From: Spiroplasma clarkii
GTDB taxonomy: Bacteria > Bacillota_I > Bacilli_A > Mycoplasmatales > Mycoplasmataceae
DNA: 64,000 nucleotides
Direction: 5' to 3'
Assembly (NCBI RefSeq): GCF_002795265.1
Contig: NZ_CP024870.1
Span: 186,001 to 250,000 of the forward strand
Both the position numbers and the translations under genes were made by a program. Positions 1 through 64,000 of the stretch are shown piece by piece. Every line of letters begins with the position of its first letter. Positions within the stretch are counted from its first letter, which is position 1. The notes under the pieces were generated by a model. It did not search any database. It saw nothing but the letters and a program-made list of their open reading frames with translations, and was not told the origin of the DNA.

Positions 1-1374
1 GCAGAGCATGACTTTGAAATAAAAGTTGAAACACATGGTGCTAAAGGTGATAATAATCTTATCAATAGTGAAGATTTGGCAAGAGCCAAAGGAGTTTTAA
101 TTGCAATTGATAAAGATATTAATACAAAACACATCCAACATGATAACATTTTAAGAACAAGAACAATTGATGCTATTAATGATACTGACAAGATTTTTGG
201 AATCTTAAATGGAAAAATCAAGGTTTCAAAAACAAAACAAGCAATTTCTGACTTTTTCAAAATGAAATTAGCCAGATCTGCTAGTTTTTCTTATGGTAAA
301 ACCTACAATTATGTGAGATTTTTTGCCTTAGCAATAGGAATTTTGATTTTTATTAAACAATTTTTACCACAAAATAACTTTATTGATAATGAAGGTTTAA
401 TAAATATCATTGCTTATGCTAGAATAATTGTAGCCCCAATGATAGTGGGATTGCTGGTTTTTTCATTTACAAAGTCTGAAACCAGCTCAGCAGTAGCTGG
501 AATCAGTATTTTATGTGTAAGTGCTTATCGCATAATTGCCAAAAATCTTATAGAAACTAGTTTTGGAATTTTTGGAGCAATGGTGGTAGCATTAATTGCC
601 ATACTTTACATTAAGTATATCTATGGCTTTATTAAAAAGAAAATTAAATATCGAAAATTAAATGGTGGAGTTAGATGACTCTTTGAAATTACCCTATTCT
701 TCTTAATTTTCTTCTTGGTTTTTTACACATTCCAGTACTTTGAGTGATTAAATTTAAAAGTATTTAGTTTTTTAATCGAAACTAACACAAAGTATTGATG
801 ATTTAGATGAATAATTGCTGCTTGTTTCTTTATCTTAATGGTAATTGACATGGGAGGTCCTATTAACAAGTGAGGATTGATTACTTCAACAATGTTGATG
901 GTTGAAAGTTTTGCAATTGCTCCAGTTGATGTTTGACTTACCCCAATTACAGCCCAAGTTATTGGAATTACAATGCCAGGAACTTCACTATGAGTTAGAG
1001 GAGTTATTGTAGGCAAACATTTAGATGAAGCTGAGAGAAAACTATCAAAAGAATCAGGTAAGAAAGCATTTAATGGTGTTTCAGAAGATGCACTATGAAT
1101 GATTGAAAAGTATAAGTGAAAGGCAAATCTAGTTAACATTTTATTAGGGATTTATGTTGGTTTTGTCATTGGATTTTTAGATATCAAAACTTATGGTGGT
1201 TATAATACCATTTTAGGGACAGTCTTTGGTTTTTCAACTGACAACCTGTTACAACAGTTTAACATTGATTATCTTTCAATTAATTTAGGTTTCTTTATTA
1301 TGACTTTTACAGGTCCATTAGTTGGTGGGCTACTTGGTTCAGCAATTTTATGAAATAAAAGAGGTAAAAAATAA
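1..1374 (+). CDS. PTS fructose-type permease, EIIBC (5' end outside window)
   Basis: Membrane permease of the phosphotransferase system, taking up and phosphorylating a hexose. The frame is open from base 1 to a TAA at 1372-1374, reading TGA as Trp. The visible 457 residues begin inside the EIIB domain (KVETHGAKG, then an SEDLARAKGVLIAID stretch typical of fructose EIIB), just after the phosphorylated cysteine, which lies upstream of the window. A linker of about 50 residues leads to EIIC with many hydrophobic helices and the fructose-EIIC signature DMGGPINK near base 850. The stop overlaps the start of the sugar kinase by one base, so the two are co-translated. The substrate is not readable from sequence; a partner kinase suggests a sugar that needs a second phosphorylation or intracellular release. 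Confidence 0.9.
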
Positions 1375-2243
1375 TGAAACTATGTATTGATATTGGAGGA
1401 ATGTCCTGTAAATTTGCAGTATTTGATGAAAGACAAAGAGTAATTTTTAAAACCAATGCTAAGTATGGTCAATTAATTGATTATATTAAACTAGAAAAAC
1501 TCCTTTTTGAAAATGTTGAATTAATTATAAAAGAACACCAAATTGATTCAATTTGTATTGCTACACCAGGGATTATAGACCCTGAAACAGGTCAAATGAC
1601 TGGAATTAGCGCTATTGAAGGACAAACAAACTTTAACTCTAAAACTGCTTTAGCAGAAAAATTTAACCTGCCAGTGTTTATTGAAAATGATGCAAATTGT
1701 GCAGCCATTGCAGAGTTACGTGCAGGAGCTGCTATTAATTCAAAAAATGCAGTCTTTATTGTTGTGGGAACTGGAGTTGGTGGAGCACTTGTTGTTAATA
1801 ATAGCTTGTATCATGGTTCTTTTTTAAGAGCTGGGGAATTTGGTGGAGCACTTTATCTTAACAATCAAGATGAAGTAAAAAACTATTCAGCAGCTGCAGG
1901 CATGAACTTTTTACAAAACTATTATAAAAGCTTAGCTAAAAGTTCAAAATCAGGTGAAGAAATTTATGATAGTTATCATACAGATCAATTTGCCAAACAA
2001 GCCATTGACACCCAAATTAGTCGACTTGCCAATTTGATATTATTTTTAGCAACAACTCTAGATCCAGATGTTGTGGTAATTGGTGGAGGAATTAGTGCAA
2101 ATCAATTATTTATGGACTTGTTACAAACAGAATTGCAAACAATTTCAAAACTAGCAGATTTTGAATTTAAAACAAAAATTAAAAAAGCTTTATTTGAAAA
2201 TGATGCCAATTTATTAGGTGCTTATTTCTTAAATGAGGAGTAA
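1374..2243 (+). CDS. ROK-family sugar kinase
   Basis: Cytoplasmic ATP-dependent kinase of the ROK family (glucokinase, N-acetylmannosamine or fructokinase types), 289 aa, the normal family length. Seen: N-terminal phosphate loop CIDIGGMSCKFAVFD, CIATPGIIDPETG, the catalytic aspartate in FIENDANCAA (about residue 105), the VVGTGVGG adenosine loop, and a late VVIGGGIS motif. The usual zinc-binding segment (CxCGxxGCxE) after GEFGGAL is absent, so this is a zinc-free ROK branch. It contains no DNA-binding N-terminus, so it is an enzyme rather than a ROK repressor. It overlaps the EIIBC stop by one base. Sugar specificity is undetermined. Confidence 0.88.
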   Translation: MKLCIDIGGMSCKFAVFDERQRVIFKTNAKYGQLIDYIKLEKLLFENVELIIKEHQIDSICIATPGIIDPETGQMTGISAIEGQTNFNSKTALAEKFNLPVFIENDANCAAIAELRAGAAINSKNAVFIVVGTGVGGALVVNNSLYHGSFLRAGEFGGALYLNNQDEVKNYSAAAGMNFLQNYYKSLAKSSKSGEEIYDSYHTDQFAKQAIDTQISRLANLILFLATTLDPDVVVIGGGISANQLFMDLLQTELQTISKLADFEFKTKIKKALFENDANLLGAYFLNEE

Positions 2244-2288
2244 AATGACCATTTTAAGATAAAATAAACAAAAAAGTTTTAACTTTTT

Positions 2289-2320
2289 AAAAAACCCTTT
2301 AAATAAAGGGTTTTTTACCT
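2289..2320 (+). terminator. Intrinsic terminator after the PTS/kinase operon
   Basis: A perfect 12-bp stem (2289-2300 with 2305-2316, arms rich in A, then CCC/GGG) with a 4-base loop AAAT ends in a T run. It separates the PTS/kinase operon from the tsaC-like gene. Confidence 0.9.
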
Positions 2321-2382
2321 TTTATTTTCACTAAAACAGTTGCTATTAATCTATAACTAGTGTATTATAATATGTTTTTTTA

Positions 2383-2391
2383 TGATATAAT
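2383..2391 (+). promoter_or_regulatory. Extended -10 promoter of the tsaC-like gene
   Basis: TG-A-TATAAT. No good -35 box is visible, as usual for extended -10 promoters. The same TGTGATATAAT-like box precedes the next gene (2989-2997), so this is a recurring promoter style here. Predicted transcription start is about 2398. Confidence 0.7.
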
Positions 2392-2412
2392 ATATGAGAA
2401 ATGGGTGTAATT

Positions 2413-2925
2413 ATGGGCATTTTAAATGAATTTCAAATCCAACAAGCCATCAAACTATTACAAGCACAAGAGGTAATTATTTTACCAACAGATACAATTT
2501 ATGGCTTAAGTGCCACAGTATCGCTGGAAAATGAGCAGAAAATTAATGCTTTGAAAGCTAGTGTGCCTGACAAACCTTTAATAGTTTTGGTTAGTAACTT
2601 AAATCAAGCAGCAGAATTTATAGATCTTGACAGTAATGTCATGCAACACTTGAATACACTTGAACCAACTACAGTTATCTCTAAAAAACTTAACGGCGAA
2701 CGCACCTGAGCTGTTAGACTTATTAAAAGGGCTGACTTGGTACAAATCATCAATGTAGTGGGACCAATTTTTTCAACAAGTGTTAACAGAAGTGGTCAAA
2801 AATACTTGACAACTGAAGCTGAATTATCAAATTTTTTAAAGCCAGATCATTGTTTTTTTATTGGAGAACTAAAGAACCAACCATCAAAAATCCTTAATTT
2901 ACTTGATAATTCAAAAAAAAGATAG
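2413..2925 (+). CDS. tsaC: TsaC/Sua5 (YrdC-domain) threonylcarbamoyl-AMP synthase-like protein
   Basis: Probable enzyme making threonylcarbamoyl-AMP from threonine, bicarbonate and ATP, the first step of t6A37 tRNA modification. Seen: VIILPTDTIYGLSA near the N-terminus, KPLIVLVSN, and FSTSVNRSG near residue 120, all in YrdC order. It is short (170 aa against about 190-200 for TsaC), and the Lys/Arg-rich motif before KPL is weak (LKASVPD), so activity is inferred. One TGA (2707) reads as Trp. Start choice: ATG 2413 has a GGGTG element 5-9 bases upstream and mirrors the leader of the next gene. An in-frame ATG at 2401 would lie only about 3 bases from the predicted transcript start and remains possible. 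Confidence 0.8.
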
Positions 2926-2988
2926 CATATATCATACCAAAGTCCAATCACTAATGCAACAACTTATAGCAAAAAAATGAAATTTTTG

Positions 2989-2997
2989 TGATATAAT
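2989..2997 (+). promoter_or_regulatory. Extended -10 promoter of the 3022-7513 operon
   Basis: TG-A-TATAAT, followed 25 bases downstream by the ATG at 3022, with the Shine-Dalgarno AGGGGG at about 3009-3014. It drives the two-gene operon of large low-complexity proteins. Confidence 0.75.
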
Positions 2998-3021
2998 ATA
3001 TATAGAAATAGGGGGCTAAAT

Positions 3022-5097
3022 ATGTACGTTAATCCATTTGAAAGAATGCGTAAGAAACGTGAAGACGACCAAAAACAAAAAGTTGAAGTCGAAAAAGAAC
3101 GTGAAAAATATGCAAGACTTAGTGCCCAAATGGGGTTCACTCAAGATAAAGGTGTCATGCCATCATTTATTAAGAGCCTAATTGGTGAAAAGAATCAAAA
3201 TGCAGTACCACCATTTGGACCTGGAATGACTCCAATGCCTCCAAGTGAAGCTAGCACACCAGCTCCAAGTCAGAGTCAAAGTTATCCCAACTTTAACACT
3301 GCACCAGCACCAAACTTTAATCAAAGTCAACCTCTGACACCAAGATTTGAAAATCAACCTCCAGCATTTGCTCAACCAGTTAACTTTAATCCTGAGCCAA
3401 AGCAGTGACAAGATCCAAATCTGATGCCTCCAGTTAACTTTAATCCACAACCTCCAATAGTTTCACCACAAAATAGTATTGGTGAAAATTATCAACAACA
3501 AAGAATTCCACCACTTGGAGGCATTGAACCAATGAGATCACCACTAAATAACACAAGTTTTAACCAAGGTCCACCAAAGTTGGACTTTAAGTCTCCACTC
3601 TCAGCACCTGAACCAGTAGTGCCAAGTGAAATAAAAATCACTCGTCCTGAACCAATTCAACATGAGCAAATGACTTACAAGAATTTTGCTGAGGCATTAA
3701 ATACAAACACTTTAACAGGTCAAGTTTACGCAATAGTGGCTAACAGTGATGAAAATATGCTTAAAGAGCTTTTAAACTTATTACCAACTGGTCAACAAAT
3801 CCAGATTGATGCTCAAGAAGTTTATCAATATACTGCTCCAGACTTATTTTTATTAAAAAAAGCCATTAACTTATTGCCACTATTATCACTTGATGATAAG
3901 CGAGTCTTGTGAGAAAAAACCTCAATCTGTTTAGCAGCAACTGAGTATGGTAAAACAGATTCAGAATTTGATCAAATAGTGGAAGAAATTGGTATAACTG
4001 ACCCAATTGGTTTAATTGCAGAAGAGTTTAACACAGCTCTAGGAGCCTATGGTTTAGACAAAATTGCAGTTCCAGTCATTATTGAGAACTTTGATAAGTT
4101 AGAACTTTCTGAAATCACACCAATCTTACAATTTATTTATGAAGTTTTTGTAAGTATTCCAACTTTGAAATTTATAATTCAAATAAGTTCAGAAATTTTA
4201 CAAGAGGCTAAAAAATTTGAAATTGTTAATCAAGTTTTGATGAAAATTAGTAGTTTTATTAGTGATAAACCAATTCTGATTATGACCGAAAGTGTTAAAG
4301 AACCAGAACAAGGTTACTTTGAGATACCTGGAGAGGACAATTTTGAAACAGAACTAGATTCATTAACTCAATTTGTTCAACCTCAAGTTGCTCAACCAAT
4401 TCCAAGTCAAGAAGTTTTCCCAAGATCATTTGAATCACCAAGTGATTTAAATCAAGTCACTTTTGCAAGACCATCAAGACCTGAACTTTCTGGGATAACT
4501 CAAAGTAGTCCACTGCCAGATTTTGCAAGTCAACAAGAGATGCTTGTTCCAATCAGACAGCCAAACATGAATCAAAACTTGAATCAATTTGAAAAGCCAA
4601 TGCCATTCACTAGTCCGCCGGTACAACCAACAATGGGGTTCCAACCAGGACAGTCAATGCCAGCAATTCACAACAAAGAAAGCTTGTTGCAAAATGATAT
4701 TAGAATCAGAGTTGATCTAAATTTACAAAGACAAGCCAATGAAATCGCTTCAAAAGAGCGAGATGAAGAACAAGAACGTATTGATAAAATTATGGATGTG
4801 GGCTTCAATCCTGAGATACTTGCAGATGAACCAGTTTCTGAAGCACAGTACCAAAATCCACAACTAAATTTCTTCACAAGTCAAAAATGAGAAGAACATC
4901 CAGGTCTAAGAACACCAAAAATTGAAATAGACCCAAGAAGTCAAGCTGAAATAGAACAGCGTTTACAACAATTTGGTAATGCTTTAGAGCAAAATCAAGC
5001 AATTAACATTCAGAACAATTTTGCCAAACAAAATCAGGCAAATCAAAATACAAATGTTATTAAAATTCCAGGAGTACACTGGTCAGATTTAAAATAA
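3022..5097 (+). CDS. Large Pro/Gln/Asn-rich protein of unknown function (691 aa)
   Basis: Not recognised. Read through TGA=Trp codons at 3406, 3910 and 4888 to TAA at 5095-5097. No signal peptide or membrane segment is seen, so probably cytoplasmic. Order: basic charged N-terminus (MYVNPFERMRKKRED, about 35 residues); a disordered P/Q/N-rich segment to about residue 215 containing the near-repeat QPVNFNPEPK / PPVNFNPQPP; a helical, globular-looking region (about 217-427) with leucine-rich helices; a second P/Q-rich segment; and a charged C-terminus with a short predicted coiled coil (QRQANEIASKERDEEQERID). It uses at least one TGG for Trp near the end. The next gene follows 13 bases later with its Shine-Dalgarno overlapping this stop. 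Such architecture resembles mollicute cytoskeletal or attachment scaffold proteins, but that is only analogy. Confidence 0.85.
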
Positions 5098-5110
5098 AGG
5101 AGGCAAAATT

Positions 5111-7513
5111 ATGTTTACATTTCTAGTAATTGCAGCATGAATCTTTGTGATTACAGCTGCCCTGCTGCTGGGATTTCTTGCAGCACTCCCATATCTTGGG
5201 GGATTAATGTTTTCAAATGACTTTATGTTAAAAGTTATCATTTGATTAACCAACCAACCATTTGCATTACCATTCTTTAGGGTAATCACAGTTGAAGGAC
5301 CAACTCAACAATTTGGTGAATTAGTGACTACAGGAGGTTGAAATGCCTGAGTCTTAACACCAATTGGTATTATGAATTCAATTGGAACAGAAGGAATTAA
5401 CCCAGATTACAGTCTGGGAAACTTACAAGTTTTTTCAATTATGGGAGCATTAGGAGTAATTGCAATCACTTTAATTGCTGTAGCAATCTCAGAATTAGTG
5501 AGATTGAAAAAGAAACAAAAAATTTCAAAACCATTTACAAAACTTATCTTAATTTTATTCCCAATTTGTGGAATGTTATATGGGCAAGTAATTGTCTTAA
5601 TTGCATCAGGGTTATTATTAACAGCATGAATTTTCTTAGAAATTGTCTTGTTTGATGCAGAAGCAGTCAGCAATTATGCTGAAGAAAGAAACTTGATCAC
5701 AATCTACCATGAAGAGAAAAAATTTGAAAAAGAGGTAAATAAAGAGGGAAAGTTAATTGGCAACATAGATTTGGTAACAGTAAAAAAACGCCAAGAGCAA
5801 AGTATACTGGACCAAAATGAGAGAGCAAATCAAAATTCTAGTTCTATGTTGCCAAAAGGATCATCAAAATGAAAAATTAAATATGAAATCTTAAATGAAA
5901 AAAAAGCACAACTAGTGGCTTTGGATGAAAAATTACAAGCTACAGTATCAGTTTTGAATTTAAATGAAAAATATGAGGAAATCTGGTCTTACAATCGACT
6001 AGTTAAAGCAATCAACGAGATCACTGAGCAATTAGGTTTAGGTGATGAAGAGAAAGTTAGTGAATTTGATATGACAAGAAATTCAAGAATTTCAGAAGAG
6101 GAACTTGCAAAAATTAAGAAAACAAAAAAGTATTCAGCCTGAGAAAAAGAGTATAAAGCTCTTGGCACTGAAAAAGATAGTTTTTCAAACAATTTAGCAA
6201 ACCTAAAAGAAAGTAAGAAATTGAAAATTGTTGAAAAACTGAATAGTAAAATCAAAAAACTTAATGAGCTTGGTAACAAAATCGGTTTATCTCAAGATTT
6301 TGATCTAGACTTCATCTCAATTGATGACACTTTTCTAGGAACAGGGTCAGATATTACTAAAACTACAGATTTTGGTGATGAAATCAAACCAATGCCTAGC
6401 ATGACAAATTTCCCACTAGAAGAGTCTGGTGGACAAGAAGTTTTTCAATCACCAATGGTGGGAGATGTTGAAGCTGAAGCCAGTGAAATCTTTGCTGAAT
6501 TAAATCAAGTTGAAAAAACTTCAAGTTCAGAAGTTGAAGATATCCAAGCTTTTGCTAATTTAATTGCAACTCCACCAACTATTAAACAAACTCAAACTTA
6601 CACACCTCATGTTGAAACTAAAATTCATAATGCAGATCCCTATGTTGAACAAAGACTTAAATTAGCAATTGACATGAATGTTGCTGAATTAATGCCAGCA
6701 AGTTCACCATTGATAGACACAGATATTACTGGAATTTATCAAGATCTAAACTATGAACAAAAAGATTACAGTTATTTATTGGATGGAGATGTTAAAAATG
6801 AAGCAACTCCTGAAGCAACTCCAGCAGCATTTGATTTCACAACCTTTACACCAAGTTTAGAAACACCAATTGTTCAACCTGAACCTGAGGTTAAACTTTC
6901 AAAAGAAGAATTTGATGAACATCTAAAAGCACGTTTAGAAGTAGCAATTAACATGGATTTAGATCAACTTCCAACAACAGAACAGTCTGTTAATGCAGAT
7001 CGTGAAATTATTTACAATGATATTAACTTCCAACAACCTGACTTGCTTGCAAGTTCAACAATCGAAACTACTTTGACATCTAGTGTTGAAAAACCAACAA
7101 CAGCAAGTCCGTTTGGATTCACAATTCCAAACTTCAGTGAAGCTAGTCCTGAACCAGTACTTGCACCAACACCATTAAGTGCACCAGAGGTAAGTGAAAA
7201 TATTGCAGTACCATTCCAAATGGCTAGTTTAAATATTTCTGAACCAGTACTTGCACCAACATCATTTTCAACAGAAGTTTCAGATCAAGATATTGTTAAA
7301 GTCATTAATGAAAGAACAAATTTCTTAGACAGTAAAATTTCACAAATTGATGTAAAAATGGTAAAACTTGAAACTGTTGTTGAACAAATTAATGTTAAGT
7401 TAGAAAAAGTCTCAGAATCTGTAGAAGAAATTAAGAACTCTACATCTCCAAAAACTTTAATTGCAACTTTAACAAAAAAACATGCCTATAATAAGACTGA
7501 AACAAATAACTAA
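5111..7513 (+). CDS. Membrane-anchored coiled-coil repeat protein of unknown function (800 aa)
   Basis: Not recognised. ATG 5111 follows AAAGGAGG, which overlaps the preceding stop; TGA codons are Trp throughout. The first 185 residues hold about four hydrophobic segments (residues 1-35, about 105-130 and a long one or pair at about 150-185) separated by short loops. The remaining 615 residues are soluble: a charged helical region (about 190-400) likely to form coiled coils; an acidic/Pro-rich region with two copies of a 41-42 residue repeat (bases 6644-6769 and 6923-7045); a second small repeat, EPVLAPT, twice; and a C-terminal coiled coil (about 730-775) with regular hydrophobic spacing. 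It is co-transcribed with the 691-aa protein and ends at a strong terminator. A membrane-tethered partner of that protein is the simplest inference. Confidence 0.85.
6644..7045 (+). repeat. Internal 42-residue repeat pair in the 800-aa membrane protein
   Basis: Repeat A (6644-6769) begins VEQRLKLAIDMNVAEL and repeat B (6923-7045) begins LKARLEVAINMDLDQL. Both continue with an acidic stretch to IYQDLNYEQKDY and IYNDINFQQPDL respectively. Periodicity is 279 bases. Similarity is at protein level and the DNA has diverged, so the duplication is old and maintained. Confidence 0.8.
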
Positions 7514-7534
7514 TTAGTTTTATTAACAGCCTTT

Positions 7535-7563
7535 AAAAACTACTTATTAAAAGTAGTTTTTTT
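7535..7563 (+). terminator. Intrinsic terminator after the 3022-7513 operon
   Basis: An 11-bp stem (7535-7545 with 7551-7561) around loop ATTAA, ending in T-rich sequence. It closes the two-gene operon. The gap 7514-7814 holds this terminator, about 80 bases with no signal I recognise, and the conserved promoter/leader of the following gene. Confidence 0.9.
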
Positions 7564-7669
7564 GTTTTCGAAAAACTTGAAAGAACTTCAGTAAAAGAGG
7601 ATACAAAAATGCTGAAAAACATGTTTGAATCAAATTGTAAGGAACAAAATAAATTATGTATTTATTTAA

Positions 7670-7814
7670 GTATAATGAAAGATTTTTTTTAAAAAATTGT
7701 GCAAATTTTGTTATTTGCCAACGATTAATTAATTGTAGAGCAGAATTGAACTACTTGTTTATAAGATTTACAAATCAAACTATAAACAGATAAATTGAAA
7801 GGACATAATTAATT
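7670..7814 (+). promoter_or_regulatory. Promoter and conserved structured 5' leader, copy A
   Basis: The -10 TATAAT is at 7670-7675, giving a leader of about 130 bases. It contains the inverted repeats GCAAAT (7701-7706) / ATTTGC (7713-7718) and GTTTATA (7757-7763) / TATAAAC (7781-7787), both also intact in copy B. The Shine-Dalgarno AAAGGA lies 10-11 bases from ATG 7815. A leader this long and this conserved between paralogues suggests an RNA element or protein-binding site. No known riboswitch class fits. Confidence 0.55.
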
Positions 7815-8222
7815 ATGAATCTGAAATTAAAAATAGGAGAGATATTCCTTATTATTGCTGATGCAGATATCAAAATGCTACTTGAAAAATTAATCGACAG
7901 ATTTGATGATATACTAGTTAAAGAGTACAAAAGACTTGAGAAAGTTTTGACCAGAAAGGAAAGAAAAATGTTTAAAAAAACTATTGATGCAACCAAAAGG
8001 GAACTAAATGTTTTCAATTTTGATGATGTACCAGCAAGTTGTCAACAATTTGTTGATGAGGCAATAGAAAGAACCAAAAAAGAAATGGAAGAATTGATGT
8101 TTAAACAACTTCAATATTTTCAAAAACGTGAAGAGGAATTTAAACAACGAGAATTAATAATGCAAGCAGAAATAAATGAATTAAAACAAGAAATTATGGA
8201 ACTTAAAAAATTAATAAATTAA
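7815..8222 (+). CDS. Small coiled-coil protein of unknown function (135 aa), intact copy
   Basis: Not recognised. N-terminal about 25 residues are amphipathic to hydrophobic (KLKIGEIFLIIADADI). A basic region (TRKERKMFKKTIDATKREL) and a short conserved middle with one Cys (CQQFVDEAIERTKK) follow. The C-terminus is a long, highly charged coiled coil (FQKREEEFKQRELIMQ, then heptads to KKLIN). No TGA or Trp codon. It is the intact member of a tandem pair; the downstream paralogue carries a stop codon. An internal ATG at 7969 behind a GGAAAG element could give a shorter form, the same site that would be needed in the broken copy. Oligomerising or structural role is a guess from the coiled coil. 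Confidence 0.8.
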   Translation: MNLKLKIGEIFLIIADADIKMLLEKLIDRFDDILVKEYKRLEKVLTRKERKMFKKTIDATKRELNVFNFDDVPASCQQFVDEAIERTKKEMEELMFKQLQYFQKREEEFKQRELIMQAEINELKQEIMELKKLIN

Positions 8223-8227
8223 TCAAA

Positions 8228-8260
8228 AAAATACTCACTATCATTAGTTGAGTATTTTTT
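8228..8260 (+). terminator. Intrinsic terminator of copy A
   Basis: AAAATACTCA (8228-8237) pairs with TGAGTATTTT (8249-8258), with a small inner CTA/TAG stem, then T residues. The equivalent hairpin follows copy B. Confidence 0.85.
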
Positions 8261-8315
8261 GTTTGACTTTAAATGAAACCAAGTAAAAGCAAAATAAGTT
8301 ATGTATTTATTGAAA

Positions 8316-8459
8316 TATAATGAAAGATTTTTTTAAAAAAATTGTGCAAATTTTGTTATTTGCTAACGATTAATTAATTGTAGATCAGAATTTAATTACT
8401 TGTTTATAAGATCTACAAATCAAACTATAAACAGATAAATTGAAAGGACATAATTAATT
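8316..8459 (+). promoter_or_regulatory. Promoter and conserved structured 5' leader, copy B
   Basis: TATAAT at 8316-8321 followed by a leader nearly identical to that of copy A, including GTTTATA (8402-8408) / TATAAAC (8426-8432) with the same 17-base loop. The element has been kept despite the nonsense codon in the gene behind it. Confidence 0.55.
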
Positions 8460-8993
8460 ATGAATTTAAAGTTAAAAATAGGGGAAGTATTCCTTATTAT
8501 TGCTGATGCAGATATCAAAATGCAATTTGAAAAATTAATTGATAGGTTAGATGATATACTAGTTAGAGAGTAAGAAAGACTTGAGAAAGTTTTTACTGGA
8601 AAGGAAAGAAAAATGTTTAAAAAAACTATTGATGCTACCAAAAGGGAGCTAAACGTCTTCAATTTTGATGACATACCATCAGACTGTCAACAATTTGTTG
8701 ATGAAGCAATTGAAAGAACCAAAAAAATGATGGAAGCACAGATGTTTGAACAACTTCAATATTTTCAAAAACGTGAAGCAGAATTTGTAGCACGTGAAGC
8801 AGAGTTCAAAGCTCGCGAAGCAGAATTCAAAAAACGTGAAGCAGAGTTCAAAAGACGCGAAGAGGAATTTAGACAAAAAGAACTATTAATGCAGGCTGAA
8901 ATAAATGAATTTAAAAAGCGAGAAATAATAATGCAAGACCAAATAAGTCAATTAAAACAAGAAATTATGGAGATTAAAAGCTTAATAAACTAA
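8460..8993 (+). pseudogene. Second coiled-coil paralogue, interrupted by TAA
   Basis: Paralogue of the 7815 gene. Starting at the equivalent ATG (8460), the frame is open for 37 codons and then hits TAA at 8571-8573, where copy A has TAC (Tyr). TAA is not reassigned in this code. The frame after the stop stays open to 8993. Translation may restart at ATG 8613 (preceded by GGAAAGG), giving a 126-residue protein that keeps the basic region, the conserved CQQFVDEAIERTKK and a longer coiled coil. The coiled coil is expanded by five tandem heptads, each 21 bases. It is either a decaying gene or an N-terminally shortened active one. Confidence 0.78.
8772..8876 (+). repeat. Five tandem 21-base repeats coding for heptads
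   Basis: Units start at 8772, 8793, 8814, 8835 and 8856. Each codes R-E-(A/E)-E-F plus two variable residues. The DNA units differ by a few bases. Copy A has only one or two such heptads at this point, so the array expanded after duplication. Confidence 0.9.
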
Positions 8994-9002
8994 TTTTTGT
9001 TT

Positions 9003-9032
9003 AAATACTCAATTATTAATTGAGTATTTTTT
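9003..9032 (+). terminator. Intrinsic terminator of copy B
   Basis: A perfect 12-bp stem (9003-9014 with 9018-9029), loop ATT, then T-rich. Homologous to the hairpin at 8228-8258. Confidence 0.88.
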
Positions 9033-9148
9033 ATTCTATATTAATTTGCCAATGAACTGACTGTAAATTATGGTGCTTTCATTCATAAACATTAAAAAAA
9101 CCTAAAAAATTTTTGGGATTTAGTTGTTTTTTTCTTTAAGATATACTT

Positions 9149-9850
9149 ATGAAACAAAAATTATTAAACAACATTAGTGAGTATATAACTTGAGATAATT
9201 ATGAACAACAATACCATTTAAATGATGGGGTTGAACTGAATCCAACAAATATTTATTTAAAAAGATTGAGTGAATCTTTAGTGGAATCTAGGTCAAAAAT
9301 TAAAACCACAAATGATGTTCTACTACAAGAGTATAAATATGCAGATAATATCAAACCAGTGATTGTAGAAAATGCAATTAATCGCTTAAATTGTATTAAA
9401 ATGCAGATTTTTCATAGCATCAAAAATAAGAAGGGACAAAAAATAGTCTTTATCGAAGGGGAATGCACCAACAAAGACCATTTAGCTGCCACAAAAAGGT
9501 TTATTACTGAGATAAATAATTTTTGTTATAAATATGATATTAGTAAAATTATTTGTGATCAAACTTTGCTTTACTTAACAGAACAAGCTGAATTTATTGG
9601 TCATTTGGATTTAGTATTGTTCAATAAACAACACATTTACCAAATTGAATTAAAAACAAGTCGAGTTAATTATCTTGAAAAATACTGTGCTCAGGTTTTT
9701 TTAAATAGGTTACTCTTAGAAGATACTAACCAAATCAAAGTTTCAGAAAGTTTTATTTTGAACATTTTTGAGCAGCGCACTATTTTAAAATGTGATAGCT
9801 TAGACAAAAAAACAGAGCACAAAATTAGGTCTCTGTTAAGAACATCTTAG
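9149..9850 (+). CDS. PD-(D/E)XK nuclease-like protein (RecB/Cas4-type fold)
   Basis: 233 aa, no relative recognised by name. The C-terminal half carries the order typical of PD-(D/E)XK nucleases: GHLDLVLF with Asp about 154, IYQIELKTS with Glu about 167 and Lys about 169 (the ExK pair), then a Tyr/Gln helix (KYCAQVF, Gln about 182), as in RecB-like motifs. The N-terminal half is helical and unrecognised. One TGA (9191) is Trp. The start is uncertain: ATG 9149 has no Shine-Dalgarno and lies 1 base after a TATACT box at 9142-9147; TTG 9266 is a later in-frame alternative but would cost 39 residues. It converges on the 9861-10979 gene with a 10-base gap. Role in DNA repair or defence is inferred only from the fold signature. 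Confidence 0.7.
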
Positions 9851-9860
9851 ATGTTTGTTT

Positions 9861-10979
9861 CTAAAATTTAATGATTTTTGGGTACTTCTCTCTTAATTTA
9901 GTCTTTAAGGTTTCATAACCAAGCTCCTTATATTTGACTTGATAGCTTTTCACAGCTTGGTTGCGTACTTTGTTTTGTGAATTGATAGCAATTATGATAA
10001 AACCAATCAGAATAAAACATGACAAACCAACCAAGATTTTTAAACCAATATTCATACTGACTTTATTTTCAAGATAAATTCTGTCTGCTTTTGATTTGAC
10101 CAATTCTTTTAATTCCTTAATTGCTCCAGGATCTGTTTCTTTGCGAAGTGCATCCCTTAGAAATGCCTCAATAAAGTAGAGTTGGAGAGCAGTCAACCCA
10201 TAAAAAATAGTTAAATCTGCAATAGGTTCAGGTTGTTTAACAATTGGTCTAGGTTTTAATTCTGGTATGAATGCTGGTGGAACTTCAACCTCTTTTGGTT
10301 TAGGTTTAGGAATCTCAATATAGGTAATATTTTGATTTTGTACTGGAATTTCAACTTTTGGTGTAGTAATTACTGGTGGTGCTTGGGGAACCTCTTGTTG
10401 AACAGGTTTTGGCAGATCAATTACAGGCTTAACAGCAGGTGTAGCCACTGTTGGGCGAGGAGTTCTTTTTAAACTAACATTTAAATTTTCTCGCTTTGGT
10501 TGAGTTTTTGGGTCAAAATCAAGCTTTCTACCAGTGGCTTTCCAATCATTATCAATTAAATCTTCAATATTTGATTGTTTGTGATCTCCAACAAAGCTTG
10601 GATTGGGTTTTGGTGGTGATTTTGTAGCCTTTTTAACAAAAACTAAAGTATAGTTAGTTTCTCTTTCAGAAAGGCTTGATCCTTGTGCTTGAATTTGAAT
10701 ATTATCCTCTAAAAATAATTGTAAGAGCACATTCTTTAAAGTTGGATTAGCAATTAATGCACCAGGTAGTGTATTATAGAGTTGTTGCACACTAATAGTG
10801 AGACTTTTTTGAATAGCATTTAAGAGATCTTCTTTGGCCTGTTGGTACTGAACTGAATTGCGATCAGTTGTAAAATTTGGACCCACTGTATTGGTGATAC
10901 CTCTTTCTTTTAAAGCATTACTGCGACAATAATCTGCTCATTGTAAGAAGTTTCTTGAATTACTTTCTCCTCAAATCAT
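9861..10979 (-). CDS. Pro-rich protein with a single membrane segment, unknown function (372 aa)
   Basis: Not recognised. The start at 10979 is chosen because it follows GGGAGG and adds an N-terminus reading MIWGESNSRNFLQWADYC with two TGA-encoded Trp. Residues about 1-130 look folded (helix plus strands ending TLVFVKKA). Residues about 135-265 are basic and Pro/Val/Lys-rich and disordered. After a helical segment (IFYGLTALQLYFIEAF), a single strong transmembrane helix (LVGLSCFILIGFIII) lies about 55 residues from the C-terminus, followed by a basic tail. It is divergently oriented from the 11066 gene over an 86-base spacer and converges on the PD-(D/E)XK gene. Confidence 0.8.
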
Positions 10980-11065
10980 AATTTTTTCCTCCCTTTTTTG
11001 TTGTTATAAGATAATTATAATAAAAAATAAGGTATTATTTAAATGTATAGAAAAGAGTTTTTAAT

Positions 11066-11821
11066 ATGAATCAAATAAAGCCAATTGAATATGAAAGTAT
11101 CATTGTTAAAGTGGTAGATGATGTTTATAAAAATTTTAAAGACAATTGTGGGAATGAGTTTGAAATACCAGATAATATGGATGAATTTTTCAAAAATAAT
11201 CAAGAATTAAAAACCCGATCAGATTTAGATGCATTGGGAGTGGCTTTGGATAAAACCTTTAGTGATTGAAAACCAAATGATAACAATCTTGATAAATCAA
11301 TTCTTTTAAATCATTTAATGTCTGTTTTACAAAGTGCAGTTATTGCTATCTTATCATTTGAAAGTTCATTAAAAAATGAAGCTTTACCAGTTGGAACTGT
11401 AACCACAAAAGTTGGTTTAGACTTAATTGTAGCTACTGCAGTCCAAATTGTTGGCCAAAAATCAATTGAACTTGTTAAAGGTTTTGATGAATTGGAATTA
11501 AAGAATGACCCTTTAATTATCTTTGATAAGTTAAATAAACTAGTTAATCAAATAAGTGAACTGCAAGCAGAAACTGCTTTTGCCAAATTAATGGATAATT
11601 TAATTGAATACATTAGAACCTTTCAAGTTTGTTATCAAAAACTATCAGAAGTTCAAACTGATGAGTTTACAGCTGCACGTATTAAAATGTTTATGCGTTA
11701 TTTAGATACAAACTACTTGTTCATTTTTGCTCTAAGAATTGTGTTAACTTATCCATACCAAGAGGGGTTGATTGAACCTGAGGTTTTCAAAAATATTATC
11801 CCTAAAATAGAGCTATTCTAA
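11066..11821 (+). CDS. Unknown helical protein (251 aa)
   Basis: Not recognised. TGA at 11267-11269 reads as Trp, joining two open segments. The protein is acidic and mostly helical, without signal peptide; one moderately hydrophobic stretch (LIVATAVQIVG) does not look like a membrane helix. The Shine-Dalgarno is weak (AAAGAG). Its TAA overlaps the TAG of the opposite-strand gene at 11818-11820. The flanking minus-strand genes are also unrecognised, so this is a small island of lineage-specific genes. Confidence 0.78.
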
Positions 11822-12357
11822 TTATTAGTGACTGTTTGATAAAAGTGCTGCACAAAACTTAGTGCTTTATTGGGATGTAAAGATTGCATGTTGAACTCAA
11901 GTTCAGCAAAATCACTACTAAAATTTAAGAAGAGATTATTACCATCAACTGTAATATAAATTAATTTTTGTAGTTGTTCACTTTCATCAGCAATTTCTTC
12001 TAGATTTAAGTTATACTCAATTACAAATTTTTTTAATGCCTTAATATGATTATTTTTAGTTTGGACCATAGCACTCCAAGAAACTTGATCTAATTCTTTT
12101 AAAAGTTTATTACGCTCAATCGTTAAATTTCAAGCTAATTCACCAAATTCATCACGTTGAGCATCAATTGCTTGAACTGCTGCTTGGGTTATAGCCACTG
12201 CTGCTAAGCGATTTGTTTCAACAGCCTCATTGGCTTGATTTAGGTCAAAATTTGTCAAATCATGTTCAGTTTCTGTAAAACTTAAATAGTTTTTAGCTGT
12301 TAGATTTTGCTTTAATCTTTCAAGTTCAGTTTTTGTTAAATTAGTTTGTAATTTCAT
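11818..12357 (-). CDS. Unknown helical protein (179 aa)
   Basis: Not recognised. ATG at 12357 follows GGAGAT on the minus strand. One TGA-encoded Trp (about 12129) and one TGG-encoded Trp occur. The N-terminal two thirds are charged helices with coiled-coil character (TKTELERLKQNL; AVEAIDAQRDEF-like spacing). The C-terminus alternates hydrophobic residues, suggesting strands (LIYITVDGNNLFLNF). It ends tail to tail with the 11066 gene, sharing the bases CTAA. The gap 12358-12528 on its other side carries the promoter of the ABC exporter. Confidence 0.78.
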
Positions 12358-12471
12358 AAAATTATCTCCATTTCTCTCTTATTTAACCACAGTAAATATG
12401 AAAAGAATTTGCAAAGGACCACATATAATAAGAAAAGCTATGTATGAGGTGCTTTAAAATAATCAAAAATT

Positions 12472-12480
12472 TGATATACT
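12472..12480 (+). promoter_or_regulatory. Extended -10 promoter of the ABC-2 exporter operon
   Basis: TG-A-TATACT, about 49 bases upstream of ATG 12529. The leader is A/T-rich with an AGGAGG Shine-Dalgarno close to the start. Confidence 0.6.
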
Positions 12481-12528
12481 AATAATGTGGCTTAAAATAT
12501 TTTAAAATATCTAAAAAGGAGGAAAAAA

Positions 12529-13254
12529 ATGCTTGTTTCAAAAGATATTTTTAAAGAATATAGTAAAAATGCTGGTAATTTTGGAATCTCATTAACTGTT
12601 AATGATGGAGAAGTTTATGGAATTATGGGGCCAAATGGAGCTGGTAAATCGACTTTTATTAGACAAATTTTAGGTTTTATCAAGCCAGATAAAGGCGAAA
12701 TTTTAGTTCATGGCTTAGCTCCATATAAGAATTCAGAAAAAATTATGGATTTTTGTGGTTATATCCCAGGAGAAATTGCACTGTATGATGGTTTAAGTGG
12801 ACTGGAATATTTAAAAATAGCAGCAAAACTTAAAAGCAATATTGAATGAGAATTTGTTGAAAAACTAATAGATTTTTTTGGATTAGATGTAAAAAGGAAA
12901 ATAAAAAAAATGTCTAGTGGTATGAAACAAAAAGTAGCAATTATTGCTGCTGTTGTGCATAAGCCAAAGTTTTTAGTGCTTGATGAACCAACAAGAGGTT
13001 TAGATGGTGCTGCCACTGAGCAATTTAAAGATTTAATTCTAAAATTTAAAAATGAATTTCAAACAACAATAATATTTTGCTCACATATTTTTGATGAGAT
13101 ATTAAAAACATGTGATCGAGTTGGTTTCATTAGTGAAGGTGTACTGGCTAGAGAGTTTGAGATAAATGATTCTAGCACAGATGAAATCCAAAAAGAGTTT
13201 ATCAGGGTATTTAAAACAAAAGCTGTGGGGGAATTATTTGATGAAAATATTTAA
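12529..13254 (+). CDS. ABC transporter ATP-binding protein (ABC-2 exporter type)
   Basis: Cytoplasmic ATPase subunit, 241 aa. Seen: Walker A GPNGAGKSTF, signature MSSGMKQKVAI, Walker B FLVLDEPTRGLD and the switch His in IFCSHIFDE. TGA at 12847-12849 is Trp. The short size and sequence style match the CcmA/NatA-like exporters that pair with ABC-2 permeases. The following permease starts inside its last codons (14-base overlap), so the two are translationally coupled. The cargo is unknown; drugs, lipids or peptides are the usual candidates for this family. Confidence 0.92.
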
Positions 13255-14173
13255 TGTCATTGCAAGTCATTTTAAAATTCACTGAAGATTAATTCTAACA
13301 TTTTCAATAATTTGAACTGTTTTTATGCTAACAATGCTGCTACTTCCATTATTATCAAAAGGTTTTTCAATTGGTAATGGAGTTTTGTGAGAACGTCAAA
13401 CAACAGAGGATAGTGGAAGTCATGGTAGAAACTTAGCAATGACTTCAATTTCTCTTTTACATAGTTTTTTATTTAATGGTCTAGGGATTGTTTTTTATGG
13501 GCTAACTGCAGTTATTTTTATTAATAAAATTCTATTAAAAGAACTGCATACTGGCCAAATTTCACTTTGATTAACTCAACCTATCTCAAAAGCAAAAATT
13601 CTCATTTCCAAAATATTATTTTTAATCTTAGTTTTAACAATTACTTATTTTCCGGCATATTTGATAATGATTATCATTTCAAGTCAAGCTGTTGATGTTA
13701 AGGAATTGATATTAAATGTTATTCTTGGGGGATTGCAAATCTATATTTTTATAATTATGTTAGCTTTGATTTTTGTAACAATTTCTTTGCTTCTATCTGA
13801 AAAAGCAATTGTTGCAAATGCAATTTTCACAATTTTATTATGTTACTTTGTTTTTATTTTTGCTCTACAAATTGTAGCATTGATCACTCAAATGAAAAGT
13901 AAAATTCTTGATGGTTTTTTAAATTATGGAGGTTTACACATCTTTATTACAAATGTGTTCCAATATAATGATGATTTAGATCCAATTGTTTTTGAAATTG
14001 GAAAACCAATTATCACTGATGATGGAATTTATACATATTGAATAGAAAGAACTCAAATGAAAGAAATTAATCAAGCCCTATATTGAACCTCAACAGTCTT
14101 AATGATGGGGATTACTCCAACACTTGGTTGAGTTTCAACAGTTCTATTCAAAAAAACTAGTTTTAATATTTAA
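13241..14173 (+). CDS. ABC-2 type permease
   Basis: Membrane partner of the preceding ATPase, 310 aa, read through six or more TGA=Trp codons to TAA at 14171-14173. ATG 13241 lies inside the ATPase gene. It has about six hydrophobic helices: one after a short N-terminus (ILTFSIIWTVFMLTMLLLP), one around HSFLFNGLGIVFYG, then PISKAKILISKILFLIL (the typical short ABC-2 motif before a helix), two in the middle and one near the end. A hydrophilic loop between the first two helices is short, unlike the 23325 and 25969 permeases. Confidence 0.85.
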
Positions 14174-14196
14174 AAGATTTGAAAACATTAGCACAG

Positions 14197-14222
14197 AAGA
14201 GATTCTTAAATCTCTTTTTATT
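14197..14222 (+). terminator. Intrinsic terminator after the ABC-2 exporter
   Basis: Stem AAGAGATT (14197-14204) / AATCTCTT (14209-14216), loop CTTA, then T-rich tail. The rest of the gap to 14460 holds only the rpsL promoter and leader. Confidence 0.85.
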
Positions 14223-14385
14223 TTATGGGTTTAAAATAAAAAATATTTCTCAAGAAGATTGTTAGCTTTGCAAAACATGGAGTATGATAAAAGTATTTAA
14301 GAACCAACTAAGTACAGAGTGGGTTTACTCCTGAGCAGTACTTTTATTGTTGAAAAAAACAAAATTTTCACAAAAATCTATACAA

Positions 14386-14413
14386 TTGTACCTGATTTAA
14401 TATATAATATATT
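14386..14413 (+). promoter_or_regulatory. Probable promoter of the str operon (rpsL)
   Basis: TTGTAC (14386-14391), 16-base spacer, TATATT (14408-14413). The choice of TATATT over the nearby TATAAT (14403-14408) rests on spacing and on the identical 12-base block TATATTTTGTGT at 14408-14419 and in front of rpsJ (42110-42121). Confidence 0.6.
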
Positions 14414-14423
14414 TTGTGTGTAG

Positions 14424-14442
14424 ACAATACACTCGGTATTGT
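14424..14442 (+). promoter_or_regulatory. Leader hairpin upstream of rpsL
   Basis: ACAATAC (14424-14430) pairs with GTATTGT (14436-14442) around loop ACTCG. It ends two bases before the Shine-Dalgarno AAAGGAGG (14445-14452), so folding or protein binding could affect translation of rpsL. A similar hairpin sits before rpsJ. Confidence 0.6.
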
Positions 14443-14460
14443 GGAAAGGAGGAAGTCACA

Positions 14461-14880
14461 ATGGCAACAATCAATCAATTAGTTAGAAAACCAAGAAAAG
14501 CAAAAACATGAAAAACTAAGGCTCCTGCTTTAAACAGAGGAGTTAATACTTTACTTAAAAAAGTAACTAGAATTTCATCGCCTCAAAAAAGAGGAGTTTG
14601 TACAAGGGTTGCTACTATGACACCTAAAAAACCCAACTCTGCTTTGCGTAAATATGCAAGGGTTAGATTAACTAATGGAATGGAAGTTACAGCTTACATT
14701 CCAGGAGAAGGACACAACCTACAAGAACATAGTGTTGTTTTAATTCGTGGGGGAAGGGTTAAAGACTTACCAGGGGTACGTTACCACATTATTCGTGGAA
14801 CCTTAGATACTACTGGGGTTAATGGAAGAATGCAATCTCGTTCACTTTATGGAACTAAAAGACCAAAAGAAAAAAAATAG
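14461..14880 (+). CDS. rpsL: 30S ribosomal protein S12
   Basis: Decoding-centre protein of the small subunit, 139 aa, typical length. Seen: [30 protein letters not shown] and [11 protein letters not shown], the conserved loops facing helix 44. Trp in KAKTWKT is coded by TGA. First gene of the str operon; a strong Shine-Dalgarno (AAAGGAGG) precedes it. Confidence 0.99.
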
Positions 14881-14944
14881 TAATTTAAGAGTGTAAATAC
14901 ACAGTTAATAGCAGTCAAATAAAAGTAGAAGGGAGCAAATTATT

Positions 14945-15412
<468 letters not shown>

Positions 15413-15436
15413 AAACAGATATAAGGAGAACATAAA

Positions 15437-17506
15437 ATGCCTAGAGAATTTAGTTTAGAGAATACTCGTAACTTCGGTATTATGGCCCATATTGATGCTG
15501 GTAAAACAACTACAACAGAACGTATTTTATACCATACTGGTAAAATTCACAAAATTGGTGAAACTCATGAAGGTGAGTCACAAATGGACTGAATGGCACA
15601 AGAACAAGAACGTGGTATTACAATTACTTCTGCTGCAACTACAGCATTTTGAGCAGGACACCGATTTAATATCATTGATACTCCTGGTCACGTTGACTTC
15701 ACAGTTGAAGTTGAGAGATCTTTAAGAGTGTTAGATGGTGCAGTTGCTGTTTTAGATGGACAAAGTGGAGTTGAACCTCAAACTGAAACAGTTTGAAGAC
15801 AAGCAACCACTTATAAAGTTCCCAGAGTTGTTTTTGTAAACAAAATGGATAAAACAGGAGCTGACTTTATTTACTCAGTAAAATCAATTGGGGATCGTTT
15901 AGGAGCAAAAGCTTCACCAATTCAATTACCAATTGGTGCTGAAGATCAATTTTCAGGAATCATTGACTTAGTAGAAATGAAAGCTTGACATTATGATGGA
16001 GCAGCTGATGAAGTTGCAAAAGAAATTCCCATCCCTGCAGATTTACAAGCTCAAGCTGAAGAGCTAAGAGCACAACTTGTAGAAGCTGCAGTTGAATATG
16101 ATGAAGAATTAATGATGAAATTTTTAGATGGAGCAGAAATAACAATTCCAGAATTGAAATCTGCAATTCGTAAAGGGGTAATCTCAGCTGAGTTTTTCCC
16201 AGTGCTTGCAGGATCTGCTTTCAAAAATAAAGGAGTTAAATTATTGTTAGATGCCATTGTTGATTATCTACCAACTCCTTTAGATGTACCCTCAATTAAA
16301 GGGGTATTGCCAAATGGTGAGGAAGCTGAAAGACATGCCTCAGATGCAGAACCATTTTCAGCCTTAGCATTTAAAATTATGACAGACCCATTTGTTGGAA
16401 AATTAACATTCTTTAGAGTTTACTCAGGAATCTTAAGCAAAGGAAGTTATGTCTTAAATGCTACAAAAGACAAAAAAGAAAGAGTTGGACGTTTATTAAG
16501 AATGCATGCCAACAACCGTGAAGAAATTGAAGAAGTTTATGCTGGAGATATTGCTGCTGCAGTTGGTATTAAAGATACTACAACAGGAGATACTCTTGCA
16601 GATGAAAAACACCCAATTATCTTAGAATCAATGGTGTTTCCAGAACCAGTTATCCACTTGGCTTTGGAACCAAAAACAAAAGCAGACCAAGAAAAACTTG
16701 GTGTTGCTTTAAATAAATTGTCTGAAGAAGACCCAACATTTAGAACTTACACAGATGAAGAAACAGGGCAAACAATCATTGCTGGTATGGGTGAACTACA
16801 CTTAGACATTATTGTTGACCGTTTAAAACGTGAATTTAAAGTTGAAACAAATGTTGGAGCACCTCAAGTTTCATATCGTGAAACAATCCGTCAAGCTGCT
16901 AAGGTTGAAGGAAAATATGTTAAACAATCAGGAGGACGTGGACAATATGGTCACGTTGTGATTGAATTTGAACCAAATACAGATAAAGGGTTTGAGTGAA
17001 TTGACAAAATTGTTGGGGGAAAAATCTCAAAAGAATACATCAATGCTGCCAGAGTAGGGCTAGAAAATGCCTTACAAAATGGGGTCTTGGCTGGATTCCC
17101 AATGATTGATGTTAAAGCAACCATTGTTGATGGATCATACCATGATGTCGACTCAAATGAGATGGCATATAAAATTGCAGCTTCATTAGCATTAAAAGAA
17201 GCTGCTAAAAAAACCAATCCAGTGCTATTAGAACCAATTATGTCAGTTGAAGTTACTGTTCCTGATGAATACTATGGAGATGTAATGGGTAACATTTCAT
17301 CAAAACGTGGTTTAATTGAAGGTTCAGAACAAAGAGGAAATGCACAAACTGTTAAAGCAAAAGTACCATTATCTGAAATGTTTGGTTATGCAACTGAATT
17401 GAGATCATTTACTCAAGGACGTGGAAATTATACAATGATTTTCAGTCACTATAACGAAGCTCCAAAAAGCATTGCTGAAGAAATTATAAAAAAATCTGGA
17501 AAATAG
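15437..17506 (+). CDS. fusA: Elongation factor G
   Basis: Translocation GTPase, 689 aa, full length. G1 [15 protein letters not shown], switch [11 protein letters not shown]4 [10 protein letters not shown]; domains II-V follow in order, with the domain IV segment about [10 protein letters not shown]. Several TGA codons (for example [12 protein letters not shown]) are Trp. Shine-Dalgarno AAGGAGA lies 7 bases before ATG 15437. Third gene of the str operon. Confidence 0.99.
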
Positions 17507-17551
17507 TGCTTTTTAACGGGCAGAGATGCCCAAGAAAATCAATAAAATCTA

Positions 17552-17580
17552 TTGTAATTTAGATAAAAAAAAATTAAAAT
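17552..17580 (+). promoter_or_regulatory. Promoter of tuf
   Basis: TTGTAA (17552-17557), 17-base spacer, TAAAAT (17575-17580). Tuf therefore has its own promoter in the 119-base gap behind fusA, which lets it be made in excess of EF-G. Confidence 0.65.
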
Positions 17581-17584
17581 TAAG

Positions 17585-17601
17585 TATGACATTTGGTCAT
17601 A
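17585..17601 (+). promoter_or_regulatory. Small hairpin at the start of the tuf transcript
   Basis: TATGAC (17585-17590) / GTCATA (17596-17601), loop ATTTG. With the promoter at 17552-17580 the transcript would begin at about 17587, so the hairpin may be clipped at its 5' end. It may stabilise the message or be fortuitous. Confidence 0.4.
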
Positions 17602-17625
17602 TTTAAATGAAAGGAAATGAACAAA

Positions 17626-18813
17626 ATGGCAAAAGAATCATTTGACCGTAGTTTACCACATGTTAACATTGGAACAATTGGACACGTTGACCACGGTAAA
17701 ACTACTTTAACAGCAGCAATCACAAAAGTATTGGCTGCAAAAGGAGGAGCAGAATTTAAAGATTACGCAAACATTGATAATGCTCCTGAAGAAAGAGAAC
17801 GTGGGATTACAATTAACACAACTCACGTTGAATACAAAACAAGCAAAAGACACTACGCTCATGTTGACTGTCCTGGTCACGCCGATTATGTTAAAAACAT
17901 GATTACTGGAGCTGCACAAATGGATGGGGCTATCTTAGTTGTTGCTGCAACTGATGGACCAATGCCTCAAACTAGAGAACACATCTTGTTATCAAGACAA
18001 GTTGGAGTTCCAGCAATTGTAGTTTTCTTAAACAAATGTGACATGGTTGATGATGCAGAATTAATCGACTTAGTTGAAATGGAAGTAAGAGAATTACTAA
18101 GTGCTTATGAATTTGATGGAGATGGAGCACCTGTTATTAGAGGTTCAGCTCTTGGAGCATTAAATGGTGAACAAGACTGAGTTTCAAAAGTTGAAGAACT
18201 AATGGATGCAGTTGATGACTACATTCCAACTCCTGCTCGTGATAAAGAAAAAACTTTCTTAATGCCAGTAGAAGACGTCTTTACTATTACAGGACGTGGA
18301 ACAGTGGCAACTGGAAGAGTTGAACGTGGAGTTGTTAAAGTTAACGAAGAAGTTGAAATTGTTGGACTAGTTGAAGAACGTAAAAAAGTTGTCGTTACTG
18401 GACTTGAAATGTTTAGAAAATTACTTGACTTTGCTGAAGCTGGAGATAATGTTGGAGCCTTGTTAAGAGGGGTTGACAGATCTGATATTGAACGTGGACA
18501 AGTTCTTGCAAAACCAGGAACAATTAATCCACATACAATATTAAAAGCTCAAGTTTATGCTTTAACTCAAGAAGAAGGTGGACGTCACAAACCATTCTTT
18601 AACAAATACCGTCCTCAATTCTACTTCAGAACAACTGATGTAACTGGTGAAGTTACTTTACCAGCAGGTACTGACATGGTTATGCCTGGGGACAACGTTG
18701 AATTAGAAATTACTTTAATTAAACCAATTGCTGTTGAACAAGGTACTAAATTCTCAATCCGTGAAGGTGGAAGAACTATTGGTGCTGGATCAGTAGTTTC
18801 AATTGTAAAATAA
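17626..18813 (+). CDS. tuf: Elongation factor Tu
   Basis: GTPase delivering aminoacyl-tRNA, 395 aa. [36 protein letters not shown] and NKCDMVDD are the GTPase motifs, followed by the beta-barrel domains. Start at 17626 (MAKESFDRS) is preferred over the in-frame ATG 17617, because the Shine-Dalgarno AAAGGA ends about 12 bases before 17626 but only 2 before 17617. One TGA Trp (18178). Confidence 0.99.
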
Positions 18814-18831
18814 TTAACAATATAAAACATT

Positions 18832-18862
18832 AAAACTAGTGTCTTTGACACTAGTTTTTTTG
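18832..18862 (+). terminator. Strong intrinsic terminator after tuf
   Basis: A perfect 12-bp stem (18832-18843 with 18847-18858), loop TTT, then a T run. Confidence 0.95.
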
Positions 18863-19154
18863 ACTTGAAGCCTGACTTGCAATTCAAGTTATTTAGGCGC
18901 AAATTATTGGCAAAATCTTGTTGAACTCACCAAAGTTTAAAAAACTTATAAGAAAAAAATTCAACTTACAATATGTTTCAAAAGCTGGCAAGCATTTTAT
19001 AATTAAATTCAACACCCAACACTAGCATTAGTAGATTTGCATCTATGATATTTAATTTAATCCTCACATAATTTTTAATGAGAGCCTGGAGAAAACTACT
19101 TTGGTAAAAATTAATTTTCTTGCATCTAAGACTAGCTCACTATAAAAGGTGTGA
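18863..19154 (+). other. Intergenic stretch, nothing recognised
   Basis: About 290 bases between the tuf terminator and the terminator of the minus-strand lipoprotein. No reading frame of useful length in either strand, no tRNA and no strong hairpin seen. Because the flanking genes converge, it need not hold promoters; it may be the remnant of a lost gene. Confidence 0.5.
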
Positions 19155-19178
19155 ATAAAAAAAATAGCTAATGCTATT
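19155..19178 (-). terminator. Intrinsic terminator of the small lipoprotein gene
   Basis: On the minus strand AATAGC (19178-19173) pairs with GCTATT (19168-19163), loop ATTA, then a run of eight T. The stem includes the stop codon. Confidence 0.85.
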
Positions 19179-19527
19179 CTTCATTATAATCAAGACCTAA
19201 GATGTCTTTAAAGTAGGCAATATATTGATGTTTATAACCAGATCATCACTTGTTTTGTGTATTGTCAAAAGTACCGTCTTTAAAGTAAAATGTTATTTTA
19301 CATATTCCTTCTGGAAGTGCTTCTTCTAAAGAATATCTTTCGACTTTAGTTTTATCAATAATAGTAATGCCTGAGTTTTCAAAATTTGTTCCTGGCTTAC
19401 CATTAGTCCTATCTAAGCTATATACTTCTACCATATTATTCTCTTTTCCACATGATACAACAGTTGCTGGAATACTTGTCAAGGCAGCAACTGGCATCAT
19501 TTTTAATATAAATTTAATCCCACTCAT
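19174..19527 (-). CDS. Small lipoprotein of unknown function (117 aa)
   Basis: Secreted, membrane-tethered lipoprotein: MSGIKFILKMMPVAALTSIP signal, then the lipobox VVS-C at Cys26. A strong Shine-Dalgarno AGGAGG precedes the ATG. The mature part (about 90 residues) is acidic and includes KITFYFKDGTFDN and two adjacent TGA-encoded Trp (QNKWWSGYKHQ). The C-terminus ends DYNEE. No family recognised. Similar short lipoproteins are common surface antigens in Mollicutes. Confidence 0.85.
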
Positions 19528-19738
19528 TCAATTTCCTCCTCTTGATAGCTCTATAATATCAAACTTACTAGATTATTTAAAGAGCTAGGTTTTTTAAAAA
19601 TTTCTAAATCTAAGTTAAATGTTTTAAAATTTAAAGTGACTAATGAAATTCCTGATGCATCTAAATATTTTAGGTGTTTTTTAAATTGTAAAATGCAGCT
19701 GTTGGTGTTATTATTTTTATATAAAAAGTGAGGGAATT

Positions 19739-21070
19739 ATGATAACAAAAAATTTAAAAACAAATTTTTTAAAGCTCAGTGCCTATAAAAAAAATACAAA
19801 ATCTAGTTTGTTTATTCAAAAAACCGGACAGACAACACTAGTGGATACAGAAAAAACTTTATACATTTGTTTAACTGAGGCAACCACTATTAGAAAGATA
19901 CAAACTATTATTAAAAAATTTGTCAAACAGAACAAGTATGACTTAAATATTGACTTAGATTCATTTGTGGAAGTTTTTCAAAACAACATTGACTTAATGC
20001 AAGCAGTTATTGAAACTTTAATGTATCAAAATCATCCAGTATTAAGTATGAAAACTACACAAAAAACTGAACCAAGTTTTAACTTTTTAGTTTCTGAAAC
20101 CTGAGCTTCATTATTTTCTGAGCTAGCTTTAAAAACTGAATTTAGCAATTTTGCTAGAGATCTACAAAATCTTCCACCAAATATTGCCACTTCAATTAAA
20201 CTTGCAGAATTAATTGAACAAAAGGCAAATGAAGTTGGGGGTATTAAGACTACAATCCTTAATAAAACTGAAATCCAGAATTTAAAAATGGAGTTGTTAT
20301 TGGCTGTCAATGCTGGGTCAAAAATTGAGCCAAGAGTAGTAGTTTTAGAATACGTTGGAGATCCAAAAGCACCAAAAGTTGCTTTGGTGGGGAAAGGTAT
20401 CACTTTTGATAGTGGAGGATATAATTTAAAATCTTCACCTTATATCAAAGATATGAAGTTTGATATGACAGGAACAGCTGTGGTTTGTGGTGCTGTAATG
20501 GCCTTAGCAAAAGCTAAAGCAAAATGTAATGTGGTTGCAATTGCAGTGTTAACAGATAATAGAATTGGTGAAACTGCCATGTTACCAGAAGCAATTTATC
20601 AATCAATGAAGGGTTTAACTGTTGAAATTACCAATACAGATGCTGAAGGCAGATTGGTTCTTGCAGATGGAATCACTTATGCTTTACAAGAACAAAAAGC
20701 CCAAAAAATTATAACTGCAGCAACTTTAACTGGTGCAATCCGCATTGCTTTGGGAAGATGATTTGTGGGTATGTTTAGCAATAATGACAAATTCTGTGAA
20801 GAATTTAGCACAGCAAGTCAAAAAGCTCAAGAATATTGTTGAAGATTACCACTACTAGAAGAGCATTTAGATGTAATGAAACGTTCAAAAATTGCAGATC
20901 TAGTTAACTCTGAACCTGGTGCTGAGGCTGGTTCTTCAACTGCTGCAGCATTTTTACAAGCCTTTGTAGAAGATAAACCCTTTATTCATGTTGATTTAAG
21001 TGGAGTGGGGCGTCTTGAAAGCGAAGGCACAGCACCAATGTTAAAAACAATTTTTGAACTACTAAAATAA
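19739..21070 (+). CDS. pepA: Leucyl aminopeptidase, M17 family (paralogue 1)
   Basis: Cytoplasmic di-metal aminopeptidase that removes N-terminal residues from peptides; 443 aa. The catalytic domain carries VGKGITFDSGGYNLK (metal-binding Lys and Asp), KFDMTGTA and NTDAEGRLVLADG (metal-binding Asp/Glu, catalytic Arg). TGA Trp codons at 20102, 20759 and 20840. The N-terminal about 150 residues are the divergent regulatory-type domain. A second M17 gene with the same layout lies at 21938, and the GIY-YIG gene sits between them. ATG 19739 follows GAGGGAATT. Confidence 0.95.
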
Positions 21071-21100
21071 CAATACTTAAGTTGATAAGGAGTTTTTCTG

Positions 21101-21697
21101 ATGATCTATAATCGCAAATTTGTTCAAATTATGAAGATTAAAAATTCTCGCTCTTTAGAATATAAGGCTCTAAACATTAACTATTGTACAAAAGTTTTAA
21201 ATCAAGTAATTAAAAATAAAAAAGTTTATGATATGAATTCAGTTTTTGAACTTGAAAAGGATTTACAAGGAGTTTATCTGATTTTTGCACTTGATAGCCA
21301 AAACAATTTAAAAATGAGTTACATTGGTGAATCAACTGACATTCAAACTCGATGAAAAAAGCATCTCTATCACTTAAAGAACAAAAATCGTCCAGCTGCT
21401 AGGTTAAGAAAACTTGAATCAAACATAAGCAATTTAAGATTTGTAATTTTAGCACTAACAGATAGTCAAAACCAGAGGTTGAAAACCGAAACATATTATA
21501 TTTATACTTTCAAGTCACGCTTTATTAGTGCTAATTCAAAAATTGCTAATAATAAAATGCGTTGTAATTTTGGACATGGAGTTAAAAAAACATTTCTAAC
21601 TTATTCAGAAATTGATGGCAAATTTAGGCTTGAAATTTATGGTTGTTGCTGAAATAAAATGTGCCAAGATAGATTTTTAATTGATAAAGAAAATTAA
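21101..21697 (+). CDS. GIY-YIG domain protein (putative nuclease)
   Basis: 198 aa. Residues 57-90 read GVYLIF ... SYIGES-x2-I-x2-RWKKHLYHLK, the GIY-YIG core with Arg84 and His88; Glu130 (KTETYYIYTF) fits the catalytic glutamate position. The rest, an N-terminal helical segment and a C-terminal tail with a CC-x4-C cluster near the end (GCCWNKMC), is unrecognised. TGA codons at 21353 and 21650 are Trp. AAGGAG precedes ATG 21101 by 8 bases and the gene starts 30 bases after the first aminopeptidase, so they are probably co-transcribed. It is not UvrC (too short, no UvrBC domains) and lacks homing-endonuclease DNA-binding domains that I can see. Function unknown. Confidence 0.8.
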
Positions 21698-21699
21698 TT

Positions 21700-21720
21700 T
21701 GAGGTGAACCTCATTTTTTT
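21700..21720 (+). terminator. Intrinsic terminator after the GIY-YIG gene
   Basis: TGAGG / CCTCA stem with loop TGAA (21700-21713) and a run of T. The 217 bases from here to 21937 hold no gene; a purine-rich Shine-Dalgarno (AGGGAGAG) lies close to the next start. Confidence 0.8.
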
Positions 21721-21937
21721 TATAAAAGTTCAATAAAATTTTGCCTTGATAATAATGCATTCTTATAACCTGGCGATGCTTGATAAACCAACTTAAAGTC
21801 AAGAACTAGATTGAGGATGATTATTTTTATCATATTTTTAGCATTTATGAAAATTAAAAACTTTTTTAATCTTAAAAAAGCAACAACAAAAATTAGTGGT
21901 AGAATTAGTAGGTATATTGAAGGGAGAGTAATTACTA

Positions 21938-23272
21938 ATGATTACTATTAATAAAAAAAACAATGAAATTACTTTAAAAGCAATTTCAAAAGACTCAAAA
22001 GTTGATCCATTGGTTATTTTAGAACCAGGTGTGGCAACTTTAATTTCAAGTGAAAAAACTATTTATCTTTGTATTGAGGTGACAGATTGTTGTGAAGATT
22101 TAAAAAGCACAATTGAAAACTATATCATAGCAACAAAATATAATCTGAACATTGATGTAGATTCATTTGTAGCCTTATTTAAAGACAAAAATGCTGCTTT
22201 TCAAGCTGTTGTTGAAACAGTTATGTTTGCAGCACATAAACAAATTGAAATGAAAGTTAAAGAAACTACAGAAAAACAATTTGATTTAGGTTTTGATGCA
22301 AAATATCAAGATCTATTGAAAAACTCAGAAATTAAATTGGAATTTGTAAACTTTGCACGTGACTTACAAGATTTACCACCAAATGTAGGTACATCAGTTG
22401 AGATCGCAAACAGAATTGAAACAAAAGCAAAAACAGTTGCTGATGTTAAAATTTCAATTTTAAACAAAAAACAAATTCAAGACCTAGACATGGGCTTATT
22501 TTTAGCAGTTAATGCTGGATCAAATGTAGAACCAAGACTTGTAGTATTGGAATACACTGGTGACCCTAAAGCTAAAAAAACTGCTCTTGTTGGAAAGGGA
22601 ATTACCTTTGACACTGGGGGATATAACCTAAAACCATCAAATTTCTTAGAAAACATGAAATTTGACATGTCAGGTGCTGCAATTGTAAGTGCAACAGTGA
22701 TGGCCTTAGCAAAAGCAAAAGCAAAATGTAATGTTGTTGGAATTGGTTTACTAACTGACAACAGAATTGGGGGTACTGCTACTTTAACTGAATCAATTGT
22801 TAAATCAATGAATGGTCAAACAGTAGAAATCACCAATACAGATGCTGAAGGAAGATTGGTTCTTGCAGATGGTATTACTTATGCAGTGCATAATCAAAAA
22901 GCAGAAAGAGTAATAACTGTAGCTACATTAACAGGAGCAATTGATATTGCTTTAGGAAAATGATTTACAGGAACTTTTTCAAGTTCAGATGAATTCTACA
23001 GTGAATTTGTTACAGCTGCTTTAAAAGCACAAGAACCAATTTGAAGACAACCGTTAATTGAAGGACATTTAAAAGCAATGAAATGTTCAAAAATTGCTGA
23101 TTTAGTTAACTCTGAACCAGGAAGACAAGCAGGTTCTTCAACTGCAGCTGCATTTTTAGACTCATTTGCAGAGAAAAAACAATACATTCATTTAGATATT
23201 GCCTCAACTGCTGATCAAAGTAAACGTGGAAGAGCTCCAATGACAAGAACAATGTTTGAATTGTTAAAATAA
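21938..23272 (+). CDS. pepA: Leucyl aminopeptidase, M17 family (paralogue 2)
   Basis: 444 aa, colinear with the 19739 gene and sharing long identical blocks (AKAKAKCNVV, NTDAEGRLVLADGITYA). The metal-site motif reads VGKGITFDTGGYNLK, with Thr in place of the usual Ser; the metal-binding Lys, Asp and Glu and the catalytic Arg are kept. TGA Trp codons at 22961 and 23041. Either the two copies form mixed hexamers or they differ in peptide preference; this cannot be read from sequence. Confidence 0.95.
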
Positions 23273-23324
23273 ATCCTTTAGATTAATTTATACATAATTT
23301 TAGATAATTTGGAGGGTTGGTTGA

Positions 23325-25175
23325 ATGAGAAGTTTTTACGTAATTTATAAGAATAATTTACAGAAATTTTATAGAAATAAATTTAATATCATAGCATGTT
23401 GTGCTGTTTTTGGACTAACATTATTTGTCAATATATTAATGTTTCTTTTCTTTACCAAAATGCATATGCCAGTATTATCAATCTCATTGACTATAGTTTT
23501 ATCTTCAATATTTTTGACTATATACAATGTCAATAACATTACAAGAACAATTATCAGTGATAAACACGGGGGCGTTGAAAGTATTCAATCACGTCGTGGT
23601 GTTAAAGATCCAGTTATTTTCTTTTCAAAGTTTTTAGCAATTAAAACAATAACTTGATCTTACATCATTTTAGTTTATTTAATGTATATATCTTTAGCAG
23701 AAATTTTTGGAGTTTTAAATATTTATTATGTTTTAACAACATTATCTGTTGGGATATTTGCTTTGTTTCCTTTGGAGTTTGTAATTTCAGGGATGACTTA
23801 TTTTTTCGCAACAGCAACATATAGTAACAAAAAATCAATTCCATTTACATGAATTTTTATAACTGTTATGTCTTGCTTTTGACTATTTGCTGGTCTACCA
23901 ACTGCAATTGGTGGTCTATTTTCTAATCAAGACCAATTTGATACTGGACGTGTCTACAGGTTGTATGAATTAAGAAAAAAATACCCAGATGGACTTGCTA
24001 GCGGATTGCTTGATGGTGATTTAAATAAATTATTTAAATCAGAAAGAGAGTACAGCGATAGTATTTATTCAACTGATAATATTTCAAGTTTTATTGGCGG
24101 TTTAAAAATTAGAGTTGTAAAAAATGAGGAAACATTTTATCGCCCAATTTATTCAAATAACAATTTTATATTTTCTAATTATAATGAGTGAGCCCTGACT
24201 AAGGGAGGAATGATTTTAGAATTATCAGAGCAAGCAACTGGAGGTAGTCTTTCACCTCTAAGTGATTTTATGAAACATTTTTTAGGTGACCTTGTTTACT
24301 TGGATGAGGATTCAAATTTGGGTTTTTATTTTACTAATTATGGAGACTCTTGTGGTAGCACTTGCTATTACAATCTACTTAAAAATAACTTTTTAATAAA
24401 TTTTGTTAAAAGCATAGCAATCCAACCAGAAGGGAATGCTAAAATCAAGCTTCATAAAGATTCATACTTTGGCAGTCAAACTCGTCAAAGCTTTTCAGGT
24501 GATGACCAATATGAAGCGGTACTAGATAATATCAGCTCTAAAAATGAGTTTTTAAAACTATTTTTAGAAGCTAATAATAAAAAAATGTACGAAGATGAGT
24601 TGAAAGAAATTGTAGCAATTTTAAAAAGTCACTATCTTTACCAAAACACATTTAAAAAATACTATGAGCAAGACAGTACTTTTCAAGTTGATGGTGATGA
24701 ATATGACCGCTCATATCATAAATCTTACGACTACGATTTAAAATTTGAAAGCTGAGCAGGTGATTCAAAATATTCTGCTTCTTCAAGATTGGTTTTAGGA
24801 AACATCTTTAGTATCATATTATCAGGTCCTGCTACATATGATGATGGAACAACAAGAGAATTCAAAAACAAACTTTTAAATATCAATGATTTTGCAAATC
24901 CCTTTGCCAATTTTTACAATATGGTTCTTTACTCAGGTAAGTCAGATTATGATAGTAGCATTATTCAATCTGGTTCACAATTAATACCACTGGCAAATCG
25001 TTATTTACCAATTTTAGAAGAAGATAGTAATGGGAACAAGAATTTAGTTTTTGCTAGAAAACCATTACCTATCGTTATCAATTACATTAGCTGAATTGGA
25101 AGTTCATTAATTTTACTAGGATTAAGTTACTGAATGTTTTCAAGAAGAAAAGTTAGAAACATAAGTGAGGTGTAA
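23325..25175 (+). CDS. ABC transporter permease with large soluble domain (module 1)
   Basis: 616 aa, joined across TGA codons in one frame to TAA 25173-25175. Topology: about six hydrophobic helices in the first 200 residues (for example NIIACCAVFGLTLFVNILMF and VLTTLSVGIFALFPLEF), then about 380 hydrophilic residues likely outside the cell, one C-terminal helix (IGSSLILLGLSYW) and a short basic tail. It contains GGVESIQSRRG after the second or third helix, matching TGIQGLMVRRG in the module 2 permease. The ATPase of the module starts two bases after the stop. Not assignable to a named exporter family; the layout resembles ABC-2/FtsX-like permeases with an extracytoplasmic insert. Confidence 0.85.
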
Positions 25176-25177
25176 TT

Positions 25178-25957
25178 ATGTTAGAAATTTTAAAAGTTAC
25201 AAAATTATTTCCTAGTAAAAAAAGTGACATTGAAAATCAAAAAGTCTTATCAAAAGATCAAAAAGGTGTGTTAAACTTTAGCATTGCAATTAAACCAGGA
25301 GACATTTATGGTTTAGTTGGAGATAATGGTGCAGGTAAATCAACCTTAATTAAAGCAGTTTTTGGTGAATACAAAAGAGATGGCGGGACAGTTGAAATTG
25401 ATAAAAATTCAATTTATACTGGTGATAATTTACAAAGAATTAGTTATTTCCCAGATCAAAGTGTTTTCCCTAAAGACTTATCTTTAAAGGAATTTTGTTT
25501 AATGGATTCAGAACTCGCTGGAATGAAACCAAAAGTTGCCTTAGAAAAATTTGCTAATTTATTGGCTTCACTTGATTTAGGGGACAATATGAACAAAAAA
25601 TTCCGAGAATTATCTGCCGGAATGCAAAAGAAAGCCTTACTGGCAGTAACCTTAGTGACAGATCCTCAATACATCTTTTTAGATGAACCGACTGCTAACT
25701 TAGATGTTCAATCAAGAATTGAGTTCATCAACATTATTATGAAATTAGCAGAAAAAGGAATTGGGATACTAATCACCAGTCATATCATCGATGAGCTGCA
25801 AGAAAGTATTAATAAACTAACCATCATTGAAAATGGAGTTCAAGTTTATAACAATGCTTTTGATAACAAAACCCAAAGAGTTGCAGATATTTATAAGAAA
25901 GTGACTACAGGTAAATCAGTCAATGCCCAAGACATTGTTGATTATATCTATAATTAG
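25178..25957 (+). CDS. ABC transporter ATP-binding protein (module 1)
   Basis: 259 aa. Walker A GDNGAGKSTL, signature LSAGMQKKALL, Walker B YIFLDEPTANLD, switch His in ITSHIIDEL. No TGA codon. It has an insertion of about 20 residues after the first strand (FPSKKSDIENQKVLSKDQK) that is shorter in module 2. Lies between two permeases, two bases after the first and 11 bases before the second. Exporter-type ATPase by similarity; cargo unknown. Confidence 0.93.
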   Translation: MLEILKVTKLFPSKKSDIENQKVLSKDQKGVLNFSIAIKPGDIYGLVGDNGAGKSTLIKAVFGEYKRDGGTVEIDKNSIYTGDNLQRISYFPDQSVFPKDLSLKEFCLMDSELAGMKPKVALEKFANLLASLDLGDNMNKKFRELSAGMQKKALLAVTLVTDPQYIFLDEPTANLDVQSRIEFINIIMKLAEKGIGILITSHIIDELQESINKLTIIENGVQVYNNAFDNKTQRVADIYKKVTTGKSVNAQDIVDYIYN

Positions 25958-25968
25958 GAGGGAGAAAT

Positions 25969-27951
25969 ATGAAAGATTTATTAACAATATCTAGTTTTAA
26001 TTTACTTAGAACATTAAAAACCAAAGCAGTTTTCATTGGGATCCCATTTATGATTATCTTAATTTTTGCCCTTAATGTTGTGTTCGCAACCTTTATTAGT
26101 GGAATTTGGGGAATAAAATTGGCATACACTATGACGATAATGCTTTCAGTCATTTATTTAGTTTTTTATAATGTTTTTGCCACAGGTACAAGTTATGTTG
26201 TTGACAGCAACACTGGAATCCAAGGTTTAATGGTAAGAAGAGGAGCATATAAATGAATAATTCTTTATACACGTTTCTTTGCAGCAAAAGTAATCACATT
26301 TAGTTTTATTGCCTTATCATTTTCACAATTTATCATTTTTTTACATGTTATTAAACCACTTGGTTATGACCTGTATTTAGATGGTTATGTCTATGGAATT
26401 TTAGCCTTAATTCCATTTGATATTCTATTCTCAGGTTTTGTAATTTTAGTAACAACAATGAGTTTTAGGCTAAAAGCAATTTTACCACTTGGTTGAATTG
26501 TTGGTATTTTTTCATCACTATATTGAGTATTAAGTCCAATCTTTTATTTGTTTAGTACATTGTCTTCATTTAGTCAGGGTGATAATTTAGTAACTTATAA
26601 TGCTATGAAACTGATTGAGCAAGAAAAAACCAACAAAACCAATAATAATTTTTATACTTTACTGCGCAAAAGTAATATTGAGTATCTTGATGCAATTAGA
26701 GGTCTTGCTAGTGGTGGTGAACGTGGGTTGCTTTATTTAGAAATCAAACCTGATTCAAACCTTGCTAGAGCTCTAGACTTAGAAGCAGAACCTGGTTTAA
26801 AATATTTCATTTATCCAATTACTGATTTTTTTGGAAGTATTCATAGTAATTATCCAGTTAGATATAACTCATTTCTTGAACTTGCAACTAGAATCTTAGA
26901 AGGCGATGACTCAGTGGTGAAACTAGCAGCAGACTATGTTAAAACATTCCCACTCTTTGATGATAGTGGTGTGACTGTTCGCTTAAATGATCAACCTGAT
27001 TCATTTGATGATGATGGACGTACTTTAGTTCAAAAAATTAGAGAGAAATTAGAGAACAACCTTTACTTAAAATTTATCAATGCAATTGGTTTTACAAGCA
27101 CAGATCAAAATGAAAAAGCTACTCTTGCAAAACAATCATGATATATGAACAAAACTACTTCAAATTATAATGGTGAAAAACAATTTGGTGCAGTCCTTAA
27201 TGAAAAAATCAATATGAATAATACTGAACTTGTTAAATTGTTCCCAACTGATACTAATCTTGAAGAGAATTTGAATAGTCTAAAAGAAATTCTTCAAAAA
27301 CAATTTAAGTTTGGACTAAATATTATATCACCAAGAAGTGACTCTTTTTTATCATATAAACAATTAATTAAAGTTTCATCAAGAGATGACGATGATGAAC
27401 AAGATCGAGAGCAAAATTTCAGCTTATCTGATGCTGGAAGGGAAAAAATTGAAGAAATTGAACCTGAGGTCTCTAAAAATATTGAAGCAATAAGTAGATT
27501 TTCAAACACTTTACCAAGCACAGTACTTATTAATGGTACAATTGGCATGGTGATGAAAGCTCCTGGAGTTACTAGTAAAAATGATCTTGAAGGTTTAGAA
27601 AAAACAATCTTTATGATGACTTTTAATCCATTCACTTATTTCTTCACAATGACCTTACTCTCAGGTAAAGAAGATTTCTACTATGATGACTTTGGAATTT
27701 CAAATTCAATTTTACCAGCAGGTAACTTTGCAACTCCAAACATTAAATATAAAGGTGGTAACCCAGATAGCATTGATCATTCAAGTGGTCCAGTAAAAGA
27801 AACTAATATTAAAGATTTAAGTATGGAAGTTAGATCAAGACCAGTTAAAGTTCAATTAATCTACTTTGGTTTCATTGCTGTTGGTATTCTACTAACTTTA
27901 TTAGCTTACTTACCATACAGCAGAAATATTTATAAAAAAGGAGCTGAGTAA
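25969..27951 (+). CDS. ABC transporter permease with large soluble domain (module 2)
   Basis: 660 aa, reading TGA as Trp. Same layout as the module 1 permease: N-terminal helices (IGIPFMIILIFALNVVFA and others to about residue 195), a large hydrophilic domain of about 420 residues, a C-terminal helix (IYFGFIAVGILLTLLAYL) and a short basic tail. The segment FNPFTYFFTMTLLSGK matches FANPFANFYNMVLYSGK in module 1. Sequence divergence is large, so the duplication is old. ATG 25969 follows GGAGGGAG. Confidence 0.85.
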
Positions 27952-27952
27952 G

Positions 27953-28774
27953 ATGTTAGAAATTAAAAATGTTTCAAAAATTTTTGATAACCGTATTAAG
28001 GGGACCAAATCTGGTGTTCGTAATGTTTCATTAAAAATTATGCCTGGAGATATTTATGGTTTTGTTGGAGATAATGGTGCTGGAAAATCAACTTTAATTA
28101 AAGCAGTTTTTGGTGAATACCGCAAAGATGAAGGTGAAATCTTACTTGATGGAGTGGATGTTAAAAAGAATCTTGGTTTGAAAAGAATCGCTTTCTTTCC
28201 AGATCAAAGTATTTATCCAAAAGGAATAAATGTTCAAGAATATTGTATGCTTGATGCAAAAATTGCTGGAGTAAAAAGGGCATTAGCAAAAGAACGTTTC
28301 AGAACTTTACTTGAAAAATTTGGTTTATCAAATTATCGTCATAAGTCATTTAAAGATTTATCAGCTGGAATGCAGAAAAAAATGCTGTTAATTATAACTT
28401 TAGTAAGTAAACCTGATTATATTTTCTTAGATGAACCAACAGCCAACCTAGATGTTAAGGCTAGATTGGAATTCATGGAGGTAATCAAATTCCTTGCCAA
28501 AAAAGGAGTTGGAATACTAATCACAAGTCACATTATTGATGAATTACAAGAAAACATTAATAAACTTTCAATAATTGATAATGGTAACCAAGTTTATAAT
28601 GCAGATTTTGATAAAACTGCTGAAAAGATTATTGATATTTATGAGAAACATTCAACAAAAGTTAAAGTTGATACTGATAAAATGGTTGATAAAATTAATG
28701 TTAACTCAAAACATCATGATGAGAAAGTAAATAATCAAAAAAAAGATAAAAAAGCACAAAAAAACAAAAAGTAA
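27953..28774 (+). CDS. ABC transporter ATP-binding protein (module 2)
   Basis: 273 aa. Walker A GDNGAGKSTLIKAVFGEY (same words as module 1), signature LSAGMQKKMLL, Walker B YIFLDEPTANLD, ITSHIIDEL. It differs by a C-terminal tail of about 35 residues rich in Lys (NNQKKDKKAQKNKK). Starts one base after the module 2 permease stop. Because the four genes run permease-ATPase-permease-ATPase with 1-11 base gaps, a heteromeric exporter is plausible. Confidence 0.93.
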   Translation: MLEIKNVSKIFDNRIKGTKSGVRNVSLKIMPGDIYGFVGDNGAGKSTLIKAVFGEYRKDEGEILLDGVDVKKNLGLKRIAFFPDQSIYPKGINVQEYCMLDAKIAGVKRALAKERFRTLLEKFGLSNYRHKSFKDLSAGMQKKMLLIITLVSKPDYIFLDEPTANLDVKARLEFMEVIKFLAKKGVGILITSHIIDELQENINKLSIIDNGNQVYNADFDKTAEKIIDIYEKHSTKVKVDTDKMVDKINVNSKHHDEKVNNQKKDKKAQKNKK

Positions 28775-28778
28775 ATTT

Positions 28779-28812
28779 AAAAATTGTTCAACTTGGTTGA
28801 ACAATTTTTTTG
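28779..28812 (+). terminator. Strong intrinsic terminator after the ABC modules
   Basis: A 13-bp stem (28779-28791 with 28797-28809), loop CTTGG, T run. Confidence 0.95.
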
Positions 28813-28845
28813 TTGTAAATAATTATTAACCTTGTAAAAAACAAG

Positions 28846-28857
28846 TATAATAAGCAT
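28846..28857 (+). promoter_or_regulatory. Promoter giving a leaderless pepF transcript
   Basis: TATAAT at 28846-28851 is followed by only six bases (AAGCAT) before ATG 28858. The expected start of transcription (6-8 bases after the -10 box) falls on or next to the A of the ATG, and no Shine-Dalgarno is present. A weak -35 (TTATTA, 28823-28828) is at 17 bases. Confidence 0.6.
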
Positions 28858-30636
28858 ATGAGTGAAAAATTAAATAGCAAAGAGTATTCTTGAGATTTTT
28901 CAAGATTGTATTCAAACATAAGTGAGTGAGAGAAGGACTTACAACTATATGTTGATGCCAATAAAAAAATAAAAAACCTAGAAGGGAAATTAAGTAACCA
29001 ACATGATTTTCAAACTTATTTAAACTTGGACTTTGAAGCCAATCAGTTTTTCTCGAGACTGAATTTATTTATGCGTCAATTAGATGTTGACCAAACTCAA
29101 ATAACATTTCAAAAATATGATGCAATTTTTAGAAACACAGTTCATAAAGTTGAGAGAGATTTAAGTTTTCTTGAGCCTGAAATTTTGGCATTGGATTCTG
29201 AGCAAGTTTTAGAATGAGTCAAAGCTTCAAAACAGAGTCAGTATTTTAATAACTTTAAAATTTTGTTTGCCAATAAAAAGCATTATTTAAGTGCTGATAG
29301 TGAAAAATTGTTAAGTATAGTTGCTAAAAGTCGTCAAAATTCACAAGAGATTTATCAAACCTTGGCTTATGCTGATAAAACCCAGGCTACTTTTAAATTT
29401 CAAGGTAAGAATATAGTGGTTGACAATACTTTTTATAAAAAGATTTGTGAAGACTCTGATCCCCACAAAGATCAAAAATTGCGAAGAGAAGTTTATAATT
29501 TATTTTTTAATGGTTATTTTAAAAATAAGTTTAGTTTCACAAAGATTTATGAAGGAATTTTAGCAGAACATTATGAAACAGCATTAATTCGCAATTTTCA
29601 ATCAGCACTAGAAATGAAATTAAATGATGATTTGGTACCAACTGAGGTTTATGAAAAATTGTTAGAAATTGGCAAACAAAATATTCAACCATTAAAAGAT
29701 TATTATTTATTAATTAAAAACTACCATGGCTTAAAAACTTTTAATTCAACTGATAGGGAATTAAAGTTGGTCAGGGATTTTTCAAAGAAATACTCAATTC
29801 CTGAAGGTAAAAAAATAGTTAGAGAAGCTTTGCAAGTTTTGGGTGAAGAATATCAAACCTATTTAGATATAGCACTCAAAGTTGGAAATATTGACTATAT
29901 TGAGAACCCAAACAAAGTTAGTGGTGCCTATTCAACTGGGGCCCAAAATCATGATCCTGTGATTTTAATGAATTGAGATGATAAATTAAGTTCGGTAAGC
30001 ACTTTAGCACATGAAGTTGGACATTCAGTTCATACCTTGTTTGCTGATAAAAATAATAAGTTCCCTTTAAATGATTATCCAATCATTTTAGCAGAGGTGT
30101 CATCAACTTTTAGTGAGCACATTTTGTTTGATTACTTATTAAAACATACCAATTCTGACTCAGAAAAAATCTATTTATTGCAACAGAGAGTTTTTGACAT
30201 GATTTCAACCTTTTATCGTCAAATTCAATTCGCTGAATTTGAGTATCAAGTTCACAAACTTGTTCAAGAACAGCTACCCTTAACTGCAGATATTCTTATG
30301 GAATTGTACAAAAACATTGAAAATCAATATGGATATGATTTATTTGATGATAAAAAACGAGAAGTTTATCACTGAGCCTATGTTTCTCATTTTTTTGAAT
30401 CACCATTTTATGTTTATAAATATGCATTAGATCTTGTAGCAAGTTTTAAATTATATAATGATTTTAAAAATGGAAAACAAACAATTATTCAGCTAGTTAA
30501 AGCTGGAGGTAGTCAACCACCATTAGAAATTTTAAAACAATGTGGAGTAGATTTTACTGATCCAAAAACTTATGCTCCATTGATTGAAGAAATCAAAAAC
30601 CTAGTTCAAGAGTTAAAACAATTATTACTTAGATAA
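28858..30636 (+). CDS. pepF: Oligoendopeptidase F (M3 family)
   Basis: Cytoplasmic zinc endopeptidase cleaving oligopeptides; 592 aa, full length. HEVGHSVH (His385, Glu386, His389) is the zinc site, with the third ligand Glu413 in LAEVSSTFSEH. The N-terminal helical domain is intact, and TGA codons are Trp. The only reasonable start is ATG 28858, since the next Met is about 65 residues in and would remove conserved N-terminal sequence. Works downstream of peptide uptake together with the two M17 aminopeptidases. Likely leaderless. Confidence 0.97.
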
Positions 30637-30667
30637 AAACCAACAGTTTTAACTGTTGGTTTTGTTT
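30636..30667. terminator. Bidirectional terminator between convergent genes
   Basis: AAAACCAACAG (30636-30646) / CTGTTGGTTTT (30653-30663) around TTTTAA. T runs on both sides let it serve pepF on the plus strand and the membrane protein gene on the minus strand. Confidence 0.85.
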
Positions 30668-30672
30668 AAAAA

Positions 30673-31575
30673 TTAAGCTAATTGTTCGTTGATTTTTTTC
30701 AACTGAGGATTCTTTTTAAGAAATTGGTGACGAGCTGGAAAGTACATAATTACAAAATAAAGCGATTGAGTCAATAAAAAGAATAAGTAAATAATCAGCA
30801 ATTGTGTGGCATTGTTAATTGGTAATCCTAATGCTGCAGCGTAGTTGCCTTTTTTGTGAAATAAATCAATAAAGTCATAAGGATAATGACCAGTTCCTGA
30901 CATATCTCCAAAAAATGGAAATAAGTTAGTAACCTGAAAAAACATTCCACTTAACATAAAGAAAGTTAAATAGCCAAATAAGGGAATTAGTGAAAAACCT
31001 CACAATTTTCAAACTTGCTTTGATTCTAAAGGAATTTCATACTTTTGATAAAAACAAACTAGATAGATAATTCCAACTAATTGAGGGAAACCATGAAGTA
31101 GGGTTCAAGCAAAATAGTTGTATCAAACCATGTTTGAAACAGCTGATGTAAAAATGTTTGAAAAATTATATAAAGCCGAAACCCAAAACACAGTTGAGAA
31201 AATAATAATTGCTACAAGATAGTTGTCAAATTTACCTTGACCTTCACTTTTTTGATTTTTAGCTGAATTTATCCAAAAGGCAGAGGCCACAATATTGGCA
31301 ACTGTAGTTAAAGGTATAAAATTTCTACAAAATAGATAAAGTAACTTTCCTCCAACTCCTAATGAAATTAGTTTATTAAAATAGGTTTCACTAGCTCAAG
31401 AAACTTTTTCACCAGCATCATTCACTTGACCTCATTTTAATAGTCTAGTTCAATAAGCGGTGCTATCTTTGAACAATTCAGTGGATTGACCAATTAAAAA
31501 AATCAAGATCCCACACAATGGTAATATTGCTAATGTTAACTTGGTGCTAATTTTTCATCAATATTTTTTCTCCAT
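30673..31575 (-). CDS. Polytopic membrane protein of unknown function (300 aa)
   Basis: Not recognised. Joined through many TGA=Trp codons (two right after MEKKY). Start at 31575 has GTGAGG a few bases upstream. Six or seven hydrophobic segments: about residues 12-30, 85-100, 115-135, 150-175, 190-215 and a pair near 255-280, with a short charged C-terminus (KKNPQLKKINEQLA). It lies downstream of, and probably separately from, the HAD gene because a terminator intervenes. A transporter or a lipid-modifying enzyme are possible; nothing decides. Confidence 0.82.
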
Positions 31576-31644
31576 AATAGCCTCACTAACTACTATTATT
31601 TTAGTACACATATAGGTTTTTTTACAGTAAATACTTAAAAGAAT

Positions 31645-31669
31645 TATAAAAAAACCACAATTGTGGTTT
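31645..31669 (-). terminator. Intrinsic terminator of the HAD phosphatase gene
   Basis: An 18-base palindrome centred at 31660/31661 (AAACCACAA/TTGTGGTTT), followed on the minus strand by a T run (31651-31645). Confidence 0.85.
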
Positions 31670-31685
31670 GTGGTAGATATTTTGA

Positions 31686-32558
31686 TTAAACCTCTTCTCC
31701 GGCAAGTAAGCGAGTTAGGTATTCACCAACTCCACCTTCATTATTAGTTTTATTGGTAATTCCAGAAGCTACTTTTTTTAGTTCATCACTACCATTTTTC
31801 ATAGCAACTCCATAACCAACATTTTTAATCATTTCAAAATCATTTAGTTGATCTCCAAAAGCAATAACATCACGAATATCTTTGTTATAGTATTGTGCTA
31901 AAATTTCAGCCACAAAGCCTTTATTAACAATTTTGTTTGTTAAAGTAATCATTGAAACTGAGTTTTTGTTATCATAACCATAAACATTACCAGATTGAAT
32001 TTTAATTGAGTGTTTAAATTTTTCTAATTGTCTAAAAACATCATCTTTATAAGAATCATCTTTTAATAACAGCACCACATTTGTGGCAGGACCTTCTCAT
32101 TCTTTGTAAGGATCTGCAATGAAGTATTCATCACCTTCAACATCATCAAGGTGAAAGAATCTTTCAATAAATTCATCTTTTTCTTGAACAATAGCTTTAT
32201 TGTGAGATTCTAATAAAAGATTCTTTTTTGACTTAATAATTATTGGATTGTTGATGATGTCTTGAACTACATCTTCATTAATTGGTAGGACAATTCTTTT
32301 AAATTTTCTTTTTAAAGGGTCATGAATATGAGCCCCATCAAAGTTTGAAAGTAAAGTGTTAATCCCTAATTCACGGTAGAACCTAATGCTGGCCCTGTGA
32401 GGTCTTCCTGTAATGACACAAACTATGTGTCCATCTTGGGTAGCTTTAATTAGAGCAGCATTTGTATCTGGGTGAATTTGTTCACCATTTGACATTAAAG
32501 CAGTTCCGTCTAAATCAACTAGAATTAACCTTCTTTTATTTAAATGTTGTAATTTCAT
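31686..32558 (-). CDS. Cof-type HAD-superfamily phosphatase
   Basis: Cytoplasmic sugar-phosphate or nucleotide phosphatase of the HAD IIB (Cof) group, 290 aa. Motif I LVDLDGTAL (Asp15, Asp17), motif II CVITGRPH, and motif III/IV AFGDQLNDFEMI near the end are all present. TGA at 32097-32099 is Trp and joins the two open segments. A cap domain lies between motifs II and III, where substrate is chosen. Shine-Dalgarno GAGGAG precedes ATG 32558. Divergent from lplA. Substrate unknown; these enzymes are numerous and promiscuous in Mollicutes. Confidence 0.92.
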
Positions 32559-32671
32559 ATTTTCTCCTCGTTCACTTTAATTATATTCTATACTTAATTG
32601 TGTCATAATAGAAAAAATTTTTCAAGTTATATTTTGTGGTGGAAACAACAACATTTTTAAAAACGTTAACA

Positions 32672-32677
32672 TATAAT
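32672..32677 (+). promoter_or_regulatory. Promoter -10 of the lplA-pdhABCD operon
   Basis: TATAAT in the 146-base spacer between the divergent HAD gene and lplA, 27 bases before the GTG start. No clear -35. Confidence 0.5.
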
Positions 32678-32704
32678 CAATGTAAATGGATTAGAGGTGA
32701 AAAG

Positions 32705-33700
32705 GTGTTAGTTTACAAAGTTGATTGCACAGATCCAAAATACAATTTAGCAACTGAAGAATATTTAACAGTTTGTGAAAAATTTAAAGAACCAATTTTA
32801 TTTTTATGACAAAACCACAACACAATTGTGGTGGGCAGAAATCAAAATGCTGCTAAAGAAATAAATTTACAAAATGCTAACCTTGATGATGTCGCTGTCA
32901 TCAGAAGGAACACAGGTGGAGGTACAGTTTTTCATGACTTAGGAAATTTAAATTTTAGTATTATTTATACTGATTCAGAAAACAATGGGGTAGCAATGTT
33001 TGAAAAAATGTTAGAACCAATTATTACTACACTGAACCAAATGCAAATCCCAGCTCAATTTTCTGGACGTAATGATATAGTCTTAAATGGTAAAAAAATT
33101 TCAGGTAATGCTATGTGAAAGTATCAGAATAGATTTCTCCAACATGGAACCATTTTGTTTAATGCAAATCTAGATAAATTAGTAAAATACCTAACAGTAG
33201 ATAAAGCAAAAATTCTTTCAAAGAACATTGAATCAATCACTGCTAGGGTCACTAATATAAATGCAGAAATTAGCAAACCAATTACAATTGCTGAATTTAT
33301 CACAGCTCTAATAAAAACTTATCAAGAAAATAAAAGTGTTAGTGATTTAAAATTAGAACCAGAAGATTTACAAGCAATTGAAAAAATTTATCAAGAAAAG
33401 TATCAAAACCCTGATTGAACATTTAAAAAAAATGCAACCTTTACTTATCAAAACAACCAAAGACTTGAAGGTAAAGGCAGTGTTGAAGTTTACTTGAATG
33501 TTATTGATGGAGTGATAAATGATTGCAAAATTTATGGGGACTTTTTAGGTTATGGAGGAACTGAACCATTAGAAGCTAAGCTGATTGGAGTGACTTATCA
33601 AGTTTTACCCATAAAAACAGTTTTAGAAAACGTAGATATTAAAACAATCTTTGGTGCAGAATTTACTGTCCAAGAAATTTTGGATTTAATTATCCAATAG
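32705..33700 (+). CDS. lplA: Lipoate-protein ligase A
   Basis: Attaches scavenged lipoate to lipoyl domains using ATP; 331 aa with the C-terminal accessory domain. Seen: RRNTGGGTVFHDLGNLNFS (lipoyl-AMP site) and GRNDIVLNGKKISGNA with the catalytic lysine. GTG at 32705 is the start: it lies behind AGAGGTG, and the only upstream ATG is out of frame and stops after two codons. TGA Trp codons at 32807, 33116 and 33416. Directly upstream of pdhA (9 bases; the pdhA Shine-Dalgarno overlaps the lplA stop), matching its job of lipoylating PdhC and PdhD. Confidence 0.95.
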
Positions 33701-33709
33701 GAGGTAGCA

Positions 33710-34819
33710 ATGAAATATATAAATAAATTTGATCCACAAAAAGACCAAGTTGTCAGAATTTTAGATGTTGACGGTAAAGTAATTGATGAAAAACTTTTAC
33801 CAAAAATTTCAGATAAACAATTAATTGAAGCTTACAAATTGATGAATTTATCAAGAAGACAAGATGATTTTCAAAATAAAGCCCAAAGACAGGGGCGTTT
33901 ATTATCATTTTTATCTTCAACTGGACAAGAAGCTTGTGAGGTTGCCTATGCTTTGGCTATGGTCAAAGGACAAGATTGATTAGCACCAGGTTATCGTAAC
34001 AATGCAGCTTGATTAACTGCTGGAATGCCAATGCACAACATTATGATGTATTGAATGGGAAATGAGTTTGGAGGTCAATCTCCTCAAGGAGTTAACCTCT
34101 TACCACCAAATATTATTATTGGGAGTCAATATTCTCAAGCAGTGGGGATTGCTTTTGCAGAAAAATATAAAAAAACAAATGGAGTTGCATTAACATCAAC
34201 TGGTGACGGAGGTATGAGTGAAGGTGAAGTTTATGAATCAATGAACTTTGCCAAACTGCATGAACTTCCAGTTGTCTTTATTTGTGAAAACAACAAATGA
34301 GCAATTTCAACTCCATATGCTAAATCCACAAAATCATTAAATGTTGCCGTTAAAGGAATTGCTGTGGGCATTCCTGGAATCAAGGTTGACGGTAATGATT
34401 TTTTAGCAAGTTATGCAGTTGCCAGTGAGGCTATTGAATTTGCTCGTCAAGGTAATGGCCCAGTCTTAATTGAATTTGATACATATAGACTTGGAGCTCA
34501 TTCATCATCTGATAATCCTGATATTTATCGACCAAAACCAGAATATGAAGAAGCTTTGACAAAAGATCCATTAATTAGAATGAAAAAATATTTAATTGAC
34601 AAAAAACTCTGAACTGAAAAAAAACAAACAGCTCTTGATGAAGAGCAAGACTTGTTTATTCGTCAAGAATTTGATTATGCTGAAGCTCACAAAGATTATC
34701 CATTAGAAGATGTCTTTAATTATCTTTATGAAACTAAAACCCCAGAGTTAGAAGCACAATATCAAGAAGCTGCAGCATTTTTTGCAGCAAACCCAAATGC
34801 CAAAGGAGGACACCACTAA
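33710..34819 (+). CDS. pdhA: Pyruvate dehydrogenase E1 component, alpha subunit
   Basis: Thiamine-diphosphate-binding subunit of E1, 369 aa. The TPP/Mg motif GDGGMSEGEVYESMNFA...ENN is seen, with TYRLGAHSSSDNP near the C-terminal phosphoregulated loop of the family. Several TGA Trp codons. Its TAA shares one base with the pdhB ATG. Confidence 0.97.
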
Positions 34820-35808
34820 TGAAACAGTTAAATAACATTAAAGCAGTCACAGATGCTCTTGATGTGGCAATGGAAAAATGAAATGAAGTTGTAGTTTATG
34901 GAGAAGATGTTGGTTTTGAAGGTGGAGTTTTTCGAGCAACTGAAGGTTTGCAAAAAAAATATGGAGAAGAACGTTGTTTTGATGCTCCAATTAGTGAAGC
35001 AATTTACATTGGGGCTGCTTTAGGAATGGCTTTGAATGGTTTAAAACCAGTTGTTGAATTACAATTTCAAGGTTTAGGGTGAGCTTCACTACAAAATATT
35101 TTGGGACACATGGGCAGAATGAGAAACAGAACTCGAGGTAAATATCCAGCTCCCATTGTTATTCGTACCCCTATGGGCGGAGGAATTAGAGCCTTAGAAT
35201 TACACTCTGAAGCTATGGAAGTAATCTATGCTCACACTCCTGGAATAAAAGTTGTTTGTCCATCAACACCATATGATACCAAGGGATTAATTTTGGCAGC
35301 TATTGAATCACCAGATCCAGTTATTGTTTTAGAACCAACAAAACTTTATCGTGCTTTCAAACAAGAAGTGCCAGATGGGTTTTACACAGTTCCAATTGGA
35401 GAAGGTTTTAAAATTTTTGAAGGTAATGATATCACAGTTGTGACTTATGGGGCACAAACTGTTGATTGTCAAAAAGCTATTGAACAATTTGAAGAAAAAC
35501 ACCCAGATCTTAGTGTTGAACTAATTGACCTAAGAACAATTAAACCTTGAGATCGTCAAATGGTTTTTGAATCTGTTAAAAAAACAGGAAGATTGTTAGT
35601 AGTTCATGAAGCTGTTCGCTCATTTTCAGTTGCTGCTGAAATAATGGCCTCAGTTACTGAAGAGTGTTTTGAATATTTAAAAGCACCACTAGCTCGTGTA
35701 ACAGGTTATGATATTGTGATTCCATTTGATTCAGGAGAAGGTTATCATCAAGTTAACCCTACAAAAATCTTTGCAAAACTTGAAGAGATTATCAATTTTA
35801 AATTTTAA
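34819..35808 (+). CDS. pdhB: Pyruvate dehydrogenase E1 component, beta subunit
   Basis: 329 aa, transketolase-like pyrimidine-binding plus C-terminal domain. Typical segments: [34 protein letters not shown] and [17 protein letters not shown]. Trp codons are TGA (for example 35551). One-base overlap with pdhA couples the subunits. Confidence 0.97.
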
Positions 35809-35814
35809 TATGTA

Positions 35815-36140
35815 AGAAAGTAGGAATATTTATGTATAAAGTAAAATTTGCAGATATTGGTGAAGGACTAACTGAAGGTACAGTTCAAGAAGTCTTTGTT
35901 AAAATTGGTGACCAAGTTAAAATGGGGGATCCTTTATTTCATGTTGAAACAGACAAAATGACTTCAGATATCCCAGCTCCAACAGATGGAAAAATTGCAA
36001 AAATTTTAATTAAACAAGGACAAGAAATTAAAGTTGGAGATGTGGTTGTTGAAATTGAGGATGGCAAAACCTCAACAAGTGTTCCAGTTGAAGAAAATGC
36101 TTCAGTTGTTGGGTCAACTCCTGTTTCAAATGATTTGATT
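35815..36140 (+). repeat. Direct repeat: leader plus lipoyl-domain coding, copy in pdhC
   Basis: Near-identical to 37112-37437, starting 17 bases before the ATG (so the Shine-Dalgarno region is included) and ending about residue 103. By eye there are about nine differences over 326 bases. Confidence 0.93.
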
Positions 36141-37109
36141 GCAAGGCCAACTTCACCAAACCCTACAAGTTCAGTTGCCACAAATGTTATTAAAGCATCT
36201 CCATTGGCTAGAAAAGTTGCTGCTACTTTGGGTGTTGATTTAAAATTAGTGACTCCAAGTGGACCAAATGGAAGAATTCTAACAATAGATGTGCAAAGTT
36301 TTAAAACCCAACCAACAAATCAGGTTGGTGAACTTAAAACAATTTCAAGTTCACCAAAAAGTAGTGCAGACTATAATAATCCAAAAATTACAGTCCCAGT
36401 TATTAATGAACCTTTAACATTTATTAACAAACCAATGAATTCAATTCGTAAAGCTACAGTTAAAGCAATGCAAAAATCTCACAGTGAAGTTGCTGGATTT
36501 ACTGGATTAAGAAATGTTGATGTAACAGAATTAGTTCAATTAAGAACTCAACTAAAAGACTTTGCTGAAAGTCAAAATGTCAAATTAACTTATCTGGCTT
36601 TTATTATTAAAGCGTCAGCATTAGTTTTAAAAGAAATGCCAAATATCAATTGTCGAATTGACAAAGACACAAACAGTATTGCAATTGCTGAACAAATTAA
36701 TATAGGGATGGCTTGTGATACACCTGAAGGATTATTGGTTCCAGTGATTAAAGGAGCAGATAAATTATCAGTTTTACAAATTGCTGTAAAAATTAATGAA
36801 CTAGCAAATAAAGCTAGAAGCAAAAAATTAGCAGTGAATGAAATGGTTGGGGCAACCTTTACAATCACTAACTTTGGATCGGTAGGTCTAGATTATGCAA
36901 CCCCAATTATTAATTTTCCAGAAGCTGCAATTTTAGGACTTGGAACAATTACAACAATTCCAGTTTACATTAATGGACAATTAATGCCACGAGACATGAT
37001 GCCATTTTCAATGACTGCAGATCACCGCATAATTGATGGCGCTGATGCTGGTCGTTTTATGCAAAAGGTTGCTGAGTTGTTAAAAAAACCAGCAATGCTA
37101 TTAATATAA
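35832..37109 (+). CDS. pdhC: Dihydrolipoamide acetyltransferase (E2)
   Basis: Core of the complex, 425 aa. Residues 1-80 lipoyl domain with lipoylated Lys in [11 protein letters not shown]; a flexible linker; peripheral-subunit-binding domain about 119-155 (ASPLARKVAATLGVDL, GPNGRIL); then the catalytic domain with TADHRIIDGADAGRF near residue 397. No Trp codon of either type is evident. The lipoyl-domain DNA is duplicated in pdhD. Confidence 0.97.
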   Translation: MYKVKFADIGEGLTEGTVQEVFVKIGDQVKMGDPLFHVETDKMTSDIPAPTDGKIAKILIKQGQEIKVGDVVVEIEDGKTSTSVPVEENASVVGSTPVSNDLIARPTSPNPTSSVATNVIKASPLARKVAATLGVDLKLVTPSGPNGRILTIDVQSFKTQPTNQVGELKTISSSPKSSADYNNPKITVPVINEPLTFINKPMNSIRKATVKAMQKSHSEVAGFTGLRNVDVTELVQLRTQLKDFAESQNVKLTYLAFIIKASALVLKEMPNINCRIDKDTNSIAIAEQINIGMACDTPEGLLVPVIKGADKLSVLQIAVKINELANKARSKKLAVNEMVGATFTITNFGSVGLDYATPIINFPEAAILGLGTITTIPVYINGQLMPRDMMPFSMTADHRIIDGADAGRFMQKVAELLKKPAMLLI

Positions 37110-37111
37110 AT

Positions 37112-37437
37112 AGAAAGTAGGAATATTTATGTATAAAGTAAAATTTGCAGATATTGGTGAAGGACTAACCGAAGGTACAGTTCAAGAAGTCTTTGTTAAA
37201 ATTGGTGACCAAGTTAAAATGGGGGATCCTTTATTTCATGTTGAAACAGACAAAATGACTTCAGATATCCCAGCTCCAACAGATGGAAAAATCGCAAAAA
37301 TCTTAATTAAACAAGGACAAGAAATTAAAGTTGGAGATGTGGTTGTTGAAATTGAGGATGGCAAAACTTCAACTAGTGAACCAGTTGAAGAAAATGCTTC
37401 AGTTGTTGGATCAACTCCTGTTTCAAATGATTTAATT
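37112..37437 (+). repeat. Direct repeat: leader plus lipoyl-domain coding, copy in pdhD
   Basis: Second copy of the 35815-36140 repeat, offset 1297 bases. Beyond about residue 103 the two proteins diverge completely. Confidence 0.93.
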
Positions 37438-38991
37438 CAAAGAGGTCGTAAAAGAGAAATTCCTCAAAAAGATAAAATTTTTGAACAAGTAACTGCAGTT
37501 TTAAATAACCCACTTGGTCCAGGAATAAAAGTTGGAACTAGTTCAAATCTGAAACCAGCACCAAAATTCAATGCCCCAGATCCAGAAAAACATTATGATG
37601 TAATTGTGGTTGGAGCTGGAGTTGGAGGTTATGTTGGGGCAATTCGTTGTGCTCAATTTGGGTTAAAAACATTAGTTGTTGAAAAAGAATACTATGGAGG
37701 AGTTTGTTTAAATGTTGGATGTATCCCAACTAAAACACTTTTAAAATCTGCTGACTTATATGAGCAAATCATTAAATCTGCTGATAAGTATGGAATTATA
37801 GTTGACTCAACTGGTGTCAAGGCTGATTGAGAAAAAATTCAAGCACGTAAAAAAGATGTTGTGGGAAAATTAACTAATGGAGTCAAAGGACTTTTGAAAA
37901 AGAATAAAATCACAACCATTGATGGAGCTGCAAAAGCTCTTGATAAAAACACAATTGAAGTTAAAGGACAAAAATATACTTGCAATAATTTAATTATTGC
38001 AACTGGAAGCTTGCCAAATAGTTTAGACCTTCCAGGAAGCAAAGAAGCAGTTGCAAGTGGTTTCTTAATTTATTCAACTGGTGCATTATCCCTTCCAAAA
38101 ATTCCTAAAAGTTTAGTGATTATTGGGGGAGGAATTATTGGAGTTGAGTTTGCTTGTCTATATAAAAGATTGGGAGTAAAAGTTACTATTCTGCAATTTT
38201 TACCAACAATTTTAGAAATGTTAGACAGTGACGTTTCAAAAGAAATGGTGAAAGAACTTTTAAACAGAGGTAATCTTGAAATTATTACTGAAGCATCAAC
38301 TAAGGAATTTAAGGGTAATAGTGTTATTTATGAAAAAGATGGTAAAACTAATACTATTACTGCAGATTATTGTTTGCAATCTGTGGGACGAAAAACTGTA
38401 ACCACAGGTTTTGAAGACATTGGTTTAAAAATAAATCAAAGAGGCCACATTGAAGTTAATGAATATTGTGAATCAAACTTGGATGGAGTTTATGCCATTG
38501 GCGATGTTACCGGAAGAATGATGTTAGCCCATGTGGCCTCTCATCAGGGAATTATTGCTGCTAATCATATCGCAAGACGTTTACAAATTGAAAAAGCTGA
38601 AGATATGCAAATGCATTATGACCGTGTACCAAGTTGTGTTTACACTCATCCAGAAGTGGCATATGTTGGAAAAACTGAAGATGAGTTGAAAAAGAATGGT
38701 GTTGAATATCAAACTTACAAATTCCCATTTGCAGCAATTGGTAAAGCATTGGCTGATGGAAATACCACAGGGTTTGTTAAGTTAATCTGTGAGCCAAAGT
38801 ACAAACAAATCTTAGGAGCACACATTATTGCAAACACTGCAACTGATATGATTTCTGAAATAACTGCAGTAATGGAATGTGAAGGTACAATAACTGAGCT
38901 AGCACACTCTGTGCATCCACACCCTACTTTAAGTGAAGCAATTGGTGAAGCTGCAGAAGCACTTCAAAATGGAAAACCAATAAATTATTAA
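37129..38991 (+). CDS. pdhD: Dihydrolipoamide dehydrogenase (E3) with N-terminal lipoyl domain
   Basis: FAD enzyme reoxidising lipoamide, 620 aa, about 150 longer than plain E3 because a lipoyl domain (Lys in [11 protein letters not shown]) and linker precede it. Then [13 protein letters not shown] (FAD), [16 protein letters not shown] (redox Cys pair), [13 protein letters not shown] (NAD) and [18 protein letters not shown] (catalytic His-Glu). TGA 37828 is Trp. Lipoyl-E3 fusions are known from Mollicutes and some Gram-positives. Ends the operon. Confidence 0.97.
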
Positions 38992-38995
38992 TCTG

Positions 38996-39024
38996 AAAAA
39001 TACAAGAATGCTTGTATTTTTTTG
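38996..39024 (+). terminator. Intrinsic terminator after pdhD
   Basis: AAAAATACAAG (38996-39006) / CTTGTATTTTT (39011-39021), loop AATG, T run. The gap 39025-39332 contains about 140 bases without recognised features, then the stem-loop at 39170 and the alaS promoter. Confidence 0.93.
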
Positions 39025-39169
39025 TACTTAAAAATTTTTAGATTAAGAAGAAGAAAATGATTTGTTAATATCTAAAAAAAATTAAATTCTTTTATCAATA
39101 GAAGTTCTATATGAATAATATATGAAATTTATCAATGATTTTTAAAAACCCAAAAAACTAGCCCCCAAA

Positions 39170-39246
39170 AAAAAGTGCTCTGTGCAAAGAAAGTCTAAGG
39201 CAATTATCCAATTTGAGATTCTACTTTTGCGATAAGAGCACTTTTT
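39170..39246. ncRNA. 77-nt stem-loop element of unknown role upstream of alaS
   Basis: AAAAAGTGCTCT (39170-39181) pairs perfectly with AGAGCACTTTTT (39235-39246), closing a 53-base interior with further short complementarities such as GCAAA (39184-39188) / TTTGC (39226-39230). T runs border the stem on both strands, so it would work as a terminator either way. It ends about 50 bases upstream of the alaS promoter, so it is probably not an alaS leader. It matches neither tRNA, T-box nor a riboswitch I know. It may be a small RNA or a bidirectional terminator. Confidence 0.45.
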
Positions 39247-39296
39247 CGATTTATAAAAATTTAAAATTTAAATATTTATTTGCAAGCAAATGATTG

Positions 39297-39305
39297 TGAT
39301 AAAAT
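39297..39305 (+). promoter_or_regulatory. Extended -10 promoter of alaS
   Basis: TG-A-TAAAAT, in the context TGTGATAAAAT as in the promoters at 2383 and 2989. ATG 39333 follows with AAGGAG in between. Confidence 0.55.
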
Positions 39306-39332
39306 TAACTTGTTATTTTAAGGAGATTTATT

Positions 39333-42008
39333 ATGAAAAAATTATCAACAAATGAGATTAGAAGAATGTGGTTAGACTTTTTTAAGGCACATGATCACTA
39401 TTTTTTAGAACCAGTCAGCTTAGTGCCAGTTGATGATCCAAGTTTGTTGTGAATTAACTCAGGAGTTGCAACCCTAAAACCATATTTTGACGGGAGGAAA
39501 AATCCACCATCTCCAAGGTTGACTAATTCACAAAAATCAATTAGAACAAATGATATAGAAAATGTTGGAGTCACTGCCCGCCATCAAACTATGTTCGAAA
39601 TGCTAGGTAATTTTTCAATTGGCGATTATTTTAAAAAAGAAGCAATTGAAATGGCATGAGAATTGTTGACAGATCAAAAGTGATTTGGAATTGACAGGAA
39701 TTTATTATATATAACTGTTTTTGAAGATGACAAAGATGCATATGACATTTGAACTAAGGAAATTGGAATTGCAGCTGACCACATTTTCAAGGGAACAAGG
39801 GAAACAAATTTCTGAGATGTGGGTCAAGGACCTTGTGGTCCAAATACTGAAATCTTCTTTGACCGAGGTGAAAAATGAGATCCTCAAAAAATTGGTCCCA
39901 AGCTCCTAAAAGACGATATCGAAAATGATAGATATATTGAAATTTGAAATATAGTTTTTTCACAGTTTAATAATGATGGTAAGAATAATTATTCTGAATT
40001 ACCAAGAAAAAATATTGATACTGGTGCAGGTTTAGAGAGAATTGCTTCAATTTTCCAAGATGCCCCAACAAATTTTGAAACTGATTTATTCTTCCCTACA
40101 ATTAAAAAAACTGAAGAATTATGTCAAAATAAATTTAAGTATAGTATTGAAAATTACTCTCAACCAAATGCTGAACAAACTAAAATCAACACTGCATTTA
40201 AAGTCATTGCTGACCATGTTCGTGCTGTGACTTTTGCAATTAGTGATGGAGTCTATCCTGGGAATAAAGATCGAGGTTATATCATTCGTCGTCTAATTCG
40301 CCGCAGCAGTGTTTATGGACGTAAACTAGACATCCAAGGTGCTTTCTTGTATAAATTAGTTGATGCAGTTATTCAAGCTATGAGTGAATTTTATCCCTAT
40401 ATAGTTGATAAAGCTAATATGGTAAAAGAGATAATTGAAATCGAAGAAAATCGCTTCTTAAAAACCCTATCTAAAGGGTATGAACACCTTGAAAATATAA
40501 TTAGTAAAGAAAAAAAAGTGACTGCAAAAAATGCTCTGCTATTGTTTGAATCATTTGGTTTCCCAATTGAATTAACCAGCGAAATCGCTTTTGAAAATAA
40601 TGTTAAAGTTGATGTTGATGGATTTGTAAAACTTCTTGAAGAAACTAAGGAGTTAGCTAGAAGTTCTCGTAAAGATGATAAAGCCTGAAATAAACAATCT
40701 GCTATTCTAACAAAATTACAAGTCCCAAGTGAGTTTGTTGGTTATGAAACAGAAAAATGTGAAACAAAAGTTAACTTTATGTTTATTGATGACCTTGAAG
40801 CAAAAAAAGTTACCAACCAAGTAGTATTTGTGACCTTAGCTCAAACCCCATTTTATGCAGAAAAAGGTGGGCAAGCAGCAGATACTGGGGTGCTGATTGA
40901 CAGCACTGGAAACCATCATCCAGTCATTGATGTTCAACAAGGACCAAACAAACAACACATTCATAAGGTGCAGGTCAATGGAACATTAAGTTGTGGTGAC
41001 CAAGTTGTGGCACAAATTGATGAAGAAAAAAGATACTACACTATGAAAAACCATTCAGGAACACATATTTTACAATCAGGAATTCGGGAAGTGTTAGGAG
41101 AAAGTGCTTTACAATGTGGAAGTTTTAATAATGAAGATGAATTAAGAATTGACATAACTTTTAACCGAATGCCAACCCATGAAGAAATTCACCAAATTCA
41201 TGACTCAGTTGAAAAACATATTCAACAAGCCATTCCAAGAGAAATTATTTATTGTTCACTAGATGAGGCTATAAACAAACACAATGCTTTGGCTCTTTTC
41301 GCTGAAAAATATGATGCTGAAGTTAGAGTAGTAAAATTTGGAACTTATTCATGTGAACTATGTGGAGGAACACATGTTGCCAATACTAAAGACATTGAAG
41401 ATTTATTGGTAACTGATGTTGAATCAAAAGGTAGTGGAATTTATCGTTTTCACGCTGTTACAAGTCATAAAGAAGTTGAGGCCTATTTGAGCACCCAATT
41501 TAATAAACAACACCATGAAATTAAAAGCATTGTTGAAAAATATGACAGTTTTAAGGAATTGAAGCCAAATATTGTAATTGCAGATAAAATTAGTAAAATT
41601 CAAAATCTTCCACTTACAAAAGATAACTTAGCTTTAATTAAAGTATTAGTTAATGAATTAAAAAATGATTTCAAACTTTATCAAAAAGAAGTGGATGATC
41701 AATTAATTGAGCAAAAAATTGCAAATTTCAAAACTATTAAACCAGTAAGTTTTGGGGATATTCAAGAAATTGACTTAAATACTGGGGAGCTAGAGATGAA
41801 AGAAATAAAGGCTTTAATTGACTTTTACCAAAATCAATATGATTCACTAATTGTAAGAATAGCAAATCCTAGTGCAAAATTATATGCAGTTGGTGTTTCG
41901 CCAAACATTGCTGAGCAACACAAGGCAATTGATATCTTTAAAAATACTAAAGAATTTAGTGTTAAAGGTGGAGGAAATAATACCTTTGCTCAAGGGAAAA
42001 TTGTTTAA
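39333..42008 (+). CDS. alaS: Alanyl-tRNA synthetase
   Basis: 891 aa, full length. Seen in order: class II core ([50 protein letters not shown]), tRNA recognition region ([30 protein letters not shown]), editing domain with HSGTH and CGGTH zinc/editing motifs, and a C-terminal coiled-coil/C-Ala part. Several TGA codons are Trp (for example 39450). Monocistronic between its own promoter and terminator. Confidence 0.98.
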
Positions 42009-42054
42009 AAGCCAGTCAGCAAAGTCCATAATCTGGCAAGAAAATATTTAAAAA

Positions 42055-42085
42055 AAAGAGCATTTCTTATTGAAATGCTTTTTAT
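42055..42085 (+). terminator. Intrinsic terminator after alaS
   Basis: AGCATTTC (42059-42066) / GAAATGCT (42072-42079), loop TTATT, flanked by A and T runs. Confidence 0.9.
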
Positions 42086-42086
42086 T

Positions 42087-42115
42087 TTGTGTGATAATGG
42101 AATGGCATGTATATT
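42087..42115 (+). promoter_or_regulatory. Promoter of the S10 ribosomal operon
   Basis: TTGTGT (42087-42092), 17-base spacer, TATATT (42110-42115). The following 12-base block TATATTTTGTGT is identical in front of rpsL. Confidence 0.6.
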
Positions 42116-42128
42116 TTGTGTCTATAAA

Positions 42129-42152
42129 GACAACACGCTAAAAGGGGTTGTC
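42129..42152 (+). promoter_or_regulatory. Leader hairpin upstream of rpsJ
   Basis: GACAAC (42129-42134) / GTTGTC (42147-42152) with a 12-base loop, seven bases before the Shine-Dalgarno AAGGAGG (42160-42166). Candidate autogenous control site of the 28-gene operon (the classical regulator of the S10 leader in enterobacteria is L4, with a different structure). Confidence 0.6.
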
Positions 42153-42171
42153 AATGTGTAAGGAGGACCAA

Positions 42172-42480
42172 ATGGCTCAACAAAAAATTAAAATCAAATT
42201 AAAAGGTTACGATCATGCTATTGTTGACCAATCAATTGCTAAAATTATTGAAGCAGCTGAGTCAACTGGAGCAAAGGTTCGTGGACCAATACCATTACCA
42301 ACAGAAAAACAAATCATTACCATTTTGAGAGCTACTCACAAATACAAAGATAGTAGAGAGCAATTTGAAATGAGAACACACAAAAGAATACTTGAAATCG
42401 TAGAACCTACAGCTAAGACAATGGACATTTTACAAAGAGTGCAATTGCCTTCAGGTGTAAATATCGAAATCAAACTATAG
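42172..42480 (+). CDS. rpsJ: 30S ribosomal protein S10
   Basis: 102 aa. [24 protein letters not shown] and [13 protein letters not shown] are typical. ATG 42172 is the start: it lies 5 bases after AAGGAGG. The frame upstream (from TTG 42148) runs through the leader hairpin arm and the Shine-Dalgarno and is not coding. First gene of the ribosomal operon. Confidence 0.98.
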
Positions 42481-42528
42481 TTTTTTAACAAAGTATACAT
42501 GATTATCATATTCAGGAGGAAGTATCAC

Positions 42529-43248
42529 ATGAAAGGAATCTTAGGACGTAAGTTAGAGATGACACAAATTTTTAGTGAAAAAGGTAAACTAATTCCAATC
42601 ACTGTTATTGCTGTGGAACCAAATACAGTTTTACAAGTAAAATCAGTTGAAAAAGATGGTTATACTGCCTTGAAACTAGGAACTATTGATAAAAGAGTGA
42701 ACTTAATGAATAAACCAGAAATGGGAAATTTCAAAAAAGCAAACTCTGAACCTAAGCGCTTCGTAAAAGAAATCAGAGATATGAGCGGATACGAAACAGG
42801 TGCAGTAATTAATGCAGCCGACGTATTCAACGCTGGTGAATTTGTCGATGTTACAGGAATTTCGAAGGGTAAAGGATTTGCAGGATCTATTAAAAGACAT
42901 AACTACTCAAGAGGACCTATGGGTCATGGTTCAGGATACCACAGAGGTATTGGATCAATGGGAGCTATTATTAATAGAATCTTCAAATCAAAAAAAATGC
43001 CTGGTCACATGGGGCATGAAAAAGTGACAATTCAAAACTTAGAAATTATTAAGATTGATAGTGAAAGAAATTTAGTTTTAGTTAAAGGATCAGTTCCGGG
43101 TCCAAGAAAAGGGTTTGTAGTTCTAAAACAAAATGTTAAAGGAATTGCAGCCAAAGAAGCTGTTAAATTATTGGTTAGAAATTCAGCACCTGTTGAAGCC
43201 CCTAGCCAAGCACCTGTTGAAGCAACAACTACAGAAAACAATGGATAA
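42529..43248 (+). CDS. rplC: 50S ribosomal protein L3
   Basis: 239 aa. [29 protein letters not shown] and [14 protein letters not shown] (the extension reaching the peptidyl-transferase centre). AGGAGG precedes ATG 42529. The last about 20 residues form a Pro/Ala/Glu tail with a tandem APVEA(P/T) motif, absent from short L3 proteins. Confidence 0.98.
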
Positions 43249-43265
43249 TCTTGGAGGTAAATTGC

Positions 43266-43892
43266 ATGAAAGCACAAGTTTTAGATGTTAAAGGTTCATC
43301 TGTAAAAGAAATTACTTTAAATGATAAAGTATGAGGGATTGAACCACATGAACAAGCAATTTATGACACTGTAGTATCTCAACAAGCAGCATTAAGACAA
43401 GGAACAAGAAAAACAAAAACTAGATCAGAAGTTCGTGGTGGAGGGAGAAAACCTTGAAGACAAAAGGGTACTGGACGTGCTCGTCAGGGTTCAATTAGAG
43501 CTCCGCAATGAAGAGGTGGAGGAGTTGCCTTTGGGCCAACCCCAAACATCAATTATAAAAAAGCTGTCAATAAAAAAGTAAGACAACTTGCAATTAGAAG
43601 TGTCTTGAGTATTAAAGCTAAAGAACAAAACTTAGTAATATTAGACAAATTTGCATTTTCAAAACCATCAACAAAAGAAATGTTAGAGGTTATGAAAAAT
43701 GTAAAAATTGATAATCAAAAAACATTAATCGTGACAAGAGATCATGAAGAAGTGGTTGTAAAATCTGCAGGAAACATTCCTGGTGTAAAAACACTTGATT
43801 TCCAAAAAATGAATATTTTTGATTTAATGAATGCTACTAAATTAGTAGTTACATTAGAAGCAGTTAATCGTATTGAGGAGGTGTATGCATAA
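43266..43892 (+). CDS. rplD: 50S ribosomal protein L4
   Basis: 208 aa. The tunnel loop [19 protein letters not shown] is clear. Trp codons are TGA (four in the first third). Shine-Dalgarno GGAGG. Its stop shares one base with rplW. Confidence 0.98.
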
Positions 43893-44176
43893 TGCATTTA
43901 ACAGAAGTTATTAAAAAACCATTATTGACTGAAAAAACTTATGCAGGTCAACAAAATGGTGCATACACTTTCATTGTTGATAGAAAAGTCAATAAAACCC
44001 AAATTAAAAAAACATTCGAAGAAATTTTTCAAGTTAAAGTTAAAACTGTGAGAACAATGAACTATGACGGAAAAGAAAAAAGAATGGGAAAATATGTTGG
44101 GAAAACTAATGCATATAAAAAAGCCATCATTGTATTAAAAGATGGAGAATCACTAGATATTTTATCTGACTTATAG
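43892..44176 (+). CDS. rplW: 50S ribosomal protein L23
   Basis: 94 aa. [28 protein letters not shown] and [16 protein letters not shown]23 sits at the tunnel exit and docks SRP and trigger factor. Overlaps the rplD stop by one base. Confidence 0.98.
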
Positions 44177-44240
44177 AGAGATGCTGACAAGCATAAATTA
44201 GTGTAAGTCATGAAGAAAGGCGAAAAACAGGAGGATAATT

Positions 44241-45083
44241 ATGCCAATCAAGAAGTATAAACCTACGACAAATGGTCGCAGAAATATGACTAGTTTAGAT
44301 TATAGTGTCCTTACGACTTCTAAGCCAGAAGCTTCATTATTAGGAAAAATTAATGAAAAGGCTGGAAGGAATAATCACGGTCAAATTACTACTCGCCACA
44401 AAGGTGGAGGACATAAAAGAAAATATCGTATCATTGACTTCAAACGTAATAAAAGAGATATTGTTGGTAAAATTGCTACAATTGAGTATGATCCAAACAG
44501 AAACTCATTTATCTCACTTGTAAATTACATTGATGGAGAAAAAAGATACATCTTATTTGCAAAAGGAATGCAAGTAGGACAAGAAATCATTGCTTCTGAA
44601 ACTGCAGATATCAAAATTGGTAATGCTGCACCATTAAGAAGTATTCCAGAAGGTACTTTGATTCACAATGTGGAATTAAAACCAGGAAAAGGTGGACAAA
44701 TTGCACGTAGTGCAGGTAGTTCAGTGCAAATTTTAGCAAAAGATGAAGATGGAAAGTATGTTACTTTACGTCTTGGTTCAGGAGAAGTTAGAAAAGTACT
44801 TGCCGAATGTTATGCAACAATCGGTGAAGTTGGAAATGAAGAATACAGCTTAATTAACTGAGGTAAAGCTGGAAGAAACCGTTGAAGAGGAATCCGTCCC
44901 ACTGTTCGTGGTTCAGTTATGAACCCAATTGATCACCCTCATGGAGGGGGAGAAGGACGTGCTCCAATTGGGCGTAAAGCGCCATTAACACCATGAGGTA
45001 AAAAAGCTCTTGGGGTTAAAACTCGTGATAAAAAGAAAGCTTCTACAAAATTAATTGTTAGAAGAAGAAAAGCAAGTAAATAG
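44241..45083 (+). CDS. rplB: 50S ribosomal protein L2
   Basis: 280 aa. [35 protein letters not shown] and [17 protein letters not shown] with the conserved peptidyl-transferase-centre His. TGA Trp codons at about 44859, 44883 and 44994. A 64-base gap follows rplW. Confidence 0.98.
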
Positions 45084-45095
45084 GGGGAACATTAG

Positions 45096-45365
45096 ATGTC
45101 AAGATCAATAAAAAAAGGTCCATTTGCAGATGACCACTTAATGAAAAAAGTTGAAGCTGCTGGGGATAAAAAAGAAACAATTAAAACCTGATCACGTAGG
45201 TCTACAATTTTCCCAAACTTTGTAGGTCACACATTTGGAGTATACAACGGTAAAGATTTTATTCCAGTTTATGTAACTGAGGATATGGTTGGTCACAAAC
45301 TAGGAGAATTTTCACCAACACGTAAGTTTGGTGGACATGGTGACGATAAGAAAAAGAAAAAATAG
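45096..45365 (+). CDS. rpsS: 30S ribosomal protein S19
   Basis: 89 aa. [31 protein letters not shown] and [16 protein letters not shown], ending in a Lys-rich tail. One TGA Trp (KTWSRRST). AGGGGGA upstream. Confidence 0.98.
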
Positions 45366-45388
45366 TCATTAAGAGGTATTTGTAAGCT

Positions 45389-45724
45389 ATGGAAGCAAAA
45401 GCAAAATTAACAATGATTAGAATCGCACCAAGAAAAGTTAGACTAGTAACCGACTCAATTAGAAGCAAAAAAATCTCAGATGCTGTAGCAATTCTTCAAA
45501 ACCAAGATAAAAGATCTTCAGAACCAGTATTAAAGTTATTAAACTCAGCTGTTGCCAATGCTGTTAACAACAATGGTATGGAAGCTGACCAATTATTTGT
45601 AAAAACAATCTTCGTTAACGAAGGACCAACATTAAAACGTTTTAGACCAAGAGCTCATGGTAGAGCTTATGAAATCTTGAAAAGAACAAGTCATATCACA
45701 ATTGTTGTGAGTGACGAAAGATAG
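45389..45724 (+). CDS. rplV: 50S ribosomal protein L22
   Basis: 111 aa. [28 protein letters not shown] and the tunnel hairpin [15 protein letters not shown]. Encoded 23 bases after rpsS. Confidence 0.98.
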
Positions 45725-45741
45725 GAAAGGAATTATAGAAT

Positions 45742-46449
45742 ATGGGACAAAAAGTATCTCCAAATGCCTTAAGAATTGGCATTATTAGAACTTGAGATGA
45801 CAGATGATATGCTGAAAAAGGTGAATATGTAAAATGATTACACCAAGATATCAAAATTAGAAAAGCTGTTTTAGAATTACTAAAAAATGCAGCAGTTTCT
45901 AAAATTGAAATCGAAAGAACTAAAAAAGAAATCATCCTATTCATCCGTACTGCAAGACCAGCTATAGTTCTTGGACAAGAAGGTAAAAACGTTGAAAAAA
46001 TTGTCTTAACTGTTAAAAAAACAATTAAAGATAAAAAAGCACAAGTAAAAGTAAATGTGATTGAAATTAAAAACCCAGATGTTGATGCTCGTTTAGTAGC
46101 ACAATTCATTGGAGAACAAATTTCAAATCGTGCATCATTTAGAACTGTGCAAAAATTAGCAATTAGAAAAGCTTTAAAAGCTGGAGCAATGGGAATCAAA
46201 ACTTCTGTTTCAGGTAGACTTGGTGGAGTTGAAATGGCTCGTACTGAAGGTTACTTAGAAGGTTCTGTGCCATTGTCAACACTGAGAAGTGATATTGATT
46301 ATGCTTTATATGAAGCAAGAACAACATATGGACAAATTGGTGTTAAAGTTTGAATCAATCATGGGGAAATTTTAGGAAAACCAGGACAAAACCAAAATAA
46401 TGTAATTGCAGAGAGAAAATTTGAAAGATCTACAAAGGGGGCTAAATAA
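45742..46449 (+). CDS. rpsC: 30S ribosomal protein S3
   Basis: 235 aa. [17 protein letters not shown] domain with [18 protein letters not shown]-like sequence, and [15 protein letters not shown] Trp codons in the N-terminal segment (RTWDDRWYAEKG). Confidence 0.98.
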
Positions 46450-46451
46450 TT

Positions 46452-46865
46452 ATGTTAATGCCTAAGAGAGTTAAATACCGTAGACCTCATCGTGTTAGTT
46501 ATGAAGGTAAAGCTAAAGGTGGCAAGTTCATCGCATTTGGTGAATTTGGTTTAATGTCTTTAGATGGTGCTTGAATTACAGCTCGTCAAATTGAAGCTGC
46601 TCGTATTGCAATGACTCGTTATATGAAACGTTTTGGAAAAGTTTGAATTAGAATATTCCCACAAATGGCAAAAACTAAAAAACCATTAGAAGTACGTATG
46701 GGATCTGGAAAAGGATCACCTGAAGAATGAGTGGCAGTTGTGAAAACTGGGCAATTTATGTTTGAAGTTGCTGGTGTTTCAGAAGAAGTTGCTCGTGAAG
46801 CATTGCGTTTAGCAATGCATAAATTACCAGTACGTTGCAAAATAGTGAAAAGAGGTGATGAGTAA
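46452..46865 (+). CDS. rplP: 50S ribosomal protein L16
   Basis: 137 aa. [21 protein letters not shown] and KVWIRIFPQ. ATG 46452 is used with its GGGGGCTAAA upstream; ATG 46458 (MPKRV) would give the more usual N-terminus and is equally possible. Stop overlaps rpmC by one base. Confidence 0.97.
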
Positions 46866-48481
46866 TGTCTAAAAGAGTTGATACATTAATTCAATTAAGA
46901 TCAAAAAATGTTGAAGAATTATTGAAATTAAATGAAGAATACAGAGCTGAGTTATTTGCATTAAAATTCCAGGTTGTTGTAGGTAGTGTTGAAAAAACAG
47001 ACAGAATTCAATCACTGAAAAAAGATATTGCACGTATCCAAACTTTATTATCAGAAAAAAGTAGAGCTGGAGAACAAATCAACAAGGTTGTTAAAGCAAA
47101 CTATGCTGAAGCTGTTGAAAAAGCCGAAGTTGCTGGTAAAGAAGTTAGAAAAAAACAAAGAGCTATGATTGAAAAAATGCAAGCAGAACAATTTGGAGCA
47201 GATACTTCAATGAGTGATGATGCAGTCATGGCTGCAATGAATGCTGCAACTGCAGATTTTGAAGAAACAGTTGAGGTAACAAAGCCAGCAACAAGCAAAG
47301 CTGAAGCAAAACCAACTGTTAAAGCAGAACCAAAGGCAAAAGCTGAACAAGTTGCTAAAAAATCAACTGCTAAGGTTGAAACAAAACCAAAAGCTGAAAC
47401 AAAAGTAAAAGTTGAAGAAGCAGTAGTAGAACCTATTGTTGAACCTGAAACTATTACTGAAATAATAGTTGAAGAAGTTTCTGAACCTGAAGTAATCACA
47501 GAAGCAGTAATTGAAACAATTTCTGAACCAGAAGTAGTTACAGAAGTTATTGAAACAGTTTCTGAACCAGAAGTTATTGTTGAGCCAGTTGAAACAATCA
47601 CTGAAACTATTGTTGAACCTGAAACAATCACAGAAGTTGTTGAAACAATCACTGAAACTATTGTTGAACCTGAAACAATCACAGAAGTTGTTGAAACAAT
47701 CACTGAAACAGTTGTTGAAGAAGTTTCTGAACCTGAATTAGTTGTTGAAACAATCACTGAAACAGTAATTGAAGCAATTTCTGAACCTGAGTTGGTAGTT
47801 GAAACAATCACTGAAACAGTTGTTGAAGCAGTTAAAGAAAAACCTGCTAAAGCAGCCAAACCTGCAAGCAAAACAGCTAAGGCAGTTGAACCTGCTAAAA
47901 CAGTGAAAACTACAAGTAAAGCAGAAGTAACCAAAGAAGCAAAACCTGCTAAGGTTGAAACTGCACCCAAAGAACCAAAAGTTACTAAAACTACAACTAA
48001 AGTAGTTGAAAGTACAGAAGCAAAACCAGTTATTGAAAAACCAGCAGCTAAAAAAGCAAAAAAAGCTGTTGAAGAGGTTGAAGTGGCACCTATTTTAGAT
48101 GCTAAACCTGTAGCAAAAAAATCAACTAAAACTGTTGATACTGAATTGGAACCAAAACCAATTAGAAGTTCAGTTGCTGAAAAAACTGGGAAGGCATCAC
48201 AAGCTGATGCAAAAACAATTACAATTAATAAACCTTCAGAAGTTAAGTCAACTGGAAAAGGTAAAGCTGCACTAAAAGGTGTAACTACCCAAAAATTTGA
48301 TATCTCATCTGTTAAAGGTGAAAATATTGAAGGTATTAACTTAAAGCTTTCATCAAAACCTAAAGATGTTAAAACATATACTTATGGTTCAAATATTGAT
48401 GAGGCAAGAAGACAAATTGAAGAAGCTAACAAAAAACTTGAAGAAAAAAAACTTGCCAAAGTTAAAGGAGCTAAGAAATAA
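46865..48481 (+). CDS. rpmC: 50S ribosomal protein L29 with a very long C-terminal extension (538 aa)
   Basis: Residues about 5-70 are ordinary L29 ([23 protein letters not shown], then [14 protein letters not shown]), which binds near the tunnel exit. L29 is normally about 65 aa. Here a helical charged segment (70-140) is followed by Lys/Ala/Pro-rich histone-H1-like sequence (140-185), an acidic Glu/Thr/Val/Ile repeat region (about 185-322, motifs ETITE, SEPEV), a second K/A/P-rich region (322-450), and a more ordered basic C-terminus with a short coiled coil ([19 protein letters not shown]). No Trp codon. Overlaps its neighbours rplP and rpsQ by one base each, so the frame is held in the operon. 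Moderate L29 extensions occur in Mollicutes; I do not know of one this long. Confidence 0.95.
47588..47689 (+). repeat. Two exact tandem 51-base repeats in rpmC
   Basis: Copies 47588-47638 and 47639-47689, coding [17 protein letters not shown] each, with a partial third copy from 47690. They lie in a larger low-complexity tract (about 47420-47840). Exact DNA identity means recent expansion by slippage or recombination. Confidence 0.92.
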
Positions 48482-48738
48482 TGGAAAGAAATTTAAGAAA
48501 AACCTATGTTGGTAGAGTTGTATCTGACAAAATGGATAAAACTATTACTGTCTTAGTTGAAACTTACAAAAACCACCCAATTTATGGAAAACGTGTTAAG
48601 TATTCTAAAAAATACAAAGCACATGATGAACAACAAGTGGCTCAAATGGGTGACAGAGTTGAAATCATGGAAACTCGTCCACTAAGTAAAACTAAAAATT
48701 TCAGATTAGTTAAAGTTATCGAAAAAGCTGTTATATAG
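48481..48738 (+). CDS. rpsQ: 30S ribosomal protein S17
   Basis: 85 aa. [19 protein letters not shown] and [21 protein letters not shown] shares the last base of the rpmC stop, which supports the long rpmC frame. Confidence 0.98.
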
Positions 48739-48762
48739 TTTTTTTGCAGAGAGGTTTAGATT

Positions 48763-49131
48763 ATGATCCAAACAGAATCAAGACTTAAAATTGCAGATAA
48801 CTCAGGAGCTAAAGAAATTTTAGTTATTAGAAACTTAGGTGGAAGTGTTAGAAAATTCACAAATATTGGGGACATTGTTGTAGCTACTGTTAAATCAGCC
48901 GCACCAGGTGGGGCAGTTAAAAAAGGTCAAGTTATTAAAGCTGTTATTGTTAGAACTGTAAGAGGTTTAAGAAGAGAAGATGGTACATACATCAAATTCT
49001 CAGAAAATGCCGCTGTTATTATTAAAGATGACAAAACCCCAAGGGGAACACGTATCTTTGGTCCAATTGCAAGAGAAGTTAAGGATGCTGGATTTGCAAA
49101 AATCGCATCACTTGCTCCAGAAGTATTATAG
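48763..49131 (+). CDS. rplN: 50S ribosomal protein L14
   Basis: 122 aa, standard length. [32 protein letters not shown] and [20 protein letters not shown] upstream. Confidence 0.98.
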
Positions 49132-49145
49132 GAGGGAAAACTTTT

Positions 49146-49463
49146 ATGTATAAGTCAAAAATTTTAAAAGGTGATGTAGTAAAAGTTACCTCAGGTAATC
49201 ACAAAGGTACTGTTGGACCAGTTACAAAATTATCAAAAGATAAAAAAAGAGTTTGAGTTGAAGGTGTAAATGGAACAAAACACTTTAAACCAAGTCAAAC
49301 CGATCAAGAAGGTGGAATTAGAGTAATTCCAGTTTCAGTTGATGCTTCAAATGTTGCAATTCAAGATCCAAAAAATAAAGCAAATGGTTCAAGAGTTGGT
49401 TACAGAATTACTGATGGAAAAAAAGTTAGATTTGCAAAAAAATCTAAAGCTGAATTGAAATAA
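49146..49463 (+). CDS. rplX: 50S ribosomal protein L24
   Basis: 105 aa. KOW motif LKGDVVKVTSGNHKGTVG at the N-terminus; RVGYRITDGKKVRFAKKS near the end. One TGA Trp (RVWVEGVN). ATG 49146 follows AGGAGGG. Confidence 0.98.
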
Positions 49464-49476
49464 GGAAGGGTAAATT

Positions 49477-50028
49477 ATGGCAAAAGTTGTAAATAGATTA
49501 GAAAAAAAATACAAAGACGTAATTGTCCCAGAATTAATGAAAGAAAAACAGTACAAATCAGTAATGCAAGTTCCAAAAATTAGTAAAATTGTTATTAACC
49601 AAGGTGTTGGTGATGCTGTGCAAGATTCAAAAAGACTTGATGATGCAGCAGAAGAACTAGCACTAATTACAGGACAAAAAGTTCTGATTACAAAAGCAAA
49701 AAAATCATTGGCTGCTTTCAAATTACGTGAGGGAATGCCAATTGGTACAAAAGTTACCTTAAGAGGTAAAATGATGTATGACTTTTTGGACAAACTTATC
49801 TCAGTGGCGTTACCTCGTGTTCGTGACTTTAGAGGAGTTCCAAAATCAAGTTTTGATCAACAAGGAAACTTTACATTGGGAATTAAAGAACAAATTATTT
49901 TCCCAGAAATCGATTATGACAAAGTTAAAAAAATTCGTGGTATGGACATCACAATTGTTACAACAGCAAAAAATAAGGACGAGGCATTCTCACTAATTCA
50001 AAAAATTGGAATGCCATTCGCTAAGTAG
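49477..50028 (+). CDS. rplE: 50S ribosomal protein L5
   Basis: 183 aa. [34 protein letters not shown] and [13 protein letters not shown]-type segment. Binds 5S rRNA. No Trp codon. GGAAGGG upstream. Confidence 0.98.
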
Positions 50029-50039
50029 GGAGAAGAATT

Positions 50040-50225
50040 ATGGCAAAAAAATCATTAAAAGTAAAACAAGCTAAAGTTCAGAAGTTTAAAGTGAGAGAGT
50101 ACACACGTTGTGGAAACTGTGGAAGACCTCATTCAGTGTTAAGAAAATTCAATTTATGCCGTGTATGTTTTAGAAATTTAGCATACAAAGGTGAAATCCC
50201 AGGTATTAAGAAAGCATCATGATAG
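50040..50225 (+). CDS. rpsN: 30S ribosomal protein S14, type Z
   Basis: 61 aa zinc-binding S14: CGNC at the N-terminal half and CRVC 16 residues on. The gene ends KKAS-Trp(TGA)-TAG, so it stops at 50225 and not at the TGA 50220-50222; the terminal Trp is standard for type Z S14. Confidence 0.98.
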
Positions 50226-50245
50226 TGAAAGGAAGTAAGTAGAAT

Positions 50246-50635
50246 ATGACAACAGACGTAATAGCAGATATGCTGACTAGAATTAGAAATGCAAATCAAA
50301 GATTTCATAAAAAAGTTCTAATTCCAGGAAGCAAAATCAAACAAGAAATTGCTACAATCTTAAAAAAGGAAGGCTTCATTGAAGACTTCCAAATATCTGA
50401 TGACTTCAAAAAAGACATCACAATCAGCTTAAAATACAAAGGGAAAATTAGAGTAATTAAAGGCTTAAAAAGAATTTCAAAACCAGGATTGAGAGTCTAC
50501 TCACCGGCAAACGAAATCCCAAACGTACTGAATGGACTTGGAATTGCAATCGTCTCTACTTCAAATGGAATTATCACAGACAAAGAAGCACGCCACCAAA
50601 ATGTTGGTGGAGAAGTGCTAGCCTTTGTTTGATAG
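50246..50635 (+). CDS. rpsH: 30S ribosomal protein S8
   Basis: 129 aa. [27 protein letters not shown] and [17 protein letters not shown]. The end is AFV-Trp(TGA)-TAG; the Trp is conserved in S8. Confidence 0.98.
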
Positions 50636-50650
50636 TTGGAGGGTTAATAT

Positions 50651-51193
50651 ATGTCACGTATTGGAAACAGAATCTTAACCATTCCAGCTGGGGTTGAAGT
50701 AAAAATAGATGCAAATAACACTGTAACAATTAAAGGTCCAAAAGGTGAATTGACTCAGTCATTTGCACCAGTAATCGAAATTAAAGTTCAAGGTAGTGAA
50801 TTAACTACTGTAAGAAAAAATGAAATTAAACACACAAAACAATTACATGGTACAACCAATTCATTATTACAAGGAATGCTAACTGGAGTTAGTGTTGGTT
50901 TTGTAAAAGAACTTGAAATAGTTGGGGTTGGGTACCGTGCTGCATTAGCAGGAAACAAAGTAAACCTTTCATTAGGTTACTCACATCCAGTAGAATATGA
51001 AATTCCCAAAGGTATCACTATTGAAATTCCAAAACAAACTGAGGTTAAAATCTCTGGAATTGATAAACAATTAGTGGGACAAGTTGCTGCAGACATTAGA
51101 GGATACAGAAGACCTGAGCCGTATAAAGGTAAAGGGGTTAAATACAAAAATGAGAAAATCATTAGAAAAGAAGGTAAAGCAGCTGGTAAATAG
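50651..51193 (+). CDS. rplF: 50S ribosomal protein L6
   Basis: 180 aa, two repeated L6 folds. [32 protein letters not shown] and [13 protein letters not shown]. No Trp codon. Confidence 0.98.
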
Positions 51194-51216
51194 GTTGCTG
51201 CTAAGGAGAGTTAAAT

Positions 51217-51567
51217 ATGAGATACACTAAAGCAGAAGCAAGAAAAAGAAGACATTACCGAGTAAGATCTAAAGTTTCTGGTACTAGCGAAAAACCAAGA
51301 TTAAACGTATTTAAGTCTAATGCATTCTTCTATGCGCAAATAATTGATGATGTTAAAGGAGTAACTTTGGTTGCTGCTTCATCACAAAAAATGGGATTAA
51401 AAAATGGATGTAACATTGATGCTGCTAAAGCAGTGGCAGTTGACTTAGCTCAAAAAGCTAAAGCAAAAAAAATATCTGAAGTAGTATTTGATAGAGGTGG
51501 ATATTTATTCCATGGTAAAGTAAAAGCTTTTGCAGACACTGCAAAAGAAAACGGATTGAAATTCTAG
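51217..51567 (+). CDS. rplR: 50S ribosomal protein L18
   Basis: 116 aa. [20 protein letters not shown] and [19 protein letters not shown]. Binds 5S rRNA together with L5. Confidence 0.98.
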
Positions 51568-51586
51568 ATAAAGGAGAAATGAAAAA

Positions 51587-52225
51587 ATGGCAGAAGATAA
51601 AAAAATAGCTGATGTTGCTGCAAAACCTGCAGAAAACAGAGCACCAAGAACAGATAAAACCGATGCTAAGAGAGAATTTAGACCAAGAAGAGATAACAAT
51701 GGACCAAGAAAATTCAACAAACCTAAAGAAGAAAACCCTTTTGAAGAAAAAGTAGTAGCAATTAATCGTGTTACTAAGGTTACTAAAGGGGGACGTCGTT
51801 TTAGATTTGCTGCAGTTGTGGTTATTGGCGATAAAAAAGGTAGAGTTGGTTTGGGTACTGGAAAAGCAAATGAAGTTCCAGATGCTATTAAAAAAGCAAT
51901 CAAAGATGCTCGTAAATCTCTAGTTAAAGTTCCATTAGCAGGAACCACTGTTCCACATGACATTATTGGACATCACGGAGCTGGACGTGTCTTAATCAAA
52001 CCAGCTAAAAAAGGTACCGGAGTTATTGCTGGGGGACCTGCTCGTGCTGTTATTGAATTAGCTGGAATTTCAGATGTTTATACTAAATCATTAGGATCAA
52101 ATACACCAATCAACATGATTAGAGCTACTTTAGATGGATTAAAAGAAATGCAAACACCTGAACAAATTGGTCGTTTAAGAGGTACAATTGTTGAAAAGAA
52201 AGTTGAAGCCGTGAAAGCTGCTTAA
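51587..52225 (+). CDS. rpsE: 30S ribosomal protein S5
   Basis: 212 aa, about 45 longer than the E. coli protein because of a disordered, Lys/Arg/Pro-rich N-terminus (residues 1-50). The folded part starts at [20 protein letters not shown] and includes [19 protein letters not shown]. rplO follows directly; rpmD (L30), which lies between them in many bacteria, is absent. Confidence 0.98.
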
Positions 52226-52241
52226 GGGGAGGTAAAATTTA

Positions 52242-52679
52242 ATGAAATTGCATGAATTAAAAAGTACACCTGGAAGTAAGAAAGATGCAACCCGCGTTGG
52301 ACGTGGAATGGCATCTGGTAAAGGTAAAACATCAACAAGAGGACATAAAGGACAAAATTCTCGTTCAGGAGGAGGAGTTAGACCTGGATTTGAAGGGGGA
52401 CAAACTCCATTATTTAGAAGACTACCAAAAGTAGGATTCACAAGTTTAAACAGAAAAGAGTTTACAATTTTAAACTTAGACCAAATTGAAAAATTAGGTC
52501 TTACTGATGTAAACCACAAAACATTAATTGAAAAAAAAGTTATTAAATCTGAAAAAAGTCTAGTAAAAGTCTTAGGAAATGGTAAAATAACAAAAGCGAT
52601 TAATGTCAAAGTTAATAAAGTTTCAAACGCTGCCCAAGAGGCAATTAAGGCTGTTGGGGGAACTATAGAGGTGATTTAG
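52242..52679 (+). CDS. rplO: 50S ribosomal protein L15
   Basis: 145 aa. [21 protein letters not shown], the Gly/Arg-rich [20 protein letters not shown] and [14 protein letters not shown]. One base before secY. Confidence 0.98.
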
Positions 52680-52680
52680 A

Positions 52681-54099
52681 ATGGCTAAGTTGAAACAAAG
52701 TAAAGCCACATCTAAAACTAAAGAGAAGAACGAATTCGCTAGGGGTAATTTCTTTGTTAGAAACAAAGACCTTGTCAAACGAATCGTTTTTACTTTAATA
52801 GTTTTAGTTATTATTAGGGCAGGAACACTATTGACTGTTCCTGGGATAGAATTAAGTGAAAGTTTTAAAGCTGGTGTTGACAACCAGGAATTCTTTCAAC
52901 TGTTAGCAACCCTTGGGGGAGGGACAATTGGGCAATTTTCAATACTTGCTCTTGGGGTTTCCCCATACATTACTGCATCAATTATTGTGCAGTTATTATC
53001 AACAGATGTTATCCCAGTTTTAACAAGATGAAATAAATCTGGGGAAAGAGGAAGAAGAAAACTTGATAAATTAACCAAAGCCTTAACTGTGCCTTTTGCA
53101 ATAATGCAATCAATTGCGACAATCTTCACACTATCTACTAGTGGGTTGATTTCTCCAAAATGAGGAAGCAGTGCTGCAGGATCAGGACCTGCATGGTTTT
53201 ACTACATTTTAGTCCCAACAGTAATGTTGGGAGGAACATTCTTAATGTTATGAGTTGCCGACCAAATTACTATTAGAGGTATTGGTAATGGGGTTTCAAT
53301 CATTATTTTCACAGGAATTGTTTCAAGTATGCCAACTAACTTTGTTAATACATTCAAATTTTGAATTAAACAAGGTGAAGACCCAACAATTTTATTTGAT
53401 GGTGTCTTAAAATTCTTGATTTATATTGTGGCCTTTGTCTTTGTAATCTTCATAGTCGTCTTGATGAATGAAGCTGAAAGAAAGGTTCCAATCCAGCAAA
53501 CTGGATCTGGACTTGTCGACGCTAAGGACCACACCCCTTATCTACCATTAAAATTAAATAATGCCGGGGTTATTCCAGTAATCTTTGCATCTGCCATTAT
53601 TTCAACACCAATGACAGTTGCTCAAATTGTTGGGGAAAATAGTGCCTTTTCACAATTTACCCAAAACTACCTCTCATTTAGTACATGGTGAGGTATAGGG
53701 ATTTATGGGGTCTTAACAGTGCTGTTTACATTCTTGTATGCGCAAGTCCAAATTAATCCTGAAAAAATTGCAGAAGACTTTAAGAAATCAGGTACTTTTA
53801 TTCCAGGAATAAAACCAGGTAAAGATACTGAAAAATTCTTACAAGGTACTATCAATCGTCTAAGTGTAATTGGAGCAATTTTCCTAGCAGGAATTGCAGT
53901 CTTACCATATATTATTAGTAAGGTTACTAACTTGCCAAGTTCATTGGCAATTGGGGGAACAGGATTAGTTATTATTATTTCTGTGGCAATTCAAACTGTG
54001 CAACAGTTAAAAGGAAGATTGATTCAACAATCATTTATTGACAAGAAACAAGAAAAATTTGCAGATGCAAATGAAAAAACCAACTCACATATTTGATAG
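52681..54099 (+). CDS. secY: Protein translocase subunit SecY
   Basis: Channel of the Sec translocon in the cell membrane, 472 aa, ten transmembrane helices. RGNFFVRNKDLVKRIVFTL leads helix 1; plug region and LGVSPYITASIIVQLL are typical. The conserved cytoplasmic loop reads EAERKVPIQQ. Mixed Trp codons: TGG at 53192 and 53687, otherwise TGA. The gene ends HI-Trp(TGA)-TAG at 54099. Confidence 0.97.
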
Positions 54100-54114
54100 T
54101 GAAAGGGCAAGAAG

Positions 54115-54750
54115 ATGAATATTATTTTATTAGGAGCACCTGGTGGTGGCAAAGGAACTCAATCAGAGTTCTTGTGTGAAAAAAATGGCTTTGTTCAACT
54201 TTCAACTGGGGATTTATTTCGCAGCAATATTATGAACAAAACTTCATTAGGAACTGAAGCACAAAAGTATATGGATCAAGGACTTTATGTTCCAGATACA
54301 ATTACTAATGGTATGGTGCAAGAATTTTTAAAAACTAAAAGTGATGGTTTAATCTTTGATGGGTATCCACGAACTGCAGAACAAGCATCTGCTCTTGATG
54401 AAATGCTAGAGGCTTTGCAAGGTTCAATTGATAAAGTAATTTATTTTGAAATTGATGCTGCAATCTTAATGGATCGTTTAACAGGGCGTTTGATTTGTCA
54501 AACTTGTAAAAGAAGTTATCATATCAAAAATAGACCACCACTTGTTGAGGGAGTTTGCGATTATGATCACTCTCGACTTATTGTTAGACCTGATGATGCA
54601 CCCGATAAGGTCAGAACGCGCTTGATGGTTTATCAAGAACAAACAGCACCATTAGTTGATTTTTATAAAGATAAACTTATTAAAATTGATGCAAACAACA
54701 AAACACCAGTTGAACTTTACCAAGATTTAGTTAAGGTGTTGGCAATTTAA
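54115..54750 (+). CDS. adk: Adenylate kinase
   Basis: ATP + AMP = 2 ADP; 211 aa. P-loop LGAPGGGKGTQ, FDGYPRTAEQA, and a zinc LID domain with CQTC...CDYD (Cys3-Asp type, as in many Gram-positive relatives). No Trp codon. Ends one base into map. Confidence 0.98.
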   Translation: MNIILLGAPGGGKGTQSEFLCEKNGFVQLSTGDLFRSNIMNKTSLGTEAQKYMDQGLYVPDTITNGMVQEFLKTKSDGLIFDGYPRTAEQASALDEMLEALQGSIDKVIYFEIDAAILMDRLTGRLICQTCKRSYHIKNRPPLVEGVCDYDHSRLIVRPDDAPDKVRTRLMVYQEQTAPLVDFYKDKLIKIDANNKTPVELYQDLVKVLAI

Positions 54751-55520
54751 TGGCAGTCACTATTAAAAATGCTGAACAGCTTGATAAAATGCGTTATGCA
54801 GGTAAAGTTTTGGGAGCCGCACTATATGATTTAAAAAAAATGATTCAACCAGGAGTTAATTGTTTAGACTTAGACAAGTATTTTATTGATTTTATAACCA
54901 AAAATGGGTGTGAAAGTAACTTCAAAGGTTATTATGGTTTTCCAGCTCATATTTGTGTTTCAATTAATGAACAGTTAATTCATGGCATCCCTGTAAACAG
55001 GGTAATTAAAGCAGGAGACATTGTTAAAATTGATGCTGGATGCAGTTTTCAAGGTTGACATGCAGATTCGGCTTTCAGTGTTATTTGTGGTGACATTATT
55101 GATGAAAAATATGATAAACTATTAAGGGTGACTGAAAAGTCATTATGCTTGGCAATTGAACAGGTAAGAGCCGGTGTGCGCATCGGGACCATTACTTCTA
55201 CTGTTCAGACTTATGTTGAATCAAATGGTTTTCATTTGCCAAAAGATTATTCAGGCCACGGGATTGGGTTAGCAATGCATGAAGATCCTTTTGTTCCAAA
55301 TACTGGAAAAAAAGATACTGGAATGAGATTGACAAAAAATATGACAATCTGCATTGAACCAATGGTTCAAATTGGAACCGATCAAACCGTGGTTGGAGCA
55401 GACAACTGAACAGTGTCTGCAGCCGATGATAGTATGACAGCACACTTTGAACACACAATTCTGGTGACAGATAATGAGCCAGAAATTTTAACAATACATA
55501 AACCAATGGAGGATAAATAA
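54750..55520 (+). CDS. map: Methionine aminopeptidase, type I
   Basis: Removes N-terminal Met from new proteins, 256 aa. Metal ligands are seen in [15 protein letters not shown] (Asp, with TGA Trp), [13 protein letters not shown] (His) and TICIEPMVQ (Glu). One-base overlaps with adk and infA. Confidence 0.97.
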
Positions 55521-55750
55521 TGGCAAAAGAAGATTATTTAGAAGTTGATGGTACTGTACTTGAAGTGTTGCCAAATGCTACATTCAAGGTGAAACTAGAA
55601 AATGAAATAGTAATAGATGCCCACGTGTCTGGTAAAATTCGCATGAATTACATCCGCATTTTACCAGGTGATAAAGTTACTGTGGCAATTTCACCATATG
55701 ATCCTATGCGTGGAAGAATCACTTATCGTCACAAAGGTGGAGTTAAGTAA
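55520..55750 (+). CDS. infA: Translation initiation factor IF-1
   Basis: 76 aa, OB fold. [20 protein letters not shown] and [14 protein letters not shown]. Starts on the last base of the map stop. Confidence 0.98.
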
Positions 55751-55803
55751 TTAATTATTTAAACAATAGCAAACAAAACAACAAAAATCAGGAGGTTATA
55801 AAG

Positions 55804-55917
55804 ATGAAAGTAAGATCATCTGTCAAAAAAATATGCGACAAATGTCGTGTAATTAGACGTAAAAGCCGTGTCATGATTATTTGTGAACAACCAAAACATA
55901 AACAACGTCAAGGTTAA
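55804..55917 (+). CDS. rpmJ: 50S ribosomal protein L36
   Basis: 37 aa, too short for automatic length limits. [20 protein letters not shown] and the rest conform; the third zinc ligand is Cys27 (IICE) and His32 the fourth. AGGAGG precedes ATG 55804. Confidence 0.97.
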
Positions 55918-55970
55918 TTAGAGAATAATTTTAAATTAATTTTTATTATTATTTAGAAAGGAAATGAACA

Positions 55971-56336
55971 ATGGCTCGTATTAATGGAGTAGAGATACCT
56001 AATGATAAAAGAGTGGTTATCGCTTTAACTTATATATATGGTATTGGTTTATCAACATCACAAAAAATCCTAGAGGCTGCAAAAGTAAGCGAAGAAATTA
56101 GAGTAAAAGATCTTTCAGAAGATCAAACCAAAGCAATATCAACTGAGATTTCAAAATTCAAAACTGAAGGAGATCTAAGAAGAGAGACATCATTAAATGT
56201 GAAACGTTTAATGGAAATTGGAAGTTACAAAGGAATGAGACACAGAAAAGGATTACCTGTTCGTGGACAATCTACAAAGCAAAATGCACGTACAAGAAAA
56301 GGTCCCAGAAAAACTGTGGCTAACAAGAAAAAATAG
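55971..56336 (+). CDS. rpsM: 30S ribosomal protein S13
   Basis: 121 aa. [39 protein letters not shown] and a basic tail ([13 protein letters not shown]). Preceded by AAAGGA and a 53-base gap. Confidence 0.98.
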
Positions 56337-56353
56337 GTAGGGAGTAAGACAAA

Positions 56354-56746
56354 ATGGCAAAACCAAAACAACAAAATAACCGTAAAAAAGTTAAAAAGAA
56401 TATTGCTAAAGGTGTAGCTCACATCCACTCAACTTTCAATAACACAATTGTAACAATTTCAGATGAACAAGGAAATGTATTATCTTGATCAAGTGCAGGA
56501 GCACTAGGATTTAAAGGAAGCAAAAAATCAACACCATATGCTGCTCAAATGATTGCAGAAGCAGCAGGTAAAGGTGCAATGGACAATGGAGTAAGAACTA
56601 TCTCTGTCGAAGTTAAAGGTCCAGGTCCAGGTAGAGATGCCGCTGTAAGAAGCTTACAAGGAGTAGGCCTAGAAATTACTTCAATCAAAGATACCACACC
56701 AATTCCTCATAATGGTGTTAGACCCCCAAAACGCCCAAGAGGTTAG
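56354..56746 (+). CDS. rpsK: 30S ribosomal protein S11
   Basis: 130 aa, starting [16 protein letters not shown]. Joined over TGA Trp ([17 protein letters not shown]). Ends with VRPPKRPRG. Confidence 0.98.
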
Positions 56747-56755
56747 GACTTTTTA

Positions 56756-57709
56756 ATGAGACAATTCGCAAGACCTGAATTTACATTATTAAAAGAAGAA
56801 AAAGAAAAAAATTATGGGGAATTTAAAGTTGAACCTTTAGAAAGAGGGTTCGGTACTACACTTGGTAATGCAATTAGAAGAACTTTATTAAGTTCAACAC
56901 CAGGTGCAGCAGTTTATGCAATAAAAATCACTGGAGCAGCACATGAATTTACTTCAATCGATGGAATTATTGAAAATGTTAGCAGAATTATTTTAAATAT
57001 TAAAAAATTAGCGCTAAGAATTGATCACAATATGTTCGATGATGAAGAAGTTGTTGAATTAGCACTAAATTCATCAACTGTTGGTCCTGTAACTGCTGGA
57101 GAAATTGAATTACCTGCAGGAGTAGAAGTTGTTAATAAAGATCTAGTTATTTGTAATTTAGCAGATGGTGGAAATTTAGAATTAACTTTATTTGCAAAAA
57201 ATTCTAGAGGTTATAGATCTTTTAAAGACAACAAAAAAGAAAAACTAACAGCTGATTCAATTACAATTGATTCAAATTATTCACCAATAGTACAAGTAGC
57301 TTATGAAGTTGAAGCCACTAAAATTGGTAAGTCAGTCGATCTTGAAAAACTAACAATTAAAATTGAAACAGATGGGACAATTGCACCAAGTGATGCAATT
57401 GCTACTGCTTCAAAAATTCTAGTAGAACATTTACAATTCTTTGTTAACTTAAATGAAGAAATCAATGATCTTGGAGTAATTGGAGTTACAAGTGAAGAAG
57501 ATGAAAAAGAATTAGACAGATCAATTGAAGATTTAGACTTCACACAAAGAAGTTTAAACTGTTTGAAAAGAGCAAACATCAATACTCTACGAGATTTAGT
57601 ATCACGTAGTGAAGATGATATCCAAGAAATTAGAAACTTGGGTAGAAAATCATTAAAAGAAATCAAAGATAAAGTAGTTCAATTGGGACTTACTTTTAAA
57701 CAAGACTAG
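56756..57709 (+). CDS. rpoA: RNA polymerase subunit alpha
   Basis: 317 aa. N-terminal assembly domain (VEPLERGFGTTLGNAIRRTLL) and a complete C-terminal DNA-binding domain (LNCLKRANINTLRDLVSRS, IRNLGRKSLKEIKDKV). No Trp codon. Starts 9 bases after rpsK. Confidence 0.98.
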   Translation: MRQFARPEFTLLKEEKEKNYGEFKVEPLERGFGTTLGNAIRRTLLSSTPGAAVYAIKITGAAHEFTSIDGIIENVSRIILNIKKLALRIDHNMFDDEEVVELALNSSTVGPVTAGEIELPAGVEVVNKDLVICNLADGGNLELTLFAKNSRGYRSFKDNKKEKLTADSITIDSNYSPIVQVAYEVEATKIGKSVDLEKLTIKIETDGTIAPSDAIATASKILVEHLQFFVNLNEEINDLGVIGVTSEEDEKELDRSIEDLDFTQRSLNCLKRANINTLRDLVSRSEDDIQEIRNLGRKSLKEIKDKVVQLGLTFKQD

Positions 57710-57723
57710 AGAGGTGTAGTACT

Positions 57724-58083
57724 ATGTCATATATTCAAAAACAAGGAAAAAACACAGCTTGAAGAGTCGCTTTAATGAGAAACTTAACTACTGAACTAAT
57801 TATTTCAGAAAAATTAGAAATTACTGAAACAAGAGCAAAAGAGTTAAGAAAGCACTTTGATAATATGATTACACTAGCAAAACGTGGAGACCTACATGCC
57901 CGCCGCCAAGCAGCAGCATGATTACGTCACATTAATGCAAGCGAAAAGGAAACAGCATTACAAAAATTGTTTTCAGATCTTGGAAAAAGATTTAAAACAA
58001 GAAATGGTGGTTATACAAGAATCTTAAAACTTGATAATCGTCGTGGAGATAATGCTCCAATGTGTATCATTGAGCTAGTTTAA
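57724..58083 (+). CDS. rplQ: 50S ribosomal protein L17
   Basis: 119 aa. [20 protein letters not shown] with TGA Trp, [29 protein letters not shown]. Last gene of the S10-spc-alpha operon; a terminator follows directly. The ecfA1-ecfA2-ecfT genes that often follow rplQ in Firmicutes and several Mollicutes are not here. Confidence 0.98.
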
Positions 58084-58087
58084 AGCC

Positions 58088-58117
58088 AAAACTTATTAGG
58101 AAACTAATAAGTTTTTT
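58088..58117 (+). terminator. Intrinsic terminator of the ribosomal operon
   Basis: A perfect 12-bp stem (58088-58099 with 58104-58115), loop GAAA, T run. Confidence 0.95.
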
Positions 58118-58182
58118 TATGCTTGGTTTACTGTTGTCTCTAAACTTGTCAGCAGCATATAACCACCTATATATAGCATTTT

Positions 58183-58223
58183 CGTGCTGATTAAGATATA
58201 ATATTTTTGTGTTTATTAGCACG
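58183..58223 (+). promoter_or_regulatory. Inverted repeat flanking the promoter of the AEC carrier (probable operator)
   Basis: CGTGCTGAT (58183-58191) and ATTAGCACG (58215-58223) are inverted copies with one mismatch. The -10 TATAAT (58197-58202) lies between them, and transcription would start at about 58209. Because the left arm is upstream of the start, this is a DNA site and not an RNA hairpin. Arms are 32 bases apart, about three helical turns. Confidence 0.55.
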
Positions 58224-58240
58224 AGAAAGGTAAGAAATAT

Positions 58241-59461
58241 ATGTTATATAGTAACGTAGGACAAGCTATAGCTGATGCCTTAAAAGATACCTTAGGTGGT
58301 TGGGGAATGTGATCTGCAATTATTGCCACAGTCTCAGTAATTGGTTTAGGGTTCTTTTTAGCAGCTAGGGGTATTTTCAAAAAAGAGTGAGAAAAAATCC
58401 TTGTTAGAGTTGTCATGGTTGTTGGTCTACCAGCATTAGCACTGAATGGATTTTTAGCAAATGCCACTGTTAAAGATATTATTGAACAATTAACAGTATT
58501 GTTAACAGGATTTGCATTTTATGCAATCATGATGTTTGTTTCAAAATACTTTTTCTTTAAATATGAAAAAGATTTGCAAGATACATTTGCAATGTGTATT
58601 GCTCTTGCATCAACAACTTTCTTTGGAACTCCAATTGTAACAGCAATTTATGGAGGGGCAGCAGCAATGCCTGCTAACATTTTTAATGTTCCATATAGAG
58701 TTTTCTTGTATTCATTAGCATTTATGATAATGAGCAAAAAACCAATGGCTGCAACTGTTGATGGAAAAGTTAGCACCAAAAAACTAAAATCAGAAATGAC
58801 TGAGGTTGAAATTGCAGAAAGTAGAAAAATCAAAAAAAATGCTTTAAAAAACATTTTCTTAAATCCAATTTTAATTTGTACATTTATAGGATTGTTTATT
58901 TGAGTAACGCAATTAATTCCTGGAATTGATTTGTTAACTGTAAAAGGTGTAGAGTATAAACAAATTGCTGGAACAAGTGTTTTTGAAAAGGTTGATAAAA
59001 TTGATAAGTATTCATTTTTAAGAATTGATATTTTATTCCCTCCAGCAAAAACAATTTTATCAACTTTAGCTGGAATTTGTACACCATTAGCATGATTGGC
59101 AATTGGTATGACAATGGCTAAAGGTAATTTAAAAGAAGCATTAAAAGATGGGAAACTTTGATATGCTGCTTCAGTTAAAGTAATTGTAGCACCATTAATT
59201 ATTTTATTAATGATTGTTGGAGTTGCTGGAATTGGTTCAGCTACTGATTGATTTACATTTTCAAAAGTTTCACTGGCTGTAATGGTAATTATGACAGCAG
59301 CCCCACCAGCAAATGTTGTTGTGGCTTATGCAATTTCTTATGAGAAAGGTGCCAATGCAGCTTCAAACTTAACTACACTTTCAACCTTATTATCAATCAT
59401 CACTTTACCTATTTGAGTAATTATGGTAACTGCAGTTGGTGCATTACCAATGTTTGGGTAA
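58241..59461 (+). CDS. AEC (auxin efflux carrier) family transporter
   Basis: Secondary carrier in the cell membrane, 406 aa, about ten helices in two halves, split by a hydrophilic loop (about residues 160-205). Typical: VGLPALALNGFL in the first half; LAWLAIGMTMA and APPANVVVAYAISYEKG in the second. Trp by TGA except one TGG (58302). Relatives in lactic acid bacteria move malate or other 2-hydroxyacids. The D-2-hydroxyacid dehydrogenase follows 19 bases later, which suggests transport of lactate, malate or a related organic acid. Confidence 0.88.
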
Positions 59462-59480
59462 TTAGAAAAGAGGCATAAAT

Positions 59481-60470
59481 ATGAAAGTTATTTGTTTTGG
59501 GGTTAGAGATGTAGAAAAACCAATCTTTGAAGATGTTAATAAAAAATTTGGTTTTGAAATGACTTTGGTTCCTGAGTTGTTAACTCATGAAAATGTTGAA
59601 ATAACCAAAGGTCATGATGCAGTATTGTTGCGTGCCAACTGTGTTGCAGACCAACAAAATTTAGAAAAAATGTGATCATATAATATTAAATATATGTTTA
59701 CAAGAACAGTTGGAGTTAACCACATTGATGTGGAAGCTGCCAAAAAAATTGGCTTTAAATTAGCCTATGTACCATTTTATTCACCAAATGCAGTTAGTGA
59801 ACTTGCTTTCTCATTAGGGTTAGCAATGTTAAGAAACATTATTCATATGGCAAAGAAAATGGAAGAAAAAGATTTTACAGTAGATGCAGGTATGTTTGCC
59901 TATGAAGCTCGCAATAGTACAATTGGAATTATTGGAACTGGAAGAATTGGTTTTGAATGTGCCAAGGCTTGAAAAGGAATGGGTGCTAGAGTTTTAGGAT
60001 ATGATTTATATCCAAGGACAGATGCTACAGGAATTATTGAGTATAAATCATTTGAAGACATAATGAAAGAAAGTGATCTAATTTCTTTACACTGTCCTTA
60101 CATTAAAGGTCAAAATGATAATTTAATTTCTAAAAAGTCATTAGCCCTGGCAAAAGATGGTTTAATTATTGTTAATGCTGCTAGAGGTGAGTTAATTAAT
60201 AATGAAGATTTATATGATGCCTTAGTTAGTGGAAAAGTAAAACAAGCAGCACTTGATACATTAACCAATGAAGGACAAGTCTTCTTTAAAAAACATTCAG
60301 GTAAATTACCAGTTGATGTTTATGAAAAATTATACCAACTAAAACCAAGAGTAATTTTTACACCTCATATTGGTAGCTTTACAGATGAAGCTGTTAAAAA
60401 TATGGTGGAAACAAGTTTTGAAAATTTAAAAGAGTATAGTGAAACTCGGGACTGCAAAAATAAAATCTAA
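59481..60470 (+). CDS. ldhD: D-2-hydroxyacid dehydrogenase (D-lactate dehydrogenase type)
   Basis: Cytoplasmic NAD enzyme, 329 aa. NAD fold IIGTGRIGFECAKAW (TGA Trp), catalytic Arg in NAARGEL, Glu in the DTLTNEGQ region and His in FTPHIGSFTDEAV. Most similar in style to D-lactate dehydrogenases of lactobacilli (TRTVGVNHIDVEAAKK). Reduces pyruvate or another 2-oxoacid and regenerates NAD. Co-transcribed with the AEC carrier. Confidence 0.93.
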
Positions 60471-60485
60471 AGTAAATTCAAAATT

Positions 60486-60510
60486 AAACAACCAAGCTGG
60501 TTGTTTTTTA
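60486..60510 (+). terminator. Intrinsic terminator after the dehydrogenase
   Basis: AAACAACCA (60486-60494) / TGGTTGTTT (60498-60506), loop AGC, T run. The gap 60511-60648 holds the promoter of the riboswitch transcript; nothing else seen. Confidence 0.92.
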
Positions 60511-60632
60511 TTTTATCTAAATTAAAATAAAATAATTGAGCAAGCACCGAAAAATTTTTTCTTGGAAATTTTCATAAAGAATAAAAAATTTTATTAATTA
60601 AAAATTATAGAATAATATGTAATTGAATTATA

Positions 60633-60638
60633 TATAAT
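60633..60638 (+). promoter_or_regulatory. -10 box of the riboswitch/phnDCE transcript
   Basis: TATAAT, placing the transcription start at about 60645, four bases before the P1 helix of the riboswitch. No -35 of quality. Confidence 0.6.
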
Positions 60639-60648
60639 GAAGTTGTAA

Positions 60649-60726
60649 TTAATAGTTAGCTTATAAGCCCACATAAAGGGTGGGTGTCTCTACGTTAGAC
60701 CTATCTAACTACTATCTAACTATTAG
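60649..60726 (+). promoter_or_regulatory. Purine-class riboswitch aptamer
   Basis: All core elements are present. P1: 60649-60659 with 60716-60726. J1/2 CTTATAA. P2: 60667-60672 with 60680-60685, loop L2 ATAAAGG (consensus AUAnGG). J2/3 GTCTCTAC (60686-60693; consensus GUnUCUAC). P3: 60694-60699 with 60704-60709. J3/1 TACTAT (60710-60715), with the C of ACTAT at the position that pairs with guanine-type ligands (adenine aptamers have U). L3 is only CCTA (4 bases; usually 7), but its CC can still form the two G-C pairs with the GG of L2. Guanine, or 2'-deoxyguanosine as for Mesoplasma relatives, is the likely ligand; J2/3 keeps U at the ligand-contact position of guanine aptamers. Lies 132 bases before phnD. 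Confidence 0.85.
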
Positions 60727-60761
60727 AATTTCTGAAGAAGCTGCTCTATTAATTACGCTTC

Positions 60762-60807
60762 AAACAATTATTGCTAGACAATAATTGTTTAGTCCTTTAA
60801 TTGTTTG
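60762..60807 (+). promoter_or_regulatory. Riboswitch expression platform
   Basis: AAACAATTATTG (60762-60773) pairs perfectly with CAATAATTGTTT (60779-60790), loop CTAGA. The left arm (60761-60770) can instead pair over 10 bases with TAATTGTTTG (60798-60807), so two structures exclude each other. The hairpin is not followed by a long T run, so control could act on transcription or on access to later sequence. Confidence 0.55.
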
Positions 60808-60858
60808 AAAACAATATGAATGAGAATAATAAATTTTATTTTCAGCATAAGGAGAAAA

Positions 60859-62127
60859 ATGAAAAAACTACTATTAATTTTTGCGAGCGCATCTGTTTTG
60901 TCAGCACCTGCTGCTAGTGTGGTTGCTTGTGGTGGTACACCTGAACTAAGAATTGCTTTTGTTCCTTCACAAAAAGCAACTGAAGTTACTGCAACTGTTT
61001 CAAAACTTGAATCAAAGTTAGAAGCTGAAATGAAAAAACATGACAAAAATTTTTCAAGAAAAGTTAAAATAACAACTGCAACTAATTATGAAGCTGCTGG
61101 TAATGCAATGAAAAAGGGTAAAACCGATCTTGCCTTTCTTCCAGTAAATACTTATGAAAGCTATCGTGGAGATGTAAAAGATGATGGAACATATTCAGAT
61201 GCTGGAATATTGTTGGTAGCATCAAGAAAAGCATTGACTGCTGAAAGTGCTTTCCCAAGTTTTCAAACTGATGATAAATTTGATGATGCAAAAGCAGCAT
61301 CATCAACAATTAGCACAACAGATTTAGATAAACTATCAGCAAACTACAATGACATATTGAATAAACAAATAAATATTTCAGGTGAAGCTAATTCAAAAAA
61401 ACTAGAATTGAACCCTGAAAATATTAAAAAAGTTTTATTTGACAGTAAAGGTAGCGATGTAAGCTATTACAGATCATACATTTATGCAAATAAAGATTTT
61501 GTAAGTAAAACACTTGGTGAAAATGTACCGGCTTCAGGAATAGCCTTCACTACTGAACAATTAAAATCATTAGTTGATAAAGCAGTAAAAGATAAGGCAT
61601 TCGGTCTTGGTGAAAGTCCAACCTCAAGTGCCTCAGTCTTGTATCCACTACATTGATTGAAACATGACTTAGGTTATTCAAATGAAGAAATTAAAAAAGT
61701 CTATGAAACTAAAGAACTACAAAAAAATTACAGTGATGCTGCTCAAGGGTTAGCGAATGGTAAATTTGAGTTAGCAGTTGGTTTTGGAGATATTAGAAAT
61801 GAACTAAAAGAACCTTCAACACTAGTTAGTGCTTTTAAAAATTCAATTACTATTGGAGCATCAATTGGAATACCAAATGATGGAATCATGTTTTCAAGAA
61901 AAACTGTTGATGAAACCTTAGCAACAAACTTAAGAACATCATTAATTTCATTAATTAAAGATCCAACCAATGCTGAAATCTTTGGTATTTATAGTCATAC
62001 TGGATATGTGGGACCAAAAGATGGTGAAACAAACACTGCTTTTGAATCAACCAGAGATAAAATAGTGACTTCAAACTTAAGTACTATTAAAGAAATAAAA
62101 GATTTGGTAGCAGAAATAGCTGCATAA
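60859..62127 (+). CDS. phnD: PhnD/p37-type substrate-binding lipoprotein of an ABC importer
   Basis: Cell-surface solute-binding lipoprotein, 422 aa. Signal MKKLLLIFASASVLSAPAAS with lipobox VVA-C (Cys24). The mature part begins with LRIAFVPSQKATEVTATVSKL, as in PhnD and the mycoplasma p37 family, and includes KTDLAFLPVNTYESYRG. ATG 60859 follows AAGGAGA; the frame runs on through TGA 61654 (Trp). Despite the name, p37 of Mycoplasma hyorhinis binds thiamine pyrophosphate, so the ligand cannot be inferred from the family. A purine riboswitch upstream argues for a purine or nucleoside. Confidence 0.88.
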
Positions 62128-62137
62128 AAAGATATTT

Positions 62138-62170
62138 AAAAAATATGTGATTACAATTACATATTTTTTT
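62138..62170 (+). terminator. Intercistronic hairpin between phnD and phnC
   Basis: AAAAAATATGT (62138-62148) pairs with ACATATTTTTTT (62159-62170), ending in a T run. It looks like a leaky terminator that lowers expression of the ATPase and permease relative to the binding protein, a common arrangement in importer operons. Confidence 0.7.
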
Positions 62171-62182
62171 ATAGGAGTGAAT

Positions 62183-62944
62183 ATGATTAAATTTGAAAAT
62201 GTTAATAAGGTTTGACCAAACGGTAAATATGCATTAGAAAACATTAATCTGGAAATTAAAACAGGTGAATTTGTAGCTATTGTAGGTTTATCTGGTGCTG
62301 GAAAAACCACTTTATTAAAAACTATTAATAAATTTGTACCAATTAGTTCAGGAGCAATTCAAATAAATTTTGATAATGAACAATTTGATGTAAACAAAAT
62401 TAAAGGTAAAGAATTAAAAAATTTAAGAAAACATATTGGATTAATGTCACAAGAATATAACAACATTGAAAAGCAAGTTGTTTTAAAAAATGTTTTAAAT
62501 TCACGGGTTTCAAAAATGGGATTCTTACGTGCATTAATTGGGTATTTTAATAAACAAGATAAATTTATTGCTCTGCAAAATTTAGAAAAGTTAAATTTAC
62601 TCGATTATGCATATGTGAGAGCTGAAAATTTAAGCGGAGGTCAGCAGCAAAGAATTGCTCTTGCAAGAACTTTAGCACAAGAACCGAGTTTAATTATTGC
62701 TGATGAACCAGTTTCAGCTCTTGACCCTGTTCTTGCAAACCAAGTGATGCAAGATTTTCAAAGAATTAATAGTGAAGACAAAATAACAATTATTATTAAT
62801 ATTCATCATATTGATTTAGCATTAAAATATGCAACTAGAATAATAGGTTTAAAAGATGGGAAAATTTTATTTGCTGGAGACCCAGCTGAATTATCTACAA
62901 CTAGACTTGAACAAATTTATGGAAAAGAGTATTCGAAAAATTAA
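62183..62944 (+). CDS. phnC: PhnC-type ABC importer ATP-binding protein
   Basis: 253 aa. Walker A GLSGAGKTTLLKTINKF, Q-loop in GLMSQEYNNIEKQ, signature LSGGQQQRIALARTL, Walker B LIIADEPVSALDP. The VLKNVLNSR segment is typical of PhnC. One TGA Trp (62215). Energises uptake through the following permease, which starts four bases later. Confidence 0.92.
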
Positions 62945-62947
62945 ATT

Positions 62948-64000
62948 ATGTTAAAAAGAAAATGAAATAAACTAACATCAAGAGATGTTTTTAAAGTTAA
63001 TGACCATTATACTAAACCTCCATCAAAAATTTTTGCTTGAACTTTAATTACTGTGGCAGTTACTATGGCAATTTTTGGTTTTATTTTTATTAATGCTAAT
63101 TGAGTTGAGTTCTTTAGTAGCTTCAACCAACTTGGTGAAACTATAAAAAAAATGTTGTCATGAAACTTCAAAAATTATGCAACTCCGAATTCATTTGGTG
63201 ATACTTTCTTTGCAAAAGCCTTCACTTCATTGAAGACTACAATTATTATGTCATTTGCTGGAACTATTCTTGGAGTTGCAATGGCAATTCCTGTAGCAAT
63301 GTTAAGCTCAAATAATATTATTCACAATCGTACTGTTAACAATATTTTTAAAACTTTACTAGCAGTTTTAAGAACACTACCGGCATTTACTTTTGCTTTG
63401 ATTTTGATTGGTTACTTTGGTCAAACAACTTTGTCAGTAACAATAGCCGTGGCAATATTTACTTTTGCAATTACTGGTAAATTATTTTTAGAAAGAATTG
63501 AACATGTTAATTTTAAAATTTATGCAGCAATTCAAGCCACAGGGGCTTCAAAACCAAGGGCATTTAGAACTGCAGTGGTACCACAAATTTCTCACAATAT
63601 TCTTTCAATCACATTTTACTCACTTGAAACTAATGTTCGTTACATTGCAATTGTGGGAGGAATGTCTTCTGTAGGTTTGGGTGAGTTAATTCAAAACAAT
63701 ATTAATTTACAAAATTGAGATAAGGCAGGCTTCTTATTATTTTTACTTATTTTAGTAGTATTAATTTTAGAATTACTAATCTATGTAATCAAGAAATTTA
63801 TTCTTAAAGATAGAGATTTTATTTTAGATAAAAGTGAGCAAGATGAAATTTTAAATAAAGTTAAACGTCAACTTGCAAAAAATAATTTAAATTTTTATAT
63901 TAGTAATACCATCAAAGTAAATTTTAACTTTAAGAAAAAAAGTTTAAGAGAAAAATTTAAGTTATGAAGCAAACAAAGAGAAGCTGTGAAAAGTTTTAAA
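62948..64000 (+). CDS. phnE: PhnE-type ABC importer permease (3' end outside window)
   Basis: Open to the window edge; 351 residues visible. N-terminal helix (IFAWTLITVAVTMAIFGFIF), then the membrane core: TTIIMSFAGTILGVAMAIPV, LAVLRTLPAFTFALILIGYF, and the ATPase-contact EAA loop YAAIQATGASKPRAFRTAVVPQ. After helix FLLFLLILVVLILELLIYVI the chain continues as a long basic cytoplasmic segment (RQLAKNNLNFYIS...). Ordinary PhnE ends near 270 aa, so this may be a double-length fused permease, which the missing part would decide. Confidence 0.9.

Follow-up and report, generated by a model that had tools for sequence, protein, structure and literature searches.

A conserved two-gene unit of Spiroplasma clarkii as a candidate component of Spiroplasma cell architecture

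Two adjacent genes of Spiroplasma clarkii, encoding a soluble protein (P1, 691 aa) and a membrane-anchored protein (P2, 800 aa), are real genes that constitute a conserved two-gene unit, and the pair is a strong candidate for a part of the Spiroplasma cell architecture that has yet to be described. The unit lies in a stretch of 64,000 nucleotides that was analysed as a whole (hereafter the window). The most economical model is one in which P1, as a dead NTPase, docks on membrane-anchored P2, and we put at roughly one half the probability that the two form a spiroplasma-specific, membrane-anchored cytoplasmic scaffold that organises the MreB/fibril ribbon or the polar dumbbell. Computation supports the fold of the P1 core, the loss of its Walker motifs, the anchoring and topology of P2, the linkage of the two genes and their phyletic range. 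The initial annotation of this locus was right in its observation and is partly supported in its interpretation as a cytoskeletal, motility or attachment scaffold: P2 is scaffold-like and membrane-anchored and the range of the pair lies within the actin-cytoskeleton lineages, whereas the predicted cytoplasmic location of the P2 tail speaks against attachment.

The two-gene unit and its surroundings

Both genes are open reading frames under genetic code 4 on the + strand. The first in-frame ATG of P1, at position 2977, is unlikely to be its start because homologues begin at the ATG at 3022. The features of the unit, with the evidence for each, are as follows.

3022-5097, +: P1, soluble (code-4 open reading frame; homologues in 40 of 60 family genomes, with P2 adjoining in 39)
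3022-3174, +: P1 N-terminal motif MYVNPFERMRKKRE..., with a helix at residues 5-36 (alignments; model)
3652-4314, +: P1 core, a P-loop NTPase fold of diverged KAP/AAA+ type that lacks Walker A (hhalign, predicted model, motif check)
4672-5094, +: P1 C-terminal conserved helix and terminal tryptophan motif (alignments, model)
5098-5110, +: 13-nt gap between P1 and P2 with a strong ribosome-binding site, AAAGGAGG (aaaggagg) (sequence)
5111-7513, +: P2, membrane-anchored (code-4 open reading frame; homologues in 39 of 60 family genomes)
5111-5653, +: P2 membrane domain, four predicted transmembrane helices (hydropathy, charge; low-confidence model helices)
5654-5755, +: P2 juxtamembrane helix (FDAEAVSNYAEERNLITIYHEEKKFEKEVNKEGK) (alignments)
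5891-6319, +: two P2 helical-hairpin modules, residues 261-317 and 336-403 (profile matches, E 9e-4 and 4e-10)
6635-7045, +: two P2 short repeats of ~45 aa, residues 509-553 and 601-645 (profile count)
7301-7510, +: P2 C-terminal coiled-coil-like helix, heptad-like (alignment; homologous region in P3, a separate gene of other genera, E 1e-6 to 1e-7)
7536-7568, +: terminator-like hairpin closing the unit (10-bp stem, then T's; -7.9 kcal/mol, z -3.4)

The hairpin was overlooked by a consensus terminator scan because of its low GC content. With P1 and P2 as queries, scans of Pfam, NCBIfam, PHROGs and PADLOC gave no significant match, and a PDB sequence search with the profiles of both returned chance matches only. 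No homology was found between the P1 and P2 profiles, the viral contigs scanned with P1 yielded no relatives, and ARAGORN reported no tRNA or tmRNA across the entire 64-kb window.

Several neighbouring genes were recorded in their own right. Tandem paralogues of 135 and 126 aa (7815-8222 and 8613-8993) have a largely common N-terminal part and charged coiled-coil tails, with family matches at chance level only. A 233-aa protein at 9149-9850, which gives a weak Cas4-type nuclease match (NCBIfam, 6.9e-5), is encoded close to the pair in 18 loci, representing most of the genomes in the window's genus. The second most P/Q-rich open reading frame of the window encodes a 372-aa proline-rich protein with a C-terminal membrane helix (9861-10979, - strand), which is found near the pair on the opposite strand in 17 of 40 compared loci. 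In 36 loci (for example, 6231-7646 of locus L149), a conserved multi-span membrane protein of 430-490 aa without a Pfam family is encoded just upstream of tsaC-P1-P2; it is a possible third component of the system, and does not adjoin the pair in the genome of the window.

Fold of P1 and topology of P2

P1 has the highest P/Q content of all open reading frames of at least 250 aa in the window (19.8%; median 6.9%), and these residues are concentrated at positions 56-217 and 430-550, flanking a non-P/Q core, just as the initial annotation had described. The start of the N-terminal motif is conserved in most homologues, the short Citri-type P1 included, and the C-terminal helix is present where P2 has short repeats (Apis-type genomes and one metagenome-assembled genome (MAG)). 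Neither a signal peptide nor a transmembrane helix was found in P1. Judged by profile alignment and predicted model, the core, which spans about residues 217-429, is a diverged P-loop NTPase domain of the KAP/AAA+ type, so that the first impression that neither protein is recognisable no longer holds for P1. The profile and structure checks that had been proposed for this core gave a KAP match and RdrA. With hhalign, the match to the KAP profile reached 93% probability (P 3.2e-7) and extends from near the first strand to past Walker B; reversed or column-shuffled profiles scored at most 19 bits, as compared with 56.6 for the real match, and a DnaA control gave no match. The KAP match was obtained separately from Citri-type, Apis-type and other P1 homologues (52-84%), and independently built alignments gave 90% (P 1.6e-6). 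An earlier, poorer KAP alignment, with which the later ones agree in register, gave only 14%, and thus the result hinges on alignment quality; the Pfam model itself (PF07693) does not match P1. The AlphaFold2 models were built from a two-sequence alignment (the window and one Spiroplasma MAG), and that of P1 exhibits a core pLDDT mostly of 55-85, with blocks up to 85. Its top PDB match is RdrA (Z 12.3, 199 residues, rmsd 4.0), followed by ORC/Cdc6-type AAA+ domains (Z about 9-10), and the KAP profile's own best PDB matches are the same RdrA entries, one of which is titled 'KAP NTPase domain-containing protein'. No clear match to a known unrelated family emerged, as the KAP match provides a fold for P1 and not a function.

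The Walker A motif, GxxxxGK[ST], is absent from all P1 homologues, and Walker B (hhhhDD and the following R) is eroded, with the first acid retained in 2 of 39 P1 sequences; these losses argue that P1 is probably a pseudo-NTPase (pseudo-ATPase), and its core is predicted neither to bind nor to hydrolyse ATP. GKT triplets in Apis-type P1 were considered as Walker A and rejected, being sited in a helical linker and not at the Walker A position.

The initial description of P2, with four N-terminal membrane segments, repeats and a coiled coil, is borne out in every element. Four hydrophobic helices are located within residues 1-181 (hydropathy; model helices); the AlphaFold2 model of P2, from the same two-sequence alignment, is unreliable (pLDDT 44), and its helix pattern alone was used. 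The loop assigned to the outside (residues ~36-103) contains 0.65 K/R per 10 aa and that assigned to the cytoplasm (~127-145) contains 3.2 per 10 aa; among homologues the inner positive loop is constant, and the outside loop is hypervariable in length and sequence (roughly 28-77 residues). On this charge pattern, both ends of P2 and its whole tail are predicted to be cytoplasmic, with the outside loop as the sole external part. The long juxtamembrane helix, which would leave the membrane on the cytoplasmic side, is the most conserved block of the protein, almost invariant and retained even in a P2 of 209 aa. The cytoplasmic modules are accompanied by a low-complexity linker, and the short repeats follow the consensus ...RxAINMDLxQLPxx...IYxDxNFxQPDL, with 1-6 copies across the window's genus.

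Conservation and proposed role

All 20 genomes of the window's genus have P1 and P2 next to each other (E down to 1e-79 and 1e-59, respectively), a recurrence that excludes chance, and their adjacency holds across five genera. Within the window's genus, the lengths of the two proteins co-vary after phylogenetic contrasts (r 0.69, p 0.0014, 18 genomes), and no significant covariation was found in 14 control comparisons with genes of the same region, most of which vary little in length. The earlier view that the two proteins belong together is supported. The accompanying argument, that they must matter because the genome is reduced, is weak: at 1.56 Mb, this genome is the largest in the sampled genus, and conservation is therefore the better argument for importance. 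In genome G019, P1 and P2 share a single frame of 1708 aa; this is weak evidence because it rests on one base in an A-run, and the joint frame may be a frameshift or sequencing artefact.

The architecture of the pair varies among genera. In the genus that we take to be the Citri clade, P1 has shrunk to about 330-340 aa, in which the core is preceded by the N-terminal MYINPFERMK motif and followed by a short tail. P2 has no short repeats there and is in most cases 775-1026 aa long. In two genera, P2 is split into a membrane gene of 209-220 aa and a neighbouring separate gene, P3, and a genome of a third genus (G140) has P1 and a P3-like gene, with membrane P2 not detected there. P3 proteins range from 565 to 3280 aa and have in common with the P2 of the window at least one of two elements, the helical-hairpin module and the C-terminal coiled coil. 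Given these splits, the minimal conserved unit is the P1 core together with the P2 membrane domain and its juxtamembrane helix. Two further traits were noted outside the window's genus. Behind the short P2 of loci L140, L141 and L142 lie giant open reading frames (2305-3280 aa) with repeated LFDxNGxPVFDxxGxxL segments, which begin with P2 helical modules and, in two of the three, have a P2-like coiled coil near the end. Several P2 or P3 proteins (L143, L149, L154) terminate in a CxxC-type motif (CPYC, CPLC, CSFC), which the P2 of the window lacks.

Of 60 family genomes, broader profiles detected the P1 core in 40 and the membrane part of P2 in 39, the genera being the same for both; neither was detected elsewhere among 320 genomes of the order, where faint P2 matches are weaker by orders of magnitude. 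A P2-like motif in G187 and G288, which belong to another family of the order, proved to be a chance match in DNA gyrase B, and a P2 scan of named genomes gave one match only, in a Spiroplasma MAG. On the strength of this relative, of genetic code 4 and of several MreBs, the organisms with the pair are taken to be Spiroplasma. All 40 family genomes with P1 have at least five MreB hits, whereas members of the family that lack the pair show only one to three hits, weak and of the actin-fold type, a co-occurrence that amounts to one or a few events on the tree. The exceptions are two genomes (G162 and G192; 0.70 and 0.81 Mb) that have 4-6 MreB yet neither P1 nor P2, and thus the presence of these MreBs does not strictly call for the pair. 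Nearly all swimming helical spiroplasmas have retained the two genes side by side; their non-helical relatives lack them. The genes lie outside the mreB locus and, in most genomes, follow the housekeeping operon prfA-prmC-tsaC.

The pair is restricted to lineages with the Spiroplasma actin cytoskeleton, and a cytoskeletal role is for that reason the favoured interpretation; range and topology together point to cell architecture, away from metabolism or surface adhesion. We infer a physical interaction of P1 with P2, its site, and a cytoskeletal or polar role for the pair. P2 would be held in the membrane by its four helices. Its long, mostly disordered tail, which bears the repeats, the helical-hairpin modules and a coiled coil at its end, would reach into the cytoplasm. 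The degenerate KAP/AAA+-type domain of P1, having lost its nucleotide chemistry, would now act as a docking module that probably binds P2 beside the membrane, the invariant juxtamembrane helix being the likeliest site. Multivalent contacts would be contributed by the P/Q-rich arms of P1 and the repeats of P2, and the assembly would serve as a tether or organiser of the MreB/fibril ribbon or of the polar dumbbell.

What the internal structure of Spiroplasma consists of is known only in part (PMC5289999), and the dumbbell, or tapered pole, is attributed to 'unknown proteins' (PMC9710875). In syn3B, MreB4 and MreB5 alone achieved helicity switching; reconstitution with actins alone reproduced neither the tapered pole nor continuous kink propagation, and the proteins responsible were described as unknown (PMC9710875). 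Since these two actins suffice, P1/P2 would not be needed for helix formation itself, and, together with the two MreB-bearing genomes devoid of the pair, this favours a role at the pole or in anchoring the ribbon over one as a motor. More tentatively, and at appreciably longer odds than the scaffold as such, P1 and P2 (with P3 where P2 is split) may account for the missing 'unknown proteins', as builders of the polar dumbbell or as the tie between ribbon and membrane, in the form of a dead KAP NTPase with a split-off membrane partner. If so, a KAP NTPase would have become a catalytically dead structural module whose membrane part is supplied by a partner. The Triton-insoluble fraction of S. 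eriocheiris comprises 16 proteins, among which the sole Spiroplasma-specific hypothetical is SPE-1201, of 769 aa (PMC5289999). By size and map position, P1 and P2 are not obviously among the 16 listed (PMC5289999); SPE-1201 was rejected as P2 on these grounds, P2 being 985 aa and located near 71 kb in the genome that we take to be S. eriocheiris, and a P2 homologue is probably absent from that fraction. The pair bears on the question of how spiroplasmas anchor and polarise the swimming ribbon. Membrane-anchored, restricted by lineage, present almost throughout the genus and located outside the mreB loci, it provides two named genes for this question.

Other roles can be weighed against this distribution and topology. 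That P1/P2 is a membrane-bound division or chromosome-segregation scaffold, acting in septum placement or nucleoid tethering and not on the ribbon, would fit the ORC/Cdc6-type folds that rank next after RdrA and the position behind a housekeeping operon; it is rather unlikely, as all other genera of the family and the rest of the order divide too and lack the pair, the range of which tracks the MreBs far better than division genes would. We rate slightly lower a membrane or polar complex for sensing or signalling, in which the outside loop of P2 would receive the input and the pseudo-NTPase would serve as hub. Chemotaxis without a known signalling system, such as a two-component system, has been reported in Spiroplasma (PMC5289999), and hypervariability of the loop would suit such a role, but the loop is short, no recognised ligand-binding domain was found in it, and the bulk of the mass is cytoplasmic, scaffold-like sequence.

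The two remaining alternatives are highly improbable. Repeats and low-complexity arms recall mollicute adhesion proteins in style only, and a surface adhesin or host-attachment protein is disfavoured by the charge pattern, which places the P2 tail and both termini in the cytoplasm, by the lack of a large extracellular region in P2 on charge and hydropathy topology, and by the absence of a signal peptide or transmembrane segment from P1. An anti-phage defence module is equally doubtful: P1 is related to KAP, and KAP NTPases occur in defence proteins (PifA, RdrA), yet PADLOC matched neither P1 nor P2, the catalytic motifs of P1 are gone, and the pair, far from being patchy, occurs throughout the genus, with a locus that is mostly syntenic.

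Comparison with known systems

Cytoskeleton proteins of the Mycoplasma pneumoniae attachment organelle have acidic and proline-rich domains. They resemble P1/P2 in joining low-complexity, P/Q-rich segments to coiled coils, although the likeness is one of style only and no sequence relation was found. The P1 core is closer to the KAP family of P-loop NTPases (PF07693; Kidins220/ARMS, PifA), with which it has in common the fold, the order of strands and helices and a helical insertion between the second strand and Walker B; membrane association is a further likeness of the pair. KAP proteins often have transmembrane helices inserted in the NTPase domain, whereas those of P1/P2 reside in the separate partner P2. 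P1 also differs from the family in lacking Walker A in all homologues, in its eroded Walker B and in being missed by the Pfam model. The best structural match to the P1 core, RdrA (PDB 8fnt, 8hr8), belongs to the RADAR defence complex. RdrA has kept its Walker A/B and its sensor residues and assembles into a heptamer, with a large lobe at the C-terminus (PMC9994260); P1, in contrast, has no Walker or sensor motifs and is flanked by disordered arms. Finally, SPE_1229 (the '7th protein') is, like P1/P2, Spiroplasma-specific and discussed as a partner of the swimming cytoskeleton. It is a predicted extracellular lipoprotein of the Citri clade only, encoded in the mreB locus (PMC10074174), whereas P1 and P2 occur in Apis-type, Citri-type and other genomes and are predicted to be cytoplasmic or membrane-spanning.
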